A stretch of DNA of 64,000 bases, taken from positions 372,001-436,000 of the forward strand of contig NZ_JQMP01000004.1 of NCBI RefSeq assembly GCF_000744775.1, read 5' to 3'. The stretch comes from Thermorudis peleae (GTDB lineage Bacteria; Chloroflexota; Chloroflexia; Thermomicrobiales; Thermomicrobiaceae). Below are positions 1 to 64,000 of the stretch, piece after piece (within the stretch, counting starts at the first letter, position 1; every line of letters starts with the position of its first letter). The notes under the pieces were generated by a model. That model did no database searches. It had not been told where the DNA came from and saw only the letters and a program-made list of their open reading frames with translations. The translations under genes were made by a program, and so were the position numbers.

Positions 1-699
1 TTCAACCTGATCGGATTGGTCATGACCGAGCGCAAGGAATGACTCCCAGTCGAGATCCCGTCCAGGCTGCATTGGCACGGGATCGTTTCGGCGACGCAAC
101 ACCACGACCGATTGAACTGACTCAGCTCCCAACGCCAGCGCCTGGTCAACGATCTCCTTCAACCGGACGGGGTTACCACGTCGCCAGGTGAAATCGGCCG
201 TGAAGAGCGCCTTTGCTCCGGCCATGGTGAGCCGATCATGCAGCGCACCAGCACCAAAACCTGCGAAGACGACAATGTGCATTGCCCCAATACGCGTGGC
301 GGCCAGCATGAGCATGATTGCCTCGGGGCATGTCGGCATGTAAATCCCGATGCGATCACCTTTTTGGATGCCGAGGCCTCGAAGCGCCGCGGCGATTCGT
401 CGCACCTGACGTAGGAGTTGGGCATAGGTGAAGACGCGGCGCTCTCCCCACTCTGTCTCAGCAATCAGCGCCGCATGCCCACCGCGACCGCGTGCAACAT
501 GTACATCGAGCGCCGCGTAGGCAAGATTGGTCAGTCCATCGACAAACCAGCGGAACGTCGGTGGCTCCCACACAAACGTCTGCGTCCAGGGACGAAACCA
601 GAAGGCCTTCTCGGCTGCCCGTGCCCAAAAGCCTTCGGGATCCTCCAACCCCTCACGCCGCCAACGTGCGACCACTGGATTAATGAGTTCAACTGCCAT
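1..699 (-). CDS. AMP-dependent acyl-CoA (acetyl-CoA-like) synthetase, N-terminal part
   Basis: Only the first 233 residues are in the window; the gene runs off the left edge. The ATG at 699 follows a strong Shine-Dalgarno (AGAGGAGG, 5 bases before the start). Residues 110-170 match the acetyl-CoA synthetase family: an IYMPTCPEA segment is followed by an RIGAMHIVVFAGF segment, the region that begins the adenylate-forming core. The N-terminus has the Trp/Phe-rich ACAS-type cap. The family activates a short carboxylic acid with ATP and joins it to CoA in the cytosol. The catalytic Lys and the P-loop-like signature lie outside the window, so the substrate (acetate, propionate or other) cannot be stated. 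The gene is separated from lysJ by 130 bp with its own promoter. Confidence 0.8.
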   Translation of the reverse strand, partial: MAVELINPVVARWRREGLEDPEGFWARAAEKAFWFRPWTQTFVWEPPTFRWFVDGLTNLAYAALDVHVARGRGGHAALIAETEWGERRVFTYAQLLRQVRRIAAALRGLGIQKGDRIGIYMPTCPEAIMLMLAATRIGAMHIVVFAGFGAGALHDRLTMAGAKALFTADFTWRRGNPVRLKEIVDQALALGAESVQSVVVLRRRNDPVPMQPGRDLDWESFLALGHDQSDQVE

Positions 700-767
700 T
701 GCGCACCTCCTCTGCACCAGTTCCCGAGGCCGCCCGTCAGTTGTGCTTCATTGAGGCATGTGTACCT

Positions 768-797
768 AGTGTATCGGGATAATCGGCAATGGCGCAA
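768..797 (-). promoter_or_regulatory. Candidate sigma-70 promoter for the acyl-CoA synthetase
   Basis: Read on the minus strand there is a -35 box TTGCGC (792-797), an 18-bp spacer and a -10 box TACACT (768-773), about 65 bp upstream of the start codon at 699. The match is by eye. Confidence 0.4.
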
Positions 798-829
798 GCA
801 AGAGGCGCGCAACGGTCGCTGCGGTGGGA

Positions 830-2014
830 TTAGTCCTGTGCGGCGTCCAGCGCGTGGGCAAAGACGTCGACGGCCATATCAACCTGTTCACGAGTAAGGA
901 GCAATGGTGGCAAAAAGCGTAGCGTCGTCGTTGTTGCCGGCAGCGCAAGAACGCCCGACTCTTGCATGGCACGCAAGACAGGTGTGGCTCGCAGCTTCAG
1001 CTCAACGCCGATCATGAGTCCCCGCCCCCGCACTGCACGAACAAGCGGATGGCGCAATTGCTGCAACTGCTCAAGAAAGTACGCTCCGATATCAGCGCTA
1101 TGGGCAATCCAGCCTTCGTCATGGAGCGTTTGCAACGTAGCAAGCCCAGCCGCACAGGCCAACGGGTTACCGCCAAAGGTACTGCCATGTACACCGCTCG
1201 GTAAGCAGGAGGCGATCTCCTCCGTCATCAGTGTCGCACCAATCGGCACGCCATTGGCCAATCCCTTGGCAAGACAGAGGAGATCAGGGCTCACACCATC
1301 ATGTTGACAAGCAAACCATGCCCCGGTACGAAAACCCGTCTGCACTTCGTCAAAAATGAGAAGGGCACCGGCTTGACGGGTAATCTCGCGCGCAGCGGCA
1401 AGATAACCCGGTGGCGCAGGGAAGATCCCTCCCTCGCCTTGGATCGGCTCGAGAATCACCGCAGCCGTCGCTGTATCAACAGCGGCAGCAAGGGCATCGC
1501 GATCGCCAAATGGTACGTGTTCGGCTTCAGCCAGGAGGCCAATGAATCGATCGCGATACTTCTTCTCAGCAGTCGCCGCCAAGGCTCCAAGGGTACGGCC
1601 GTGATAGCCACGACGGGCTGCAACAATCTTGCGTCGTCCAGTCACTGCCCAGGCAAACTTGAGCGCTGCCTCAACGGCCTCTGTGCCTGAGTTGGAAAGG
1701 AAGACGCGGCGCAAGCCTGCTGGAGCAATCGCCAAGAGTTGCTCAAGAAAGGCGGCCCGCGTATCGTTAGCAAACGACTGATGGCAGTTCAGTAGTCGAC
1801 CAGCTTGTTCAACGATTGCAACAGTGACGCGTGGGTGCGCGTGGCCGAGAATGTTGACTCCATAGTTGCTCATCAGATCGAGATAGCGTCGTCCTTCGCT
1901 ATCCCAAAGCCACACGCCTTCGCCCCGCACGAGGGCAATTCCACGCTTTGCGTACAGCGGAGGTTGGAGTTGCTGGTCTGCTGCAAGGACAGCATCAGTT
2001 GGACGCGCGGTCAT
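830..2014 (-). CDS. lysJ: [LysW]-aminoadipate semialdehyde / acetylornithine-type aminotransferase
   Basis: This is a 394-residue class III PLP aminotransferase. It shows the SNSGTEAVEAALK segment, the FDEVQTGFRTG segment that packs on the cofactor, and the LAKGLANGVPIGA segment carrying the Schiff-base lysine. In the amino-carrier pathway LysJ transaminates LysW-bound aminoadipate semialdehyde to LysW-lysine. The family also contains ArgD-type acetylornithine aminotransferases, but its place as last gene of a LysW cluster argues for LysJ. The start overlaps the lysZ stop by 4 bases, so the two are translationally coupled. The enzyme may also serve arginine synthesis, as reported for some LysW organisms; that is inference. 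Confidence 0.88.
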   Translation of the reverse strand: MTARPTDAVLAADQQLQPPLYAKRGIALVRGEGVWLWDSEGRRYLDLMSNYGVNILGHAHPRVTVAIVEQAGRLLNCHQSFANDTRAAFLEQLLAIAPAGLRRVFLSNSGTEAVEAALKFAWAVTGRRKIVAARRGYHGRTLGALAATAEKKYRDRFIGLLAEAEHVPFGDRDALAAAVDTATAAVILEPIQGEGGIFPAPPGYLAAAREITRQAGALLIFDEVQTGFRTGAWFACQHDGVSPDLLCLAKGLANGVPIGATLMTEEIASCLPSGVHGSTFGGNPLACAAGLATLQTLHDEGWIAHSADIGAYFLEQLQQLRHPLVRAVRGRGLMIGVELKLRATPVLRAMQESGVLALPATTTTLRFLPPLLLTREQVDMAVDVFAHALDAAQD

Positions 2015-2847
2015 ACATTGACTCCTATCGTGCTGCGTGCCACAAGGCGAGTGCCTTCGCCGGCGAGCGCTCGCCGAATTGGATGTTCCACACGGGCATC
2101 AGCAAAGACGACCTGTGGGATTCCAGCAGCAACAGCGCGGCACCCTGCTTCGACTTTCTTCTTCATGCGGCCCTGAGCTGCTTCCATTGCCCGTGCAACA
2201 CTCTCGGGATCATCAACGACGATCTCACGAATCAGCGACGAGGGATCCTGCAGATTCGCGAGCAAGCCTGGTGTATTCGAAAGAATCACCAGCGCATTGG
2301 CCTGCAAGGCAAGTGCTAATTGGAGCGCTAGCTTGTCCCCATCAACGTTAATTGCTTCACCGTGGTAGCTCAGCGCTGGTGGCGTAACGACCGGTAAGTA
2401 GCCATGCTCAAGGAGCAAGCGTAACAACGTCGGGTCGATTTCATTGATGCTGCCAGCATAGTCACCACGCAGGACTTTGGGCTTTCCATTTTCAATCGCC
2501 CGGATCGTCTCCTTGCGTAGCCCGCGGGCAATGCGACCATCAAGCGCGGTTAACCCAACGGCATTCACACCGCGCGCCTGCAGGGCTTCAACCAGTCGCT
2601 TATTGACGAGACCAGCGTAAACAGCGAGCATCAGGTCCATCGTCTCAGCATCGGTATAGCGACTGACCTGACCAGACGAGGAGTGAACCAGTCGCGGCTC
2701 TTTGCCAAATCGCCGCATCCATTCATCAAGCACAGCGTTGGCTCCATGGACGAAGACGACCGGCTGCTCCACAGAGAGCGCCGCAAGGTCATCCAGTGTC
2801 AGGGCAGGATCAATGCCAGCACTACCGCCGAGCTTCACGATGAGCAT
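2011..2847 (-). CDS. lysZ: [LysW]-aminoadipate 6-kinase
   Basis: A 278-residue amino-acid kinase family protein of the ArgB/LysZ type. It opens with the phosphate-binding MLIVKLGGSAG segment, has an FVHGANAVLDEW segment in place of the N-acetylglutamate kinase 'HGGG' turn, and ends with a VDGDKLALQLALAL nucleotide-binding region. LysZ phosphorylates the delta-carboxyl of aminoadipate while it hangs on LysW. It overlaps the upstream methyltransferase by 13 bp and lysJ by 4 bp, so it is one unit of the lysine operon. Family membership is clear; the LysW-linked substrate is inferred from the cluster. Confidence 0.88.
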   Translation of the reverse strand: MLIVKLGGSAGIDPALTLDDLAALSVEQPVVFVHGANAVLDEWMRRFGKEPRLVHSSSGQVSRYTDAETMDLMLAVYAGLVNKRLVEALQARGVNAVGLTALDGRIARGLRKETIRAIENGKPKVLRGDYAGSINEIDPTLLRLLLEHGYLPVVTPPALSYHGEAINVDGDKLALQLALALQANALVILSNTPGLLANLQDPSSLIREIVVDDPESVARAMEAAQGRMKKKVEAGCRAVAAGIPQVVFADARVEHPIRRALAGEGTRLVARSTIGVNV

Positions 2848-3527
2848 TGGTCAAGCTTCCCTCCCCAGTGATCACGGGTTTCGTATGGCTTCTGGAAGAG
2901 CATGGTATAGGCAAGCGGGGTACCGCTTTGTCGAACGAGCGTGAAGCCCGCTGCCTTTGCAAGGGCATGTACTCTGTGACGAGGAAGAAAATGCGGATCG
3001 GGCAATGTTTCAACCACTGCGAGCATACCGCCAGGTTTCAATGCCCGGTAGAGTTCATGCAACGCTGCTTGGCGAGGACGGATTTCACCAAGGACGTGCA
3101 CCAAGACTGCCCGATCAAATGTATCCGCCGGCAATGGCGCATCTGCACCGAGTTCAGCAAGTGCCGGCAAGACATTCGATATACCAAGACGATCAGCACG
3201 TGTACGCAGCTGGGTAAGCATTGCTGGCTGGCAATCGAGCGCGACAACCAAGCCATCGGGACCAACATATCGAGCAAATGCAAGGCTCAGTCGCCCAGGG
3301 CCAGCGCCTGCATCGAGAATCTTCATGCCAGGCTGGAGATCGAGCAACGTTGCAAGGTCTTCAGCATTTCCAATGCGCCGGAGGCCAGGCAACGTCAGCA
3401 CCCAACTCAGCCACGCGGGACACGGGGTGAGACGGCGAAAAGCAAGGCCGGTAAGCACAATGCCGCCAGCGACTACCATCATCCAACGCGTGGTGTTGTG
3501 ACGCACGACGTGATAGACGGCACTCAT
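2835..3527 (-). CDS. SAM-dependent methyltransferase with N-terminal membrane segment
   Basis: A 230-residue class I methyltransferase. The SAM-binding motif I reads ILDAGAGPGRLSLAFA (about residues 70-85), followed by an acidic ALDCQPAML segment. Residues 15-30 form a short hydrophobic stretch that could anchor the protein to the membrane. It lies inside the lysine operon: its start overlaps the lysY stop (ATGA) and its end overlaps lysZ by 13 bp, and it has no Shine-Dalgarno of its own, so it is coupled to lysY translation. No step of the known LysW pathway needs methylation, so its role is unknown. It may be a passenger, or it may act on a quinone or lipid. Confidence 0.75.
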   Translation of the reverse strand: MSAVYHVVRHNTTRWMMVVAGGIVLTGLAFRRLTPCPAWLSWVLTLPGLRRIGNAEDLATLLDLQPGMKILDAGAGPGRLSLAFARYVGPDGLVVALDCQPAMLTQLRTRADRLGISNVLPALAELGADAPLPADTFDRAVLVHVLGEIRPRQAALHELYRALKPGGMLAVVETLPDPHFLPRHRVHALAKAAGFTLVRQSGTPLAYTMLFQKPYETRDHWGGKLDQCSS

Positions 3528-4582
3528 AGTGGGTGGAGCCCTGAAAACTCCAAGCCGAGAGTTTCCGGAAAGCCAAAGCGCACGTTCATTGCTTGTACAG
3601 CTTGCCCCGCCGCCCCCTTCATGAGATTATCGATTGCAGACATGACGACGACGCGCGGGTGATGAGGATCGCTTAGGTCAAGCTCCCAGCCAACATCGCA
3701 ATAGTTCGATCCAGCGAGGATTTTTGGCTCGGGATATCGGTGCAGGCCAGAGGCCTCCTTGACAATTCGGACAAATGGCTCATTGCCATACATGTTGCGG
3801 TAGATCTGCCACAGATCACGATCGGTTAACGGGACAGAAAGAAAGGCATAGCTGGTCGCCAAGATGCCGCGCACCGCCTCAACGCTCGTCACACTGAGGG
3901 CAACCTGAATCGGACGGTCAGCACAGCCCAGTTCTTGGAGGATTTCAGCAGCATGACGATGACCTGTGGGCTTATAGGGCCGAATCACACCACTGCGCTC
4001 AGGATGATGGCTTGAGAGCCCAACTTCCCCGCCAGCCCCAGACGAGCCCACTTTGGCTTCAGCAAAGACCGGGAGGTCTGAAGCAAGGACTCCAGCTCGC
4101 GCAAGTGGCGCTAAGCCAAGAATGACGGCGGTTGCATTGCAGCCCGGGCAAGCGATGTAGTTCGCTTCACGAATCTCAGCTCGATGGAGTTCAGGCAATC
4201 CGTAGACGGCTTCCCGAAGGAGCGACGGCGCTGGATGCTGCCACCCGTACCAACGCTCATAGGCTGCTGGGTCGCGCAGCCGAAAATCCGCAGAAAGATC
4301 AAAAATGACCGGCGCTAACGAACGGATGCGATCGATCATTGGGGCAACCGCCCCATGCGGAAGGCAGACAAAAAGGACATCAGCCGGTTGCAACGCATCG
4401 GGATGAATAAATTTAAGCTGGGTGCGCTTTCGGAGGTTGGGGTGAACCGTGTGGACAAATTTCCCTGCCCGATTCCGCGAGGTTACCTGCGTGACCTCGA
4501 CTTCAGGGTGTCCAAGTAAAAGGCGAAGTAATTCGCCACCGGTGTAACCTGATCCGCCCAGAATTGCCGCTTTCAGTGCCAT
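3524..4582 (-). CDS. lysY: [LysW]-aminoadipyl phosphate reductase (ArgC family)
   Basis: A 352-residue semialdehyde-dehydrogenase-type reductase. The NADPH-binding turn is ILGGSGYTGGELLRLLL at the N-terminus, and the active-site cysteine lies in YIACPGCNATAVILG. The ATG at 4582 was chosen because GAGGGAG lies about 7 bases before it and because the family begins right at the dinucleotide-binding strand; a longer reading frame adds 41 unrelated residues. LysY reduces LysW-aminoadipyl phosphate to the semialdehyde, using NADPH. It sits 13 bp downstream of lysX and overlaps the methyltransferase start. It could also work on the glutamate branch (ArgC activity), which the sequence cannot decide. 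Confidence 0.88.
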   Translation of the reverse strand: MALKAAILGGSGYTGGELLRLLLGHPEVEVTQVTSRNRAGKFVHTVHPNLRKRTQLKFIHPDALQPADVLFVCLPHGAVAPMIDRIRSLAPVIFDLSADFRLRDPAAYERWYGWQHPAPSLLREAVYGLPELHRAEIREANYIACPGCNATAVILGLAPLARAGVLASDLPVFAEAKVGSSGAGGEVGLSSHHPERSGVIRPYKPTGHRHAAEILQELGCADRPIQVALSVTSVEAVRGILATSYAFLSVPLTDRDLWQIYRNMYGNEPFVRIVKEASGLHRYPEPKILAGSNYCDVGWELDLSDPHHPRVVVMSAIDNLMKGAAGQAVQAMNVRFGFPETLGLEFSGLHPL

Positions 4583-4595
4583 AAACACTCCCTCA

Positions 4596-5531
4596 CTAAC
4601 TGGCGCGAGCCGGTGAGCATGCTGGAGATGTCGCTCGCGGACGATCAAGGGTGACAACAGCCGGTTGACGCAGCCCCCGCGCGCGATCAAGCACATAGTC
4701 GGCAATAATTCCGGCGATATCGTGGTCAGTCGTTTGCATTAAGCCTTTGAACTCCACGCCACCATTGACCTCCAGGACTTTCAGTCCTGCAGCTGTTTCG
4801 ATGAGGTCAATGCCAGCAATTTCAACACCAACAACATGGGCAGCCCGCAGAGCAATTTCAGCAACGTCTGGTGTGACAGGACACGGAGCTGAGATTGCGC
4901 CACGGGCAACATTGGTGACCCAATGGTTCGCTATACGATACGACGCAGCAATGACGTCATCCCCAACGACAAAAACTCGCAGATCGCGACCGGGTTTTTC
5001 GACGTATTCCTGAAGATAAAACACACCGTGGTGAAACGATCCAAGCGCTCGCTTGTGCTCAAGGACGCTACGAGCGGCTTGTGGAGAATGGACCCGTGCC
5101 AGAAGACGCCCCCACGACCCCGTCACCGGCTTAATGACCGCCGGATACCCCAGCTGGTCAAGCGCTTGCAGGGCAGAATCAACGTCAAAGGCGACCATGG
5201 TGCGTAACGTTGGCACCCCAGCCTGAGCCAACAGCCGCGTGGTCAGCACCTTATCATCGGCAATTGTCATCGCCTGACTCGTATTGATGGTTGGAATACC
5301 CATGGACTCAAAAAGCCGGAGAGCAACAACGCCGCGGCTGTGCGCCATGCAGCGATCGAGAACGAGATCAAGCGTCGGTGCACTGCAGGTCGGATCCACC
5401 AGATCAAAAATGAGTGAACGGTCATAGAGGCGAACGGGCAATGCTCCGCGAGCTTCAAATGCACGAAGAAGTCGTTTCTCTTCCTCGCGCACATGGGAAA
5501 GCAGTATGCCTATATGGAGCGGACTACTCAC
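4596..5531 (-). CDS. lysX: Alpha-aminoadipate--LysW ligase (ATP-grasp)
   Basis: A 311-residue RimK-like ATP-grasp ligase that joins the alpha-amino group of aminoadipate to the C-terminal Glu of LysW. The nucleotide-binding loop [18 protein letters not shown], a [11 protein letters not shown] segment and the metal-ligand segment [12 protein letters not shown] are all intact, as expected for an active LysX. The GTG at 5531 is preferred: GGAGGGG lies 5 bases before it and it overlaps the lysK stop as GTGA. A GTG five codons earlier is possible. The C-terminal 25 residues are Arg/Pro/Ala-rich and probably disordered. A second, degenerate paralogue lies two genes upstream at 6624-7457. Confidence 0.88.
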
Positions 5532-6622
5532 TGGATCCCCTCCCACCGTTGCTGCGCAATTTGCGCAACCACCCGCTCGAGTGCACGCTCGAGCACTGCC
5601 ACGGCTTGCTCCAACTCGGCAACCGACACATGCTCATGGGGGGTGTGGTCAAGACGAGAATCACCCGGGCCATAAGCGACAATCGGGCACCCCCAGGCTG
5701 GACCAACAATGTTCATGTCCGACGTTCCCGTCTTCACTTTCAGCTTCGGCTGGCCTCCACTCTCGCGGATTGCAGCTAAGAAGACGCTAACCAGCGGAGA
5801 GCGCTTGTCGACTCGAAACGCCGGAGCATTGACGTGCACCCGCACATCGCCAATTCCGGCGAGTTGGTGGGCAGCAGCGACCGCTTCGGCTGGCGAAACA
5901 GCGGGCGGGAGACGGAGGTTTGCACGCAGCCATGCCTGCTCAGTCAAGCCGTCAGTGGTCGTATTGATTGCGAGCAACGTCGTCGTAACCTGATCAAATG
6001 AACGGGCAGTTGGATCGCTGCGACTTGCCGCCCAGGCAACCAACTTGTTCCAGTAGTCAACGGCGAGGGCTGCGGCGGTTGTCTCCGGCCCAGCTGAATG
6101 GCCAATCGGTCGAGCAACTTGGTACTCGACCGCAACGGAGCCCTTATACCCAAGGACAACGCCGTCCCAGCCACTTGGCTCACCGATGATGACAGCACAC
6201 GGCTTCGGCTGATGGTGGTCAACGAGCCAGTGTGCTCCACGAGAGCTCATCACTTCTTCTTCCACCGCTCCGACGACCGTTAGGCGTACTCCGGGTGGTA
6301 GCGCAACGTGAGAACCAGCGAGCACAAAGGCCGCCAGCGGTCCCTTGGCATCAACAGCGCCACGGCCGTAGAGCAAGCCATCAACCTGGCGAACAGGAAC
6401 ACGGCCGGGCACCGTATCAATGTGGCCTAAAAGCATCACTTCGTACGGGCCGTCGCCTCGGGTACCAACCGCATTGCCGGCGCCGTCGACCTCAGCATGA
6501 TAACCGAGCTCAGTCATCCGCTCGCACAGCCAAGCGACGGCCTCAGCTTCATGCCCAGATGGGCTGGGGATGCGCAACAAGCCTTCGAGGAGGCTGGCTG
6601 CCGTCCAGATACCCACCGTCAT
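5528..6622 (-). CDS. lysK: [LysW]-lysine hydrolase (M20 peptidase family)
   Basis: A 364-residue M20 zinc hydrolase that releases lysine from LysW in the last step. The metal and catalytic ligands are visible in order: [10 protein letters not shown] (His and the acidic catalytic helper), [11 protein letters not shown] (bridging Asp), [11 protein letters not shown] (Glu pair), the Glu of IIGEPSGWD, and the C-terminal His of HTPHEHV. The length matches LysK/ArgE-type enzymes. The ATG at 6622 directly follows the stop of the LysX-like gene, with GGGGAGGGG as ribosome-binding site. The end overlaps lysX by 4 bases. The family includes ArgE and DapE; the LysW context makes LysK the best call. Confidence 0.87.
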
Positions 6623-6623
6623 C

Positions 6624-7457
6624 TCACCCCTCCCCTGCTACCGCTGGCGTATGCTCGGCAGCCCGAGCCACTACATGGTCAACGATCGCCATCGCGACAG
6701 CCGCCGCCTGCTCGCCGAGCGAACGAAATTCGACAAGATTCTCGGCCGAAATGAGGACACCACCCGTTGGCGTTTCCACGACATCAACGGTATAGGCCCC
6801 ACTTCCGAGCCGCTGCACAACGGCCTCCGCGAGCGCGCTCCACCGATTCATCTCCAGTGCCGGAGCCCATTGTCCGGCATCGCGATGAGCAACAGCGACG
6901 AGCGCATTCCCGACGATCACAAGCCGTCGTGCCTGGTCTGGCGAGCCAACAGCCTGTTGAACCAACACCGCTTGCTCATCACCGAGCACCGTTCGATGCT
7001 CAATGAGCGCTTCCGCAGCATCGCGATCTTCGACCAGCGCCACCGGCATGATGGGATCAGCAAAGAATGGTTTGAGATAGACTGGAAAACCGAGTTCATC
7101 GATGACCCGCAGTGTGGCTGCAGGCCCAAAGCTCACAACGGTCCGCGGAATTGGCAACCCAGCAATCGCAAAATGGCGGAGCAGTGCAAGCCGGTCTGCT
7201 AAGAGGCGCGTTGTTGCTGGGCGGTTGATTACCACGCGCCCAGACGCCTCAAGAAGCGCTGAGAGTGCAACCAGTTCTGGCGTCGCCCGCTCACGCAGCA
7301 CCACAACAGGAGGCAGATCAACGTCCTCGCCCAGCGGCAATGCGAGTTCAGAGGGGGCAACGCGCGTGACCTGCCAGCCCTGCTGCTCGAATGCTTCGGT
7401 CAGGAGCCGCTCCTCGACGCGTAATCGCTCAGCTAGGAGCGCTACCTGCAATGCCAC
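6624..7457 (-). CDS. LysX-like ATP-grasp paralogue, apparently degenerate
   Basis: A 277-residue protein colinear with LysX but with the ATP-grasp signature eroded. Where LysX has KPVTGSWGR, this protein has [11 protein letters not shown], so the flexible glycine loop is gone. Where LysX has the metal-binding [11 protein letters not shown], it has [12 protein letters not shown], losing the Glu and Asn ligands. The aspartate of the preceding strand (TVDVVET) remains. It starts at a GTG two bases after the lysW stop, so it is co-translated with the carrier protein. It may be a non-catalytic partner of LysX or LysW, a scaffold, or a decaying copy. An ArgX-type glutamate ligase is the functional alternative, but the missing residues speak against activity. 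Confidence 0.75.
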
Positions 7458-7459
7458 GG

Positions 7460-7615
7460 CTACTCGCCCCAGTCTTCTTCTTCCGCTGGTGCAAGCCCAA
7501 GCTCAAGCGGATCAACCTCGAGCACCTCGAGATCAACCCCACACTCGGGGCATTGGACAATTTCCCCAACTTCAACGTTTTCGAGCGTCAACGTTGCGCC
7601 ACATTCTGGACACAT
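7460..7615 (-). CDS. lysW: LysW amino-group carrier protein
   Basis: A 51-residue acidic zinc-ribbon protein. Two CPECG knuckles (near the start and about residue 21) bind zinc, and the C-terminus is the LysW signature EDWGE, whose final Glu carries aminoadipate through the pathway. The ATG at 7615 follows AAGGGGAGAGGAG; a longer frame adding 26 residues has no support. It is first gene of the lysine operon and is followed after 2 bp by the LysX-like gene. A leader of about 300 nt with attenuator features lies upstream. The genes for homocitrate synthase and the other early aminoadipate steps are not in the window. Confidence 0.93.
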
Positions 7616-7667
7616 GGGTAACACTCCTCTCCCCTTACAACACCGTAACGTACCCGAGAAAACCAAG

Positions 7668-7700
7668 AGCGGCGGTGCCTTTATGAGGCTCACCGCCGCT
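7668..7700 (-). terminator. Attenuator-like hairpin in the lysW leader
   Basis: In the minus-strand transcript the sequence forms a 9-bp GC-rich stem (AGCGGCGGT with ACCGCCGCT) extended by GCCT with AGGC, followed by the U-rich CTTGGTTTTC. It lies between the lysW start and the predicted promoter. An upstream leader segment (7747-7754, GGCGGTGC in the transcript) is complementary to 8 bases of the downstream arm (7671-7678, GCACCGCC), so a competing antiterminator fold is possible. This is a terminator/antiterminator pair by inspection only. Confidence 0.55.
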
Positions 7701-7727
7701 CCGGAGTCTGCTACAAGCTATTGCGTG

Positions 7728-7889
7728 CTACACACCCCAATTGTGTGCACCGCCCCGGGATACGGCAGGAGCCCCCAGGTACCTGGGGGCGCGAATAGGT
7801 GCGGGCACCACCGAAACAGCCCAGTGCCCGGCTTTGGTCAAGCCAGGTTTGTGCTGGTGTTGGACTGTTCGGGTTCTTGCACGCACCAT
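7728..7889 (-). CDS. Possible leader peptide of the lysine operon
   Basis: A 53-codon frame begins at ATG 7889 with GGTGAGG five bases upstream, about 30 nt after the predicted transcription start, and stops 28 bp before the terminator-like hairpin. The beginning is basic: MVRARTRTVQ, then Lys at codons 14 and 19. Its 3' part covers the segment that could act as antiterminator. This arrangement is what a ribosome-mediated attenuator would need, but the Lys codons are few and the frame could be chance. It resembles no known protein. Confidence 0.3.
   Translation of the reverse strand: MVRARTRTVQHQHKPGLTKAGHWAVSVVPAPIRAPRYLGAPAVSRGGAHNWGV
7771..7790. repeat. Perfect 20-bp palindrome in the lysW leader
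   Basis: The sequence GCCCCCAGGTACCTGGGGGC is its own reverse complement. It lies inside the transcribed leader of the lysine operon, so it could be a hairpin in RNA or a binding site for a dimeric regulator on DNA. No T-tract follows on either strand, so it is not an intrinsic terminator. Confidence 0.7.
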
Positions 7890-7926
7890 CGCTTCCTCAC
7901 CTGCCGCCCACTTCTGGGCACTGTTC

Positions 7927-7955
7927 ACTGTAACACACATACCCGACAAGCGCAA
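7927..7955 (-). promoter_or_regulatory. Candidate promoter of the lysW operon
   Basis: On the minus strand TTGCGC (7950-7955) and TACAGT (7927-7932) are separated by 17 bp. Transcription would begin near 7920, giving a leader of about 300 nt before lysW. Confidence 0.45.
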
Positions 7956-8382
7956 GAGGAGAAACATCTTGACGACCCCAGAAACACGCCCCCACTGGGT
8001 CGGCAACATGCTGCACGGCAGCATCGGCTGCCCATTGCCCCAGCGCCGTGGTCTGGCATTGACGAGACAGCTAACCAGGCAGGAAGACTGGTGCTATAGA
8101 CAGATGATCCACAGATGGACGCCTCGATTGCTGAAATCCGCTGAAGAGCGGTCTGGAACTGTGAACTGTCCGGCAACGATACAACACGAATTGGCAGCAG
8201 ATTAGCTCTACCATGAGGAGCACAATGCCACAGCGTCGAGCGCTAGCGTATTCTTGCTTCCCGGTCATTGCGCACAATCGTGATGATCGTGGAATGTTCA
8301 TTGGATGCTTGCGTTCCAGGATAATGGCACAACATGGCGCTGACTGTTTGAGAGCATAGTGAGCAGAAAGGTGAGCACAACA

Positions 8383-8685
8383 ATGAGTGAAGGACGCCAA
8401 CCACTGGACCCAACGCGTCGGCTTCTTCGCACCTTTGGGGTTGCCGTTTCAAACTTTGAGGAGCGCTCGGCAAAGCTCATTGAGCGCGCACGCGCAGCTG
8501 ACACAAGTACAGAGGAGCGGCTTGCCGCAGCAGCACGTCTATTGCGTGAAGCTGCCCTCCTCAATCGTCGACTGCGTGAAATTGCCGATCATGTCTGGGA
8601 ACTGCAGCACGCTGCCCTGACACAGATGAGCGACCTCCTGGTGCCAGCCAGTTCCGAGGAGGATGAGGAATCATCCGCTTATTGA
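8383..8685 (+). CDS. Small helical protein of unknown function
   Basis: A 100-residue protein, highly charged and rich in Ala, Arg, Glu and Leu, predicted to be almost entirely alpha-helical (residues 25-90), possibly a two-helix coiled coil, with an acidic tail ending SSEEDEESSAY. The ATG at 8383 follows AAGGTGAG; an upstream in-frame ATG at 8359 lacks a good ribosome site. There is no signal peptide or membrane segment. It stands alone between the lysine operon (divergent) and valS (same strand, 221 bp downstream). I do not recognise the family. Codon use resembles the neighbours, which supports a real gene. Confidence 0.6.
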   Translation: MSEGRQPLDPTRRLLRTFGVAVSNFEERSAKLIERARAADTSTEERLAAAARLLREAALLNRRLREIADHVWELQHAALTQMSDLLVPASSEEDEESSAY

Positions 8686-8710
8686 CCAACAAGCCATCAC
8701 CATGTAGGCT
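8682..8710 (+). promoter_or_regulatory. Weak candidate promoter for valS
   Basis: TTGACC (8682-8687), a 17-bp spacer and TAGGCT (8705-8710) would place the start of transcription near 8717 and give valS a leader of about 190 nt. The -10 box is poor. Confidence 0.3.
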
Positions 8711-8833
8711 TTGGATAGAGGGTAACGGAATGGCGCAGCGCGGTCAGAGACAGCCGACAGTACAAGATGGTGATCACGTAGCGGCTGGGCGAGCGGCGCC
8801 GCCATAGGGGTTTGCCTGTTGCGTAACTGACAC

Positions 8834-8873
8834 GCGGCGTCCGCTCCGACAGTCTAAGGCGGACGCCGCTTTT
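8834..8873 (+). terminator. Terminator-like hairpin in the valS leader
   Basis: A perfect 11-bp stem (GCGGCGTCCGC with GCGGACGCCGC) around a 14-base loop is followed at once by TTTT. It ends 34 bp before the valS start codon, downstream of any likely valS promoter, so it may be an attenuator. No T-box core (TGGNACC) was found upstream. Confidence 0.6.
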
Positions 8874-8906
8874 GTATTCGCGGAGAAAGTAAGGAGGCAG
8901 CTCGCA

Positions 8907-11591
8907 ATGGCACAGACAACACCGGCAGGCGATTTAGCCCCGGCATATCAGCCGCAAGAGGTCGAATCACACTGGTATGACTGGTGGGAATCCAAGGGCT
9001 ATTTCACCCCAACAATCGATCCACAGCGAAAGCCATTTGTGATCATCATGCCTCCTCCGAACGTGACTGGAGAGCTTCACATGGGACATGCCCTCTTCGT
9101 CGCTGTTGAAGACCTGCTTATTCGCTGGCGACGGATGCAGGGCTATCCCACGCTTTGGCTCCCCGGCGCTGACCATGCTGGGATAGCCGGGCAATGGGTT
9201 GTAGAGCGTGAGTTGCTGAAGGAAGGGTTAACACGCCACGACCTCGGCCGCGAGAAGTTTTTGGAGCGTGTTTGGGACTGGATGAACCGCTATCGCGGCA
9301 GGATTCGTGAGCAACTGCGTATTCTTGGCGCATCCTGTGATTGGACTCGCTTCCGTTTCACGATGGATCCAGGACCTTCACGCGCAGTCCGTACAGCATT
9401 TAAACGGCTGTACGACAAGGGCCTCATTTACCGCGGTGAGCGCCTCATCAACTGGTGTCCGCGCTGTATGACGGCCCTGTCCGATCTCGAAGTCGAACAC
9501 GAAGAGACCGATGGCCAACTTTACTACCTGCGCTATCCGCTCGAGGACGGCAGTGGGGCATTAGTGGTGGCAACGACACGTCCTGAGACGATGCTCGGCG
9601 ACACGGGTGTTGCCGTGCACCCTGATGATCCGCGCTATCACGATGTCATCGGCAAGACTGCCGTGCTGCCCATCCTTGGTCGACGACTCCGGATTGTTGC
9701 CGATGCTGCAGTTGACCCTGAATTTGGCACTGGCGCAGTGAAAGTGACGCCAGCTCACGATTTCACAGACTTTGAGATTGGTCAGCGGCATGGCCTCCCG
9801 GCTGTCAACATCTTGAATGAGGATGGAACGCTGAACGCTGAAGCGGGCCCGTTTGCTGGCCTAACCATTGCCGAGGCACGCCAGCACGTCGTTGCCCGAC
9901 TTGAGCAAGAAGGGGCACTGGTGAAAGTTGAGCCACACCGTTATTCGCTGGGCCATTGCCAGCGGTGTGGCGCTGTTGTTGAACCATTGATCAGCAAGCA
10001 GTGGTTCGTCAAGATGGCACCACTCGCTGGGCCAGCAATCGAGGTTGCCAAGAATGGCACAGTGCGCTTCATTCCCGAACGCTTCGTGAACGTGTACCTG
10101 CACTGGCTGGAGAACGTCCGAGATTGGTGCATCTCCCGGCAACTCTGGTGGGGGCATCGGATTCCAGTCTGGTACTGCAGCGACTGCGGCCAAGTGTCAG
10201 TGACCGACCAAGAGACACTTGAACGCTGCCAGCACTGCGGGAGCACGCAGATTGAGCAAGATCCTGACGTGCTCGATACCTGGTTCAGCTCTGGTCTTTG
10301 GCCCTTCAGCACGCTTGGCTGGCCAGATGACACGGAAGATCTCCGATACTTTTACCCCAGCTCAGTCATGGAAACCGGCTATGACATCCTCTTCTTCTGG
10401 GTCGCTCGGATGATTTTCCTTGGTCTTGAGTTTATGGGTACGCCACCGTTTCATACGGTGTACCTCCATGGGACGGTGCGTGATGAGCGCGGCGAGCGCA
10501 TGAGCAAGACCAAGGGCAACGTGATCGACCCAACCGAGATCACGGCACAGTATGGCAGCGACGCACTGCGCTTCACCCTCCTCACCATGGCCGGCCCTGG
10601 GTCAGACATGAAGCTAAGCGTGCAGCGAGTTGAAGCAAGCCGCAACTTCGGGAACAAGATCTGGAATGCGACCCGCTTCGTCTTGCGTGCACTGAATAAC
10701 GCGCCGCTTGAGGTCGACGCTGATGGGAATCCCACACCACCCGCGCATGAAGCGGCAAGCCTTGCCGACCGCTGGATGCTCAGTCGATTGCAGCGAACCA
10801 TTGAAACCATCACGGACCAGCTTGAACGCTACCAGTTCCACGAAGCTGGACACCACCTCCACGAGTTCATCTGGTCAGAGTTCTGCGACTGGTACATTGA
10901 GGCATCGAAAGTGGCGCTCAACCAAGGTGGAGCTTCGGCCCAAGCGGCACGCCAAACGTTAGCGGTCGTCCTTGAGCGCACACTCCGGCTTCTCCATCCG
11001 TTTATGCCTTTCCTCACCGAAGAACTCTGGCAGCGCCTCCCCCATGCCGGGGAGAGTATCATGGTCGCCCCATGGCCGACGCCTGATGCACAGTGGATCG
11101 ATGACGAAGCAGAAGGCGAATTTGGGTTCCTTATTGATGTCATTCGCGCGATCCGCAACGCGCGTGCCGAAGCGGGTGTTGAGCCAGCGCGCTGGATTCA
11201 AGCAATGATCTATCCTGGTAGCCATGGTCACGCCTTCAAGACAGCGGAACCTGTACTCCGCTTTCTTGCTCGGCTTGCTGATGATGGCATCCAGTATCTC
11301 GATGCCCTTCCGGAGAATCCCGAGCATGTCATAACGCTGGTCGTCGACGATGCCGTGGTCTATCTTCCACTTCGCGGGATGGTTGACCTTGCTGCTGAAC
11401 GTGCGCGCCTTGATCGCGAGATTGCGGAAGTGCAAGCTGAAATCGAGCGCGCGCGGCAACTGCTTGCCAACGACCAGTTTGTCCAGCGAGCGCCAGCCCA
11501 TGTCGTTGAGCGACAGCGCGCCAAACTCGCCGATGCGGAAGAACGCCTCGCACTCTTGCTCTCCCAACGGGCTGCGCTTCAAGAGAAATGA
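8907..11591 (+). CDS. valS: Valine--tRNA ligase
   Basis: An 894-residue class Ia aminoacyl-tRNA synthetase that charges tRNA-Val in the cytosol. The HIGH-type signature is ELHMGHAL (residues 56-63) and the KMSKS-type signature is RMSKTKGNV (about residue 532). The editing domain lies between them with a TTRPETMLGDTG motif. Two CxxC pairs (HCQRCG, then WYCSDCG with CQHCG) suggest bound zinc, as in some thermophilic ValRS. The last 70 residues form the coiled-coil tRNA-binding arm typical of the family. The ATG follows AAGGAGG. The leader carries a terminator-like hairpin. Confidence 0.97.
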   Translation: MAQTTPAGDLAPAYQPQEVESHWYDWWESKGYFTPTIDPQRKPFVIIMPPPNVTGELHMGHALFVAVEDLLIRWRRMQGYPTLWLPGADHAGIAGQWVVERELLKEGLTRHDLGREKFLERVWDWMNRYRGRIREQLRILGASCDWTRFRFTMDPGPSRAVRTAFKRLYDKGLIYRGERLINWCPRCMTALSDLEVEHEETDGQLYYLRYPLEDGSGALVVATTRPETMLGDTGVAVHPDDPRYHDVIGKTAVLPILGRRLRIVADAAVDPEFGTGAVKVTPAHDFTDFEIGQRHGLPAVNILNEDGTLNAEAGPFAGLTIAEARQHVVARLEQEGALVKVEPHRYSLGHCQRCGAVVEPLISKQWFVKMAPLAGPAIEVAKNGTVRFIPERFVNVYLHWLENVRDWCISRQLWWGHRIPVWYCSDCGQVSVTDQETLERCQHCGSTQIEQDPDVLDTWFSSGLWPFSTLGWPDDTEDLRYFYPSSVMETGYDILFFWVARMIFLGLEFMGTPPFHTVYLHGTVRDERGERMSKTKGNVIDPTEITAQYGSDALRFTLLTMAGPGSDMKLSVQRVEASRNFGNKIWNATRFVLRALNNAPLEVDADGNPTPPAHEAASLADRWMLSRLQRTIETITDQLERYQFHEAGHHLHEFIWSEFCDWYIEASKVALNQGGASAQAARQTLAVVLERTLRLLHPFMPFLTEELWQRLPHAGESIMVAPWPTPDAQWIDDEAEGEFGFLIDVIRAIRNARAEAGVEPARWIQAMIYPGSHGHAFKTAEPVLRFLARLADDGIQYLDALPENPEHVITLVVDDAVVYLPLRGMVDLAAERARLDREIAEVQAEIERARQLLANDQFVQRAPAHVVERQRAKLADAEERLALLLSQRAALQEK

Positions 11592-11914
11592 AGGGGGTCA
11601 CACTACGGCACAGAGCCATATCCACGTTATCCGTTGTTACTTGATAACAGGACAAATCACGGCAGAACGTGATGGTTTGACAGAAGCAGCACACCCGGCG
11701 TGGGCGCCTATTTCCTCCGGAGCAGCAGTATGAGGACTTGGAAGGCAGGAGGGAGGTGGGATGCTATCGGATCTGAGTTAAAACGACGATGACCTATTTT
11801 TGAACTTTATCCCGTGCCCCGCTACGTCGGGCGTGGCATGCTCAGTAATCATTGATCATGAACCCAAGCGGCAACGATCGCAGCACTAGCCAACAACCGC
11901 CTGGTTGCTCCGGC
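11592..11914. other. Convergent intergenic region
   Basis: 323 bp between the ends of valS and the propeller gene. I see no gene here and no clear intrinsic terminator; a GCCCCGC..GTCGGGCGTGGC stretch near 11818-11838 could fold weakly. Confidence 0.4.
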
Positions 11915-13837
11915 TTAGCTGCCAGCATGCTCAGGGACAAGCAGGCGTCCCCAGACTCGGCCATATGCATCTACCGCAAATGCGAGCAGTCCAGACAAGT
12001 TGTGCGCGAGTGCCAAGCCGAGAATCGGCGCGTCCTCTAATCCCTCACTCCACGCGGTTAACGCGTCGTCTTCGCCACGTACGATAAAGACAGCAGGGCC
12101 AGCGGCGAGGAGCAACCGACACCAGGGGAAAGCTGTGGGAGGACGTGCGACGGCCGTCAGTGGGGATGGGGTGAGAGAAGGAAGGGCGCTCCACACCGGC
12201 TCTGAACCTCCTGTATCCCACCGGCCTCGCCAAAGCGTATCGTCCAATCCTACCCAGATTTCCTCCCACTGCGTCAGGTCATCGGAGAGGGCAAGGTGGG
12301 ACGTTGGAGGATCAGGCTGTCGAAGCCAAGCTAGCCAAGACCGCCCACCATCAACTGAAGCGCGAAGCGTTATATCCAGTTGTCCTTGAGCATCAAATGT
12401 CGATGTCAGCGCAAGGAGAACGATCTGGCCAGAGTCACGCCGGGTGACGGCAATTGCCCGCACGATGTTTCCTTCGCCAAACTGGCCCGTTTGCCAGTCT
12501 TTTCCACCATCTGTCGAATACCACCACGTGCCATCGCGCATTGCTGCGAAAATGACATCACCGTCAGCACGAGCATTTGCCGTCACAGCGAGTAAGCGCG
12601 CTGGAGCTAACGACGGTGTCAGGAGATCCCATGTTATTCCACCATCACCACTTCGCCAGAGTCCATCGCTCGCTTGGAGATAAAGGCGCGACGTTGAGCG
12701 CACATGAATAAGATGAAAGAACAGTCGTGAGACGCCATTCAGCTGCGTGCTCCAGACTCCCTGCGGGAGGTCACCGCACAACACACCGTGCTCAAGCCAA
12801 GCCGTAACCACCCGAATCTGATGCTTGTGTTCCACCACTGCAGCAAGGCCGGAAGGCACCGCTGCCATAAGCGGCACAGGCCACGGTCGCCATTCATGAG
12901 TCGATGGATTCCATGACCAGACCCCGGAACGAAGACATCCAGCAAGCAGTTGCTCGTCAGTAGCATTCGGCGCGAAGGAAGCAAACGACAAGCTGAGTAC
13001 GGGAGACGGCAACGATCCCAAATCATGCCACTTGCGCCCGCCGTCAGGAGACCAGAGAACGTGTTGATCCACCGCGACGGCAAGATGTTGCCCATGAGCA
13101 TTGACGGCAACCGCGGTGACGCCTTCGGCCTGCTCGAGCGGAAGCCGACGCCAATGCTCGCCCGCATCATCCGATGTGAACACGCCATAGTTGTCAACAC
13201 TGACGAAGAGGCGCCGGTCTTCAGCAAAGCGCGGCGAGACTACAATAGAGGTAATGACAGGATCAGCCACGGGAAAATGGAGTGGGCGCCAGCTTGCACC
13301 ACCATTACGCGTCCCAAAGAGACCGCTTTCTGTCGCGACGAATCCGAGCCGATCATAGGCAAATGTCGGCGAAAGTGCCAATGCCAAGACGGAAAGATCG
13401 GGAAGCCCCACATTGCGGCTTTTCCACGTCGTGCCGCCATCATCTGAACAGAAAATTCCATCACGTTCGGTACCAATAAAAATCGCAGGCTGCTCTCCAT
13501 CCTCAGCAACGGCAAGAGCAGTAACACGGCTTCCTACCAAGACCGGTTCCCACGGCTGATGTTCACCCCGTAGCCGAAATAGCCCATGCGGTGTTCCGGC
13601 AAACCACAGACAACTGCCATCCTGAGTAGGAACATAGGCAAGCGTCTCAACCAGAAGTGGTACTGTTGTGCCGAGCCATCGCCAACCAAACGATGGAGGT
13701 TCCGCAATGGCCACACCAGACGGTGTTCCAGCAACGAGGATGCTTTTCCCGTTATCGCAGACACTGAGGAGCGTTAAGACAGTAGCCCCTTCTACCTGAG
13801 CGAGCAGCGACCAACGCGTCTGGGTAAGTGGAAACAC
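11915..13837 (-). CDS. Asp-box (BNR) beta-propeller protein
   Basis: A 640-residue protein built of repeated beta-propeller blades. At least seven Asp-box turns are visible: SDDGGTTW, TRNGGASW, SDDAGEHW, SPDGGRKW, SGDGGITW, STDGGKDW and SVDGGRSW. This is the pattern of BNR/sialidase-like and Ycf48-like propellers, which bind ligands or scaffold protein complexes rather than share one reaction. No signal peptide is seen, so a cytosolic location is likely. The GTG start has GGAG six bases upstream. It is last in a row of five same-strand genes and lies 21 bp after the chaperonin-like gene, which suggests a joint function or co-expression. The sialidase Arg triad is not recognisable, so I do not call it an enzyme. 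Confidence 0.75.
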   Translation of the reverse strand: MFPLTQTRWSLLAQVEGATVLTLLSVCDNGKSILVAGTPSGVAIAEPPSFGWRWLGTTVPLLVETLAYVPTQDGSCLWFAGTPHGLFRLRGEHQPWEPVLVGSRVTALAVAEDGEQPAIFIGTERDGIFCSDDGGTTWKSRNVGLPDLSVLALALSPTFAYDRLGFVATESGLFGTRNGGASWRPLHFPVADPVITSIVVSPRFAEDRRLFVSVDNYGVFTSDDAGEHWRRLPLEQAEGVTAVAVNAHGQHLAVAVDQHVLWSPDGGRKWHDLGSLPSPVLSLSFASFAPNATDEQLLAGCLRSGVWSWNPSTHEWRPWPVPLMAAVPSGLAAVVEHKHQIRVVTAWLEHGVLCGDLPQGVWSTQLNGVSRLFFHLIHVRSTSRLYLQASDGLWRSGDGGITWDLLTPSLAPARLLAVTANARADGDVIFAAMRDGTWWYSTDGGKDWQTGQFGEGNIVRAIAVTRRDSGQIVLLALTSTFDAQGQLDITLRASVDGGRSWLAWLRQPDPPTSHLALSDDLTQWEEIWVGLDDTLWRGRWDTGGSEPVWSALPSLTPSPLTAVARPPTAFPWCRLLLAAGPAVFIVRGEDDALTAWSEGLEDAPILGLALAHNLSGLLAFAVDAYGRVWGRLLVPEHAGS

Positions 13838-13858
13838 AACGTGCTCCGATCGCCTTGG

Positions 13859-15547
13859 TTATGGGTGAGCTGCTACCGCCGGCCAGGTGCGGTGAATCAA
13901 TGCTCCAGTCGAAAGAACCATGCGAACTATACTCACCGCCGTCTCAATCGCCGTGTCAATGACCTGGACGGGATCAAGTAGCCCTTCCAGCCAGGGATCA
14001 ACCCACGACTGACGCAGGACATCAAAGGCCGCCGTTGGACAGCGATCAGCCTCCGCAAGCACTCTGCCCGGCTCAATGCCAGCATTGGTCAGGATAACCC
14101 GGATCGGTTCCGTAAGCGCTGTACCGAACGCGTTGCGTATTGCAACCTCGCAGGGGTCAGCTCGCATTGGCAGAGCACGAAGCTCACGAGCAATCCCAAG
14201 CAAGGTTGCGCCACCACCTGGAACAAGACCGCCGCTTAACGCGGCCTGCGCTGTCTTAACGGCCGATTCAGCAACCAGCCGCCGCGCCTCACGTTCCCGA
14301 GGTACGGCACCTCCAACCTGAAGACGAGCCGTTACCCCGGTTAAGCGTGCAATCCGCTCCTGTGCTTTCGTCCGGAGATACGCATCGTCTGCTCTGGCTA
14401 GGGCCGCACGCGCGGCGCGCAACCGGGCTCGCACTCGTTCCCGATCAAGGTGGCCGCCAAGAATACCGAAATGCCGCAGTGTTGCCCACACATGCCGCGC
14501 TCTGCCAAGCACTGCTATCGAGGAAGCTGACAACGACTCCCCTCCGTTGCAGTGCACCACGAACCCGCCCGTTAACGCCGCCAGATCTTCCAAGATTTCC
14601 TGCTGCTGCCACCCAACTGAGGGTGCCTGCAGCGCGACAATCTGCTCAAAGACACCGCGCTCACCGTTGCGTACCAAAAGCGCAAGCGCATCATGGCGTA
14701 TCTCTCCAGCAATGATCACGAGGCGACGAATATTTGATGCAAGACAACGCTCGAGAAACGGAAGGAGTTCAACACCCTTCGTCACCGCGCCATCGAGCAG
14801 CAAGATCCGTGGCTCATGCACGCGGCAACATCCATCAGGAGCCTGAAGCCATATCGGTGAGAGGACACCACTATCCCATACAATGCCCTCTTCATAGACA
14901 CAGGTAGGATCGGCGCTCACTCCCTCCTCGAGCAAGACAACACCTTCGGGACCAACTGCATCAACTGCCTCACTGAGAAGGCGAGCAAGGACAGGATCAT
15001 AGACAGCACGCTGGATTACCGCGTGGAGTTGATCGAACGATATATCGGTTTTTGCATGCTCCAACAAATTCGCCCGGACACAATGCCAAACCTGCTCAAG
15101 CACACGCTCAAGCTGAGAAATACTCCATCCAGCTTCCGCAACACGAAGCACTTCCCGCAACAGCGCAGCGCTTAATACGGCTGTTGTCGCACAACCATCG
15201 CCCACACGCTCATAGACGCGCCAGACTGCATGGCGCAGGAGCATGGCCCCAGCATTCTCGAACGGATCGGGCAACTCAATCACGCGGCGTGCGATCGTCG
15301 CCGCATGGTCAAGGATTTCCGGGGAACCATTCCCAACAATTGGACGGATCAATACCGAACGCGGCAACGGGCCAAGGGTTGGACGGAGCAACGAAGTCAT
15401 GATCGTTGCTCCGCGCAACAAGGCGCGCCAAGCAGCGTGATCATACCGAATAGGAGCACCCTGACCCCGAATGCGCCCAGTCATCGAGCAAGAAAGCACA
15501 CGATACGTGCCGCTCTCTGGTTGCCTTTCCCTATTACCCTTAGGCAC
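13859..15547 (-). CDS. Divergent chaperonin-60 (GroEL-like) protein
   Basis: About 562 residues, colinear with GroEL but strongly diverged. Recognisable parts are TLGPLPRSV (residues 57-65; GroEL has TLGPKGRNV), GDGCATTAVL (116-125; GroEL GDGTTTATVL) and GGLVPGGGATLL, which opens the second equatorial half. By hand alignment the position of the catalytic Asp398 of GroEL is a Ser (AESAVKTAQAAL segment), and the Lys-Gly of the nucleotide loop is Leu-Pro. The GroEL C-terminal Gly-Gly-Met repeats are absent. It is therefore unlikely to be the housekeeping chaperonin. The GTG start overlaps the upstream lipoprotein gene by 8 bp; an ATG at 15484 is an alternative. The propeller gene follows 21 bp later. 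Confidence 0.75.
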   Translation of the reverse strand: MPKGNRERQPESGTYRVLSCSMTGRIRGQGAPIRYDHAAWRALLRGATIMTSLLRPTLGPLPRSVLIRPIVGNGSPEILDHAATIARRVIELPDPFENAGAMLLRHAVWRVYERVGDGCATTAVLSAALLREVLRVAEAGWSISQLERVLEQVWHCVRANLLEHAKTDISFDQLHAVIQRAVYDPVLARLLSEAVDAVGPEGVVLLEEGVSADPTCVYEEGIVWDSGVLSPIWLQAPDGCCRVHEPRILLLDGAVTKGVELLPFLERCLASNIRRLVIIAGEIRHDALALLVRNGERGVFEQIVALQAPSVGWQQQEILEDLAALTGGFVVHCNGGESLSASSIAVLGRARHVWATLRHFGILGGHLDRERVRARLRAARAALARADDAYLRTKAQERIARLTGVTARLQVGGAVPREREARRLVAESAVKTAQAALSGGLVPGGGATLLGIARELRALPMRADPCEVAIRNAFGTALTEPIRVILTNAGIEPGRVLAEADRCPTAAFDVLRQSWVDPWLEGLLDPVQVIDTAIETAVSIVRMVLSTGALIHRTWPAVAAHP

Positions 15548-17003
15548 GGTTTTCAGGCTTGCTGTAGATTTCCTGGGCAGCCTTCACGAAGTTTGCGAGC
15601 GCATCAGCTGGCTTCAATTTCTTAACGACCAGATCTTGCATCATATCACCAATGACGAATTTGGTGGTTAACTCACCGAAAGCGCCGAGTGGGGCAGCAG
15701 CGTAGCCCATAATACGTCCTGTCTCGATAATCTTCTGATACTCTGAATAGAGGGGATTCTTTGTCCAAAGGTCAGCCTTAATCATATCTTTCCAACAAGG
15801 AATAAAGCGCCCATTGAGCTTATTGTTAATGTAATCGGCGTACCACGTTGGATCGAGAATTGAGAGCAACAAAATGCGAGCATTATCGCCGCCTTTGCCG
15901 TTCTTAAACAACGCCTCTGTCCACACATCGACCATACCGAATGAACCAGCTGGCCCAGCAGGCCAGTTGTAGAGGCGGGTCTTCTTGGCAAGGTCAGGCT
16001 TGTTCTGCAGCAGCCAATTATAGACACTAGTAGGATTAGCCGTTATGACAAGTTGCTCGCTTTGAAATCCCTGGTTATTTCCCCCGTCGTCCCAGTTTAC
16101 AGAACCAGGCGGAATGATCTTGTCATCAAGGTACATCGTTTGAATCAACGCGAGTGTATCGAGCCATGCTTTGTCATTCGCGGTTACCGCCAGCGTGCCA
16201 TCTTCATTCTGCAATTTCCCACCGAAAGTCCAAACCATACCGATGACATGGTTATTGGTATCGTTCGTTTTCCCAAGCGTCATGCCGTAGTAATAGAGCG
16301 GTGGCTTCGTTAAGGCTTTCCCTTGCGTACGCACTTCATCCCAGTTGGCCGGATATTTAAAGCCAGCTTGATCAAGCAGATCCTGCCTGGTATGGAATGG
16401 CCAGGCATTGACCGTGTAGGGTGCGGCCCACCAGCGCCCTTTGTAAACACACGTCTGCTCCACAGGCTGCCAGACCCCGCCGTTTTGTTGAATATACGGT
16501 TGTACGAGATCAGTTACATCAACAGTTTGCCCCTGAGCGCGCCAAAACTGCGTTTGGTAATCATAGAGCCGGTAAATGTCAGGTGGTGTGCCCGCCTGCA
16601 CGGCAGCATTGAAGCGGTTATAGCCCTGCGGGTTATTGGGGATCTCCTCGAACGTAACGGAGAAGCCTTTCTCTTGTGCCACCTGGGTGAACCGCTCCTT
16701 CAAGAGCGCAGTCGTTTGCGGCAGATAGTCGACCGTTTGCCAGATCACGACCTGCTGGCCGGCAACTGGCTTTAGCTGCGGGGTGCCAAGCGCTGCAGCA
16801 GTGGTGGTTGCTTGCGCGGATGGCGTCGCAGCGCCACTGGCCTTCGTTGCGGCAGCCGTTGGCGTGGAAGCAGCAGGAGCCTTCGTCGGTGTTACCGTCG
16901 GGGAACTCGCACCACCACCACACGCTGCAACCGCAACCGCCCCGGCACCAGTAGCCAACAAAGACAGAAACGCTCGACGAGAGAAACGTCGTTCCTCAAC
17001 CAT
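15540..17003 (-). CDS. ABC transporter substrate-binding lipoprotein (sugar type, family 1)
   Basis: A 487-residue extracellular solute-binding protein. The N-terminus has a Tat-like SRRAFLSLL motif, a hydrophobic stretch and a lipobox AVAACGGG, so it should be exported and lipid-anchored at Cys. A 40-residue Thr/Ala/Pro linker follows. The mature part has the family 1 fold signature: VVIWQTVDYLPQT strand, a NRFNAAVQAGTPPDI segment and many Trp residues suited to carbohydrate stacking. It lies 56 bp after the two permease genes, completing an importer of the MalEFG type. No ATPase gene accompanies it, so a shared MsmK/MalK-type ATPase must be encoded elsewhere. The sugar is unknown. Confidence 0.9.
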   Translation of the reverse strand: MVEERRFSRRAFLSLLATGAGAVAVAACGGGASSPTVTPTKAPAASTPTAAATKASGAATPSAQATTTAAALGTPQLKPVAGQQVVIWQTVDYLPQTTALLKERFTQVAQEKGFSVTFEEIPNNPQGYNRFNAAVQAGTPPDIYRLYDYQTQFWRAQGQTVDVTDLVQPYIQQNGGVWQPVEQTCVYKGRWWAAPYTVNAWPFHTRQDLLDQAGFKYPANWDEVRTQGKALTKPPLYYYGMTLGKTNDTNNHVIGMVWTFGGKLQNEDGTLAVTANDKAWLDTLALIQTMYLDDKIIPPGSVNWDDGGNNQGFQSEQLVITANPTSVYNWLLQNKPDLAKKTRLYNWPAGPAGSFGMVDVWTEALFKNGKGGDNARILLLSILDPTWYADYINNKLNGRFIPCWKDMIKADLWTKNPLYSEYQKIIETGRIMGYAAAPLGAFGELTTKFVIGDMMQDLVVKKLKPADALANFVKAAQEIYSKPENRA

Positions 17004-17059
17004 ACCCCCTCCTCACCTCGGCTACACCATTGCATCCTGCTCTACCAGTCGCGCTCCGG

Positions 17060-17968
17060 TTAATCTTTCACTGCACCGGCTGTCCACCCAGCAATCACCC
17101 ACCGTTGACCGAAAAGGTAGACGATCAATGGAGGAAGCGACATGATTGTCGCGGCAGCCATCATTTGCCCCCAGTAAAATTGGTCACCTATGACATACGC
17201 AGAGAGCCCCACAGGCGCCGTCATCACGTCCTCGCGTTGAAGCAGCACCAGGGCATACAGGAATTCATTCCAAGAGAGGGTAAATGCGAACACTGCCGCG
17301 ACAACAATCGCGGGTAGCGAAAGTGGAACGACAATCCGCCACAAGACGCGCCATCGGCTCGCGCCATCAATCAGCGCGGCCTCCTCAAGCTCGATTGGCA
17401 CGGAGCGAAAGTAGCCCATGAGCATCCACGTTGCGAACGGCAACGTAAACGTCAAATATGCCAGAATCAAACCCAACAAGTTATCGCGCAGCCCCAAACG
17501 ATTCATCATCATAAAGATCGGGATAAAAAGGATTGTTCCAGGAGCTAAGTAGGCATAAATCAACAACCGTGCAAACGCAGCGCGGCCAAAGAACTGGAGC
17601 CGTGTTAACGCGTAGCCGGCCATCGCGCCCAGCACGGTGGAAACCACTGTCGTAATGACAGCCACAACAAAGCTATTTCGCAGTTGTATCGCAAATGCGC
17701 TCGTGTTGCTAAAAATTTTGGCATAGTGTTTCAGCGTCAAGACATGTGGAAGAAGTGTGACATGCGAGCTATAGAGATCGACATCCGCACGGACTGAGGT
17801 CGCGAGTTGCCAGTAGACCGGGAACAGCGTCCAAAGACTCAGTACAACGAGAAGCGTATAGCCAAGGATCATATATCCCCGACCGCGGTAGGCAAGCCAC
17901 CTCCGTAAGGCCTGCACGCGTGATGGTTGGGCCGTCGTCCGCAACACTTCAACCCGTTCGGCCATCAC
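17060..17968 (-). CDS. ABC transporter permease (MalG-like)
   Basis: A 302-residue inner-membrane permease with six predicted helices. The conserved cytoplasmic EAA loop reads EEAALIDGASRWRVLWRIV, the contact site for the ATPase. The first helix begins after a basic 30-residue tail. It pairs with the MalF-like gene just upstream, overlapping its stop by 4 bases (ATGA), and the binding protein follows. Together they would import a carbohydrate, most likely an oligosaccharide or polyol; the sequence does not reveal which. Confidence 0.92.
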   Translation of the reverse strand: MMAERVEVLRTTAQPSRVQALRRWLAYRGRGYMILGYTLLVVLSLWTLFPVYWQLATSVRADVDLYSSHVTLLPHVLTLKHYAKIFSNTSAFAIQLRNSFVVAVITTVVSTVLGAMAGYALTRLQFFGRAAFARLLIYAYLAPGTILFIPIFMMMNRLGLRDNLLGLILAYLTFTLPFATWMLMGYFRSVPIELEEAALIDGASRWRVLWRIVVPLSLPAIVVAAVFAFTLSWNEFLYALVLLQREDVMTAPVGLSAYVIGDQFYWGQMMAAATIMSLPPLIVYLFGQRWVIAGWTAGAVKD

Positions 17969-18915
17969 CGTTCCTCCTGCTGGAGCATACGTCGAGTCAA
18001 AAAGTAAATCATGACAGCAAAAAGCGGGAAAAAGAGCAGAGGAATTGTCGCTGCAATGCCAAGATCATAGGCCTGCATCCCTTGGTGATAGGCCAAAATG
18101 GGAAAAGTCTCCGTGACGTTCGCTGGCCCGCCATTCGTCAATACATAGACATATTGAATCGCGTTCGACGTCCAAATTGCTGAGAGCATCGTCGTGACAA
18201 TGATGACTGGCATGAGGTTGGGCAAAGTGATACGCCAGAAGGTCTGGGCTGAGGTTGCCCCGTCAATCTGGGCTGCTTCATAGAGCTCGCGCGGGATTGC
18301 CTGTAGCCCAGCCAGAAACGTCATGATCCAAAACGGCGCACCTTGCCAAATAACTGCAATAAGGACAGACCAGAGCGCGAGTCGCGGATCTGATAGGAAG
18401 AGAATGGGATCCTTGATCAACCCCAGCCGTAGCAAAATCGTATTAAGAACGCCATTAACATCGTTGTAGATCCACTTCCAGGAAAATGCACTGACGACCG
18501 CAGGAATAGCCCAGGGAACAAAGAGCAGGGTCCGCCAAAACCGTCGTGCACGAATTTCTGCGTTAAGAATTAATGCACTCACCATTCCAATGATGAATTT
18601 TCCTATAAGAGCTCCACCAGTATAGAGGAACGTCACCTTAACACTATTCCAAAATAATCCATGAATTTGGCTTTGTCGATCAAAGAGGATGCGCACATAG
18701 TTGGCAAAACCAATAAAGTGGCCCTGTCCGCCAACCTTAATATCCTGTAAGCTCAGCCACACAGCATAGCCTAGTGGATAGGCGATGAGCCCAAGGACAA
18801 CCACAACGGCCGGCAAGAGCAGCGCGTATCCAAGCTGCCAGTCTCGTCCAAGCCGAGAACGATGAGGAGACCGTACGTTGCTTTGCTGATGCTCCGCCAC
18901 CTGCACTGCTGACAT
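17965..18915 (-). CDS. ABC transporter permease (MalF-like)
   Basis: A 316-residue inner-membrane permease of the MalF/UgpA type, with about six helices and the EAA loop YEAAQIDGATSAQTFWRIT. The ATG at 18915 is preferred because AGAGGA lies 9 bases before it; the open frame extends 20 codons further upstream without a ribosome site. It is the first gene of a run of five close or overlapping genes (permeases, binding protein, chaperonin-like protein, propeller), with a good candidate promoter 32 bp upstream. Confidence 0.9.
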   Translation of the reverse strand: MSAVQVAEHQQSNVRSPHRSRLGRDWQLGYALLLPAVVVVLGLIAYPLGYAVWLSLQDIKVGGQGHFIGFANYVRILFDRQSQIHGLFWNSVKVTFLYTGGALIGKFIIGMVSALILNAEIRARRFWRTLLFVPWAIPAVVSAFSWKWIYNDVNGVLNTILLRLGLIKDPILFLSDPRLALWSVLIAVIWQGAPFWIMTFLAGLQAIPRELYEAAQIDGATSAQTFWRITLPNLMPVIIVTTMLSAIWTSNAIQYVYVLTNGGPANVTETFPILAYHQGMQAYDLGIAATIPLLFFPLFAVMIYFLTRRMLQQEER

Positions 18916-18946
18916 GCACGTGATCCTCTCATCGGATGACAGGGCT

Positions 18947-18975
18947 ATTGTAATAGGGGCATCGGGAACAGGCAA
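18947..18975 (-). promoter_or_regulatory. Candidate promoter of the sugar ABC operon
   Basis: On the minus strand TTGCCT (18970-18975) and TACAAT (18947-18952) are separated by 17 bp, about 32 bp upstream of the MalF-like start codon. Confidence 0.5.
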
Positions 18976-19023
18976 GACAATTGCACAAGCCTGAGGAGAA
19001 AATCACACCTGAATCCGAAATTG

Positions 19024-19902
19024 CTAGCTCTCTCGTTGATACGGCAGCCCAAGCGCGTGTGGCTTGGCTGCACCCCAGCGCAGGCTAAACCAACGTGTTG
19101 ACATGACGACAAAGACAACAACCGTGATCAGAAACGGTACCGCTCGCCAGAGATAGCGCGAAAAGAAATTGGGGAAGAGCAGTTCAGGATAAAGGGAGAG
19201 TTGCCAAAGAACTCCAAAGAGCACAGCGCCAAGTAGCACCAGCAAGGGATTCCAGAGCGAAAAGAAGACAAGCGCCAGGGCAATGAACCCCCAGCCTTGC
19301 AGGTAGTTGTAACTCCATACTGGGTTATAGATCAAAGAATACACGCCGCCAGCAAGCCCAACCAACGCGCCAGCGAGTACAGCTGCGAGGTAGCGCAGCC
19401 GAATGACTGCAATGCCGCTCGACTCGGCCACAGCAGGATTCTCACCCACCGATCGCAGCTGTAACCCAATATGCGTGCGGTAGAGTAAGAACCAAATTGC
19501 CCCCGCAAGGACAAGGGCAAGGATGAAAAACGGCGGAAGGCCCAAAAGATTTGGAAACTGCTTCAAGCCAAGGGGGCCGGTATAGGGATACCCAACATAG
19601 GTGGTTAGTCCAAAGCCAAAGATCCAGATTGCCATGCCATTTACAACCTGATTGCTTCCAAGGGTGATGGAGAAAAAGCCATGGATGAGACCGACCAGTG
19701 CTCCGATCGCGAGGGCAACCAAGAATCCCCACAGGTAGTGACCAGTCGTTTTCGCGACAATGAAACCAAACGTCCCACTGAGCAACATGACGCCTTCTAA
19801 TCCGACGTTCAAGATTCCAGCACGCTGCTCGAGTAATTCGCCAAGGGCAGCGATGGCAAAGACAGCAGCAGCTGCCAGACTAATGGTGAGGAGATTCGAC
19901 AC
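19024..19902 (-). CDS. Nucleoside-type ABC transporter permease (NupQ/YufQ-like)
   Basis: A 292-residue permease of the ribose/nucleoside (RbsC-like) superfamily, with about eight hydrophobic helices. The segment LEQRAGILNVGLEGVMLLSG is diagnostic for the BMP-associated permeases. The GTG at 19902 follows TTGGAGAG, and the gene overlaps the other permease by 23 bp. It forms the second membrane subunit of the importer encoded at 19024-24072 together with the two-domain ATPase and the BMP lipoprotein. The family imports purine or pyrimidine nucleosides in characterised cases; the exact substrate here is inference. Confidence 0.88.
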   Translation of the reverse strand: MSNLLTISLAAAAVFAIAALGELLEQRAGILNVGLEGVMLLSGTFGFIVAKTTGHYLWGFLVALAIGALVGLIHGFFSITLGSNQVVNGMAIWIFGFGLTTYVGYPYTGPLGLKQFPNLLGLPPFFILALVLAGAIWFLLYRTHIGLQLRSVGENPAVAESSGIAVIRLRYLAAVLAGALVGLAGGVYSLIYNPVWSYNYLQGWGFIALALVFFSLWNPLLVLLGAVLFGVLWQLSLYPELLFPNFFSRYLWRAVPFLITVVVFVVMSTRWFSLRWGAAKPHALGLPYQRES

Positions 19903-21046
19903 GGCTCTCTCCAATCTCACGCTGGGGTACTGCTGCAGGCACACGATGTTCAAGAGCAAGCCGATAGTGGGCTAACGCCTGAAACGCCACTATCACAAGC
20001 ATGAGAACGCCAAGCAGCGCATAGTCAATACCGAACGCTAGACGCAGCTTGCCTTGCATGAAGCGTGCCCCACTCGCAACGCCGCCGAAAAGCAAGGCGA
20101 CTGGTATCGCAGCAATCGGGTTGTTCTGTGCAATCAAGCCGGTAATAAGCCCGTAGAAACTGAAGTCGCCGAAATCGTTGTAGCTCTTGGGAATCTTATA
20201 GACACCAGGCACCGCGGCAAAATAGTGATATCCCGCAAAGCCCGCAAACAGGCCACCAAGCAAGAACACGAATGTGCACAAAAACCCCTCACGTATCCCA
20301 GCATAGCGTGCGGCAGCTGGACTGGCACCAAACGCGCGAATCTGGTACCCAATTGTTGTTTTCGCTAAAACAATAGACAGGAAAACGGCTAGTACCAACG
20401 TCGCGTAGACCGTGAGTGGCAAATTCCAAAGCTGTGGCATGCGCGCTGCGAGTGGCAAGCTGAAGCCTTCGCCTTCCGCCGTTCGCCCCATGAAGGGTCC
20501 ACCCTCACGAATCATGTGCGCGACCAGCCAGAGCATAACCGAGTTCAACATCATCGTTGTGACAATTTCGTTGACCTGGAGCTTGCCACGGAGCAAGCCC
20601 GGAATTGCGCCGTACAGTGCTCCGCCAGCCATCGCACCAAGAACCATCAGCGGGATAACGATCACCCCTGGGATCGGCGCATTCACCGAGGTTTTTGCGC
20701 CAAACGCATACGCGACGCTAAATGCCGCCAGCATCCCAGCATAGACTTGGCCGGGCATGCCGATATTCCAGAGGCCAGCACGAATTGGCACGATAAAGGC
20801 ATAGGCACAGAGCAAGATAAAGACGGCGCGGTTGATCGTCTGAGGCAACCCGTACTGGCTCAGGAACGCATACTGAATAATCTCACGATAAACAGCCACT
20901 GGACTCGCCCCAACATGGAGAAAGGCGAAGCCAACAAGCACGAGCGAGACAACGACTGCAAGCACAGAAGCCACGGCTGATTGCCACCATCGCAGTGTTG
21001 ACCGTCGCTCAATCCGTATGGTGGTATTTCCAACGTTTACCCTCAT
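19880..21046 (-). CDS. Nucleoside-type ABC transporter permease (NupP/YufP-like)
   Basis: A 388-residue integral membrane protein with eight to ten hydrophobic segments. The segment PIRAGLWNIGMPGQVYAGML corresponds to the conserved 'NIGxEGQ' motif of this permease class, and GAIPGLLRGKLQVNEIVTTMMLN follows it. Its ATG overlaps the stop of the ATPase gene by 4 bases, and the second permease starts before this one ends, so all three are translationally coupled. Confidence 0.9.
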   Translation of the reverse strand: MRVNVGNTTIRIERRSTLRWWQSAVASVLAVVVSLVLVGFAFLHVGASPVAVYREIIQYAFLSQYGLPQTINRAVFILLCAYAFIVPIRAGLWNIGMPGQVYAGMLAAFSVAYAFGAKTSVNAPIPGVIVIPLMVLGAMAGGALYGAIPGLLRGKLQVNEIVTTMMLNSVMLWLVAHMIREGGPFMGRTAEGEGFSLPLAARMPQLWNLPLTVYATLVLAVFLSIVLAKTTIGYQIRAFGASPAAARYAGIREGFLCTFVFLLGGLFAGFAGYHYFAAVPGVYKIPKSYNDFGDFSFYGLITGLIAQNNPIAAIPVALLFGGVASGARFMQGKLRLAFGIDYALLGVLMLVIVAFQALAHYRLALEHRVPAAVPQREIGESRVESPHH

Positions 21047-22584
21047 GCTGGCTCCCTGCGTAGTCCAGCCATCAATTCACCAATGTGCTCTCGTGTTGCA
21101 TCAGCAGCAGGCAGAACGCCCGTAAATGTTCCTTCATACATCGCTGCGATGCGGTCACTCAAGGCCAGTATTTCGTCGAGATCTTCCGAGATCAACAGGA
21201 TCGCTGTCCCATCCTGCTGTGCCTCGCGCAACTTTCGATGGACAAATTCAGCAGCCCCAATGTCAAGACCATGGGTTGGCAGGCAGGCAATGAGCAAACG
21301 GGGACGTCGTGCAAGAACACGTCCAAGGATGATCTTCTGGAGATTGCCACCAGACAGGGAACGTGCCGGTGCTTCCACCCCGGCCGTGACAACACGGTAG
21401 TCACGTACGACGGTCTCGGTCAGCGCACGTGCTCGTTCCGTAGCGACAAACCCGAAGCGCGACATCGTTGGCTCGTCATAGAAGTTCAGCAACACGTTGT
21501 CCGTTAAAGAGAATTCGGGGATAGAGCCAACCTCGCGGCGTTGCGCTGGAATGTAGCCAACCCCACGTCGCCAGCGATCACGGACACTCGAGCGGGTGAT
21601 ATCGTGCCCAGCAAGAACAATGTGGCCACGTTCGACTGCGCGCAAGCCAGCAATTGCCTCAGCTAAGGCTTCTTGGCCATTGCCTGCTACTCCAGCAATA
21701 CCAAAGATTTCCCCTTCGTGAACAACAAACGAGAGACCCTTGACCGCAAGAAGCCCACGATCATCGCGCACCCACAAATCCTGAACCTGGAGCATTGGTG
21801 AGCCGATGCGTGTTTCGCCACGTTCGTGGGTCAGCGCAATCTCTTGCCCGACCATTGCGGCAGCGAGGCTTTGCTCGGTTGCTGAATGCGTTTCAACCTC
21901 GGCAACAACACGCCCGCGACGCAGGATCGTCACACGATCGGTATGCTCAAGTACCACTGGCAACTTATGGGTGATAAAGGGAATGACGGCAAGATCATCT
22001 TTGGACAGCCGTTGCAGTGATGTGAGCAAGGCGAGCACTTCAGGTGGGGAGAGCACAGAGGTCGGCTCATCCAAAATCAAAATTTTCGCGCCGTAGTAGA
22101 GCGCTTTGATAATCTCGACAAGCTGCTTCTCGCCCTCTGAAAGTTGCCACACCCGCGCGTGCAGGGGAATGCGAAATCCATAGCGTTCACACAATGCTGC
22201 AACGTCCCGTTCCGCATCGCGCAGATTGAGGATCATTTTGGTCTTCGGATGCCCTAAGACAATATTCTCGAGTACAGTGTGGGCAGAAATGAGTCGGCGC
22301 TCCTGATGCACCATTCCGATACCATGCTGCAGCGCATCCCGTGGACTCCGGAACTGAACGCGCTGTCCCCAGAGATAAATCTCGCCTTCATCAGGCTGAA
22401 GCTCTCCAAAGAGAATGCGCATCAGGGTGGTTTTCCCAGCGCCATTTTCTCCGAGAATCGCGTGAATTTCGCCAGCGCGAACCGTGAGGTCGATATGATC
22501 GTTGGCTACAACTGTGCCAAAGCGCTTGGTAATGCCACGCGCCTCAAGCACGACGTGACCGCGCTCTATGGGCCGCATAGTCAC
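21043..22584 (-). CDS. ABC transporter ATPase with two nucleotide-binding domains (NupO/YufO-like)
   Basis: A 513-residue protein with two ATPase domains in tandem. The first has Walker A GENGAGKTT, signature LSEGEKQLVEI and Walker B ILILDEPTSVL. The second has the altered Walker A GVAGNGQEAL and the signature LSGGNLQK, the usual asymmetry of sugar/nucleoside importers such as RbsA and YufO, in which one site is weak. It energises the two permeases encoded downstream and lies 75 bp after the BMP lipoprotein gene. Confidence 0.92.
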   Translation of the reverse strand: MTMRPIERGHVVLEARGITKRFGTVVANDHIDLTVRAGEIHAILGENGAGKTTLMRILFGELQPDEGEIYLWGQRVQFRSPRDALQHGIGMVHQERRLISAHTVLENIVLGHPKTKMILNLRDAERDVAALCERYGFRIPLHARVWQLSEGEKQLVEIIKALYYGAKILILDEPTSVLSPPEVLALLTSLQRLSKDDLAVIPFITHKLPVVLEHTDRVTILRRGRVVAEVETHSATEQSLAAAMVGQEIALTHERGETRIGSPMLQVQDLWVRDDRGLLAVKGLSFVVHEGEIFGIAGVAGNGQEALAEAIAGLRAVERGHIVLAGHDITRSSVRDRWRRGVGYIPAQRREVGSIPEFSLTDNVLLNFYDEPTMSRFGFVATERARALTETVVRDYRVVTAGVEAPARSLSGGNLQKIILGRVLARRPRLLIACLPTHGLDIGAAEFVHRKLREAQQDGTAILLISEDLDEILALSDRIAAMYEGTFTGVLPAADATREHIGELMAGLRREPA

Positions 22585-22659
22585 TCCTCACGAGCCGTAC
22601 GGCAAGACTACGCTGTCAACCTGATTATTAGCCTCCTCCGATGATTGCATTTTGCTCAT

Positions 22660-24072
22660 CTACGGAAGAATCGTCACACCTTCGAGATCAAAATTGAACT
22701 TCGTCAAAATCCACTCGGTTGTTGGGGCTTGCCCTGCAGGCTTGACCGTCGTCCCTTTCGCCGGAATCGGCGTATCCTGTAGCTTCAGCCCGGTTCCATT
22801 ACTCACAAGCGCATTGGCCGTAAAGGGATCCCACTGCCCCTTTTGCATTTGCTCCCGCCGCTGGCGGACGAGATCAACAATTTCCTTGGGTAAGATCTGA
22901 GCGGCCTTGGGGCTAATGGCATCGACGCCAACTTTCATATCGTTCATCAAGTCAACGGTAGCCTCTTCGGTTCCATCCGCCAGCTTCATCGTCGACTCAA
23001 GGCCCAAGAACATGACCTCATCAGGCTTCTGCGACTTCATCATGGCCTGAATAATGCGATCATAGAGCACTTCCCACCGAGTGTCGAAGGACACCGCGAC
23101 GGTGTTCGTATCGGCCCACTTGTAGAAGCCCACGATATCCATATCTTTGCCGACGAACCACACCCCTTTGGCCTTGCAGACGTCCAGGGTAGAACCGGAG
23201 TCGGTCTGCTGGGTGAGGACGTCGCAGTTATATTGACTAACGAGTGTTTCAGCAACTGCCCGCTCTTCAGCAGGAAGATACCAGTCACCGACGTATTTGA
23301 TATAAATCTTGGCGTTCTTATTGAGCGTTCGGTTCGCCTCCTGGACACCCAGGATGAAGCCCGCTTGCCGATGCAACACCTGGATATTAGGGAAGGCGGA
23401 AACGATTCCGATATTACCGGTCTTCGTCAAGGCCCCCGCGACAAGCCCTTCGAGATACAGCGTTTGATACTGACGTGGGAAAATCCGAATGAAGTTCGGT
23501 TGATGGGTAAGATCACTCGCAACAATCGCGACAAAGATCTTATTGGGATACTTGCTCGTAATATCAAGCAATGGTAAGCCGATGAATTCGGCATTCCCCA
23601 CGATAATGTCGGCGTTCTCTTTGGCAATCATTTCCTCAGCAAATGGGACAGCTTGATCCGGGCCAACTTGCTCACGATAGATGTACTTGAGGTTCTGATA
23701 TTTCTGCGTCAACCGCTTCGCAGCGCGATCGTGTGCCCCAGACCACGTGGTGCCTTCGATCACGCTAAAATGCAAGATTGCCAGTGTGATTGGCTTGCCG
23801 GATGTTGTCGATGTCGCCGCTGCGGCCGTCGCAGCAGCCGTCGGTGTTGTCCCAGCGGCGGCTGCCCCAGTCGGCGTTGCCGCACTTGGCGCCTTTGTTG
23901 CAGGAGGCTGTGTCGCAGCAGATGGAGCTGACGTCGGTGTTGTTTGCCCACCACCACAGGCAGCTAAGAGTGCACTCAATAACGGCGCTGCCGTGCTCGC
24001 GAGCACTCCACGCATGAAGGTTCGGCGTGACAGCGGGTAACGCCCAAGACCTTTCAGATCCCGCTCGTTCAT
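22660..24072 (-). CDS. BMP-family substrate-binding lipoprotein (nucleoside type)
   Basis: A 470-residue exported lipoprotein. The N-terminus carries a Tat-like SRRTFMRGV motif and a lipobox LLAACGGG, then a 45-residue Ala/Thr/Pro linker. The mature domain matches the Bmp/PnrA family: ILHFSVIEGTTWSGAHDRAA at its start and VLTQQTDSGSTLDVCKAKGVWFVG in the second lobe. Such proteins deliver nucleosides to the YufOPQ-type permease. It is first of the four-gene importer operon. The opposite-strand mutL start lies about 500 bp upstream, leaving room for regulation. Confidence 0.9.
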   Translation of the reverse strand: MNERDLKGLGRYPLSRRTFMRGVLASTAAPLLSALLAACGGGQTTPTSAPSAATQPPATKAPSAATPTGAAAAGTTPTAAATAAAATSTTSGKPITLAILHFSVIEGTTWSGAHDRAAKRLTQKYQNLKYIYREQVGPDQAVPFAEEMIAKENADIIVGNAEFIGLPLLDITSKYPNKIFVAIVASDLTHQPNFIRIFPRQYQTLYLEGLVAGALTKTGNIGIVSAFPNIQVLHRQAGFILGVQEANRTLNKNAKIYIKYVGDWYLPAEERAVAETLVSQYNCDVLTQQTDSGSTLDVCKAKGVWFVGKDMDIVGFYKWADTNTVAVSFDTRWEVLYDRIIQAMMKSQKPDEVMFLGLESTMKLADGTEEATVDLMNDMKVGVDAISPKAAQILPKEIVDLVRQRREQMQKGQWDPFTANALVSNGTGLKLQDTPIPAKGTTVKPAGQAPTTEWILTKFNFDLEGVTILP

Positions 24073-24570
24073 GGCTCCCCCTCAAGGACTTGCTACACGG
24101 TACCGATACGAAGGAGACAATTGTGCGCCTTCGGCACTGACAGGCGAAGGCAAAGTGACGACAACATTGTTAACAATTTCTGCGCAGCGTTTTCACCTCC
24201 TTCATGGCTTACCACTGTTAAGCACTGTTGTGAGTACGGTTGCCCAAAAGAAACAGACAACGGCGTTCTTTCCCATCCGTCTCTGGCGTGCGTACACAGC
24301 CACCGCAACGTCGCAATGCCAAAATGCTTCGTCACAGAATACTGTCGTGCCCGAGAAATACCCGTACGCTAGACAGAGACAGGATAATGGGCCTTGCCTC
24401 TGTCGTCAAGAGTCTCTCTGACAACGTCACGACAACAATAGCACGCTGCCTAAAAGCATTGGTCAGCGAGCCCAATAGGCGAGAAGCAAACCGCCAACGC
24501 AGGCCAGCCTCGCGGCAGATTGCAGCATCGTGTACGATCGTCATAGCATGAGCATGGGGAGTACCGCTGC
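24073..24570. other. Divergent intergenic region between the BMP importer and mutL
   Basis: 498 bp without a gene. It holds a perfect palindrome ATTGTTAACAAT (24166-24177) and a 7-bp inverted repeat GCCTTCG/CGAAGGC (24127-24133 and 24145-24151), both within 110 bp of the BMP start codon and therefore candidate operators for that operon. A near-palindrome built on GACAGAG/CTCTGTC lies about 24374-24410. I see no strong promoter. Confidence 0.4.
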
Positions 24571-26310
24571 ATGATCCACCGGCTGGACCCGATGACCATT
24601 AGCAAGATTGCTGCGGGTGAAGTTATTGAGCGCCCGGCAGCTGTTGTCAAAGAACTGCTTGAGAACGCCCTCGATGCTCAAGCACGCATGGTCTACATCG
24701 AGGTTGCCGGTGGCGGCCAAGACCTCATCCGCGTTACCGATGATGGCATTGGCATGCACGCAGCCGAGCTACCGCTCGCGGTTGAGCGCTATACGACCTC
24801 GAAATTACAGGCATTCCATGATCTCATGCGGCTGACAACCTACGGATTTCGTGGTGAGGCACTTGCGAGCATTGCTGCGGTCAGTGAACTCGAGATCCTC
24901 AGCCGACCAGCAACTGAACCGATCGGATACCGTATCCGCGTTCACTTTGGGAAAGTCACCGCCGTCGAGCCAGCACCGGCCGCACCGGGTACGGCCGTTA
25001 CCGTGCGTGATCTTTTCGCCAACGTCCCGGTGCGACGGCAGTTTCTTCGCCATGAGCGAACTGAGACAGCGTTCATGCAGCGGGTCGTCGCAGCCTATGC
25101 GCTTGCCCGGCCCGACGTTCAGTTCACCCTGGTTATTGATGGTCGCACAGTATTCTCAACGGATGGCAGTGGACAACTCCGCAATGCAATAACCAGCGTC
25201 CTCGGGGCTGATGTCGCCGAACAGATGGTCATTCTGGAGTGGCCCGTTGACCTTGACGCACCGTATCGTGTATCTGGAGCTATCAGCCTGCCATCACTTT
25301 TCCGAAGTAATCGGCAGCAGATGCTGTTCTTCGTGAATCAGCGATGGATCGAGAGCCGCACGCTCAACGTCGCGGTTGAGCAGGCGTACCACACACTCTT
25401 ACTCATTGGTCGTTACCCTCTCGTAGTCCTTACGATTCAGCTGCCACCTGAACACGTCGACGTCAACGTCCACCCCACCAAGCGCGAAGTCCGTTTCCGT
25501 GATGAGCGCCGGGTTTTCCATCTGCTTCACGACGCTGTGCGTCATACGTTACAGCAGTGGACGGCAAAACAAGCGATTCCCCCAGTGGAATTCCGTACGG
25601 CCTCACCCCTTGCCGCCCCTCCACCTGAAATGCAGCGGCGCCTGCTCATCGCAGACCCACGACGAATCGGAACGCTTGACGCTCCTTCGCAATCGGTCAC
25701 GCCATCGCACACCGAGCGCCAAACCACGGAGCGTGAACGTCTTCCGCTCCTTCGTGTGCTTGGTCAAGTGCAACAAACGTACATTATCGCTGAGGGCCCA
25801 GACGGGCTTTACCTTATTGATCAACATGCAGCCCACGAACGGGTACTGCTCGAACGATTGCTTGCCCAGTGGACGGCAGGCCATGTCGAAGCCCAAACCT
25901 TGCTAGAACCCTATATTGTTGAACTAACTGCCGACCAGTTGGCCACATTTGAGGCCTACCAAGACGAACTGGCAGCTTTGGGATTTCAGGTTGAACCTTT
26001 CGGAGGGAATGCCGTTGCGATCCGCCAAGTGCCGGCAATTCTGCGGCAACGGTCACCGAATACTGCGCTCCTGGCGATTCTCGACGACCTGAGTAACGGC
26101 GGTCACGCAACAAACCGGATCGAATCGCTTGCTATGACGACCGCGTGCCACTCAGCGATTCGCGCCGGTCAGGTACTCTCCTTAGAAGAGATGCGCGCGC
26201 TCATTCAAGAACTCGAGCAATGCACGGCTCCTCGCGCCTGCGCGCACGGACGCCCAACGATGGTGCATTTGAGCAATGAGGAACTTGCGCGGCAGTTTGC
26301 CCGTCGCTAG
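24571..26310 (+). CDS. mutL: DNA mismatch repair protein MutL
   Basis: A 579-residue MutL. The N-terminal GHKL ATPase shows LLENALDAQA, VTDDGIGMH and TYGFRGEALASI. The C-terminal domain carries DQHAAHERVLLE, which fits the DQHA(x)2E(x)4E metal-binding motif of MutL proteins that nick DNA themselves, as expected in bacteria without MutH. An ACHSAIRAGQ segment and a CAHGRP segment (usually CPHGRP) complete the endonuclease site. It couples MutS mismatch recognition to strand removal. It starts with ATG behind GGGGAG. The 3' end overlaps the convergent response-regulator gene by 4 bp. mutS is not in the window. Confidence 0.95.
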   Translation: MIHRLDPMTISKIAAGEVIERPAAVVKELLENALDAQARMVYIEVAGGGQDLIRVTDDGIGMHAAELPLAVERYTTSKLQAFHDLMRLTTYGFRGEALASIAAVSELEILSRPATEPIGYRIRVHFGKVTAVEPAPAAPGTAVTVRDLFANVPVRRQFLRHERTETAFMQRVVAAYALARPDVQFTLVIDGRTVFSTDGSGQLRNAITSVLGADVAEQMVILEWPVDLDAPYRVSGAISLPSLFRSNRQQMLFFVNQRWIESRTLNVAVEQAYHTLLLIGRYPLVVLTIQLPPEHVDVNVHPTKREVRFRDERRVFHLLHDAVRHTLQQWTAKQAIPPVEFRTASPLAAPPPEMQRRLLIADPRRIGTLDAPSQSVTPSHTERQTTERERLPLLRVLGQVQQTYIIAEGPDGLYLIDQHAAHERVLLERLLAQWTAGHVEAQTLLEPYIVELTADQLATFEAYQDELAALGFQVEPFGGNAVAIRQVPAILRQRSPNTALLAILDDLSNGGHATNRIESLAMTTACHSAIRAGQVLSLEEMRALIQELEQCTAPRACAHGRPTMVHLSNEELARQFARR

Positions 26311-27062
26311 CGTCGTCCATTCTGCTCACGCCAAGGAAGCTGAAATGCCGTCTGTGTCGAGGACTCCGTGACGGGCACATGCTGCTCGTCCAGCTTGATC
26401 CAGCCATGCTTCAAGGCGTAAAGCACCGCCTGCGTGCGGTCGTTGACCGCTAGCTTGCGCAAAATCGACGTGATATGGTTCTTCACCGTTTGGTCACTAA
26501 TATTGAGTAGTTGTGCGATCTCTTTATTACTGTGGCCGCGCGCGACGCAGTCGAGGATCTCAATCTCACGAGGAGTAAGCGGCGAGAAGAAACCAGTCGA
26601 CGAACGATCCATGCGCGACAATTCGCGGAACTGATCGAGTACGCGTGAGGCAACAAAGGGGCGTGAAAGCACCATCTCGTTGATGAGGTATTCGCCTCGT
26701 GCCACCCGCATGATGATTTCGGTCAGGGCGCTTGGTTCAACGTCCTTGGTACAGTATGCTGCTGCACCTGCCCGGATCGCATTGAAAAGTTGCTCGTCAT
26801 CTTGGTGCATGGTCAAGATAACAACGCCCGCTTGGGGATGACGACGTTTGAGAGCGCGAGCGACCTCTAACCCATTCATCCCGGGCAAACTCAAATCAAT
26901 GAGGATAACATCAGGCTCACATTCATCGGCAAGACGCAGGGCCTCACTGCCATCACCAGCCTCGCCAACAATCTGAAAGTCAGGGATCTGTTCGAGTGCC
27001 CACCGGATGCCCGTGCGAAATAACGGATGATCGTCGACAATGAGAATCGTGATTGGACTCAT
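26307..27062 (-). CDS. NarL/FixJ-type response regulator (DegU-like)
   Basis: A 251-residue two-domain regulator. The receiver begins ILIVDDHPLFRTG and the phospho-acceptor Asp lies in VILIDLSLPGMNG; a conserved VILTMHQDD and a Lys in YCTKDVEP follow. The C-terminal LuxR-type HTH reads LTPREIEIL, then SNKEIAQLLNISDQTVKNHI. It should bind DNA when phosphorylated by the kinase encoded 12 bp upstream in the same operon. The ATG at 27062 places the receiver at its normal N-terminus. Targets are unknown. The gene end overlaps mutL by 4 bp in convergent orientation. Confidence 0.92.
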   Translation of the reverse strand: MSPITILIVDDHPLFRTGIRWALEQIPDFQIVGEAGDGSEALRLADECEPDVILIDLSLPGMNGLEVARALKRRHPQAGVVILTMHQDDEQLFNAIRAGAAAYCTKDVEPSALTEIIMRVARGEYLINEMVLSRPFVASRVLDQFRELSRMDRSSTGFFSPLTPREIEILDCVARGHSNKEIAQLLNISDQTVKNHITSILRKLAVNDRTQAVLYALKHGWIKLDEQHVPVTESSTQTAFQLPWREQNGRR

Positions 27063-27074
27063 TCGGCACACTCC

Positions 27075-28133
27075 TTACCCTGCTGTCTGGCCTTCAACAG
27101 CGTGATATTCGGCGAGCTGCGGCGTGAGCGGTAAGCGCAGGGTAATCCGGGTGCCAGCACCGGGCTCGCTCCAGATTGTCACCTCTCCCCCCACCACTTC
27201 CGCGCGCTCACGCATGCCCTTTAGCCCGAAGCCTCCACTCGACGTTGTCGTCACGGCCGACGGCCGGAATCCCTGGCCATCATCTGCCACCTCTAGAACT
27301 ATGTCGGCAGAAGTTGCGCTCAACGTAAGCATAATGCGCCGTGCGCGGGCATGTCGCTGGGCATTGTGCAGTGCTTCCTGGACGACGCGGAAGACCGTGA
27401 GCTCTTGATCCGGAGTCAGTGGTGGAAGCGTCTCGGGCAGATGCACGACAAGCTCGCCTTGGAAGAGACGCTGGAAGGTCTCAAGGTAGTGGCGCAAGGC
27501 TGGCAGGAGTCCCTGCTGATGTAACAGTACCGGCTGAAGCTCGATCATGAACCGTCGGGTTTCACTCAACCCCTCACGAAGGAGGCGTTCAATCCGTTCG
27601 AGTTCCTCCAGAACTGCCCCTTTGCCTCCGTCCTCCGTTCGGGCAAGGACACGCGCAGCAAACTGCACGCTTAAAATTGCGTTAGCTAATACCTGCGCTG
27701 GCCCATCATGGATTTCGCGAGCCAGCCGACGCCGCTCTTCCTCCTGCGCGTGAATCATGGCTTGGCGAACAGCAAGCTGCTGCGCGATGTCGTTACCAGG
27801 CAGCACTCCTCGCTCATGGAACTGATGGCGTGCCAGGCGCAAAAGCTGGACAAAGTCACGCAACTGGCGGCTGAGCAATTGCCCTTGCGTCAGCGCCTGC
27901 GTAAGACGATCTTCAGCTTGGCGTAGGCGTTCCAGTTCGTGATTTTCTTGAGGATGTTCTAATAACAGCTCTTCAATGTGCAGGTGAAGACGCGAGCACT
28001 CCTGCTCCAACTCGGCCAGCTGCGCCCCAAGCCGGGATTGAATCGCTTCGAGCTGGTTCTCGCTTGCGGCGAGAACGTCAGCTGTCGCCTGATAAAACGC
28101 TTCGAGACTCTTCACAGACCAATCGGTATCCAC
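27075..28133 (-). CDS. Cytosolic sensor histidine kinase (DegS-like)
   Basis: A 352-residue kinase without membrane segments. The first 110 residues are a charged coiled-coil sensor region like that of Bacillus DegS. The HisKA_3 dimerisation motif with the phospho-acceptor His reads RRLAREIHDGPAQVLAN, and the ATPase domain shows VVQEALHNAQRHA (N box), VADDGQGF and GGFGLKGMRERAE. The lack of a transmembrane sensor suggests a cytosolic signal or partner protein. The GTG start follows GAGGG. It is co-transcribed with the response regulator downstream. Confidence 0.9.
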   Translation of the reverse strand: MDTDWSVKSLEAFYQATADVLAASENQLEAIQSRLGAQLAELEQECSRLHLHIEELLLEHPQENHELERLRQAEDRLTQALTQGQLLSRQLRDFVQLLRLARHQFHERGVLPGNDIAQQLAVRQAMIHAQEEERRRLAREIHDGPAQVLANAILSVQFAARVLARTEDGGKGAVLEELERIERLLREGLSETRRFMIELQPVLLHQQGLLPALRHYLETFQRLFQGELVVHLPETLPPLTPDQELTVFRVVQEALHNAQRHARARRIMLTLSATSADIVLEVADDGQGFRPSAVTTTSSGGFGLKGMRERAEVVGGEVTIWSEPGAGTRITLRLPLTPQLAEYHAVEGQTAG

Positions 28134-28254
28134 AGTGTTCCCTCAGTTTGAAGATTTCGGCCTGTGCGAGTGTATGCAGTGTGCCCGCGAAAACGCGCTC
28201 AAGCCATCTTCAGGATACCATACAATTCCTTACCCGAAAATCTGTGTCAGCATG

Positions 28255-29115
28255 TCACTTTCGCACTTCGGGTATAGTCGCCTTGTCCTGGTGTTGTCCA
28301 GGCAGAGAAGCCAGCGAGGATGGAAGAGAGACGTCGTACCGTCCACGCCAGGCATACCAGCGAACACGCAACACGTCTCCCAGCATGCGCATGCTGTCAC
28401 TTACCGGATCAACTTTGCTCCCGGGCACATGGCGCCAGGTAACTGGAAGGATCGCGATGCGGTAGCCAGCCCGGCGAGCTACATAGAGCAATTCGACATC
28501 GAAGCCGGTAACTCGCGGTCCACGCACGGGAAGCGTATCATTCCGGTAAAGTTGACACGCTGCAAAGAGCGTTCGCGCTACCGCAGCGTGGAAGCCTTTA
28601 AAACCACATTGGGTGTCAGGAATTCCGGGAACAGCAAGAAGCTGCACCACCCAGTTAAAAACGCGTCCCATGAGATGGCGATGCCACGGTTCACCCAAAC
28701 GCTTGGCTGTTTCACCTTCCCGAGATCCGATGACGATGTCCCAGCCTTGGTTCAAAAGCGCCATCATCGGCTCAAGATAGTGAATCGGAGTTGACAGGTC
28801 AGCATCAGTGAAGACAATGAACTGACCATGTGCTGCCATCACTCCACTAAAGACAGCAGCCGCTTTCCCGCGGTGTGGAAGGCGCAAGTGCCGCACGCGC
28901 GCCTCCCGCTGCTGCCAAACGGCCGCGATTGCTGCAGTTGCGTCCTCACTCCCGTCATCGGCAATCAAGACCTCCCACGTATACGGCTGAGCAGTGAGAT
29001 AGGAAAGCACCGCTTCCATTGTGGTTGGTAAGCGACGCTCCTCGTTATAGGCCGGAATAATCAGGCTGAGGGTTGACCACTCAGGCGCCATCTCAGTAGT
29101 ACGCGCCTCCGTCAT
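28255..29115 (-). CDS. Family 2 glycosyltransferase (polyprenyl-phosphate sugar synthase-like)
   Basis: A 286-residue GT-A fold glycosyltransferase. The nucleotide-sugar strand is [17 protein letters not shown], an [10 protein letters not shown] segment follows, and the metal-binding DxD is [16 protein letters not shown], a form typical of dolichyl/undecaprenyl-phosphate glucosyl- or mannosyltransferases. [10 protein letters not shown] and [11 protein letters not shown] are also characteristic of that subgroup. There are no C-terminal helices. It would load a sugar onto a lipid carrier at the inner membrane. The gene stands alone, divergent from uvrA. Confidence 0.85.
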
Positions 29116-29279
29116 ACATTCCCCGCATCTGCGCCTTCTTCACATGTCCGCCGCGATTGTATCAAGTTGAGAAGATCACACTCGACTGGTCTGCACCGGA
29201 ATTGAACATTTGTTCCTTGCCAGCCTTGCTAGAATTACCCGGTGTGACGCCGTCGGCAACAAGGGGGATAGACAGAACG

Positions 29280-32189
29280 ATGGCGAGCGACAAGATTATC
29301 ATCCGCGGCGCGCGTGAACACAACCTGAAGAATATCGACCTTGAGATCCCGCGCGATAAGCTGGTCGTCTTCACGGGCCTTTCAGGGTCCGGCAAGTCAA
29401 GCCTCGCCTTCGATACGATTTACGCTGAAGGGCAGCGCCGTTATGTCGAGTCTCTCTCGGCCTACGCACGGCAATTTCTTGGATTAATGGAGAAACCCGA
29501 CGTCGATCAGATCGAAGGACTCTCTCCCGCGATTTCAATTGACCAGAAGAGCGCTAACCGCAACCCTCGCTCGACGGTCGGCACACAGACTGAGATCTAC
29601 GACTATCTTCGCCTTCTCTACGCGCGTATTGGACAACCCCATTGTCCGGACTGTGGGCTGCCAATTGCAGCGCAGACGGTGCAGCAGATGGCTGAGCAAC
29701 TGGAAGCACTGCCCGAGGGAACACGCCTGTTGATCCTCGCCCCGCTGGTCCGTGATCGCAAGGGGGAGCATCACACCGTTTTTGAAGAACTGCGCCGGGC
29801 TGGATTTACACGCGTGCGTGTTGATGGCGAACTCCGTGAGTTAGATGAACCGATCACCCTCGACCGCAATCGTCGGCATACGATCGAGGTCGTCGTTGAC
29901 CGAATCATTATCCGCCGCAACGATCCGGATGAAGCCCATGCGTTGCATATTCGGTTAATCGAGTCGTTGGAGACAGCCCTCAAGCTCGGATCAGGATTTG
30001 CTCTCGCTCAATTGGTTGATGGCGCACTGTTGCAATTTTCAGAGGCGTTGGCTTGTCCGAACTGTGGACGGAGCTTTAGCCCCCTCGAACCACGAAGCTT
30101 TTCGTTCAACAGTCCGCACGGGGCATGTCCAGCGTGCGACGGACTTGGGGTACGCATGGAGTTCGACCCCGAACTCATTGTGCCCGACCCAGACCGCTCC
30201 CTTGCTGATGGCGCGATTGCGCCATGGTCGCGACTGGGGCGCGATAGCATTCGATGGTACCAAGCACTGCTCGCAGCATTAGCTGAGCACTATCACTTCT
30301 CGCTTGATACACCATTTCGCGAACTCCCCGAGCGCATTCGCCACCTTATCCTGTACGGCGATGGGAACAAACCCGTAACCGTGCGCTATCAGAGCCGAAT
30401 GGGCCGACCACGAAGCTTTACGGTCACCTATGAGGGAGTTATTCCGAGTTTACGCCGGCGGTATGAGACCACGTCGTCTGATTATGTCCGAAGCGAGATC
30501 GAGCAGTACATGACCGCTCTTCCCTGCCCAGCCTGTGGCGGAAGTCGTCTCAAACCGGAGAGCCGCGCCGTCACAATCGCTGGGAAATCGATTGTGGACG
30601 TGAGCCGCATGTCGATTCGCGAAGCACTCGCGTTTATCGAAGCGCTCGCCGATGAGTCGCAAGCACTCCTCACAACCCGGGAGCGCCTGATTGCTCGGCA
30701 GATTCTCAAAGAATTGCGCGCCCGGCTTGGGTTCCTTGTCGATGTCGGGCTGGATTACTTAACCCTTGAGCGCCCGACCGCCACGCTGTCTGGCGGGGAG
30801 GCACAGCGGATTCGACTTGCCACGCAAATTGGCAGTGGGTTGATGGGCGTCCTATACGTGCTCGACGAACCCAGTATCGGCTTGCATCCGCGCGACAACG
30901 AACGGCTCATTCGGACATTGCTCCGTTTGCGCGACCTCGGGAATACCCTAATCGTTGTTGAACATGACGAAGCGACGATCCGGAGTGCTGACTGGATCGT
31001 CGATATTGGCCCAGGAGCTGGCAAGCACGGTGGCACAATTGTTGCCCAGGGAACCCTCGAGGATATCATGCGCACCCCAGAATCGATCACTGGGCAATTT
31101 CTGAGCGGTGCTCGGCAGATTCCAATTCCGGCACAACGGCGACGCGGCAACGGTGCAACACTGACAATCCGTGGAGCACGAGCAAATAACTTAAAGAACA
31201 TCACGGTTAGTTTTCCGCTCGGCTGCTTCATCTGCGTTACCGGTGTCTCGGGGTCAGGAAAGAGTACCTTAATTACTGATACGCTGTATCGCCGGCTTGC
31301 CCAGATCTTCCATCATGCCAAAGAACCAGCTGGTGCACATGACAGTATTGAGGGCATTGAATACCTCGACAAAGTCATCAACATCGATCAGAGCCCAATT
31401 GGTCGCACGCCACGCTCAAACCCAGCGACCTACACTGGCGCTTTTACGCCGATCCGTGAACTCTTTGCCTCATTGCCCGAAGCACGCGCTCGCGGCTACA
31501 CTCCAGGGCGCTTCTCGTTCAATGTCAAAGGCGGACGTTGCGAAGCGTGCCAAGGGCAAGGGGTTATTGCGATCGAAATGCAATTCCTGCCCGATGTGTA
31601 TGTCCCATGCGAAGCCTGCCATGGGAAGCGCTACAACCGCGAAGCGCTGGAGATTACCTACCGGGGGAAGAGCATCGCTGATGTTCTCGACATGACCGTC
31701 GAAGAGGCGCTTGAATTTTTCGAGGCGTTTCCGGCAATTCGCAACAAACTGCAGACGCTCGTCGACGTTGGGCTTGGCTACATTACCCTCGGCCAGCCAG
31801 CAACCACGCTCTCGGGTGGTGAAGCACAGCGAATTAAACTCGCAACTGAACTCAGTCGGCGGGCGACAGGCAAGACACTGTATATTCTCGACGAGCCGAC
31901 CACCGGTCTGCACTTCGCCGATATTGAGCGCCTGTTGCAGGTGTTGCAGCGCTTAGTTGACGCTGGCAATACGGTCATCGTTATTGAGCATAACCTGGAT
32001 GTCATTAAATCAGCGGACTGGATCATTGATTTGGGGCCAGAAGGAGGTGATGCGGGCGGCGAAGTCATTGCGGTTGGTACGCCGGAAGAACTTGCCCAGA
32101 TGCCCCATTCGTATACTGGACAGGCGCTTCGCAGCGTTCTGCCAGGAATCTCACTGTCGGCCGAGGTTCTCGTTGAAGCGGCCGGCTAG
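29280..32189 (+). CDS. uvrA: UvrABC system protein A
   Basis: A 969-residue excision-repair ATPase that finds bulky DNA damage and loads UvrB. Two ABC-type sites are present: Walker [14 protein letters not shown] and [13 protein letters not shown], with signatures [13 protein letters not shown] and [13 protein letters not shown]. Zinc-binding CxxC pairs are CPDCG, CPNCG with CPACD, CPACGG, and CEACQ with CEACH. The ATG at 29280 was chosen because the family begins [18 protein letters not shown] and GGGGGA lies upstream; the frame is open 41 codons further with no ribosome site. Length is normal. Confidence 0.96.
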
Positions 32190-32245
32190 TCGTCTCTGTT
32201 ATCATTGCAATTGCGGGCTGATTGATGGTGTAGCAGGACGCAGGC

Positions 32246-32821
32246 GTGCGAGAAGCAACGGAGCCGCTCCAACAACCGCCAAACGGGCATTATCTCCAGA
32301 ACGGGCATTACCCTGTGCTCGTCCTCAATCAGAACTATGAGCCATTGCACATTGCGAGTCTTCGTCGAGCCCTTGTCCTTGTCTTGCGGGGCCGTGCCGA
32401 ACTACTTGAAGATTATGGGTTTGTCATTCCATCAGCACAGTCGCAATTTCCAGCACCGGCAGTGATTCGTCTCATGACGCTCGTTCGCCGGCCACCGATG
32501 CGCGTTCGCCTGACGCGCCGGGCTGTTTTCCAGCGCGACAACTATACGTGCCAGTACTGTGGCATCAGGACGAACGACTTAACAATTGACCATATCATCC
32601 CGCGCTCTCGGGGTGGCAAGCATACATGGGAAAATGTTGTTTCGGCATGTCGGGCCTGTAACCACCGCAAAGGCGGCAAGTCACTGGCCGAAGCTCACAT
32701 GACACTCTTACGCCAGCCATTCGAACCACGCCCAGGACGGTACTATTTCATCCAACGTGCGCTCAATGGGCACGTGCACGAATCGTGGCAGAAGTTCTTA
32801 CCAGCAATCGATACCCTGTAA
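32246..32821 (+). CDS. HNH endonuclease family protein
   Basis: A 191-residue protein with a C-terminal HNH domain: CQYCG and CRACNHRK zinc knuckles around LTIDHIIPRSRGGKHTWENVV, in which the His-Asn-His residues are intact. The N-terminal half (VLVLNQNYEPLHIASLRRAL) is the partner domain common to the stand-alone bacterial HNH proteins found in many actinobacterial and chloroflexotal genomes. The start is GTG, 56 bp after uvrA; serS follows 37 bp later. Biological role is unknown; there is no linked intron or intein, so homing is not indicated. Confidence 0.88.
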   Translation: MREATEPLQQPPNGHYLQNGHYPVLVLNQNYEPLHIASLRRALVLVLRGRAELLEDYGFVIPSAQSQFPAPAVIRLMTLVRRPPMRVRLTRRAVFQRDNYTCQYCGIRTNDLTIDHIIPRSRGGKHTWENVVSACRACNHRKGGKSLAEAHMTLLRQPFEPRPGRYYFIQRALNGHVHESWQKFLPAIDTL

Positions 32822-32858
32822 TACTTAGCGGCAAACCAGGGAAAGACTGGGAGGGACA

Positions 32859-34172
32859 ATGCTTGACCTCAAGCTCATCCGTGAACATCCAGAGCTGGTA
32901 CGCGAAGCGCTTGTCAAACTCAATACCACGGCGCCAATTGATGAGATTTTGGCCTTAGATGAACGCCGTCGGGCACTGTTGCGCGAAGTTGAGCAGGATA
33001 AAGCTGAACGGAATGCAACGTCGCGGAAAATTGCCCAACTCCCCCCTGGTCCAGAACGTGAACAAGCTATTAACGCAATGCGAGCGCTTGGCGAACGGAT
33101 TGCAAGTCTTGAGCACGAACTCAGCTCAATTGAAGAGCAGTTGAATGCGCTCTTACTGGAAGTCCCGAACCTGCCTGATCCCGATGTTCCCGTTGGCCCA
33201 GATGAGAGTGGCAACGTTGTTGTACGCACCTGGGGCGAACCACGGCAGTTCTCATTTCCGGTGCGCCCCCATTGGGAAATCGCCGAAGCATTGCATCTCA
33301 TCGACTTCGCGCGAGGGGTGAAGATTGCCGGATCACGGTTCTATGTCTTGCGTGGCGATCTGGCGAGACTGCAGCGAGCCCTGATTACCTGGATGATCGA
33401 TCTGCATGTCAATGAGCATGGCTACCTTGAAGTCTATCCGCCGATGCTCGTTCGACGTGAAGCAATGATTGGGACAGGGAACCTGCCGAAATTCGGCGAT
33501 AATCTCTATCATGATGAGGAAACCGATCTCTGGCTCATTCCAACGGCCGAAGTGCCCGTGACGAATCTCTATCGTGACGAGATCCTTCCTCCCGATACCT
33601 TGCCGATCTATCACGTTGCCCACACGCCCTGTTTCCGCAAAGAAAAAGTCTCAGCCGGACGAGACGTGCGCGGAATCAAGCGTGTTCACCAGTTTGAGAA
33701 GGTCGAGTTAGTCAAATTCGTTGCGCCTGAGACATCGGACGAAGAACTGACGAAGCTGGTTGCGGACGCTGAGGACGTCTTGCGACGGCTCGAATTACCG
33801 TATCGGGTGGTGCAAATTTGCACAGGGGATCTCTCCTTTACGGCTGCCAAGAAGTATGACCTGGAAGTTTGGGCTCCTGGCAGCCAGGAATGGCTCGAAG
33901 TTTCATCCTGTTCAAACTTCCGAGACTTCCAAGCGCGTCGGGCGAATATTCGCTATCGCCCATCAGAAGGTGCCCGGCCGCAGTACGTGCATACGCTGAA
34001 CGGCTCAGGCTTAGCTCTCCCGCGGACGCTGATCGCAATTATGGAGAACTATCAGCGGCCTGATGGCAGCTTCGAGGTGCCAGCAGTCCTGCGCCCGTAT
34101 ATGCATGGGCAAGAGAGCATCGGCCCGCAGCCGGAGTTTGGTCGCGCTTCGCATTCAGCACACGTCCATTAG
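32859..34172 (+). CDS. serS: Serine--tRNA ligase
   Basis: A 437-residue class II aminoacyl-tRNA synthetase that charges tRNA-Ser. The N-terminal 100 residues form the long antiparallel coiled-coil arm that grips the tRNA-Ser variable arm. Motif 2 is [17 protein letters not shown] and motif 3 is [19 protein letters not shown]. The ATG follows GGGAGGGACA. Two tRNA-Ser genes lie 4.5 kb downstream. The 3' end overlaps the convergent Yip1-like gene by 4 bp. Confidence 0.96.
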
Positions 34173-34864
34173 GACACTGCCAACGACGGTGGAGAAAAGC
34201 TGAGAAGCCCCCAATTCACCACGCCAAAGACCAGCGCCAGCCCCGTTGCCCGGCGCTGGTTTGTTCGTGCACTCCTTCGCCATCCCCATGTCAGTAGTGC
34301 CATGCTCCAGATCGTAAACACACTGAGCCGTCCAACAACCATTGTGAAGAGCAAGGGATTCTTGCCACTGAGCAACGTAGAAGCAAGCGGAGGATGTACC
34401 AAAGATAACCATAAAAGAAGCAGATTCCGGATAACAAGCGGCACGTGGCTATAGCCAAACACCGAGACACCAACGTCGGGATCAATCGATATCACGAAAA
34501 TACGCGAAAGGACGAGTAAAATCAATGCCCCAATCATCATTGACAATGCTGCCACGACCGCGACCCCGATGATAATGATGACAAGCGCTGTTTGCTCGAG
34601 GAGCGGGAGGAGGTTCAGCGTATCGGGAAATGCAGAAGCAAAACGGGAATGGATCACAGGTGTGAGCGATGGAGCCAAAACGAATGCAAGAAAGCTTGCC
34701 GAGAGCGTATAAAGCATGATTGGGAACATTGGATGCGGGCAACGAGACAGCGTAGCAAAACAGTGCGCAGGTCGCACGACAACGTCTATTCCTGCCCGCA
34801 CCGCTGCTGTAATCCCGCTGCACCGCTTGACCATGCGCTGCCACTCATCCTTCAATGCTTCCAT
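34169..34864 (-). CDS. Yip1-like integral membrane protein of the bacteriocin cluster
   Basis: A 231-residue protein with about five hydrophobic helices after a basic 40-residue N-terminus. The arrangement (an amphipathic basic start, [18 protein letters not shown], then helices with [15 protein letters not shown]) is that of Yip1-domain proteins. It follows the ABC ATPase gene with a 20-bp overlap, so it is likely the membrane partner of that ATPase in export or producer immunity. The ATG at 34864 was chosen for that coupling; the frame is open 22 codons further. It is last in the cluster and meets serS tail to tail. Confidence 0.7.
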
Positions 34865-35558
34865 GTACGAGACGCAATATTCGGATTGGATACTCAAGTT
34901 GTTGAGCGAGAAGTTGCACGACCCGCTCATCTTGAGTAGTAAAAAGGATTGCTCCGCCCGCTCTCAGATGTGCAGCAAACGTTGCACAATATGTCTGTTG
35001 CCCTTCCTCATCTAACGCAACGAACGGCTCATCAAGCACAAGAAGCTGAGGTGCATGCACGAGGGCCGTGGCAAGACCGAGACGTTGCTTCATACCCCGA
35101 GAATAGACGCTGATTGGTGAGCATGCGACTGAGCTGAGCCCTAGACGAGCGAGTAAATCATCAGCATATTGTTGGGCTTGATGGAGAGAGAACCCCCAGA
35201 GCCTACCGACGAAAGTCAAAAATTCTCTGCCAGACAGCCAGTCATACGCAAACGGTGTATCCGGCAAAAATCCGATACACCGGCTTACAGCCCGAAGCTG
35301 CTTGGGGAGAACATGACCAAAGGCCTTTACTTCCCCCTCATCACTTTGCAACAAGCCAACAGCGAGCCGTACCGTTGTTGTCTTGCCTGCGCCATTTGCT
35401 CCGATGAGCGCACAAAGTTCACCCGCACTGACTGTAAAGCTACACCCCTCTAACACACTACGCGCACCAAAGCGCTTCGTTACAGAGTGGAAACAAAGGG
35501 GAGGAGCGTTTTTTAGACGATCGCAAGGATTTAACGCAACCACTCGGCCATCCCCCAT
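34845..35558 (-). CDS. ABC transporter ATPase of the circular bacteriocin cluster
   Basis: A 237-residue single-domain ATPase: Walker A GANGAGKTT, signature YSRGMKQRLGLA, Walker B LLVLDEPFVALD. Such ATPases (the As-48D/UblC type) accompany circular bacteriocins and power export or self-protection. The ATG at 35558 follows CTGGGGG and overlaps the end of the small peptide gene by 28 bp, while the Yip1-like gene starts before this gene ends. It is thus a member of a chain of six overlapping genes. Confidence 0.88.
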   Translation of the reverse strand: MGDGRVVALNPCDRLKNAPPLCFHSVTKRFGARSVLEGCSFTVSAGELCALIGANGAGKTTTVRLAVGLLQSDEGEVKAFGHVLPKQLRAVSRCIGFLPDTPFAYDWLSGREFLTFVGRLWGFSLHQAQQYADDLLARLGLSSVACSPISVYSRGMKQRLGLATALVHAPQLLVLDEPFVALDEEGQQTYCATFAAHLRAGGAILFTTQDERVVQLLAQQLEYPIRILRLVHGSIEG

Positions 35559-35710
35559 GCGAGCCCCCAGATCGCAGCAGCAAAGGTAACAAGGTAAAAC
35601 CACAGCGGTAGTTGCACCCGTTTCTTGCGATCAACGAAGACAGCATAGAGGCCGAGAAAGAACAAAAGCGAGCCACATGCAATGAGGAAAAGAGACTGAA
35701 AGTTCATCAT
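35531..35710 (-). CDS. Small two-helix membrane peptide, putative bacteriocin immunity protein
   Basis: A 59-residue peptide with two membrane helices (about residues 5-25 and 35-55) joined by a basic DRKKR loop, and a C-terminal EWLR. Small, hydrophobic, cationic peptides of 50-60 residues next to the DUF95 and ATPase genes are the usual immunity proteins of circular bacteriocin clusters. The start ATG-ATG overlaps the stop of the DUF95 gene. The function is inferred from size, topology and place; the sequence itself is not family-specific. Confidence 0.7.
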   Translation of the reverse strand: MMNFQSLFLIACGSLLFFLGLYAVFVDRKKRVQLPLWFYLVTFAAAIWGLAWGMAEWLR

Positions 35711-36246
35711 GATAGAACGCCCCTCGTTTGGATACTCAGCTTTATTACCTGGCATGAGATCTTTGCCTCTACTATTCCAGCAGCGACGAGTGCGAAACTT
35801 CCCAGCAGGAGAAGAATCAGTGTACACTGCCAGACGAGGTAAACTGGTCGCTGCTTACGCATCCAGATCACAAAAGCCATGAGGGGACTGAAGCCCACCC
35901 CACCGAAGCAGCCCAATGCCAAGAGTTCAAAGACGCTGTGAGGTAACAGTGGACGCAGCCCATTGATCCAGCCACTGCGCTTTGCTGCAAGACCAAGAGC
36001 CAAGCCGGTAACGAGACCAGTCTTGAGAAGGCTATACAAGGTTGTGATGCCGAACGTTACAATTCCAGTCAGGAAGAATAGCGCAACGATACTGTTCTGT
36101 CGTAATATTGACCAAAGTGACGGACAATTCGTTATTGGCCCGGTAGGAGAAAAATCAGTCTGTTGCGCTAGCCACATCCCCCAAAATGTACTCCCCAGTA
36201 AAATGAGCAGGCTTGTGCTAACGAGCGCCAAACCGACCTGACGCAT
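35707..36246 (-). CDS. DUF95/SpoIIM-like membrane protein (circular bacteriocin maturation or immunity)
   Basis: A 179-residue protein with about five helices. The segment LLPHSVFELLALGCFGG is the hallmark of the DUF95 (stage II sporulation protein M) family, normally PHGxxELPA. DUF95 proteins of about 170 residues are near-universal in circular bacteriocin clusters (As-48C, CclD types), where they assist circularisation, export or immunity. Nothing nearby points to sporulation. It starts 13 bp after the large membrane protein gene and overlaps the 59-residue peptide gene. Confidence 0.82.
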   Translation of the reverse strand: MRQVGLALVSTSLLILLGSTFWGMWLAQQTDFSPTGPITNCPSLWSILRQNSIVALFFLTGIVTFGITTLYSLLKTGLVTGLALGLAAKRSGWINGLRPLLPHSVFELLALGCFGGVGFSPLMAFVIWMRKQRPVYLVWQCTLILLLLGSFALVAAGIVEAKISCQVIKLSIQTRGVLS

Positions 36247-36259
36247 CGCACTTGTTCAG

Positions 36260-37849
36260 TCAGCCAACTCGGCGATAGCGTTTGCAATACCACCACCCCA
36301 GCCACAATGCTGTCAGAATGACCATTCCAAGGAGAAACGTTGTCGCAATCGAGAGAGATAGCATGTGTTGCGGCTCAGACATTGACTTCACGCGTCGTGC
36401 AAACACCGACGTTAGCAACGTGCTCAGAAACAATGAAAGGACTAGGAACCAGCTGACCTGCACGAGGAAACGAAGCTGATTGATGATTTCGTCTGAAAGT
36501 GGAAGTTCGGGCGATGAAAAAACGACATACCATGGCAGAAAAAACTTCAGCAGCGCTGCCAGCACCAGCAGGAAGACAGTTAGAACAAGAATGACAACCA
36601 AGAACAGGCCAGGAATTGCTGCAGCGACTATGGTTAAGCCTATAACAAGCACAGCTGGCAGGCTGAGCCAGGCTACGGACAAGGCAGTCTTCGCAAAAGC
36701 CATCACTGCGGGTGACAGCGTGAGCAGCCGAAACAAGGGTAACAGCTCACGCTCATCGCTAACGGTATTTGGGCTGTATTCGAACGCATTCGGATAGGCA
36801 ATCGCTAAGGCAATCGCCCCTGCGACGGTAAGCAACTCCGCAGGACGATCATATGCTCTCGGCTGGGCAAGACTGACTCCACAAAGTGATCCAGCCGCAG
36901 CAAGTCCTAATACCCATGCCACCGAAAGCATACGCACGCCGCGTCGCCACAGAACTAGACCATCTTTGATAAGGATGACACGCGTGATTGAGCCATTCAG
37001 ATATGCGGTGGCATCTAACGGTTGACGATGTGCCACATGCAGAGAGATGAGCGGGTAGTACCGTCCCACAATAGCCGCAGCCAACAGAACAATGGAAAAG
37101 CTTCCCAGTGCTCCTGCCAAGAGAAGAGGAACAGGAAGCATTTCACCATGTTGGACAGCTATCGTGGCAACATTCGCAATACTCTGCCAGACGTTCCGCA
37201 GTTGAAGGACACGCAACTCACCATACGCAATGCCCATCCCCAACATGAAGGCAAGGAGAGAACGCATCAGCAATATAACAAGGCTGGAAAACCCGGACTG
37301 CGTAGGATAGCGTTGAGAGGATGTTAAACGCAGCCAGAGCACAGAAACTATGCTGCGCACTGACAATACAGTGAAACCAACACTACCAGCCAGCAGCCCC
37401 CACCGTAACGCGTTACCATACGGATGGCCGGTAGTAGCACCAGAGGCTTCCCCAACCGCGCCAATTGCGATCATGCTTACAGCAAGCGGAACCATGCGTC
37501 GGGAAACAAAATGCGCAAACCACAGAAGTCCTAATGCCCCAGGAATAAGCGAGAAGAAAGCTGATTCCTCATTGTTCAGTTGCCAGACCAGTGGTTGAAC
37601 AACCATGAGCACTATCAACATCACAAACAAACTTAAAAGTACGATATGCAATAGCGTCGGTCCAATACTCGTTGCCCCAAGTAACGCAAAGAAGAAAACG
37701 ACGCGTTCAAAGAGAAAAGCGATAACAAAAATCAGCAGAAGCAGAAACCACCGGCTTCGCAGCGATGGTGGCAGAAGACCACGCAAGGGCCTCCATCGCT
37801 GCACTTCGAGCCAGCACACAGCAGCAAGCGCTCGGACCAGAGCTACCAT
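36260..37849 (-). CDS. Large multi-helix membrane protein of the circular bacteriocin cluster
   Basis: A 529-residue integral membrane protein with some twelve hydrophobic segments and no recognisable ATPase or peptidase motif. It begins within the last codons of the precursor gene (7-bp overlap). Position, length and topology match the As-48B/UblB class of proteins, which are essential for maturation of the circular peptide, probably as part of the cleavage and circularisation machine. I assign it by context, since the family is poorly conserved in sequence. It could alternatively be an ABC-2-type permease for the ATPase downstream. Confidence 0.72.
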   Translation of the reverse strand: MVALVRALAAVCWLEVQRWRPLRGLLPPSLRSRWFLLLLIFVIAFLFERVVFFFALLGATSIGPTLLHIVLLSLFVMLIVLMVVQPLVWQLNNEESAFFSLIPGALGLLWFAHFVSRRMVPLAVSMIAIGAVGEASGATTGHPYGNALRWGLLAGSVGFTVLSVRSIVSVLWLRLTSSQRYPTQSGFSSLVILLMRSLLAFMLGMGIAYGELRVLQLRNVWQSIANVATIAVQHGEMLPVPLLLAGALGSFSIVLLAAAIVGRYYPLISLHVAHRQPLDATAYLNGSITRVILIKDGLVLWRRGVRMLSVAWVLGLAAAGSLCGVSLAQPRAYDRPAELLTVAGAIALAIAYPNAFEYSPNTVSDERELLPLFRLLTLSPAVMAFAKTALSVAWLSLPAVLVIGLTIVAAAIPGLFLVVILVLTVFLLVLAALLKFFLPWYVVFSSPELPLSDEIINQLRFLVQVSWFLVLSLFLSTLLTSVFARRVKSMSEPQHMLSLSIATTFLLGMVILTALWLGWWYCKRYRRVG

Positions 37850-38136
37850 GCAGCGGCGTACTCTTCCCCAACACGCTCAGCCAGTGCTTTTGCGACATAC
37901 AGAATTCCGGCAGTGATTCCGCCGGTTGTGGCAATGGTCGCAAGCACAGCCAAAACGGACCACACTGTCCAGCCGGCAAGCAGCAGATCAATGATATGCA
38001 GCGCCGTACTATAGCTCAGACCAAGCATTCCGGCCAGCATCGCTGGGTTGCTCGCACCAGAGAGCAGGCTGGCAAAAACACAGGACAAGAACCCAACGCC
38101 TAAGAGCATTCCGAACCACGAAGCCTGCTGCCTCAT
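37843..38136 (-). CDS. Circular bacteriocin precursor (AS-48/uberolysin-like)
   Basis: A 97-residue peptide. Residues 1-33 form a hydrophobic leader (like the 35-residue AS-48 leader). The predicted core is Leu34 to Trp97, 64 residues, beginning LAGMLGLSYSTALHIIDLLL and ending EEYAAAW. Uberolysin likewise begins LAGYTGIASGTA and ends in Trp, and AS-48 ends in Trp; head-to-tail closure joins the first hydrophobic residue to this aromatic. The core fits four or five short helices with a Gly-Gly turn (TTGGITAG). It has few charges and is slightly acidic, unlike cationic AS-48. AGGAGGT precedes the ATG. No Lan, Cys-bridge or double-Gly features occur. Confidence 0.82.
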   Translation of the reverse strand: MRQQASWFGMLLGVGFLSCVFASLLSGASNPAMLAGMLGLSYSTALHIIDLLLAGWTVWSVLAVLATIATTGGITAGILYVAKALAERVGEEYAAAW

Positions 38137-38181
38137 CAGCTACCTCCTGGTTCACGCAACGAACCAATTTCTCCTAAGGAG

Positions 38182-38212
38182 AGTCTACTCTCTCTCTCTC
38201 TCTTGATGTCAA
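38182..38212 (-). promoter_or_regulatory. Bacteriocin operon promoter with an (AG)8 spacer
   Basis: On the minus strand a perfect -35 box TTGACA (38207-38212) is followed by a 19-bp spacer made of TCA and eight AG units (38188-38203), then TAGACT (38182-38187) as -10. Loss of one AG unit would give the optimal 17 bp. The start of transcription falls near 38175 on a short inverted repeat TCTCC-TAA-GGAGA (38170-38182), a possible operator. A strong ribosome site follows before the precursor ATG. Confidence 0.6.
38188..38203. repeat. Dinucleotide microsatellite (CT)8
   Basis: Eight uninterrupted CT units. It lies exactly between the -35 and -10 boxes of the bacteriocin promoter, so slippage would change promoter strength. 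Confidence 0.9.
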
Positions 38213-38623
38213 GCACGCATGACGCACCGGACGAAGCGTTCATCGATGCGAGGTGACCGGCATCCATCTCGACAGGAGGCCCAACTGCATCGCATCGCTC
38301 CTGGCGGTTATCGCGCAGACGCAGTCGTTGGGCCATGCTGCACCCAGCACCGCATTGCGCGCAATGGTGTGACCATTTCCAGCACACTACGCTGCAGGAT
38401 GACAGCGAGAATACTTTCCGTAGGCCTGGAGCGCCCACCCATGTTCGCTGTGGGAGAGAAAACAAGAGCAACGTGCCGCTACATGTGACTCGATTCTGCC
38501 TCATCCCATCACAAGCTATATGACACCGACTGCATGGTATGGAGCGGGAGACAAAGAGCAATGCTCTGCGGTATACTTTCGCTATGGTGCACCCGGCAGG
38601 GCCGACGGCAAAGCCGGGGCTCG

Positions 38624-38708
38624 TGGAGAGGTGGCCGAGTGGTTGAAGGCGGCGGTCTTGAAAACCGCAAGGCGATGAGCCTCGGGGGTTCGAATCCCTC
38701 CCTCTCCG
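38624..38708 (+). tRNA. tRNA-Ser (anticodon TGA)
   Basis: The acceptor stem is GGAGAGG paired with CCTCTCC, discriminator G at 38708, anticodon loop CTTGAAA with TGA, a long class II variable arm, and T-loop GGTTCGAATC. CCA is not encoded. Its 3' part from 38651 on lies in the 169-bp repeat that bounds the integrated element, so the present gene is a junction of host 5' half and one repeat copy. Confidence 0.95.
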
Positions 38709-38819
38709 CCGGGCGAGACCAGCCTGGGAAGGTGCCTGAGAGGTCGAAAGGGGTCGCCTGCTAAGCGATTGGGGCTGGCATAACCGGCCCCCGTGGGTTC
38801 GAATCCCACCCTTCCCGCC
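38651..38819 (+). repeat. Left 169-bp direct repeat (attL)
   Basis: Matches 48197-48365 base for base except one position (38741 A, 48287 C). It contains the 3' half of tRNA-Ser(TGA), the 17-bp spacer and the whole tRNA-Ser(GCT) gene. The crossover point cannot be placed more exactly within the identity. Confidence 0.93.
38726..38817 (+). tRNA. tRNA-Ser (anticodon GCT), left copy
   Basis: The acceptor stem GGGAAGG pairs with CCTTCCC, the anticodon loop is CTGCTAA with GCT, and a long variable arm (CTGGCATAACCGG) marks a serine tRNA. It lies 17 bp after tRNA-Ser(TGA), wholly inside the 169-bp repeat, and differs from the right copy only at 38741 (A here, C there) in the D-loop. Confidence 0.95.
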
Positions 38820-39084
38820 TGCATGGGGTCAGCCTGGGGTCGGTGCCCCATGCGCAGAAAAACGGCATGCCCCCGCCTGGCCTGGCCAGCGGGGGCAGTG
38901 TTCCGGGTACACTTACGGCTGCCGGGCCACCCGATCTGGCCTGGCCATCCCCCGGCACTGCGCCTACCAGTGGCCGGGGATTTCTCGTGCTTCCCTGGTA
39001 AGGTACGAACCCTGTTGGGGCCAGTCTACGTGCTGGCCCCCGGAGCGTCAAGGAGCCCCGGGGACGTTCCCCCGGGGTTGCGGC
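38820..39084. other. Hairpin-rich non-coding left end of the element
   Basis: In 265 bp at least five GC-rich inverted repeats occur: GCATGGGG/CCCCATGC (about 38821-38852), GCCCCCGC/GCGGGGGC (38869-38896), a long imperfect stem 38947-38981 followed by TTTCTC, GGGGCCAG/CTGGCCCC (about 39016-39041) and AGCCCCGGGG/CCCCCGGGGTT (about 39055-39078). Some may be terminators; together they could form an origin or packaging structure. Confidence 0.6.
38824..38843 (+). other. Candidate integrase arm sites, left end
   Basis: TGGGGTCAG (38824-38832) and TGGGGTCGG (38835-38843) stand 11 bp apart just inside the left repeat. The same motif, twice at the same 11-bp spacing, occurs just inside the right repeat. 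Confidence 0.45.
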
Positions 39085-39348
39085 CTAGAACGGAATCAGC
39101 CAGGTCTCATCCTCCTCAGTGGCCACGGGGATGATGGCCGGGTAGCGGGCCTGGGAGCGCTGGGCCTGCCGCTCTAGCGCCCGCATCCGGCGCTGAGTAG
39201 CGAGTTCGCCCCGGATGTAGTCGGTCGCAATGCGCCGCCCCAGCTCATCACCAAACCACTCCCGGAATTCCAGCGCCTCCGGGGCCAGCCGCTCAATGGT
39301 CTCCCAGGTGTAGTACCAGGTCCGCTGTGGTGTCGGTGTCGTCGCCAT
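39085..39348 (-). CDS. Small charged protein at the left end of the element
   Basis: An 87-residue protein of unknown function, with a predicted long basic helix (LATQRRMRALERQAQRSQAR) in its second half and a WYYTWETIERLAPEALEF segment near the start. The ATG at 39348 follows AAAGGAG and a near-consensus promoter (TTGACA, 18 bp, TATTAT). It is transcribed divergently from the Cro/C1-type regulator, the place where phages and satellites keep the gene that opposes or is controlled by the repressor. I do not recognise its family. Confidence 0.6.
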   Translation of the reverse strand: MATTPTPQRTWYYTWETIERLAPEALEFREWFGDELGRRIATDYIRGELATQRRMRALERQAQRSQARYPAIIPVATEEDETWLIPF

Positions 39349-39366
39349 CGCTCCGCTCCTTTCCCT

Positions 39367-39414
39367 TGCACCCCTATAATACCACAATGCACACACTGGT
39401 GTCAAGGGGGTGCA
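39367..39414 (-). promoter_or_regulatory. Promoter with paired operator-like sites between the divergent regulator genes
   Basis: On the minus strand TTGACA (39400-39405), 18 bp and TATTAT (39376-39381) form a near-consensus promoter for the 87-residue protein. It is flanked by the inverted pair TGCACCCC (39367-39374) and GGGGTGCA (39407-39414), which are exact reverse complements and candidate binding sites for the HTH protein encoded at 39452. Confidence 0.6.
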
Positions 39415-39451
39415 CCACGGTATGCTGAGGAACCGAGAGGGGGCTGCGCCG

Positions 39452-39682
39452 ATGGACGTCAAACCACTGCGGCAATGGCGGATTGAGAAAGGCTACGGGC
39501 TCAAAGAACTGGCCCGGCGTGCTGGGGTCAGCCACACGACCGTCTTACGCATCGAACGGGGTGAAACCCACGGCCAGGCGGGCACCTACCGCAAGCTGGC
39601 CGAGGCCTTGGGGTTACCCGGACCACTCGCCATCCTCGAATACCGGCAATTGGTGCAGGCTGGGGAGGATACCCCGGGATGA
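39452..39682 (+). CDS. Cro/C1-type (XRE) HTH regulator
   Basis: A 76-residue single-domain DNA-binding protein: QWRIEKGYGLKELARRAG, then VSHTTVLRIERGE is a textbook XRE helix-turn-helix. The ATG at 39452 follows GAGGGGG. It faces the minus-strand genes of the element across 103 bp with operator-like sites, so it is the likely repressor that keeps the element silent. It lacks the C-terminal protease domain of LexA/CI repressors, so induction would need another route, such as a helper-phage antirepressor; that is inference. Confidence 0.85.
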   Translation: MDVKPLRQWRIEKGYGLKELARRAGVSHTTVLRIERGETHGQAGTYRKLAEALGLPGPLAILEYRQLVQAGEDTPG

Positions 39683-39807
39683 TTCCCAGGGGACGGTCCC
39701 CGTATTTTTCAGGTATTTTTCCACCCTTAAAAAACGGCCTGGGGAGAAGCCCATTATCCCCCACGTTGCATTGGATAATTCCCCTCCCTCCCCAGGGCCA
39801 GCGTTCC

Positions 39808-39939
39808 TCAGTCCTGGCGGGCAGCGGAACGCTCTGGCCACTGGGGAGTCCCATCCCAGCCGCAGGTAGGGCACGGTGGCCGGGGTGTGGGGCGGGCCAG
39901 CTGCTGCTCCAGGCGGGTCAACCGGCGGGTTCGGTTCAT
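39808..39939 (-). CDS. 43-residue zinc-knuckle protein
   Basis: A very short gene starting at ATG 39939, which overlaps the stop of the TerS-like gene (ATGA), so it is coupled to it. The product begins MNRTRRLTRLEQQLARP and contains CPTCGWDG, one CxxC knuckle. In phages a small CxxC protein after the small terminase is common, but no function can be named. It is the last gene of the leftward operon of the element. Confidence 0.55.
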   Translation of the reverse strand: MNRTRRLTRLEQQLARPTPRPPCPTCGWDGTPQWPERSAARQD

Positions 39940-40322
39940 GCCGTCTTCCCTTGCTGCTCCACCAGGGTCTCAAGGGCCGAGAGCCGCTGTTCAATGTCCA
40001 CCTGTTCCGTCAGTTTCAGGAGATGGGAGAGCACGCTGTTGGCCGCTGAGACTTTACTGGGCCAGGGGGCGGCCGGATCGACCATCGTCTGCTGCAACGT
40101 GGCCACGGCGACCAGGGCGGCCTGGCGGAGGTGGCCCAGAATCTGCTCTAGCTGCTGCTGGGCCAACGTCCGGACATACTGCTGCATGGCCGGCTGCTTG
40201 AGCCAACGTTTGGCGGTGGCCTCCGAAACCCGGGCCACCTGGCATGCCTCCTTCAGGCTCCGACAACCCACGTAGGCCACGGCAAAGCGTTGCTGTCGGA
40301 CCGACAGCTCATTTCGGCTCAT
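39936..40322 (-). CDS. Terminase small subunit-like HTH protein
   Basis: A 128-residue protein. Residues 5-50 (LSVRQQRFAVAYVGC, then SLKEACQVARVSEATAKRWL) have the pattern of phage small terminases and phBC6A51-type HTH proteins, followed by a helical oligomerisation region and a C-terminal coiled coil (IEQRLSALETLVEQQ). In phage satellites a TerS redirects the helper packaging motor to satellite DNA. No large terminase is present in the element. A plain HTH regulator is the alternative. Confidence 0.6.
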   Translation of the reverse strand: MSRNELSVRQQRFAVAYVGCRSLKEACQVARVSEATAKRWLKQPAMQQYVRTLAQQQLEQILGHLRQAALVAVATLQQTMVDPAAPWPSKVSAANSVLSHLLKLTEQVDIEQRLSALETLVEQQGKTA

Positions 40323-40342
40323 CTGCGGCCACCTTCAGCACG

Positions 40343-40495
40343 TCATCCCCACTGCTGCACCCGCTGGTCGGCCAGGGAGCGGTCGGCCGTCCGCTCGGAG
40401 ATGCCGGCCGACCTCGCCGCCTCAGGGACGCTCCGGCACTCGAAGAGCGCCTGCACGAACTGGAGCTGCTTGGGGGTCACGTCATTTCGTGCCAT
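40343..40495 (-). CDS. 50-residue HTH peptide, truncated paralogue of the TerS-like protein
   Basis: The product MARNDVTPKQLQFVQALFEC, then PEAARSAGISERTADRSLADQ corresponds to the N-terminal HTH of the TerS-like protein downstream, and it stops right after the HTH. The start lies within the end of the upstream zinc protein gene and the stop is 20 bp before the TerS-like start. It could be a stand-alone DNA-binding domain that competes with TerS, or the decayed remains of a duplication. Confidence 0.6.
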   Translation of the reverse strand: MARNDVTPKQLQFVQALFECRSVPEAARSAGISERTADRSLADQRVQQWG

Positions 40496-40751
40496 TGTCT
40501 GCCACCCGTTGCCCAGTCACTTGGGCCAACCATTGCTGGGTCAGCACCCACAGCGGGCCTTCGTCCTGGATCTCGATCACCTCACCCGCCCTGGCCATCT
40601 GCACCATGATCGCCAGGTCCTGTTCCAGATATACGAGAAACGTGTCGAGCAACCGCTGGCAGTCGCTGCACAACCGGCCATTCCCAGCCTTCATCCTGCC
40701 ACAAACTCGGCACTGGCACTGCTCAAGCCGGTGGAGCCGTCGTCTCAGCAC
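40482..40751 (-). CDS. Small zinc-finger protein
   Basis: An 89-residue protein with CQCRVCGRMKAGNGRLCSDC near the start, a four-Cys zinc site, followed by a helix-rich region. The GTG at 40751 follows GGGGAGG; the open frame further upstream is a shadow of the nuclease gene. It overlaps the nuclease gene by 29 bp and the 50-residue HTH gene by 14 bp, so it is part of the same operon. Function unknown; size and zinc site resemble phage late-transcription or terminase-associated proteins, but nothing specific can be claimed. Confidence 0.6.
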   Translation of the reverse strand: MLRRRLHRLEQCQCRVCGRMKAGNGRLCSDCQRLLDTFLVYLEQDLAIMVQMARAGEVIEIQDEGPLWVLTQQWLAQVTGQRVADNGTK

Positions 40752-41046
40752 CGTGCACCTCCCCGAACCACGCCTCGAAGTCCTTGAGTCGCAGCACCAC
40801 CAACGCTTCACGGTAGCGCTGGCCATGCTGGTGCAGGATGGCGATGGGGAGCTGGCTTGGCTGTGCGGCCCGTTCCGCCTGCTGCACGGCCCCCAGGATC
40901 CACTGGGGAAGGGTCTTGCGGTGCTTGACTTCAATCGCCAGCCAGGGATGCCGGATATCCGGCTGGCCCACACGGCCACTCACCGGCACCCGCTCCCCAC
41001 CCACCAGCTTGGCAAGCGCTCGTTCAGCATATTTCCAGGTGCGCAT
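40723..41046 (-). CDS. Small PD-(D/E)XK nuclease, Holliday-junction-resolvase-like
   Basis: A 107-residue protein with the catalytic pattern GQPDIRHPWLAIEVKHRKTL: the Asp, then ExK nine residues later, of the restriction-endonuclease fold. An N-terminal KYAERALAKLVGGERVPVSG segment is typical of the small phage-encoded resolvase-like nucleases, where the Glu of the helix completes the site. Its place directly after the replication genes suggests processing of replication or recombination intermediates. No methylase is nearby, so restriction activity is unlikely. Confidence 0.72.
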   Translation of the reverse strand: MRTWKYAERALAKLVGGERVPVSGRVGQPDIRHPWLAIEVKHRKTLPQWILGAVQQAERAAQPSQLPIAILHQHGQRYREALVVLRLKDFEAWFGEVHGAETTAPPA

Positions 41047-41055
41047 CGCCGTCTC

Positions 41056-41472
41056 CTACCAGTAGCATGGACAGTTCCGGCACCCCGGCAAGCCGTCGTA
41101 GAGCCGCCGGTAGGCCAGGTCGTAGGCCTCCCGAGAACGCAACGCTGGATGCCGGGCATACCAACCGACCAGGGTGCGGAGCCGTGGTTTGATGCCCACA
41201 TACCCTCCATAGCCATACCAGATGGCGTTGGCACAGGTCGTTGTCGCCCAGCGGAAGACGTCGGGCGGGAGTTCGACCGGCAAGGCCAGGAGTTGCCGCT
41301 TGAGCTGGTCCATCCGGCGGTATGCCCGGACTTCCCGTTCAAGCTGGGCCAGTTCCGGTTCGAGGTCAACCAGGCGTTCCCAGCTCAGGGCCGCTGGGGG
41401 CAGGGCCTGGCTGGTGTCTGGCATGGGAGTTTCAGGCCATCCAGCAAACGAGACCGGCGTTCGTTCAGTCAT
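41056..41472 (-). CDS. Conserved element protein of unknown function next to the replicase
   Basis: A 138-residue protein starting at ATG 41472 inside the last codons of the replicase gene. It has a helical middle (LAQLEREVRAYRRMDQLKRQLLALP) and an aromatic end with three cysteines (GLPGCRNCPCYW), perhaps a metal site. The residues FRWATTTCANAIWYGYGGYVG suggest a compact fold. I do not recognise it. Tight coupling to the replication protein suggests a role in replication initiation. Confidence 0.55.
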   Translation of the reverse strand: MTERTPVSFAGWPETPMPDTSQALPPAALSWERLVDLEPELAQLEREVRAYRRMDQLKRQLLALPVELPPDVFRWATTTCANAIWYGYGGYVGIKPRLRTLVGWYARHPALRSREAYDLAYRRLYDGLPGCRNCPCYW

Positions 41473-43900
41473 CCTCCACCTCCGTGACATCATGCCCATC
41501 CGCTGACTGCTGCACGGCCAGCCAGCGCTCCAGGACCTCGGGATAGGCAATCCCCAGCTGGTCGTACTTGCGCTTGGTGCACCAGCCGCAGTAGAGCTTG
41601 AACGTGGGGACCGTGATGGGCGCTCCACACTCGACACAGGCCCTGGCCGGTTCATCTGCCCACGCCAGGGAGGCCTGCTCAGCCGGGCCAGCAGCCTGCT
41701 CGGTCGCCTGCTGCCGGGCCGCCTTCTTGCGGCAAGCATCAGAGCAGTACTTCGCTGGTTTCCCACGCCCGGACCAGCCAAAGGCAGCGCCACACCACTC
41801 GCAGATGGCAGTTTTGGCGTCTGCATCGAAAATGTCCGGTTTTCCGGGGTCGTGTCCGGTTTTCTCGGTGAGGCCCTGTCCGCCATTTTTGGCTTCGTGA
41901 TGCGGAATGTCCGGTTTTCCGGGGTCGTGTCCGGTTTTTCCAGCACCCGCAAAATTGGCGATTTCCGCATCGTGATGGGAAATGTCCGGTTTTCCGCCGG
42001 AATTCTTTTCTTCACGCTTAGGGGTATAGCGTGAAGAAAAGAATTCATCCCCCATTTCGTGACATTCCGCATCAGGACGGCCACTGTCACGAAACGTCCC
42101 TGGGGCAGTCTCCGCACGGGATGGTTCGCCGGGCACTGACCAGCGGTAGGGGTCGCCCCGCTTGCCGCTCCCGTCCCGGTGCACCCGACCAGCCTGGTGG
42201 AGGGCCTTGAGCCGCTGGGCGACCGTGGGGTAGGGCAACCCCGTCGCCTTGGCCAGGTCTTCGGTCGTCGCTGCCCCACTGTCAACCAGGGCGGCCAAGA
42301 GCTGAGCACATTGGGCCTCGACCGCATAGGCTGCCGGTGTCCCCAGCGTCTCGTAGACGCCGTCGCCATCCCAGCGCACCACCACCTCGAACGGTTCGTA
42401 GCGGGAGTAGATGGTGAGCACCCGGCGGGTGTCATCGGGTTGCTCAGGCTCAAGCCGCCGCATCTCCACGATAATGTCAACGAAGCCAGCGATGGCCCCC
42501 GACCCCCGCCCGGCCGTCGCCTGGCCCCCATCCCCCTTGCGAGGATGGCGCAGGAGCAGGACCGCCGCCCCCGCACTGGCAATCGCCTGCAGGGGCAGGA
42601 GGGCCGAGACCGTCTCACTGGCATCGTTCTCATCCACGACGCACCACAGGTTCGGCAACGCATCGAACACGACCAGGTCGTAGCCCTCGCTGCCCACCAG
42701 GGTGACCAGGTAGTGGGTGAAGAGGCGCCACTCGGCGTGGGTGGGCCGCTTGGGGAACGGGCGGCTGATCAGGTGGACGTGTGCCCCCAGGCCCAACGCC
42801 GCTGCCCGCTCCGCCCACTTGACCTTCGGCTCTTCGGAGACCACCAGCGCTTTGCCGGGGGCAACGGGCCGCCCGGCCAGCTCCCCACCAGCCGCCATCC
42901 GCTGGAGCAGGGCGGCCACCAACGTGGTCTTCCCGCTCTTCCAGAGGGCGTAGAAGTCAGTGAGGTGGCCTTTCGCCAACACCCCATCCCAGAGCCACTC
43001 GACGGTGGCCGCCTCGTCGGCCAGGTCGGTGAGCATGACCGGCTGCCAGTGGTCGGGGATCGAGGATGATGCGGCATCCCGCTCATCATCGCCTGGGGAC
43101 GATCCCCCAGCATGCCTGCCGTTGTGGGTGATGAGGATGGGGTTCTCTTCCCAATGGCCGGTGGAGGAAGCGATGGCCTCCAGTTCTTTATCAGGCAACG
43201 GTTCCTCACAACGCCGATTCATCGCCTTGAGCACCATCAGGATTTCGTCGGGCTCCAGATGGCCATCCCCCCGCAGCCAGCCAGCAACCCGGACCAGGGT
43301 GAGATGCCGGATTCCCGTGGGGATGGTGCGTTTGAGCGTTGCGCTGAGCGGCTCCTGCCGATGGCCATTGAGCTGGGGGGCATCAGGCTGGGGGAGGTCA
43401 TCTGGCTCCAGCTCCAGTGCCTCCTCCGGCTGTTCCGAGAGCCAGCGGTAGTCGTGTTTGGCACCCAGCTTGAAGGCCCTGGTCGGTGGGGCAAAAATGA
43501 GACCACCAGCCCCTTTGATATCACCCCACGGATGCTTTTGGGTGGGAACGGGCCGCTCACTCAGGCAGTACACGTGGAGGCCACCACGTTGCGATTCGGC
43601 CACCAATCCCTGCCGCCATCCCAGACACTCGACATCTAACCAGTTCTCGGCCCTGGCCCGGTACTGGGGTTCGACGTCCCAGACCCACCAGTACTTGCCC
43701 GACTGGGGCTCTCGGTGGCCGCAGATGATGGCCAGGCCGTCGGCTCTGTCCCAGGGCCACGTGGTCATGTCGTCGGGGACTGGGGGCCGGTCCTTGAAGC
43801 GTTCCCATTTGACCAGGGGTGTGCCCTGGTGAATGGGAATGGCCGGGAGCCCCCAGGACTGGTACTCGCTGGCCCGTTGGTGTAGCATGGTGACCGTCAT
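41465..43900 (-). CDS. Replication protein: primase-polymerase plus RepA-like helicase
   Basis: An 811-residue multidomain protein. The N-terminal 200 residues fit the bifunctional primase/polymerase (Prim-Pol) domain: WVWDVEP acidic motif, a GGLHVYC motif and GGLIFAPPTRAF. A RepA-type AAA ATPase follows, with WKSGKTTLVAALLQ as Walker A (about residue 320) and YDLVVFDALPNLW as Walker B. Next come a winged helix (TTEDLAKATGLPYPTVAQRL), three 25-residue repeats and two C-terminal zinc ribbons (CEWCG with CSDAC; CVECG with CGWC). It should unwind and prime the element's own DNA. The ATG at 43900 follows AAAGGAG. Satellites and small plasmids use such fused replicases. Confidence 0.85.
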   Translation of the reverse strand: MTVTMLHQRASEYQSWGLPAIPIHQGTPLVKWERFKDRPPVPDDMTTWPWDRADGLAIICGHREPQSGKYWWVWDVEPQYRARAENWLDVECLGWRQGLVAESQRGGLHVYCLSERPVPTQKHPWGDIKGAGGLIFAPPTRAFKLGAKHDYRWLSEQPEEALELEPDDLPQPDAPQLNGHRQEPLSATLKRTIPTGIRHLTLVRVAGWLRGDGHLEPDEILMVLKAMNRRCEEPLPDKELEAIASSTGHWEENPILITHNGRHAGGSSPGDDERDAASSSIPDHWQPVMLTDLADEAATVEWLWDGVLAKGHLTDFYALWKSGKTTLVAALLQRMAAGGELAGRPVAPGKALVVSEEPKVKWAERAAALGLGAHVHLISRPFPKRPTHAEWRLFTHYLVTLVGSEGYDLVVFDALPNLWCVVDENDASETVSALLPLQAIASAGAAVLLLRHPRKGDGGQATAGRGSGAIAGFVDIIVEMRRLEPEQPDDTRRVLTIYSRYEPFEVVVRWDGDGVYETLGTPAAYAVEAQCAQLLAALVDSGAATTEDLAKATGLPYPTVAQRLKALHQAGRVHRDGSGKRGDPYRWSVPGEPSRAETAPGTFRDSGRPDAECHEMGDEFFSSRYTPKREEKNSGGKPDISHHDAEIANFAGAGKTGHDPGKPDIPHHEAKNGGQGLTEKTGHDPGKPDIFDADAKTAICEWCGAAFGWSGRGKPAKYCSDACRKKAARQQATEQAAGPAEQASLAWADEPARACVECGAPITVPTFKLYCGWCTKRKYDQLGIAYPEVLERWLAVQQSADGHDVTEVEDD
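41831..41996 (-). repeat. Tandem 75-bp repeats inside the replication gene
   Basis: A 33-bp unit beginning AATGTCCGGTTTTCCGG recurs at 41831-41863 and 41906-41938, with a 16-bp part at 41981-41996. The period is exactly 75 bp, giving a 25-residue protein repeat that contains GKPDI and, at its end, KTGHDP. It forms a flexible linker between the winged helix and the zinc ribbons. Confidence 0.85.
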
Positions 43901-43963
43901 CAGTGAACTCCTTTCGAACAACCCTGGTGGCCGGGGGCAGGGTGAACCCCCGGCTACTGGTCC

Positions 43964-44227
43964 TTATCCCTGCCCAATCTCAGCACCGACGGGGATGCCC
44001 TCACGTAGTACCCGTCGCTGGCAGGCATCACAGAGGTAGCCCCAGCCCCACGCTGTATCCGTGAGGCAGTCTTCGGTGACACTCCAGACCACCGCACCGG
44101 CCGTGAATTGCTGACCACAGAGCGCACAGCGTACCTTTCCGGCATCCTCCAGTGGGACCGAAATGCGGTCGAAGAAGGTGTACAAGACGTCACCATACTC
44201 AAAAACGGTCGGCCTTGGCTCGTGCAC
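43964..44227 (-). CDS. Zinc-ribbon protein of the element
   Basis: An 87-residue protein with two CxxC knuckles, RCALCGQQF and YLCDACQRR, about 30 residues apart. The GTG at 44227 is preferred because AGGAGG lies six bases before it; the ATG two codons earlier would touch the ribosome site. Function unknown. It lies upstream of the replicase in the leftward operon, with a 63-bp gap. Confidence 0.6.
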   Translation of the reverse strand: MHEPRPTVFEYGDVLYTFFDRISVPLEDAGKVRCALCGQQFTAGAVVWSVTEDCLTDTAWGWGYLCDACQRRVLREGIPVGAEIGQG

Positions 44228-44280
44228 CGGCATCCTCCTTTCACGAGTGGCCCCGGGGCGAATCCCCCAGGGGCCACGTA

Positions 44281-44664
44281 TCAGAACACCTCGTCATCCG
44301 CATCGCCATCAGCCGGGAGCACCGTCTCAATCCGGTTCGTCTCCGACCCGTCAGGCCGGGCCCCTCGGCCAATCACCACCTTGACGGGCAAACCGATGAG
44401 CGTTTCCGTATCAACCGTCTCCCCAGCCTGGAGCTTGCGGCCAAGGGCGGCTTCAACGAACCCCCGGGCCACGCTCTTGGGGCCAAAGGCCATCGACGTT
44501 GGCCGCCGGACCGTGACCGACTTCGGCCCGGCAGTGACCGTGAAGACCCACACCAGGTAGCGTCGGCCGCTGCCATCTTCTCGTTCATCAACGGCAGTAA
44601 TCTCGGCGTCGTACAGGCCGGGCTTGAGCAAGACGTCGCCGCTGGTAGCGGTTAAGATGGGCAT
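44281..44664 (-). CDS. Conserved element protein, possibly ssDNA-binding-like
   Basis: A 127-residue protein rich in beta strands (LYDAEITAVDEREDGSGRRYLVWVFTV, then LIGLPVKVVIGRG) with an acidic tail ending ADGDADDEVF. The layout of a beta-barrel core and acidic C-terminus is that of phage DUF669-like or other single-strand-binding proteins, but no diagnostic motif is visible. The ATG follows AAAGGAG. Its place before the replicase would suit a replication accessory factor. Confidence 0.55.
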   Translation of the reverse strand: MPILTATSGDVLLKPGLYDAEITAVDEREDGSGRRYLVWVFTVTAGPKSVTVRRPTSMAFGPKSVARGFVEAALGRKLQAGETVDTETLIGLPVKVVIGRGARPDGSETNRIETVLPADGDADDEVF

Positions 44665-44700
44665 CGGTTTGCTCCTTTCACCGTGACTCCAGCAATCCCT

Positions 44701-45072
44701 TCACACCTCAACCATTCGTTCGACAAAAGGCCACTCCAGCCATGGGCATCGCTCGAACCACCGCATGGACACGTACAGTTCACCGTCATCGCCAACCTGG
44801 CCGACACGCTCGGCGACATCGAGCGGGAGTCGATAGCACCGCCGTTCCTGGTCGAACCGCACGATCCAGGCCGTCGCCCCCGCTTGCCGGGCCAACCTGA
44901 GGGCCTCAGGCGGCAAGCTGGGGGTCGAAAAGTGGCGGCCTTTGACGGGCATGGCCACGACAATTTCGCCGGTCGGCCAGGCCCGCACCACCTTGGCCAA
45001 GGTACAGATCTTCCCACGCTTCTTTTTGGTTATGGCAAAGTCTGGCGAGAGCGTCGATACTAGAGGTATCAC
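44701..45072 (-). CDS. Hypothetical protein of the element
   Basis: A 123-residue protein with no recognised family. It mixes strands and helices (GEIVVAMPVKGRHFSTP, then LPPEALRLARQAGATAWIVRFD) and ends in an aromatic-rich WFERCPWLEWPFVERMVEV. The GTG start follows GGAGATGG. It lies between the excisionase-like gene and the 127-residue protein on the same strand. Confidence 0.5.
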   Translation of the reverse strand: MIPLVSTLSPDFAITKKKRGKICTLAKVVRAWPTGEIVVAMPVKGRHFSTPSLPPEALRLARQAGATAWIVRFDQERRCYRLPLDVAERVGQVGDDGELYVSMRWFERCPWLEWPFVERMVEV

Positions 45073-45125
45073 GGTCCATCTCCATTCCTTGTTGGTCGGT
45101 CAGGTGGTGCCAGCGCCTGGCCGAC

Positions 45126-45365
45126 TTACTCCACGGGCTGCATGCCACTGGCAACGGGCGTCGTCACGGTCCCATCCTTGCCTCCTTTCTTTGCCCGCTC
45201 AACGGCGATCCGCTCGACTTCCTGGGGAGGGATAAGCCTCCCCAGTGGGGTCTTCACGCACGCCATCCGGCCGGTCTTCAGCCAGGTGCGCACCCGCTCA
45301 ACCGAGACCTCGAGCATCCTGGCTGCTTCCGCTGGGGTCAGATACTCCGTGGTCAGGTCCTGCAT
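45126..45365 (-). CDS. Excisionase-like winged-HTH protein
   Basis: A 79-residue protein. Residues 6-55 (YLTPAEAARMLEVSVERVRT, then WLKTGRMACVKTPLGRLIP) have the MerR/excisionase HTH pattern found in many Xis proteins, which bend att DNA and steer the integrase toward excision. The ATG at 45365 follows AAAGGAGG. It is divergent from the 249-residue gene across about 100 bp with four short direct repeats. A plain regulator is the alternative, as the family is mixed. Confidence 0.72.
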   Translation of the reverse strand: MQDLTTEYLTPAEAARMLEVSVERVRTWLKTGRMACVKTPLGRLIPPQEVERIAVERAKKGGKDGTVTTPVASGMQPVE

Positions 45366-45410
45366 CGTCTCCTCCTTTCGTGACCTGGCACTGGTATACT
45401 GACTTTTGCC

Positions 45411-45460
45411 TGCGGAGTAGAGGCCGTCGGCTGCGGAATGGTGCGGAGTACTGCGGAGTT
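45411..45460 (+). repeat. Four iteron-like direct repeats
   Basis: TGCGGAGTA at 45411, TGCGGAATG at 45432, TGCGGAGTA at 45442 and TGCGGAGTT at 45452, spaced 21, 10 and 10 bp, so all lie on about the same face of the helix. They occupy the divergent region between the excisionase-like gene and the 249-residue gene, ending just before the latter's GTG. Confidence 0.6.
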
Positions 45461-45466
45461 CCCTTC

Positions 45467-46216
45467 GTGCCGAAGACGAAAGAGCCTGGGAAGCACCTGG
45501 TCCCCGAAGTGCGGGCGTTCATCGATGCCGAGTTTGCGAAGGGCAAGACCGCTATCCAGGTCCATCGGGAGCTTGAGCGGCTCCGCCTGGATGAACGCCA
45601 GCGCTGGAACCGGTTGGGGGACGTTCCGTCCGACGACCTCTTCGTGTCGTACCGGCGCATCGCCGAACGTTGGCGCTGGTGGAAGGAGCGCCACGCTGCT
45701 GGCCCCCTAGCCAGTGAGCCGGGAACGCCTGTAGCGGGACATGGTGGGACACCGGCTGTCCAGAACGAGCACTTCCGTTGGTGCCAGCTCCCACCAGATG
45801 ATGCCCGGCTGGTGCTCACGGCCATCGCCGCCTGGGAAACGATCACCGGGACGTCGTGGGGGATCCTCAGTCGCCAGGTCGCTGAGACCATCGCCTACCT
45901 TGCCCGTGTCGCCCCTGACCTGCCGCCCCAGGCGGTCGCTGCGCTTGCTGACCAGACCGCCCGCTGGGAGCACTTGGACCCCGGCGAGCAGGAGCGCCGG
46001 TGGAACGCCCTCGGGCGGTTCCTCGGATACCGGCCGTGGGCGTCCCCCGACGCCGCCGTGCGGTACCAGGCAGCCGTTGGCCACGACAGCCACGTCACCC
46101 CGACCAAGGACGGCCTAGCCGTGTACGCCATCATCCTCTCGGCCACCGCTATCGGAAGTAGCGACGCCCGGGCGAGCCTCTCCGTCGGCTCACACTTCGA
46201 GCCCCAGCACCAGTGA
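45467..46216 (+). CDS. Element protein of unknown function on the opposite strand
   Basis: A 249-residue protein, one of only two rightward genes in the element. It is rich in Trp and Arg, starts MPKTKEPGKHLVPEVRAFID, and continues with a basic helix (RRIAERWRWWKERHAAGP). The second half is helical (RLVLTAIAAWETITGTSWG, LARVAPDLPPQAVAALADQT). The GTG at 45467 follows GGAG and overlaps the last iteron-like repeat region. No family is recognised. Basic N-terminus and placement next to the repeats suggest DNA binding or origin control. Its end overlaps the convergent 114-residue gene by 27 bp. Confidence 0.55.
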   Translation: MPKTKEPGKHLVPEVRAFIDAEFAKGKTAIQVHRELERLRLDERQRWNRLGDVPSDDLFVSYRRIAERWRWWKERHAAGPLASEPGTPVAGHGGTPAVQNEHFRWCQLPPDDARLVLTAIAAWETITGTSWGILSRQVAETIAYLARVAPDLPPQAVAALADQTARWEHLDPGEQERRWNALGRFLGYRPWASPDAAVRYQAAVGHDSHVTPTKDGLAVYAIILSATAIGSSDARASLSVGSHFEPQHQ

Positions 46217-46534
46217 GGTCACCCTCTCATCATCTGGCACCTGGTGGCACCCCGTGTCACCTCCATCTGGCTCGTAGTCGTTCTGCAAGAGCCACCGTAC
46301 CGCCTCAGCCTCGGTCACTTCCTCCCAGCGGTCGGTGCTCCCCTGCCACTGGCTCCACCAGTGCCGAATCCAGCGGCCGCTCTTGGTCCGGTACAGCTCC
46401 TCGTGGTCCCACTGGCTGCCGGTCGCTTTCGACACCCAGTTCCGTCCGTCCCACTCCCGAGCCTCATCGAACCGGGTCGCTTTCTCCCGGTCAAACCAGC
46501 GCCCGGTCCCATCCGTCAACACCTGTCGCTTCAT
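46190..46534 (-). CDS. Trp-rich hypothetical protein of the element
   Basis: A 114-residue protein with ten tryptophans in repeated short motifs: GTGRWFDREKAT, REWDGRNWVSKAT, YRTKSGRWIRHWW, STDRWEEVTEAEA. The repeats suggest a beta-rich fold made of similar units. The ATG at 46534 follows GGGAGG and lies 13 bp after the previous gene. No family recognised. Confidence 0.55.
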   Translation of the reverse strand: MKRQVLTDGTGRWFDREKATRFDEAREWDGRNWVSKATGSQWDHEELYRTKSGRWIRHWWSQWQGSTDRWEEVTEAEAVRWLLQNDYEPDGGDTGCHQVPDDERVTSLVLGLEV

Positions 46535-46547
46535 CACGGTCCTCCCG

Positions 46548-46898
46548 TCAGCAGTCTTCAGGCCACAGGCCAAGGTCAACCAAGGCCGCCCGCACCTGGG
46601 CATGCCGGTCCTGCAGCCCTTCCATGGCGGTGGTGAGCGGGCCACTCCCCCGCCACAGCACCTGGCTGATGTCCTGGTCCTGGGCTTCCAGCACTTCCTC
46701 CAGGGCCGCCTGGTCGTCATCTGTCCAGCAGCCCACCCGTTCGGCAAGGGCGGCCAGGACGAGAGCCCGTTCGTAGGCGTGCTGGGCCAGGGTCAGGGCC
46801 GCCTCAGCCACCGCCCGCTGGGCATGCAGCAGGTCACGCAAGGAAACCGTGAGCGAGAAGAGGGTGGTCGTCGGTCCGTCATCAGTCGAGTGGGTCAT
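46548..46898 (-). CDS. Helical hypothetical protein of the element
   Basis: A 116-residue protein, almost wholly alpha-helical (LLHAQRAVAEAALTLAQHAY, then DDDQAALEEVLEAQDQDIS), acidic overall. The ATG at 46898 follows GGAGGCGCAAGCG. It lies 110 bp downstream of the integrase gene on the same strand. No family recognised; it could be a small structural-mimic or regulatory protein. Confidence 0.5.
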   Translation of the reverse strand: MTHSTDDGPTTTLFSLTVSLRDLLHAQRAVAEAALTLAQHAYERALVLAALAERVGCWTDDDQAALEEVLEAQDQDISQVLWRGSGPLTTAMEGLQDRHAQVRAALVDLGLWPEDC

Positions 46899-47008
46899 CG
46901 CTTGCGCCTCCATTCAGCGCCGTGTGCTGTTCCGTCCGTCGCCCCCATGGGCCCCCGCAGGCCCACTGGCGCTGGGTGGAGCCCGTGCCCGCATGGCCGC
47001 CCTCCCCT

Positions 47009-48085
47009 TCAGGACAACAGCGCCTGTTCGACCGCCCGGGCCACCCAGTGGCCGTCAGTGATGGCATGGCTGTAGAGCCCACTGGTAATCGCCGGCGTGG
47101 CATGACCCAGCCGCCGGGAGACGTCCGGGAGTGGCACCCCAGCGGCCAGCGCCAGGCTGACATGGGCATGCCGGAGCTGGTGCACCGTCAAGCGGGGAAT
47201 CCCGGCCTGCTGGCAGCACCGTCGCACCGCAGCGAGCACGACCGATTCTTGCTGGGGCTTGCCGGTCTGGCTGGGGAAGACCAGGCCCCAGTCCTGCCAG
47301 GCCGGGCCTGCCCGTAACCGCCGTTCGGCCACCAGAGCCCGCTGCCGCTTGAGCAGCTGCACCCCCACGTCTCCCAGTGGGATGCACCGGTGCCCGTTCA
47401 CGGTCTTGGGGGGAGTCTCCACCCACTGGCCCCGGAGCCACTGGCCACTCCGATCGACCCGCACCAGTGCCCGGTCCAGGTCAACCGCAGCCCAGCGCAG
47501 CGCCAGTGCTTCCCCAAGCCGCACCCCGGTCAGGAGCAGCACGCCCACCAGTGGGGCACCCGGATCGGGACTGGTCAGGCAAACCTCGAGGAGCCGTTTG
47601 AGGTCATCCAGGGCAGGCAGGGCAGGCCGTGGAGGCTGGTAACGGGGCAGCACCAGCCGGTCACAGGGGTTCTCGGACAGATACCCCCAGCGCACTGCCA
47701 CGGCAAAGAGCCGGTGGAGCACCCGGGCCGTCTGGCTGGCTGCCCGGCCGGGGATGCTGTCCAGCACCTGCTGCAGCCGGTCAGGGGCGAGGTGGGCCAG
47801 CCGCACCCCACCAAGGCTGGGGAAGACGTACTGCCCCAGCAGCCGCTGGTAATCGGCCAACGTGCGGGGCTTCCAGTGCCGGGCCTCGGTGGCCAGCCAG
47901 CGCTGGGCCAGTTGCCGCAGCGTGAGCCCGCTGGGCGGGGTCCGCCCCTCGGCCAGCTGCTGCTGGAGCGCTGCCAGCTTGGCCTGCACCGCTGCTTCAC
48001 TGGGGCCGTAGAGGCTCTTCCGGCGGCCGTTGACCATGATGCGGGCCTCGTACCGCCCATCGTGCCGTAACCGGATCGTTCCCAT
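47009..48085 (-). CDS. int: Tyrosine recombinase (integrase)
   Basis: A 358-residue phage-type integrase. The N-terminal 60 residues are an AP2-like arm-binding domain (RHDGRYEARIMVNGRRKSLY), followed by the SAM-like core-binding domain and the catalytic domain with Arg in LLTGVRLGEALAL, HxxR in VHQLRHAHVSL, His in LGHATPAIT and the nucleophile Tyr in SGLYSHA. The ATG at 48085 follows GGGAGG. It sits 112 bp from the right repeat and should carry out integration into, and excision from, the tRNA-Ser site. All active-site residues are present, so the element may still be mobile. Confidence 0.93.
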   Translation of the reverse strand: MGTIRLRHDGRYEARIMVNGRRKSLYGPSEAAVQAKLAALQQQLAEGRTPPSGLTLRQLAQRWLATEARHWKPRTLADYQRLLGQYVFPSLGGVRLAHLAPDRLQQVLDSIPGRAASQTARVLHRLFAVAVRWGYLSENPCDRLVLPRYQPPRPALPALDDLKRLLEVCLTSPDPGAPLVGVLLLTGVRLGEALALRWAAVDLDRALVRVDRSGQWLRGQWVETPPKTVNGHRCIPLGDVGVQLLKRQRALVAERRLRAGPAWQDWGLVFPSQTGKPQQESVVLAAVRRCCQQAGIPRLTVHQLRHAHVSLALAAGVPLPDVSRRLGHATPAITSGLYSHAITDGHWVARAVEQALLS

Positions 48086-48135
48086 CGATTGCCTCCCTCC
48101 TGGGCAAGGGGGAAGCACGGGGTTCCCGGCCGGGC

Positions 48136-48155
48136 TGGGGTCAGGCTGGGGTCAG
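48136..48155 (+). other. Candidate integrase arm sites, right end
   Basis: TGGGGTCAG occurs at 48136-48144 and 48147-48155, 11 bp apart, between the integrase start and the right repeat, mirroring the pair at the left end. Confidence 0.45.
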
Positions 48156-48196
48156 GGGCTGGGGAAGGCCGTGGGGATGGGCTGGGGACTGGGGAA

Positions 48197-48254
48197 GGCG
48201 GTCTTGAAAACCGCAAGGCGATGAGCCTCGGGGGTTCGAATCCCTCCCTCTCCG
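48197..48254 (+). pseudogene. 3' fragment of tRNA-Ser (TGA)
   Basis: The fragment begins in the anticodon stem and runs to the discriminator base; the 5' half (acceptor strand and D-arm) is missing and replaced by element sequence. It is the displaced 3' half left by integration at this tRNA gene. Confidence 0.9.
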
Positions 48255-48271
48255 CCGGGCGAGACCAGCCT

Positions 48272-48363
48272 GGGAAGGTGCCTGAGCGGTCGAAAGGGGT
48301 CGCCTGCTAAGCGATTGGGGCTGGCATAACCGGCCCCCGTGGGTTCGAATCCCACCCTTCCCG
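48272..48363 (+). tRNA. tRNA-Ser (anticodon GCT), right copy
   Basis: A complete second copy of tRNA-Ser(GCT), with the same anticodon loop CTGCTAA and acceptor stem; it differs from the left copy only by C at 48287 in the D-loop. It lacks the promoter that serves the left pair unless transcription comes from within the element. Confidence 0.9.
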
Positions 48364-48365
48364 CC

Positions 48366-49795
48366 GACAGAATCTGTCACCTTCGCTACCGGTGCAGGAC
48401 ACTATTGCACCATGCCCAAGTAAAGACTCAGCAAGTACTCTACCCTGCTAGTGACAGGGCCAGCTTCACGAGCTGGCCTGAAAGCACAATCTACTGTTCG
48501 CGCGCCTTCCGTCTACCTGATCGTTACCTCGTTTAGGACGATAGCAACCCGAGCAAGAGCGTTACTCAATTCGGCGGCAGCCGATAACTGGCATACATCA
48601 CATCACGACCAGTACCACCATTGCGCTCCTGCTTTCTGCCCAGGCAATTGCAGCACACGCGCCATCCTCAGAGAATCACAGGAGCTACACATCCATCCCA
48701 ACGCTCGACACGTTATTCGAGCATCCGAGAACACTGTCTCTCAACCAGTGGACGCAGTCACTTAGCTTGACGTTCGCCTTATCTTTTTGCCCTGATCAGC
48801 CTCACTTTGCCCACATTCATGCCAAACAGGCTCCTGGAAGCCAACTGCTTCATTGTGACGATGACGGGAATACCTGTCTTCCCGTTACTGGACGAAGATA
48901 GTGATGTGACAAGTGTGATCGATAAACCTTGACGAGTTAGAGACCGATGATTAATGGTTGAGCGGACTGTTCTCCGATACAGGCACACGCTGAGCAGCAG
49001 GGATGTGTGACCGGAAATGCGGCTTAAGGCGGAAAACTTGGGTGCCTCGCTCGTCACTCTGAGGACTGCTGAGCAATCATCGACGAGCGTTGTTTCCGAG
49101 GGCGAGTAATCGGATGCATGGTATATATCAGTCGATAGAATGTCTGTGCAAACTCATCTCCTTTTCGCACATACCGGTGGCGTTATCAGTGCCGCAATGT
49201 TAAGGAATATCACATGATCGATCGGCTCCCGCTTCATGATACCTGACCAAATCATATATTGTTTTTGGAAGGCTACAACGGCTCAGGTGTACGGGATCAA
49301 GGAACACGATTCTATATAATCCACACCTGCAAGCCGGTAACGTCCCAAGTCAGTAAGCAGGTAATCGATGCTGAGCATCATGGCCAACTACACACTCGAA
49401 GGGGAAGGGAAAGCGGCAAAGGCAGCACTCCGCATCTACAGAACGTGAGACCTAGGGAGCTGACGAAAGTGAAGCTGAGCCCGCTGCACAGGCAATCTTT
49501 TCCATACCGACAACTGAGACAGCTGCCATCGCGCCATTGCGCGCTGAGGTAGCTGCAACGCCGGAGCGTAACCGTCACTGTACCGGAGCATGCCAGCAGT
49601 GTGCACCTACGGGCCAAGCGCTAGAGCAACAGAGCTATAGAAGGAGACGTGGATCGAGTAGTGGGCAGCAATATCAGCTGACGAGACCGACAACACCCAT
49701 GCATCTGGTACTCGAAGCAGGGCTTCGAACCGAATACAGTCCAGTGATACTTAGGTACAGGTTGATCATCGGGACAAACGAGAGGCTGGTACCGG
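48366..49795. other. Gene-poor region between the element and the cas operon
   Basis: 1430 bp without a frame that looks coding on either strand and without direct repeats of CRISPR type. A stable hairpin (GGCCAGCT, loop TCACG, AGCTGGCC) lies at 48459-48478. The base composition is lower in GC than the element. It may be decayed mobile DNA, or lost cas6 and adaptation genes; no remnant could be identified. Confidence 0.5.
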
Positions 49796-51886
49796 ATGAT
49801 TCGAAGTCTGCAAGCGTTAGGCAGGTATATCCGGAACGCTCTCGGGAACGATCCGGAAGCTATTGTGGAACAACTCGCCTTGACCAGTGCGGATGACGAA
49901 ATGGGAAGCGACCCGGAGGGGCGTTCGACGCGCGGCACTCAACAGCTGTACCTGGGCATTTTGGACATTTGCCCTGCACAAGGTCTGTTACGGCATCGTC
50001 TCGAAGAAGTAAGTCCGGAAACGTTGCGCCGATATCTATGGCTTCAGCTCATGAAGTTCTCACCAGGTGGAGATGTCCGCGATGTCACGGTGCGCGATCT
50101 TAAGTATCTCCTTGGTCCAGTCTTCGCCGGTCTCGCCCCAAAACGGCTGGGCTTAGATGGGCAGCAACATGAGGCACTCGACGAGTTAGCCAGTGTGCTC
50201 GCACCGGCGCTCGCCCGGCTGCGCGACTTCGGTGGGAAGACGCGTGAGCGGTTTATTCTCGACCTCGACGGTCTCCGTCTCGATCCGCCGGCCCTTACGC
50301 AGCACGATGGCCAGCTCATCAGTGTACGCGACGCCGTCCTCAAGGTGGCGTGGGACAAGCTGAACGAAGTAGAAGCGAAGAAACGAGCTGAAGTACTTGC
50401 GAAGGAACTTCGTGATTTGCTCGGATGGAAGCGAGACGTTCAATACGTGACACTGAGCATCGAAGGACACCCAATTGCACAGGAACCGGCATATCGGCGC
50501 TTTGTTTTCTCGATTCTGGTCGATGAGCCATTCAGCAATGCAGTACAGGGAACCTGCCATCTTTGTGGAACGCAGGCGGAAGTAACGATGAACTTCGTTC
50601 CTATGCGTATCAAAGTGTATATCAATGACAAGGTAAGCTTCGCTGGTCATCTCGTTCAGGACGGTTTTCTGGAGCGCTATAGTGTCTGCAAGCAGTGTTA
50701 TATCGATCTTCTTTTAGCTGATCGACTCTTGGAACAAGAGTTAGAGTCGCGGTTATTGCAAACCTCGGTTTTCCTCATCCCAGAATTTCTTAGTGAGCCC
50801 ACTGGTAAGCTCGATGAGGTACGACGTCGGCTCCAGCGCATTCGTCAAGAATCGACGGAGTTGGCACGGCTCCGCGAGCTGCGCAGAACGCCCGAGGATA
50901 TCGCCCGGGCTGCACAGGAGCGCGCTGGCCTGTACGCTGCTCTGACATTGCTCTTCCATGAAAAACAGAACATGGCGGTGAAGGTCCGCGAGGTCATTGC
51001 CGAGTTACCTCCCTCCCGTATCCAAGCGGTGATTCGAGCCATCAATATGGTGAATGACGCGGCTGCAGAAGACGGTTGGGCCGCTCCGTTTGTCCCCAGT
51101 GACCAGGAGAGTTGGTTTGTCGGTCTCGACGATCTCCTTGATGCGCTCCCGCTGCGACGCAGTCAAAGTGCCCCGGTGGTACGTCCCGCGTTGACACTTG
51201 CCCGGCAGCTTCTGCAGCGAGAGCCGATCGATCTCACAGCGCTCCACGCTGATTTCCTGGAAGGTGCACGTGCAATCGTGAGCCAGCACGCTGGGTACTG
51301 GGTCGTGCCGCGCTCGTGGGAGCAGCGAACGCCGAATCCTGACCAGTTGGACCGGACACTGCGTCAATTCATCGCCCGAACGCTCGCTTTGCGACTGATT
51401 GCGAGGTATGTCGGTTGTGTTGACATCGGAGGTGCTGGAGTGGATGCGGCAATTCCTGATCTTTACCGAAACGCGATGACCGGCCTCGAACTGAACGAGC
51501 AGGAGCAAAGCCTCTTCTTGCTCGGCGTTCTCGTGGCCCGAGTTGCTTCAGAACAATATCGAAGCGACCAGTCAGGGACGAAACCAATCCTAGAGAAGCT
51601 GAACTACACTGGTATGTCGCTGCCCCGCGTCACGGTCTTCGCAACCGAACTTTTCGACAAACTCCGCCAATACCGGCTTCTGAGTGGGCCTGGAGCGGCG
51701 GAGAACGAACTACTGTATGCCGAGGCATTGCAGCGACTCACGCGACACCGCGACCGGTGGCGGCTGAGCGATGCCGAAAACGTCTATTTCATCCTCGCAG
51801 GGTACTCCTATGAAACGGGGCGTATTATCCGAACTAGAAAGGAGAAGACCAAGGCACAGGAAACGATGGAAGAATACCCCAATTGA
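49796..51886 (+). CDS. cas8b: CRISPR type I-B Cas8b/Csh1-like large subunit
   Basis: A 696-residue protein, first of the cas operon. A zinc-binding region with TCHLCGTQAEV (about residue 253) and VCKQCYIDLL (about residue 298) is typical of the Csh1/Cas8b family, which forms the large subunit of Cascade and recognises the PAM. The rest is poorly conserved, as usual for Cas8. The ATG follows GAGAGG. cas7, cas5 and cas3 follow with gaps of 41 bp, 6 bp and an overlap. Subtype I-B is inferred from the Cas8/Cas7 combination. Confidence 0.82.
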   Translation: MIRSLQALGRYIRNALGNDPEAIVEQLALTSADDEMGSDPEGRSTRGTQQLYLGILDICPAQGLLRHRLEEVSPETLRRYLWLQLMKFSPGGDVRDVTVRDLKYLLGPVFAGLAPKRLGLDGQQHEALDELASVLAPALARLRDFGGKTRERFILDLDGLRLDPPALTQHDGQLISVRDAVLKVAWDKLNEVEAKKRAEVLAKELRDLLGWKRDVQYVTLSIEGHPIAQEPAYRRFVFSILVDEPFSNAVQGTCHLCGTQAEVTMNFVPMRIKVYINDKVSFAGHLVQDGFLERYSVCKQCYIDLLLADRLLEQELESRLLQTSVFLIPEFLSEPTGKLDEVRRRLQRIRQESTELARLRELRRTPEDIARAAQERAGLYAALTLLFHEKQNMAVKVREVIAELPPSRIQAVIRAINMVNDAAAEDGWAAPFVPSDQESWFVGLDDLLDALPLRRSQSAPVVRPALTLARQLLQREPIDLTALHADFLEGARAIVSQHAGYWVVPRSWEQRTPNPDQLDRTLRQFIARTLALRLIARYVGCVDIGGAGVDAAIPDLYRNAMTGLELNEQEQSLFLLGVLVARVASEQYRSDQSGTKPILEKLNYTGMSLPRVTVFATELFDKLRQYRLLSGPGAAENELLYAEALQRLTRHRDRWRLSDAENVYFILAGYSYETGRIIRTRKEKTKAQETMEEYPN

Positions 51887-51927
51887 AGTGTCATTGAGGG
51901 AACAAATGATATTGAGGAGGACAAATC

Positions 51928-52911
51928 ATGACGAACGAGATGCATAATGCAGAAATTCTCTTCATTTACGATGCAAAACTAACCAATCCAAACGGCGATC
52001 CAGACGATGAAAACCGTCCACGAATGGATCCCTTCACGCGGCGCGCCTTGGTGAGCGACGTACGGCTCAAGCGCTATCTGCGCGATTATTGGCTTGGCCG
52101 TGGCTATGATGTTTGGGTCCGTACGCGCGAAGATGGTAGGCACGTCGATGCGACGGGGCGGGAACAAGAGCTTCGACAGACGTATGAACAAGAGACAGGC
52201 CAGCAGCAGCAGCGGCAGAAAGGTGGTACTCGTAGTGACGAAGAGTATCGCCGGTGGTTCCTAAATCGCCTGATTGATGTCCGCCTCTTTGGTGCAACGT
52301 TACCGATCAAGGGTAGTGATGGAGGCCAAGGTCTTTCGGAACAATACACCGGCCCAGTTCAATTCAACTGGGGGTACTCCCTGCACCCGGTCGAACTCAA
52401 TCCGTCTAACAGCATTACCTCGACGTTCGCTGGGCGAGGTGGTGAGAAAGGCGAATACGGGACGATCGGAAAGGACTGGCGGCTTCTCTATGCCTTGATC
52501 GCGTTCTGGGGGCATGTAGCAGCGCACCGCGCACGCTACACGGGAATGACCGCTTCTGACCTGGAGTTGCTTGAAGATGGATTGCTGCACGCTCTTTCGA
52601 GCGAAGCAACGACGCGAAGCAAGGTCGGACAAACACCTCGCCTCTACCTCCGTGTAGACTGGAAAGAGCGGACACCATCGTTTGGTGACCCGAGAGACGG
52701 CTTACGCCTTCTCCCTGCTCAAGAAGACCTGCCAGTAGAGCGCTGGCGCAGTATTGAAGAATTCGTGCTCGACCTCCAGCCGCTGATCAATCGCCTTGCG
52801 CGGTACCATGATCACATCCAAGCGATCCGCTACTGGCGCCACGATGAGCTGAACGTACGTGGCGAGGAGGCCTTACTTGAGTTACCGAACGTTACTCGCA
52901 TCGTGGGATGA
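51928..52911 (+). CDS. cas7: Cas7 (Csh2-like) crRNA backbone protein
   Basis: A 327-residue RAMP protein that forms the Cascade filament along the crRNA. The N-terminal segment IYDAKLTNPNGDPDDENRPR is the hallmark of the Csh2/Csd2 branch of Cas7. The ATG follows TTGAGGAGGA. It lies between cas8 and cas5 as in type I-B loci. Confidence 0.92.
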   Translation: MTNEMHNAEILFIYDAKLTNPNGDPDDENRPRMDPFTRRALVSDVRLKRYLRDYWLGRGYDVWVRTREDGRHVDATGREQELRQTYEQETGQQQQRQKGGTRSDEEYRRWFLNRLIDVRLFGATLPIKGSDGGQGLSEQYTGPVQFNWGYSLHPVELNPSNSITSTFAGRGGEKGEYGTIGKDWRLLYALIAFWGHVAAHRARYTGMTASDLELLEDGLLHALSSEATTRSKVGQTPRLYLRVDWKERTPSFGDPRDGLRLLPAQEDLPVERWRSIEEFVLDLQPLINRLARYHDHIQAIRYWRHDELNVRGEEALLELPNVTRIVG

Positions 52912-52917
52912 TGTGCG

Positions 52918-53661
52918 ATGAGCGAGGTCGTGATCTGCGATCTGCGTGGCAAATTCGGACACTTTCGACGCTTCTACACGAATTCTTCGTCGCTTAGCTA
53001 CCCAATCCCGCCGCCAACGGCGGTGCGTGGCATTGTCGGTGCAGCCTTGGGGCTCAAGCGCCATGAGTACTTGGATCGGCTTGTTGATTTGCGAATGGGT
53101 ATCGGCGTTCGCCAACCACTCCGAATGATTATGCAAACGGTTAACGCACTCATGGTGAAAAGTGCGAAGGAACGAGAATTACGAGGCTTCGAAGCCCGGA
53201 CGCAAATTCCGACTCAGTTTTTGCTTCCTGACACTCGACGAGAGGACTGGGACAGCGCAGCACTCTGCTATCGCCTTGTGCTTGTCCCCCCAACTTGGCT
53301 CTCCGCGCAGGAACTAGCAGCAGCGCTGCGCGCACCCGTCTATCCCCCCTCGCTTGGAGTCGCGTACTGCCTTGCTTGGTTTGAAGCGGTCGATGTTCAA
53401 GAAGGAACCCTCGGTCAGAATGATCCGGAATTCGCTGAGTATCACGGAGCACTCGAGGCGAACTTGGTTGTCGAATTCAATCTCGACGATCAAGTTCGCC
53501 ATAAACTCTCGCGTGACCGCTATCCCTTACGATTGGATAACAGTCGACGTTTGGTCGCGGCAACAGATTTGGTCATCGACCTGATGGGGTATCCGATCCG
53601 TTGTCGGTATCACGGCGCTTGGATTCAAGTGGGAAACGAGCGATGGGCCTTGATCAGTTAA
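52918..53661 (+). CDS. cas5: Cas5 Cascade subunit
   Basis: A 247-residue RAMP protein. The N-terminus has the Cas5 pattern: DLRGKFGHFRRFYTNSSSLS, then YPIPPPTAVRGIVGAALGL. Cas5 caps the 5' handle of crRNA and contacts Cas8. It starts 6 bp after cas7 and overlaps cas3 by 19 bp. Confidence 0.9.
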   Translation: MSEVVICDLRGKFGHFRRFYTNSSSLSYPIPPPTAVRGIVGAALGLKRHEYLDRLVDLRMGIGVRQPLRMIMQTVNALMVKSAKERELRGFEARTQIPTQFLLPDTRREDWDSAALCYRLVLVPPTWLSAQELAAALRAPVYPPSLGVAYCLAWFEAVDVQEGTLGQNDPEFAEYHGALEANLVVEFNLDDQVRHKLSRDRYPLRLDNSRRLVAATDLVIDLMGYPIRCRYHGAWIQVGNERWALIS

Positions 53662-56057
53662 ACAGCGCTGAGTACTGGCTGGCGGGCCATGGAGAGAAAC
53701 TCATCGAGCATCTCCGCACTGTTGCCGACCTATCCCGCTCATATGCGCCGCCGGAACTCGCCGATCTCGCTGAACTGGCAGGGGCAGTCCACGATCTCGG
53801 AAAGGCCACACCGTTCTTCCAGAAACGCTTAAAAGATCGGCAGTACCAGGCACCCGAAGCGAACCACTCCTACATTAGCGCTTTGTTCGGTGCCTGGGTC
53901 GCCGAACAGCGCGGCCTCGATGCACTAGCCATCTTCCTCGCCGTGGCCCGTCATCACGGCGCACTTCGGTCCCCCTGGGAACTGCTCCCCAGTCCTCATG
54001 ACATTGATCCTCCCGATTTCCCCGATGTCGACCGTCCAGGCCTGCGCAGAACATTGCGTGCGCTTACGAGACAACTCGAAGCTGTAAAGGAAAGCTGGCC
54101 AGTGCTCTGTGCATCCTTGGCGCTACCTGACCCCTCCCCGTTCTGCGTTGGCGAAATCTGGTCGACGCTCCGCAGACTGGCAGAAGAAGCAGCACGCCTC
54201 AACTATCTGAATCTCTCCTCTCTTGAAGATTTCCCTCAGCGACAGCGCTACTGGGCAACGAATGTCGTGTTCTCCTGTCTCATCGATGCCGACAAGAAGT
54301 TGGCTGCTGGCTACTGCCCACCAGGGCGTGAAGTGCTGCCGGCCGATCTCGTTAGCCGCTATCTCACGGGGAACGTGAGCTCAACAGGGCCGCTTCAACC
54401 GTTTCGCAAGCAAGTCTTCGAAACGGTCGATCGGCACGTTCGAAGCTGGCCTCTTGCATCGCTCTATCCCGCTCAGCTTACTCTGACAGCACCGACAGGT
54501 GCCGGAAAGACCCTGACGGCCTTGCATGCAGCGTTGACTATACGTGCAAGAGTCGAAGAAGCAACGGGGCGGAGGTTACGAATTATTTATGCCCTGCCCT
54601 ACATTAATCTTATTGAGCAAACTGTGGACATCATGCACAAGGTGTTGAAACATGCAGAGATCGAGCCAGCTCACGTGCTGCTCGAGCATCATCACCTCGC
54701 ACCTCTAAATCCCCGTCCAAGTACAGCGACAGCCTCCGCACAGGCGCAGCAAGAGACAAGACTCGTTACGGATGAAGAAGATATCGAGGTAGACGATGCA
54801 CTTCTGCTCGCTGAGGCGTGGGATGCTGAGATCGTGTTCACAACTTTCGTGCAGGTTTTTCACACTCTCGTTGGCTATCAGAACCGCGCGCTTAAGAAAC
54901 TCCATACGCTCGTCGAGGGATCAATCCTCATCCTGGACGAAGTTCAGGCACTCGATGCCCACTATTGGCCACTCTTGCGAGTCCTTCTTTCTGATCTGCC
55001 ACGCTGGAACGTTACCGTTATCCTGATGACCGCGACGCAACCGAGGCTCACAGAGGCGAGTCAGGCACGCGAACTCGTTGACCCGCCGCTCCACGGCTAT
55101 CCCCATCGTGTGCTCATTCGCCCCGCTGCTCCGCGCTCTGTTCCAGAACTCGCGGAGGCAGTGGCGCACACTCGTGACCGAAGCCAGCTCGTCGTCGTCA
55201 ACAGCGTGCGCGTCTCTCTTGAACTCTTCCGGGAACTCGAGCGGTATCAACTTCCCTTGCTCTTTTATTTGTCAACGAATATTACTCCTCGTGACCGCTC
55301 GGTACGGTTAGCCGAGATTCGCGCGCTGCTCAAGCAGCGTCAACCTGTTGTGCTTGTGAGCACGCAGGTCGTTGAGGCAGGAGTCGATGTCGATTTCGAT
55401 GCTGGTTGGCGGGAGTGGGGACCGCTCGAGAGCCTTCTCCAAGTCGCCGGACGCATCAATCGGAATGCAAACCATGATCTCGCCACGCTCGAACTCGTCG
55501 CGCTCGCCGAGGGTCAGGGAGAGAGGGTGTATGGACGAATCCTCCTGGACGCTGCTCGCGAATCGATCGATGGACCCCGCCGAGACATCGAGCTCATGCA
55601 ACTCTTAGCAGAATACTTCGCCAGAGTCGAAAGTCGCATCAGTCAGGCTCATGCTGAGAGCTTGCTCGCTGCATTGCCACGTCTCGACTACGATCGCGCG
55701 AACATTGACTGCAAGAAGCGTACTGAGTCGATTCCGGTGAGTTGCTTTCGGTTGATCGAAGAGTTGCCTTCTTTGAGCATCGTGGTCGAGCAAGATGAGG
55801 AAGCTACACGTGCGATTGCAAACCTCCGCCAAGCGCTCGCGCTGGATAACCCGAATGAGCGACGACTCGCGGTTCGCCGCGCGTACCGAACTCTCGAACC
55901 CTACACAATTACGCCGCTCCTACACCGAGCGGTGGGGAACTTGCCACCGCCACTGGTGTATGGACGAGAAGACATGCGGCTAATCGCGCGTAACCAACTC
56001 GAGTCATTTTACGATCAGAAGACGGGGTTCAAGTGGGACCTGAACCAGTTCCTGTGA
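53643..56057 (+). CDS. cas3: Cas3 nuclease-helicase
   Basis: An 804-residue effector with an N-terminal HD nuclease (GAVHDLGKAT, then a VARHHGAL segment) and a superfamily 2 helicase: Walker A APTGAGKTLTAL, the DExx box ILDEVQAL, TQVVEAGVDVDFD and the arginine-finger motif VAGRINRNAN. Both halves look intact, so target degradation should work. The ATG at 53643 overlaps the end of cas5; cas4 starts before the gene ends. Confidence 0.94.
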   Translation: MGLDQLNSAEYWLAGHGEKLIEHLRTVADLSRSYAPPELADLAELAGAVHDLGKATPFFQKRLKDRQYQAPEANHSYISALFGAWVAEQRGLDALAIFLAVARHHGALRSPWELLPSPHDIDPPDFPDVDRPGLRRTLRALTRQLEAVKESWPVLCASLALPDPSPFCVGEIWSTLRRLAEEAARLNYLNLSSLEDFPQRQRYWATNVVFSCLIDADKKLAAGYCPPGREVLPADLVSRYLTGNVSSTGPLQPFRKQVFETVDRHVRSWPLASLYPAQLTLTAPTGAGKTLTALHAALTIRARVEEATGRRLRIIYALPYINLIEQTVDIMHKVLKHAEIEPAHVLLEHHHLAPLNPRPSTATASAQAQQETRLVTDEEDIEVDDALLLAEAWDAEIVFTTFVQVFHTLVGYQNRALKKLHTLVEGSILILDEVQALDAHYWPLLRVLLSDLPRWNVTVILMTATQPRLTEASQARELVDPPLHGYPHRVLIRPAAPRSVPELAEAVAHTRDRSQLVVVNSVRVSLELFRELERYQLPLLFYLSTNITPRDRSVRLAEIRALLKQRQPVVLVSTQVVEAGVDVDFDAGWREWGPLESLLQVAGRINRNANHDLATLELVALAEGQGERVYGRILLDAARESIDGPRRDIELMQLLAEYFARVESRISQAHAESLLAALPRLDYDRANIDCKKRTESIPVSCFRLIEELPSLSIVVEQDEEATRAIANLRQALALDNPNERRLAVRRAYRTLEPYTITPLLHRAVGNLPPPLVYGREDMRLIARNQLESFYDQKTGFKWDLNQFL

Positions 56058-56623
56058 CCGGCACACTCATTTGGTATGTGGCTGTTTGTCCACGCCAGAC
56101 CTGGCTCATGGGGCACAATATCGAACCATTCCGTGACCACGAGCTTCTGGCACTCGGGCGGTTGCTGGCTGAAACTTCCTATCCGCGCGAGCGTAAGGAA
56201 CTCGAGTTGCCCGGCATGAAGGTCGATGTTCTGCGTCGTCGCCCCATTGATGCTGATGAGGATGAAGCCCTTGTGATCGGTGAGGTCAAGCGCTCGCCAC
56301 GTGCTCAACATGCTCAGCGGCTCCAGCTCGGCTATTACCTCCTTCGGCTCCGTGACGCTGGTCTGCATGTCCGCGGCGAGCTCCGCTATCCTGAGCAGCG
56401 GCGCGTTGAACAGGTTGAGCTGACCCCCGAACTGGAAGCGGCAGTCCGTCAGGCGATTCAGCGTGTCGAGGAACTTCTCCAGCTACCACAGCCACCACCG
56501 CCAGTGCGTATCCCAGCTTGTACGAACTGCGCCTACTACGAGTTCTGCTGGGTTTCCGAAGCGGAGCCAACGACCGAGCGCGTGCCACGCAACCGCGGCC
56601 GGAAGCGAGGATCCAGCTCATGA
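56033..56623 (+). CDS. cas4: Cas4 adaptation nuclease
   Basis: A 196-residue RecB-like nuclease with a 4Fe-4S cluster: one Cys in AVCPRQTW and three in ACTNCAYYEFCW. The catalytic PD-(D/E)XK residues appear as KVDVLRR and VIGEVKRS. Cas4 helps choose PAM-adjacent spacers. The frame opens with GTG 56033; a GTG at 56054 overlapping the cas3 stop is equally possible. The stop overlaps the cas1 ATG. The Arg-rich tail (NRGRKRGSSS) is not part of the fold. Confidence 0.92.
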   Translation: MGPEPVPVTGTLIWYVAVCPRQTWLMGHNIEPFRDHELLALGRLLAETSYPRERKELELPGMKVDVLRRRPIDADEDEALVIGEVKRSPRAQHAQRLQLGYYLLRLRDAGLHVRGELRYPEQRRVEQVELTPELEAAVRQAIQRVEELLQLPQPPPPVRIPACTNCAYYEFCWVSEAEPTTERVPRNRGRKRGSSS

Positions 56624-57606
56624 AGCCGATTTACATCTTCTCGTCCGGCCGTTTGGCTCGTCACCAGAACACCATTGTGCTCGAAACCGAAGAGGGAAAG
56701 CGTTTTCTCCCGGTCGAGCAGGTAAGCGAGCTCTACATTTTCGGTGAAGTCGATCTCAACAAGCGCTTCCTCGAGTTCGTGGCGCGCGAAGGAATCCTCC
56801 TGCACTTCTTCAACCGATATGGCTACTATACGGGTACCTTCTATCCGCGCGAGTACTTGGCAAGCGGTGCGCTCATTCTCCGCCAGGTGGAGCATTACCT
56901 TGATCAGGAGCGGCGTCTCGTCCTGGCACGCGCCTTCGTCCACGGTTCGCTCCGTAATATCCGAACGATCCTCCTTTACTACCGCCGACGCGGCGTCACG
57001 GTGCAGCATGCGCTCGAGTGTATTGACCAATCGTTGGCTGATCTCAATCATGCACTATCGCCGGCCGCGCTTATGGCCCTCGAAGGGCAAGCACGCGAAG
57101 CCTACTACGCGACCTGGCCAAGCATCATCGAGGCCGAATTTCCCTTCGGACCACGCACGAGACGCCCGCCGCGCGACGAGACCAATGCACTCATCTCGTT
57201 TGGTAATTCGCTCCTCTACACCGCTGTTCTGGCCCAGATCTACCAGACGCATCTTGACCCGCGCATTGGTTATCTCCACGAGACGAACTTCCGGCGTCAT
57301 ACGCTCAACCTCGATGTCGCCGAGATCTTCAAGCCAGTTCTGGTCGACCGGCTGATCTTCCGTCTGGTCAACCGCGGGCAACTCCAACGCCGCCACTTCG
57401 TCACCGGTGCTGAAGGCGTCTTCCTCGATGATGAAGGGCGCAAGCTTGTCGTCGAGACCTGGGAACAGACGCTGCAGGAGACGTATCGTCATCCAGCACT
57501 CAATCGCTCTGTCTCCTATCGCACAACCCTCCGGCTCGAACTCTACAAGTTAGAAAAGCACCTGCTCGAGGAGCAATCCTACATTCCCTTCGCACTCCGC
57601 AGCTAA
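56620..57606 (+). CDS. cas1: Cas1 integrase
   Basis: A 328-residue spacer-acquisition integrase. The metal ligands of the family are in place: Glu in ALEGQAREAYY, His in IGYLHETN and Asp in NLDVAEIFKPVLVDR. The N-terminal beta domain begins MKPIYIFSSGRLARHQNTIV. The ATG at 56620 overlaps the cas4 stop (ATGA). No cas2 follows, although Cas1 normally needs Cas2 to bridge two dimers. Confidence 0.94.
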   Translation: MKPIYIFSSGRLARHQNTIVLETEEGKRFLPVEQVSELYIFGEVDLNKRFLEFVAREGILLHFFNRYGYYTGTFYPREYLASGALILRQVEHYLDQERRLVLARAFVHGSLRNIRTILLYYRRRGVTVQHALECIDQSLADLNHALSPAALMALEGQAREAYYATWPSIIEAEFPFGPRTRRPPRDETNALISFGNSLLYTAVLAQIYQTHLDPRIGYLHETNFRRHTLNLDVAEIFKPVLVDRLIFRLVNRGQLQRRHFVTGAEGVFLDDEGRKLVVETWEQTLQETYRHPALNRSVSYRTTLRLELYKLEKHLLEEQSYIPFALRS

Positions 57607-57925
57607 GCAGTCCACCAGCGAGCTATGTTTCAACAACCATACGCACAGCAACAGATCGAGCCGGGACAAGGATGGGCATTATCGGGATATCTGGCCATTG
57701 GGAGTCGAACGTCGAGCCCTTCGCAAGCTGTCAAAATATTTATTACAATGGAGAACTCGTGTCGCGAAAGTGGTTGATTCCAGCCCAGTTCTGTCTAGCT
57801 CCCATAGGAACGCAACGGTCTGATCAACCAGGGAGCTGACGACGCGCAATTATGCCTCCTTTCCCAGGCTTCGGTCATTAAACAGATTACGTTCGATTTG
57901 GTGAAAAACGGCCACCACAAATAAT
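57607..57925. other. Intergenic region after cas1
   Basis: 319 bp between cas1 and the convergent PurM-like gene. It holds no cas2-like frame and no CRISPR repeats. A 50-codon frame from ATG 57625 resembles nothing known. Confidence 0.55.
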
Positions 57926-58990
57926 CTACTTGCCCTGCTCCGCCTCCGCTAGCGCGCGGCCAAATGCTGCCCAGAAGGGATCCACACGGGGATGCTCCAG
58001 AGGACGCTCCTGGCCATCAACGACGATGCGCACTCCATAGTCCGGCGGCATGATCTCCCCAACAACACTCGCGGCGATGTTGTGCTGGGCGAGTGCCTCA
58101 AGCACGGCATCAACTTTGTGTGGCCGTACGGTGAGAATAAGCGTCCCCTCACTGATTGCACTGTACGGATCAACAGCAAACAACTGGCAGATCTTGGCAA
58201 CATCCTCTCGGACAATGATCTGATCCCGCACTACCCGCAGGCCAACCTTCGAGGCCTCAGCAATCTCGACGAGGCCGCCAAGTACACCACATTCGGTTGC
58301 ATCATGCATCGCGGTGACGCCATCATCACGCACACCAACACTGACCGCCGTCATGGCATCAGCAACCACGCTCATCTGCCAGAAGAGTGCCTGCGCTTGT
58401 TCGGCGAACTCTTGACCATAGGCCGCAGCAAGACGATCCGGGAATGTGACAGCAAACAGTCCTGCCGCTTCAATTGCCGCACCTTTCGTCACAATCACAC
58501 GATCTCCAACCTGGGCCATTGCTGGCGTCACATAGCGGTTTGCCGGGCCAACAGCGATGACAGTTGCCCCACCAACCATTGGATAGTTGCAACCTTCATA
58601 CCGTGCAGTATGGCCAGCAACAACGGCAATCCCCAGGTCAGCACAGGTCCGGTGCATCGCTGTCCAAAGGATCTCCAGTTGCTCAGCGGTGATGTCGACC
58701 GGGAGGTTTAAGTCAATGGCAAGATACGCTGGCCGCAAGCCACTCGTTGCCGCATCAGACGCCAGAATATGCACGGCAAACCAGGCTGCGCGCTCCCATC
58801 CGTAAGCTGGGACGATGAATACCGGGTCCGTTGTCACCGCCATCACCTGACCGTTCCCGAGATCAACGATGCCCACATCGACCCCATGCTGCGGCGGCAC
58901 AACGACCTCAGAACGCTGCGCGCCGAGCGCTGGCAAAATCACGTGCTGAAAGATCTCGGGCGAGATTTTGCCAAGCGTTGGTAGCTCCAT
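57926..58990 (-). CDS. AIR synthase-related protein (PurM/HypE-like)
   Basis: A 354-residue protein of the PurM superfamily, which binds ATP at a two-domain interface. Characteristic pieces are MAVTTDPVFIVPAY, the DAATSGLRP segment, VVAGHTARYEG and VTAMHDATECGVLGGLVEIA. The closest characterised relatives are HypE-type and related archaeal/bacterial 'AIR synthase related' proteins of unknown reaction. No other hydrogenase maturation gene is nearby, so HypE function is doubtful. The ATG at 58990 follows GGAG at 8 bases. It is divergent from the ABC exporter genes. Confidence 0.82.
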   Translation of the reverse strand: MELPTLGKISPEIFQHVILPALGAQRSEVVVPPQHGVDVGIVDLGNGQVMAVTTDPVFIVPAYGWERAAWFAVHILASDAATSGLRPAYLAIDLNLPVDITAEQLEILWTAMHRTCADLGIAVVAGHTARYEGCNYPMVGGATVIAVGPANRYVTPAMAQVGDRVIVTKGAAIEAAGLFAVTFPDRLAAAYGQEFAEQAQALFWQMSVVADAMTAVSVGVRDDGVTAMHDATECGVLGGLVEIAEASKVGLRVVRDQIIVREDVAKICQLFAVDPYSAISEGTLILTVRPHKVDAVLEALAQHNIAASVVGEIMPPDYGVRIVVDGQERPLEHPRVDPFWAAFGRALAEAEQGK

Positions 58991-59132
58991 CAGATTTGCT
59001 CCTTTCGTTTTCACTGGCATCGTTCTACACGATGCCAGTGTATTGCGTACCTTTCCCCTTGGCAGATGGCTGCTCGGACTCTTATACTTTGCGGCGCCCG
59101 CGCTCGTGCGCGAGCGGCAGGAGCAGGTTGCT

Positions 59133-59930
59133 ATGCCGCTGGTCGAAGTTGACAATCTCCGTAAGTCCTTCAACGGTACGACCGCTGTTGCCGGCGTCTC
59201 CTTTTCTGTTCATGAAGGCGAAGTCTTCGGCTTGCTCGGGCCAAATGGTGCCGGCAAGACGACGACAGTGCGTATGCTGACAACGTTATTAGAACCGACA
59301 AGTGGTACGGTGCGAATCGCTGGAGTTGAAGCTCACCGACACCGGCTTCTTGTCCGACAACTCATCGGGTATGTTCCCCAAGCGCTGTCGGCAGATGCAC
59401 AGTTAAGTGGGTATGAGAACCTCTTGATCATCGCGAAACTCCTCGGGATGCCCAAAGCTGAACGCACGCAGCGGATCGCCGAGGTCCTGCGCATCATGGA
59501 TCTCGAGGATGCTGCCGACCGTCTCGTCCGCACCTATTCTGGTGGGATGGTCCGCCGCCTGGAAATTGGCCAAGCTATTCTTCATCGGCCTCAGCTCCTC
59601 TTTCTCGACGAACCAACAGTTGGTCTTGATCCAGTAGCACGCCATACCGTCTGGAATGCGCTGACCACGCTGCGACGCGAAACCGGGCTCACGCTGCTCG
59701 TCACGACACACTACATGGAAGAAGCAGAAGAATATTGCGATCGGGTCGCCATCATGCACCAGGGGCAAATTGCCGCAATTGGCACCCCTGCAGAGCTGAA
59801 AGCGCTGATCGGTAAGCCAGACGGGACGCTCGAAGACGTGTTTGTGGCATTAACCAGCGCCAGTCTTGAATCAGGAGGGGATTTCCGTGAAGTCCGCCAG
59901 CTCCGCCGTCGCGTCCAGCGTTTCCGTTAG
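59133..59930 (+). CDS. ABC transporter ATPase (DrrA-like)
   Basis: A 265-residue exporter-type ATPase: Walker A GPNGAGKTTTVRML, signature TYSGGMVRRLEIG, Walker B LLFLDEPTVGLD, and the DrrA-type C-terminal segment GKPDGTLEDVFVALTS. It pairs with the ABC-2 permease that begins 44 bp before this gene ends. Such pairs export drugs, lipids or polysaccharides; the substrate is unknown. The ATG at 59133 follows AGGAG; the frame is open further upstream into the preceding divergent gene. Confidence 0.9.
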   Translation: MPLVEVDNLRKSFNGTTAVAGVSFSVHEGEVFGLLGPNGAGKTTTVRMLTTLLEPTSGTVRIAGVEAHRHRLLVRQLIGYVPQALSADAQLSGYENLLIIAKLLGMPKAERTQRIAEVLRIMDLEDAADRLVRTYSGGMVRRLEIGQAILHRPQLLFLDEPTVGLDPVARHTVWNALTTLRRETGLTLLVTTHYMEEAEEYCDRVAIMHQGQIAAIGTPAELKALIGKPDGTLEDVFVALTSASLESGGDFREVRQLRRRVQRFR

Positions 59931-60729
59931 CACGCAACTCCATGATCCATCACCACTCGAGGTTGCCCGGCTCTATCTCCGAGGTGCACTCGTCCTTGGT
60001 GAGATCGAACTTCGTCGCCTCCGTCATGACCCAACAGAACTCTTCACCAGAGCCGTCCAGCCAGTCCTTTGGCTTGTCATCTTCGGGCAGGCAATGGCGC
60101 GTGTTCGCGCTATTCCAACTGGTCAAATTGACTATCTGACCTTCATCACACCAGGAATTCTTGCCCAATCAGCGATGTTCATCGCAATCTTCTACGGCCT
60201 GGCCGTCATTTGGGAGCGTGATCAAGGGATCTTACAGAAGCTTCTGACGATGCCCGTGCCACATACGAGTGTGGTTACAGGCAAGGGTTTTGGGGCTGGT
60301 GTCCGCGCACTCTGCCAGGCCATCGTCGTGATGGCACTCGCGCTTCTTCTCGGCGTGCATATACGTTGGGGCATTATCAACGTCGTGGGAAGTTTGCTGG
60401 CGGTCGTCGTTGGCGCGGGTTTGTTTGCAACAATCTCGCTGCTGGCTGCCGTCCTGCTGAAGACGCGCGAGCGTTTCATGGGATTCGGTCAAGTTATTAC
60501 GATGCCGCTCTTCTTTGCAAGCAATGCCATCTATCCGGTAAGCATTATGCCCACCTGGCTGCATGTGCTGACCCGCGTGAACCCCCTTAGCTATTTAGTT
60601 GATCTGCTTCGCGGGTATTTAATTGGCACGCATACGTGGCCGCTCACGCTTGATTGGGTCGTGTTATTCGGCTGCCTCATCGTTACTCAAGTGCTCGCTG
60701 GGCAACTGTTCGATCAGCTAATGAGCTAA
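59887..60729 (+). CDS. ABC-2 type permease (DrrB-like)
   Basis: A 280-residue membrane protein with six helices after a 45-residue cytosolic start. The segments FTRAVQPVLWLVIFGQAM, ITPGILAQSAMF and NAIYPVSIMPTWLHVLTRVNPLSYLVDLLRG are typical of DrrB/ABC-2 permeases. The GTG at 59887 follows AGGAGGGG. It forms a heterocomplex with the upstream ATPase. Confidence 0.9.
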   Translation: MKSASSAVASSVSVSTQLHDPSPLEVARLYLRGALVLGEIELRRLRHDPTELFTRAVQPVLWLVIFGQAMARVRAIPTGQIDYLTFITPGILAQSAMFIAIFYGLAVIWERDQGILQKLLTMPVPHTSVVTGKGFGAGVRALCQAIVVMALALLLGVHIRWGIINVVGSLLAVVVGAGLFATISLLAAVLLKTRERFMGFGQVITMPLFFASNAIYPVSIMPTWLHVLTRVNPLSYLVDLLRGYLIGTHTWPLTLDWVVLFGCLIVTQVLAGQLFDQLMS

Positions 60730-60735
60730 TCATCT

Positions 60736-60771
60736 GGGGCAGCGATCAGTGGAGTGTGCTATCGCTGCCCC
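60736..60771 (+). terminator. Terminator between the ABC exporter and enolase
   Basis: A perfect 11-bp stem GGGGCAGCGAT/ATCGCTGCCCC with a 14-base loop begins 7 bp after the permease stop, followed by ACACCTTTTCC. It lies in the 55-bp gap between two convergent genes and may serve both strands, though the T-tract is short. Confidence 0.65.
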
Positions 60772-60784
60772 ACACCTTTTCCAC

Positions 60785-62385
<1,601 letters not shown>

Positions 62386-63432
62386 GTGCATGGGGAAATT
62401 GACCAGGTGCGCAACGAGGCGCTGGCAGCGCTTGCCGCTGCCCAGACGAGTTCAGCGCTCGCAGAATGGCATAGTCATTATCTTGGCCGGCGCGGCGTCT
62501 TAACTCAGCTCATGCGCCAAATTAGCCAGATTCCACCAACCGAGCGGCCAGCGTATGGACAGGCAGTCAACGCACTGAAGGAGGAGCTTTCAGCTGCGTT
62601 TACCGCGCGGCAACAAGAGGTGAGCGCTCAGGAACTCGCCCAACAACTCGCTGCTGAGACAGTCGATGTTACCCTGCCAGGTCGCCAGCCCACGTTGGGT
62701 ACGCTTCACCCCGTAACGGCGATGATTCGCGAGGTAACTGGCATCTTCGCTCGCCTCGGATTCCAAGTCGTCGAAGGTCCAGAAGTTGAATACAGTGCCT
62801 ATGCCTTCGACGCACTCAATATTCCGCAAGACCATCCGGCACGCGACGTCTGGGATACGATCTATATCGATTCACCGGGTCGTGAAATTGTCCTTCGTCC
62901 TCACACCTCACCGATGCAAATTCGTGTCATGGAGCAACGGCAGCCACCAATCCGCGTGGTCGTTCCCGGACGGTGCTACCGCTACGAAGCCGTCGACGCG
63001 ACACATGAATGGCATTTCCACCAGATCGAAGGACTTGCTGTTGACGAGCACATCACCATGGCAGATTTGAAGGGGACACTTGCAGCCTTTGCACGGCAAC
63101 TCTTCGGGCAAGAGCGCCGGGTACGTTTTCGCTGCGACTATTTTCCCTTTGTCGAGCCAGGTGTGGATTTCGCTATTGACTGCATGTTCTGTCACGGTGA
63201 AGGCTGTCGGGTCTGCAAAGGAACTGGCTGGATCGAAATTCTCGGCGCAGGCATGGTTCATCCGCAGGTGCTCCGGAACGTCGGGTATGATCCCGAGCGC
63301 TACACGGGCTGGGCGTTCGGTATGGGGGTTGAACGGCTCGTCATGCTGAAATATGGAGTCCCTGATATTCGCCTGTTTTATCAGGGCGATCTCCGGTTTC
63401 TGGCACAGTTTAGCCGCACCACAGTCTGGTAG
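62386..63432 (+). CDS. pheS: Phenylalanine--tRNA ligase alpha subunit
   Basis: A 348-residue class II synthetase subunit. The N-terminal coiled coil (residues 1-85) binds tRNA. The catalytic core shows motif 2 (VVPGRCYRYEAVDATHEWHF), HQIEGLAVD, and motif 3 (GWAFGMGVERLVMLKYGVPD). A four-Cys insert CMFCHGEGCRVC before GTGWIEILGAG is present, as in several thermophile PheS. The start is GTG behind GGGAG. The beta subunit gene follows after 14 bp. Confidence 0.96.
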   Translation: MHGEIDQVRNEALAALAAAQTSSALAEWHSHYLGRRGVLTQLMRQISQIPPTERPAYGQAVNALKEELSAAFTARQQEVSAQELAQQLAAETVDVTLPGRQPTLGTLHPVTAMIREVTGIFARLGFQVVEGPEVEYSAYAFDALNIPQDHPARDVWDTIYIDSPGREIVLRPHTSPMQIRVMEQRQPPIRVVVPGRCYRYEAVDATHEWHFHQIEGLAVDEHITMADLKGTLAAFARQLFGQERRVRFRCDYFPFVEPGVDFAIDCMFCHGEGCRVCKGTGWIEILGAGMVHPQVLRNVGYDPERYTGWAFGMGVERLVMLKYGVPDIRLFYQGDLRFLAQFSRTTVW

Positions 63433-63446
63433 GTGGGGAGAAGATC

Positions 63447-64000
63447 ATGCGCGTCTCGGTTCGATGGTTACGCGAGCTTGTCCCAACAGAACTGAGCACT
63501 GAAGCAATCGCGGAGCGATTAACGCTCGCCGGCCTTGCAGTCGAAGCGATTGAGCGAATCGGCGAGCACTGGGAAAAGATTTTCACTGGCCTGGTTGAGG
63601 CCATCGAGCCCCACCCCAATGCTGATCGGCTTGTCCTGGCGACTGTTGCAGCCGGCACCCATCGCCTCACCGTCGTCACTGGCGCACCGAATATCGCAGT
63701 CGGGCAAAAAGTTGCACTCGCTTTGCCCGGTGCCACCCTCTACGATGGCCATAGCATTGAGCCACGGCTGATGACGCTGACGCCCAGCACCATCCGCGGG
63801 ATACGTTCCGAGGGCATGGTCTGCTCGGAAAAAGAACTGGGGCTTTCAGATGACCATGAAGGTATTATGGTCTTGCCCGATGATACGCCAGTGGGTGTGC
63901 CACTCGCCGATGTCCTTGGCGATGAAGTGCTTGAAATCGAAATTACCCCCAACCTTGTTCATGCTTTTTCGATGATCGGTATTGCCCGTGAGTTAGGTGC
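63447..64000 (+). CDS. pheT: Phenylalanine--tRNA ligase beta subunit, N-terminal part
   Basis: The first 184 residues are in the window; the gene runs off the right edge. It begins MRVSVRWLRELVP and contains the EMAP-like tRNA-binding domain (VEAIEPHPNADRLVLATVAAG, then VVTGAPNIAVGQKVALALPGA, then GMVCSEKELGL). It would form the alpha2-beta2 enzyme with PheS. The ATG follows GGTGGGGAG. Confidence 0.95.
   Translation, partial: MRVSVRWLRELVPTELSTEAIAERLTLAGLAVEAIERIGEHWEKIFTGLVEAIEPHPNADRLVLATVAAGTHRLTVVTGAPNIAVGQKVALALPGATLYDGHSIEPRLMTLTPSTIRGIRSEGMVCSEKELGLSDDHEGIMVLPDDTPVGVPLADVLGDEVLEIEITPNLVHAFSMIGIARELG

Follow-up and report, generated by a model that had tools for sequence, protein, structure and literature searches.

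What is a relative of GroEL that lacks the catalytic aspartate, Asp398, doing in a sugar-uptake operon, given that textbooks describe group I chaperonins as machines that cycle on ATP? The question is posed by a chaperonin-60-like gene at 13859..15547 on the minus strand of the window (the whole 64,000-nucleotide stretch of Thermorudis peleae DNA analysed here). This interval is filled by an intact minus-strand ORF, and the plus strand of the same interval contains 10 stops. Five minus-strand genes follow one another here: permF (17965..18975), permG (17060..17968), a solute-binding protein (SBP) gene (15540..17003), the chaperonin-like gene and a beta-propeller gene (11915..13837, 640 aa). 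permF and permG encode permeases of the MalF/UgpA and MalG/UgpE/GlcU types, respectively, as recognized by Pfam and NCBIfam/PRK profiles; PF00528 was matched in both, and the UgpA/MalF and GlcU/MalG profiles were matched with every score below the equivalog cut-off. The SBP is a lipoprotein with a Tat-type signal (SRRAFL...C), matches sugar-binding chains of known structure weakly, and is 76-78% identical in the sister genus. An SBP and two MalF/MalG-type permeases give the locus the make-up of a CUT1-type sugar importer.

The original prediction had the chaperonin-like gene overlapping the SBP gene. An overlap of 8 nt exists only when GTG 15547 is taken as the start (562 aa), whereas the homologues align with ATG 15484 (541 aa), which is the more likely start on this alignment and would put about 55 nt between the two genes. 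The propeller was correctly placed after the chaperonin-like gene; it lies 21 nt downstream, and a GGAG motif precedes its GTG start. An ORF reading of 19024-24072 (minus strand), immediately upstream of the sugar importer, gives a second importer-like set, composed of two permease-like ORFs, an ABC ATPase and a lipoprotein with a Tat-type signal; this set and the chaperonin-like gene perhaps form one long operon.

Judged from its sequence and predicted structure, the chaperonin-like protein is homologous to group I chaperonins over its full length. It matches Pfam Cpn60_TCP1 (E-value = 2e-35; 122.8 bits versus a cut-off of 34.3), GroEL chains of the PDB match it along about 520 residues, and its AF2 model (pLDDT 89.7) aligns with GroEL chains over 517-524 residues (Z 39-40). 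The Foldseek TM-score is 0.81 against a GroES-bound closed GroEL subunit (5opx) and about 0.65 against open subunits, a preference that may stem from the predictor's own tendencies. The NCBI GroEL equivalog cut-offs were missed (TIGR02348, 302.7 of 582.1 bits; PRK12849, 339.3 of 352). Pfam, NCBIfam and PDB comparisons agree on a group I chaperonin of full length. The GroEL frame and GDG loop are kept, as had been noticed from the sequence, and the reported change of TLGPKG to TLGPLP was confirmed by alignment; Leu replaces Lys34, and the remainder of the nucleotide site, including the GDG with Asp87, is retained. Likewise, the Ser that had been placed at Asp398 by hand holds in both the sequence alignment and the structure prediction, neither of which restores the Asp. 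Misalignment was ruled out, as the alignment with GroEL has no gap between column 398 and the GGG motif, and this stretch sits inside a single helix predicted by AF2. A further change, absent from the original prediction, is His in the Asp52 column.

At positions that we take to be the GroES/substrate positions of GroEL, the T. peleae protein carries substitutions (V264 to Arg, Y199 to Val, Y203 to Ile and F204 to Trp), and GroES-contact residues are eroded across its relatives. A canonical GroEL, 35% identical to the chaperonin-like protein, is encoded elsewhere in the same genome, and the only GroES found in that genome adjoins it; no GroES gene was recognized in the chaperonin-like operon or nearby. 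Among 12 genomes searched for Cpn10 genes, ten have one and the other two have two.

Relatives were collected from 158 genomes of the class, from 400 of the phylum and, as 65 loci, from 84,980 species genomes; the last scan was based on one motif and misses members that lack it. Before tree building, sequences shorter than 480 aa and near-duplicates (at least 93% identity) were removed, which reduced 111 rows to 93 and left 83 distinct clade members: 70 core, nine basal, and four with Glu398/Asn87. They form one clade separate from the canonical GroELs, with an SH-aLRT of 100 in a quick tree and a support of 100/100 in a mixture-model tree of 37 rows from which column 398 was left out. Nearly all are from Chloroflexota, as judged from their labels or kinship. 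The exceptions are L110, from a MAG labelled Trueperaceae with the entire SBP-permF-permG-chaperonin-like-propeller set, which represents either horizontal transfer or a binning error; L085, from a MAG labelled Proteobacteria, on a contig with the same length and gene order as that of G328, a same-phylum genome; and L149, a weak fragment in an Alphaproteobacteria MAG.

Asp398 is missing in 73 of the 83 members. In the core, position 398 is occupied by Arg (28 members), Glu (19), Ala (6), Lys (6), Ser (5), Gln (3) and three others, one of which is Asp (L148). The nucleotide site is retained there at 97-100% for positions 30, 32, 87, 88, 414, 416 and 495 (for example, T30 and G32 in 70/70, D87 in 69/70 and D495 in 68/69), and Gly415 is present in 63/70. 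Of the core members, 29 of 70 keep Asp52 and 50 of 70, T. peleae among them, have Asp at position 51. The basal members retain the full catalytic set; Asp398 is kept in 9/83, all basal, and three of these nine have a propeller. Loss of Asp398 is thus ruled out as the mark of the whole clade, since these nine keep the residue and L148 has it again. One change at Asp398 was counted on the careful tree (37 rows) versus three on the quick tree; on the careful tree, the residue appears to have been lost once within the clade. The GGM-like tail of canonical GroELs is replaced by a tail of nearly fixed length ending in Pro (for example, LVHRTWPASSAEP), and the C-terminal Pro is found in 13/13 non-core and 65/70 core members, T. 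peleae included. The four loci in which Asp87 is replaced by Asn and Asp398 by Glu (L164, L165, L168 and L178, in G446, G360, G332 and G440, respectively) adjoin long propellers of 702-705 aa, L165 also adjoining a DHDPS-family gene.

Linkage was counted for the 68 members with enough flanking sequence (15 of the 83 were dropped for short flanks), using a propeller profile that started from eight adjacent ORFs and was retrained on 42 of the same set; independent Pfam support (Sortilin/BNR/YCF48) was obtained for all four propellers tested. A propeller lies directly downstream in 39 of the 68 loci and permeases lie within 6 kb in 40, so that the ABC importer setting first noticed at this locus is a recurrent one. 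Either partner is present in 60/68 and both in 19/68; 21/68 have permeases and no propeller, 20/68 a propeller and no permease, and 8/68 neither. By comparison, the flanks of 20 canonical groEL loci (about 7 kb, one shortened by a contig end) contain a propeller or permeases in 0/20, one having a distant SBP. The 2.9 Mb T. peleae genome contains only two propeller matches at E ≤ 1e-20, and the adjacency to the chaperonin-like gene is therefore not chance. Within the family of T. peleae (21 genomes), the orthologous propeller (E ≤ 1e-100) and the chaperonin-like gene, remnants included, share the same seven genomes, and the orthologous SBP (76-77% identity) is found in five of those seven and in none of the remaining family genomes. 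Other neighbours are sugar genes (alpha-L-fucosidase, GH4, GH10 and mandelate-racemase family), and an L-fucose-isomerase-like neighbour scores just under the cut-off.

The propeller is not the universal partner. In a marine subclade with Glu398 and Lys52 (L112, L117-L120, L122, L123, L125-L129, L131-L133 and L145, from Chloroflexota MAGs, many of them sponge or marine by isolate name), its place after the chaperonin-like gene is taken by a membrane protein of 296-358 aa, with four to seven hydrophobic segments in the seven examined and no Pfam match in the two tested. Some MAGs have two members with different partners, as in one isolate with L106 (propeller) and L123 (membrane protein), which fits one paralogue per partner. 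At L049 (G016, about 9000-11640), the chaperonin-like gene is reduced to its last 86 aa beside an intact propeller, and permF, permG and the SBP present in the sister genome G014 are missing, a natural deletion. At L054 (9851-10315) and L103 (8670-9134), the propeller is followed by a protein of 154 aa that has a single hydrophobic segment, at its N-terminus, and matches no Pfam family. Anti-phage defence was rejected as a role, as none of four proteins searched had a PADLOC match.

The T. peleae propeller is of the BNR/Sortilin/YCF48 type, and its AF2 model (pLDDT 87.7) has about 14 blades (2 x 7) by strand count. The nearest solved folds and sequence profiles are those of GH74 xyloglucanases, YCF48/HCF136 and sortilin, and the top Foldseek matches are tandem 7-bladed GH74 enzymes (TM about 0.5-0.57), which superpose over both propellers with an rmsd of 8-9 A and an identity of 11-16%. 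Although it has the tandem 7-bladed fold in common with GH74, the propeller differs in being cytoplasmic: on reading the sequence, no signal peptide is apparent at its N-terminus, and it should therefore stay in the cytoplasm. In a profile alignment considered at the base position only, the residue aligned to what is presumably the GH74 catalytic base is not conserved; this makes a GH74-type enzyme improbable, an argument that covers GH74 chemistry alone. Across the family, propellers are 277-348 or 514-721 aa long (plus one cut-off row of 220 aa), and these two size classes would correspond to one or two propellers, that is, 7 or 14 blades.

The chaperonin-like gene is under purifying selection, yet diverges far faster than groEL. 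Because four of six comparisons between T. peleae and G014 were saturated at synonymous sites, the ratios were taken from closer pairs. Between G014 and G020, dN/dS is 0.14 for the chaperonin-like gene, 0.13 for the propeller, 0.02 for the SBP and 0.015 for groEL, and across unsaturated pairs the chaperonin-like gene gives 0.14-0.21, on which basis a pseudogene was rejected. The identities between G014 and G018 are 69% (chaperonin-like), 54% (propeller), 94% (SBP) and 99% (groEL); the chaperonin-like gene and the propeller are thus both constrained but fast-moving. Their distance matrices, compared for 42 gene pairs, correlate with r 0.88 (0.78 among distant pairs), a value reached in 0/2000 permutations, and the partners have therefore been inherited together. 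With the 39 of 68 loci, this correlation establishes that the pair seen at this locus recurs elsewhere. Any two genes with a joint function that are inherited together would show such linkage and co-divergence equally well, not just a client and its chaperone.

A mechanism is suggested by two precedents. In E. coli GroEL, the D398A mutation leaves ATP binding normal and lowers the ATPase activity to 3%, with encapsulation and folding retained; hydrolysis lets the opposite ring bind ATP and is unneeded for folding inside the chamber (PMC3326522). By analogy, a natural ring without Asp398 and with an ATP site should be able to close but hardly cycle. In the second precedent, the propeller mLST8 sits between the rings of CCT, where the chaperonin termini hold it at the cavity floor (PMC6599039), and it is the C-terminus that is remodelled in the clade proteins. 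From these we infer a client-dedicated, slow or single-turnover propeller cage. The chaperonin-like subunits would form a ring that binds ATP, and binding alone would drive one slow closing step, as in D398A; the propeller would be the cargo, which the conserved tails perhaps keep at the floor of the cavity in the manner of mLST8; and the mature propeller would serve the sugar pathway as a sensor, binding protein or enzyme.

Our preferred explanation, put forward tentatively and as quite possible, is accordingly worded broadly: the gene may encode a specialised group I chaperonin subunit for one or a few neighbour-encoded clients, chiefly the propeller, in a sugar-uptake operon. On the sequence data, a GroEL relative without Asp398 beside a propeller and a sugar importer suggests a private, non-cycling folding cage, and a client-dedicated chaperonin that would bind but barely hydrolyse ATP, with the propeller as main partner, is the best reading of them. 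Several findings count against the propeller as client: it is missing in the 21 permease loci and eight lone loci of the 68, a membrane protein occupies its site in the E398/K52 subclade, and the tail is conserved in members without a propeller too. The eroded GroES contacts and the lack of a GroES nearby also count against this reading, as they bear on how the cavity would close. The original idea that the propeller is folded or stored stays the most economical one, unproven, but the pair on which it was built is not universal (the membrane-protein subclade; 8/68 without either partner). A bolder version, which we think doubtful, is that chaperonins across the phylum gave up ATP hydrolysis and became ATP-locked, single-use or permanent 7-subunit cages, with a neighbour-encoded 7- or 14-bladed propeller as cap or cargo, and with sugar import coupled to assembly of the complex.

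The loss of the catalytic residue from a kept nucleotide site, the eroded GroES contacts, and the fast joint divergence of the chaperonin-like and propeller genes would also fit a lasting ring-propeller assembly, in which the propeller is a cap, plug or display module for sugar sensing or handling and ATP at most locks the ring. The 7 or 14 blades (about 14 in the T. peleae model) match the number of a 7-fold ring; however, this match may be chance, as seven blades are common among propellers, and one subclade has swapped the propeller for a membrane protein. We regard such an assembly as rather unlikely. A Tat-exported SBP must fold in the cytoplasm before export, and a folding aid dedicated to the SBP or to the importer permeases, with the propeller as helper, is an unlikely alternative. 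Directly ahead of the chaperonin-like gene are SBP or permease genes (overlapping it by 4 nt in L119 and L122), SRRxFL-type signals are present on the SBPs, and permeases are near in the 40 loci already counted, propeller-less ones included. However, the SBP at 22660-24072 has the same signal and no chaperonin-like neighbour, conservation is 94-96% for the SBP against 69-88% for the chaperonin-like protein, and 20 loci have a propeller without a permease.

The protein might also still be an ATPase, Asp51, Asp52 or Glu398 substituting, and so a normally cycling chaperonin with a special client. This finds some ground in the 29, 50 (T. peleae included) and 19 of 70 core members with Asp52, Asp51 and Glu398, respectively, and in the full residue set of the basal members, but Arg is the commonest replacement of Asp398 (28/70), many members, including T. 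peleae, lack both Asp52 and Asp398, and a GroEL alanine mutant at 398 has only 3% activity (PMC3326522); we consider it quite unlikely. Far more improbable is a decaying, functionless groEL duplicate. Fast divergence, the G016 remnant and the internal stop found in G015 are what decay would give, but dN/dS is 0.14-0.21 in unsaturated pairs, frames are intact and gene order is conserved across the phylum, the new tail is conserved, and the G016 remnant stems from a deletion that removed the importer as well.

In comparison with known systems, the protein is like GroEL/Cpn60 in its full-length fold, nucleotide-site residues and domain order, and unlike it in having no Asp398 and no GGM-like tail, in Asp52 often being gone, in its eroded GroES contacts and in the absence of an adjoining groES. 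CCT/TRiC, a eukaryotic, hetero-oligomeric group II chaperonin with a built-in lid and an active ATPase, has beta-propeller clients (Gbeta and mLST8), as the candidate client here is a propeller. MimG/PrmG act in their operons as maturation factors, the client being a diiron enzyme. These GroEL-like genes are tabulated with the acetone and propane monooxygenases that they mature (PMC7176365); the likeness is one of gene context, catalytic residues aside, and the candidate client here is a propeller. Chlamydial GroEL2 and GroEL3 are extra copies away from groES, with reported differences in the GroES-binding and ATP-hydrolysis regions (PMC1892554, PMC5904260). The present protein is likewise an extra copy away from groES, but belongs to another phylum and scores only 136.5 of 600 bits with NF038369 and 98.4 of 600 with NF038370.

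We found no description of a chaperonin-propeller pair or of an Asp398-less Chloroflexota chaperonin in the open-licence literature, and Chloroflexota are not among the phyla that one review section lists as rich in multiple chaperonins (PMC5904260). The clade is a new chaperonin subfamily of Chloroflexota, with a function that is inferred. As the ATP site is kept and the catalytic residue dropped, and as basal members still have it, the subfamily would offer a direct test of the purpose of hydrolysis, basal and core members being natural before-and-after pairs. In eukaryotes, beta-propellers are a client type that depends on CCT; the subfamily would provide a chaperonin from bacteria whose candidate client, of this type, is encoded beside it.

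Follow-up and report, generated by a model that had tools for sequence, protein, structure and literature searches.

In a 64,000-nucleotide stretch of DNA (the window) from Thermorudis peleae, a thermophilic member of the Chloroflexota, an element at 38651-48365 lies at tandem tRNA-Ser genes and differs in GC content from the remainder of the window (65.9% vs 56.1%). It is flanked by 169-bp direct repeats at 38651-38819 and 48197-48365 (+ strand; 168/169 identical, E 1e-87), each spanning all of tRNA-Ser(GCU), at 38726-38819 in the left repeat, and most of tRNA-Ser(UGA). ARAGORN detects both tRNA genes at either end of the element. Alignment to 12 relatives shows that the left tRNA-Ser(UGA) copy (attL; 38625-38710, +) is intact and that the right copy has a replaced 5' end, the right repeat holding the 3' part of this gene. 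Joining the flanks in silico yields a single intact tRNA-Ser pair, which is the state of the empty site in the 12 relatives, where the repeat is single-copy; the host tRNA genes stay intact with the element integrated. A paired integrase arm-type repeat, TGGGGTCAGSCTGGGGTC, occurs in the window only at the left (38824-38841, +) and right (48136-48153, +) ends of the element (expected 0.01). These data bear out the location given in the initial annotation, and its size of 9.7 kb holds with both repeats included; with one repeat copy counted, the element is 9,546 bp long. A search of the host's own genome found no second copy.

Genes and candidate origin of the element

The tyrosine integrase (47009-48085, -; PF00589 2.9e-19, PHROG_1 2e-57) has the residues R..HxxR..H..Y and is encoded on the strand of the replication genes. 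It is followed by g2 (46548-46913, -; domain scan) and by g3 (46190-46534, -), a protein conserved in the group of related elements described below. An AlpA-like HTH protein is encoded by xis (45126-45365, -; HTH_17 3.7e-8, with TIGR01764 slightly under its cut-off). A candidate master regulator, g4 (45467-46216, +), is divergent from xis and faces the replication operon; it is placed equally in three related elements and has a relative with an HTH_48 match (in L087). The interval from xis to g4 holds TGCGGA(GT) repeats (45411-45460, +), a candidate operator. The initial annotation had listed a divergent Cro/C1 regulator. A Cro/C1-type HTH gene is present (39452-39682, +; Pfam HTH_31/HTH_3), as is a divergent regulator, but the divergent one is g4, and the Cro/C1 gene sits at the opposite end.

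Beyond xis lie three small genes: g6 (44701-45072, -), a conserved protein with 43% identity to its counterpart in the element of genome G265; g7 (44281-44664, -), whose relative in L076, a further genome of the phylum, adjoins a primase gene; and g8 (43964-44233, -), a Cys-containing protein found by domain scan. The primase-helicase (41465-43900, -) combines PriCT_1, AAA_25, winged-helix and C-terminal Zn domains. It has no close relative in the phage and plasmid collections searched, and the other primase-like host genes (C3:200.6 kb, C4:4.7 kb, C2) are distant from it. Within the primase gene we identified a candidate replication origin (41806-42046) with five copies of TGTCCGGTTTT, a 19-bp perfect inverted repeat and a local GC content of 45%; similar repeats are also found in genome G118. 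Domain scans recovered the integrase, excisionase-like protein and fused primase-helicase named earlier, and we add to the gene list the candidate origin and an hjr gene.

The genes that follow are g10 (41056-41490, -; start uncertain), which has no family match; hjr (40723-41046, -), a Holliday-junction-resolvase-like nuclease (PHROG_244 6.7e-12, alignment, and a weak PDB match to Hjc); g12 (40482-40826, -; start uncertain), a small zinc-ribbon-like protein with a weak family match; terS2 (40343-40495, -); terS1 (39936-40322, -); and a short RLxRLE-type gene (39808-39939, -) that overlaps the terS1 end and resembles small genes behind terS homologues in relatives. Near the left end is g17 (39085-39348, -), a small protein whose relative adjoins a tRNA-Thr pair in G123, another genome of the family.

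Pfam and PHROGs scans together with ORF lengths revealed no structural, lysis, TerL, portal or capsid genes in the element, in agreement with the initial annotation and leaving the element without the TerL, portal and capsid genes that mark a tailed prophage. Just two ORFs reach 400 aa, the primase and another that overlaps it in a different frame. Family scans likewise found no relaxase, FtsK/TraB, T4SS, conjugation or partition genes, and hence none of the genes that define an ICE or AICE. Capsid or conjugation genes had been named at the outset as findings that would speak against a satellite, and neither was detected. PADLOC returned weak matches only and no anti-phage system.

The hjr-terS pair and related elements in Chloroflexota

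Of the two TerS-like proteins proposed earlier, TerS1 is credible, and terS2, identified in sequence and profile scans, is a truncated, HTH-only fragment of 50 aa. TerS1 comprises an HTH and two long helices, and the long-helix half is TerS-like as well as the HTH half. It matches a PHROG TerS profile (3e-5; its homologues reach 1.5e-9), with matches scoring under the Pfam gathering threshold, and hhalign pairs it at 96.9% with the TerS adjoining TerL in the phage contig L080. We modelled its structure first from the single sequence and then again from an alignment. The best Foldseek matches were PDB 2AO9 (probability 0.97), a nonameric TerS (PMC7672466), and viral "terminase small subunit" models (probability 1.00, E 2.6e-3), with no match better than E 0.001. 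A gene for packaging recognition, assigned by fold, profile and synteny, is present in an element that has neither TerL nor virion genes, as in phage satellites.

In IMG/VR, hjr stands immediately upstream of TerS-TerL-portal in the phage contigs L079 and L080, and in a third, L168, it precedes an HTH gene and portal. Scans of IMG/VR with the primase alone or TerS alone gave no match; a scan with a ten-member TerS alignment returned one contig, without TerL.

We identified seven further repeat-flanked elements of 6.6-9.4 kb, all of which share hjr, integrase and primase/helicase genes; two are in the Anaerolinea thermolimosa type strain (IMO-1). The order hjr then TerS without TerL is found in four elements: that of the window, that of G118 and both from A. 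thermolimosa. One sibling carries a prohead protease-capsid gene and another a SacI-type restriction cargo, and no TerS was seen in the siblings L136, L143 and L094. Comparison with these seven siblings turns what looked like a single odd island into a group, and supports placing the element, from its sequence, among related elements spread across Chloroflexota.

Comparison with known satellites

The element shares with PICIs (SaPIs and Gram-negative PICIs; PMC6092414) a tyrosine integrase with a specific attachment site and direct repeats, a divergent regulator facing xis (Stl/Rpr in PICIs, g4 here), a primase-rep module with iterons and an AT-rich region, represented here by the candidate origin, a downstream terS, and the absence of structural and lysis genes. 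Some PICIs, such as SaPIbov5 and PmCI172, carry a capsid gene (PMC6092414), a feature shared by one sibling but not by the window's element. The PICI order of int, divergent regulator, xis, pri-rep, ori and terS is retained except for the integrase, which here runs with the replication genes. The element also differs in its conserved hjr before terS, its primase without a close relative among the phage and plasmid records searched, its Chloroflexota host and its size, 9.5 kb (relatives, 6.6-9.4 kb) versus about 15 kb, a typical rather than a required length for PICIs (PMC6092414). PICMIs, known from Vibrionaceae with virulent-phage helpers (PMC10803314), are by description similarly reduced in gene content, and we recognised no capsid-remodelling gene in the element. 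The tailed phages of contigs L079, L080 and L168 have hjr close to TerS in the same order, but also TerL, portal and further late genes. Tycheposons and VEIMEs use a site-specific recombinase at tRNA genes, and some carry packaging genes; by general description their hosts and replication genes are different. Both are marine satellites (cited in PMC11389934).

A probable phage satellite and its alternatives

We consider it likely that the element is a Chloroflexota variant of phage satellite, integrated and probably still intact, that functions in the manner of a PICI with TerS. This reading rests on the hjr-TerS synteny, the TerS evidence, the repeats and empty sites, the absent virion genes, the siblings, including the one with a capsid, and the PICI-like order and origin anatomy. 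Against it count the TerS matches under the Pfam threshold and above E 0.001 in Foldseek, the siblings in which no TerS was seen, the integrase direction and the lack of portal and terminase matches in the host. The satellite-like character proposed initially is upheld and extended to a group. The data support PICI as a description of architecture and not as membership; our search identified no resident helper prophage in the host. The near-identical repeats and intact reading frames lend indirect support to the earlier suggestion of recent activity.

An element independent of phages, able on its own to excise, replicate and reintegrate, and reusing a TerS-like HTH protein in replication or regulation, is an unlikely but not negligible alternative. 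It would fit the TerS calls, which come mostly from the HTH half, the lack of a helper in the host, the relatives L136 and L143 that have int, primase and hjr without TerS, and the occurrence of primase-iteron replicons in plasmids too. The TerS-like long helices, the synteny of hjr-TerS with phage packaging genes, the phage capsid in one sibling, the missing relaxase and transfer genes and a primase without plasmid match all argue against it. We regard as least probable a mobilisable or integrated plasmid or AICE-type element of the host lineage: fused primase-helicases with iterons are a common plasmid replicon design, but FtsK/TraB, relaxase and partition genes are absent, no plasmid match was found, and a phage-type packaging gene is present. 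Decay of a prophage that lost its late genes would account for the truncated terS2 and for an order from int through replication to hjr, TerS and then att that resembles a phage early region ending at the terminase. This reading is weakened, and very unlikely, because the minimal layout recurs in independent copies, which come from different families and occupy different tRNAs; the reading frames are also intact, the repeats almost identical, and the complete relatives all 6.6-9.4 kb long.

As for the helper, PF04860 portal and PF03237 terminase have no match in the host, whose only detected virion genes form a compact, conserved capsid-portal-terminase-like cluster of another type, apparently vertically inherited and possibly a gene transfer agent. 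This cluster is absent in the Anaerolinea hosts of the siblings and present in 2 of 9 tested genomes, and so is not a general explanation. It is highly improbable that TerS redirects this particle of the host rather than an infecting phage, in which case the element would be a gene-transfer-agent satellite. The helper would be a tailed phage, perhaps of the hjr-TerS-TerL type, and hjr-bearing phages are candidates.

As a satellite, the element could probably insert at a tRNA gene, replicate and be packaged in another virus's shells. We infer from the gene order that g4 would repress the divergent xis/replication promoter through the TGCGGA repeats until helper infection lifts repression. Int and Xis may then release a circle, which the primase-helicase would copy from the iterons; hjr could process branched or concatemeric DNA, and a TerS ring might mark element DNA for the helper TerL and packing into helper capsids.

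Literature searches found no phage satellites reported for Chloroflexi, the sole PICI and Chloroflexota match being unrelated, consistent with the novelty first proposed. PICI-like satellites, so far mainly from Firmicutes and Proteobacteria, would thereby extend to a deep phylum rich in thermophiles. Since several copies are complete, two of them in the cultured A. thermolimosa IMO-1, induction and packaging are testable. Phages that have the hjr-TerS pair in common with the elements become candidate helpers, and the differences among siblings in TerS, capsid or restriction genes would reveal how a satellite is put together from its parts.

Insertion site and gene content of the element

The window lies within contig C4 of the 2.93-Mb, four-contig host genome. 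Its element (38651-48365) is flanked by a 169-bp direct repeat with one mismatch, and each end carries a tandem tRNA-Ser(UGA)-tRNA-Ser(GCU): in the left copy (38625-38819) the UGA gene is whole, and in the right copy (48170-48365) its 5' end is replaced. When the stretch between the repeats is taken out of the window sequence, one normal tRNA pair remains, and alignment revealed a single tandem of this pair in 12 other family genomes. A pattern search of the 64-kb window located TGGGGTCAGSCTGGGGTC, which comprises two direct repeats in the layout expected of tyrosine-integrase arm sites, at 38824 and 48136, with no further site in the 64 kb when two mismatches were allowed. A matching pair closes a related element, beside tRNA-Leu, in the family relative G118. 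These data uphold the 9.7-kb element at tRNA-Ser proposed in the initial annotation. GC content of the element is 65.9%, versus 56.1% in the rest of the window.

At the empty tRNA-Ser pair of G118 lies an TGGGGTCAGSCTGGGGTC-type pair with one base different (L119 3058-3075), which suggests an apparent scar of a past occupant. Beside the same tandem site in G230, from another family, we found a gene for a Holliday-junction-resolvase-like nuclease (hjr) and one for a Cys-rich KGG-type protein that PHROGs did not recognise (L140 8243-10489).

Pfam and PHROG scans supported the annotated integrase (47009-48085; PF00589 and PHROG_1), whose active-site R, HxxR, H and Y are retained, the excisionase-like HTH_17 protein (xis, 45126-45365) and the primase-helicase (41465-43900; PriCT_1 and AAA_25). 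They also identified hjr (40723-41046; PHROG_244, 6.7e-12), and, in line with the reported lack of structural, lysis and large-terminase genes, no TerL, portal, capsid, lysis, relaxase or T4SS model matched in the element.

A small terminase-like protein and candidate control regions

Two small terminase-like genes had been proposed, and both follow hjr; terS1 (39936-40322) is backed by several lines, but terS2 is only a 50-aa fragment. TerS1 scored 20.8 bits against Pfam Terminase_2, under the 26.1 cut-off, and 3e-5 against PHROG TerS, with homologues as low as 1.5e-9. By hhalign, the homologue alignment matched the TerS adjoining TerL in IMG/VR contig L080 (96.9% probability, 94 columns), and hmmsearch against the PDB matched TerS 3zqp at 0.008. 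AlphaFold models (pLDDT 76.7, or 85.6 with alignment) predict an HTH and two long helices. Their top Foldseek match in the PDB was 2AO9 (prob 0.97, E 0.19-0.35), a nonameric TerS (PMC7672466), and named small terminases ranked top in the viral library (prob 1.00, best E 2.6e-3). Each test is weak singly; the independent lines agree in pointing to a TerS.

The initial annotation also described a divergent Cro/C1 regulator. A Cro/C1 gene is present, but lies far left in the element; the gene divergent from xis is g4 (45467-46216, + strand). In the window element and in related loci L087, L062 and L136, g4-like genes are oriented against xis or replication genes. The divergent region carries its own short repeat array in the window (TGCGGAGT), L087 (ATTTTCGCT) and L062 (ATTTCCCC), with none seen in L136; the window array, suggestive beside g4, is weak against shuffles.

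The primase gene of the window element contains the exact sequence TGTCCGGTTTT five times (0.03 expected), together with a 19-bp inverted repeat that is perfect, and local GC falls as low as 45%; the combination resembles the PICI origin as described and marks a candidate origin. Copies of AAAACCGAACA are kept in G118 with similar spacing. The 75-bp spacing of the TGTCCGGTTTT repeats also mirrors a repeat in the encoded protein, and a protein-level cause of these copies is therefore possible.

Related elements and phages

Scans with an hjr alignment and related searches gathered sibling elements. Anaerolinea thermolimosa IMO-1 holds two in one strain: L090 (tRNA-Val, 48-bp repeat, 6.6 kb; helicase, primase, hjr, TerS, small Zn protein, g3, integrase) and L087 (tRNA-Pro, 46-bp repeat, 7.6 kb; g4, D5-type primase, hjr, TerS, integrase). 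L143 (tRNA-Arg, 83-bp repeat) shares the order int-g3-g6-primase-hjr with the window element, and the G118 element ends in primase-hjr-TerS-Zn protein-tRNA-Leu. L088 has a 30-bp repeat, xis, replication genes, hjr and integrase. Cargo genes in L094 (3202-11291; tRNA-Gly, 23-bp repeat) encode a SacI-type restriction enzyme and, probably, a DNA methylase. In L091 (5079-13344; tRNA-Arg, 78-bp repeats), prohead protease and major capsid protein are fused in a single gene (PF05065 1.2e-27; TIGR01554 2.3e-22). L136 (1-8696, G251:C317) has int, g4, xis, primase, hjr and a 50-bp repeat similar to the 3' end of a tRNA. In a sample of 400 genomes from across Chloroflexota, 8 contained hjr, which makes the group widespread yet uncommon.

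The 50-bp sequence recurs near both ends of L136, a short contig that may be an element integrated between tiny flanks or, possibly, a circle as assembled. The MAG containing L091 also holds a prophage; its TerL shares 53% identity with the TerL of the hjr-bearing IMG/VR phage L078.

In IMG/VR phage contigs L079 and L080, hjr is followed by TerS, TerL and portal; L168 has a similar order as far as a portal, and other IMG/VR phage contigs place hjr elsewhere.

Host virion genes and likeness to PICIs

PF04860 and PF03237 had no match in the host genome. PF05065 located a capsid gene at C3:129609-130622. Genes for an SPP1-type portal, an adaptor, a terminase-like ATPase (called by motif alone, with no Pfam match) and an amidase come next and form a compact cluster with it (G000:C3:127711-136684; L153 15712-19901 and L154 1-4784). 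Of 158 genomes of the class, 47 contain this capsid; identity within the family is mostly 64-82%, and most family genomes have it once. G114 carries a largely colinear version of the cluster, which is absent from the Anaerolinea hosts of the siblings. The cluster appears to have been passed on vertically, as a gene transfer agent would be, and is a candidate for such an agent in Chloroflexota. Elsewhere in the genome, contig C2 (G000:C2:1-13034) repeats sequence from the start of C4 (G000:C4:1-8000), through assembly redundancy or duplication; each region holds another, distant primase-like gene.

Site, arms, gene set and order, the absence of virion genes and phage synteny were read from the sequence. 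The initial annotation's PICI reading holds as to TerS-type PICI-like workings, and the element is a candidate for PICI membership as defined by biological criteria. In such workings g4 would repress, the element would excise, replication would start from the iterons, and TerS would direct packaging by a helper's TerL.
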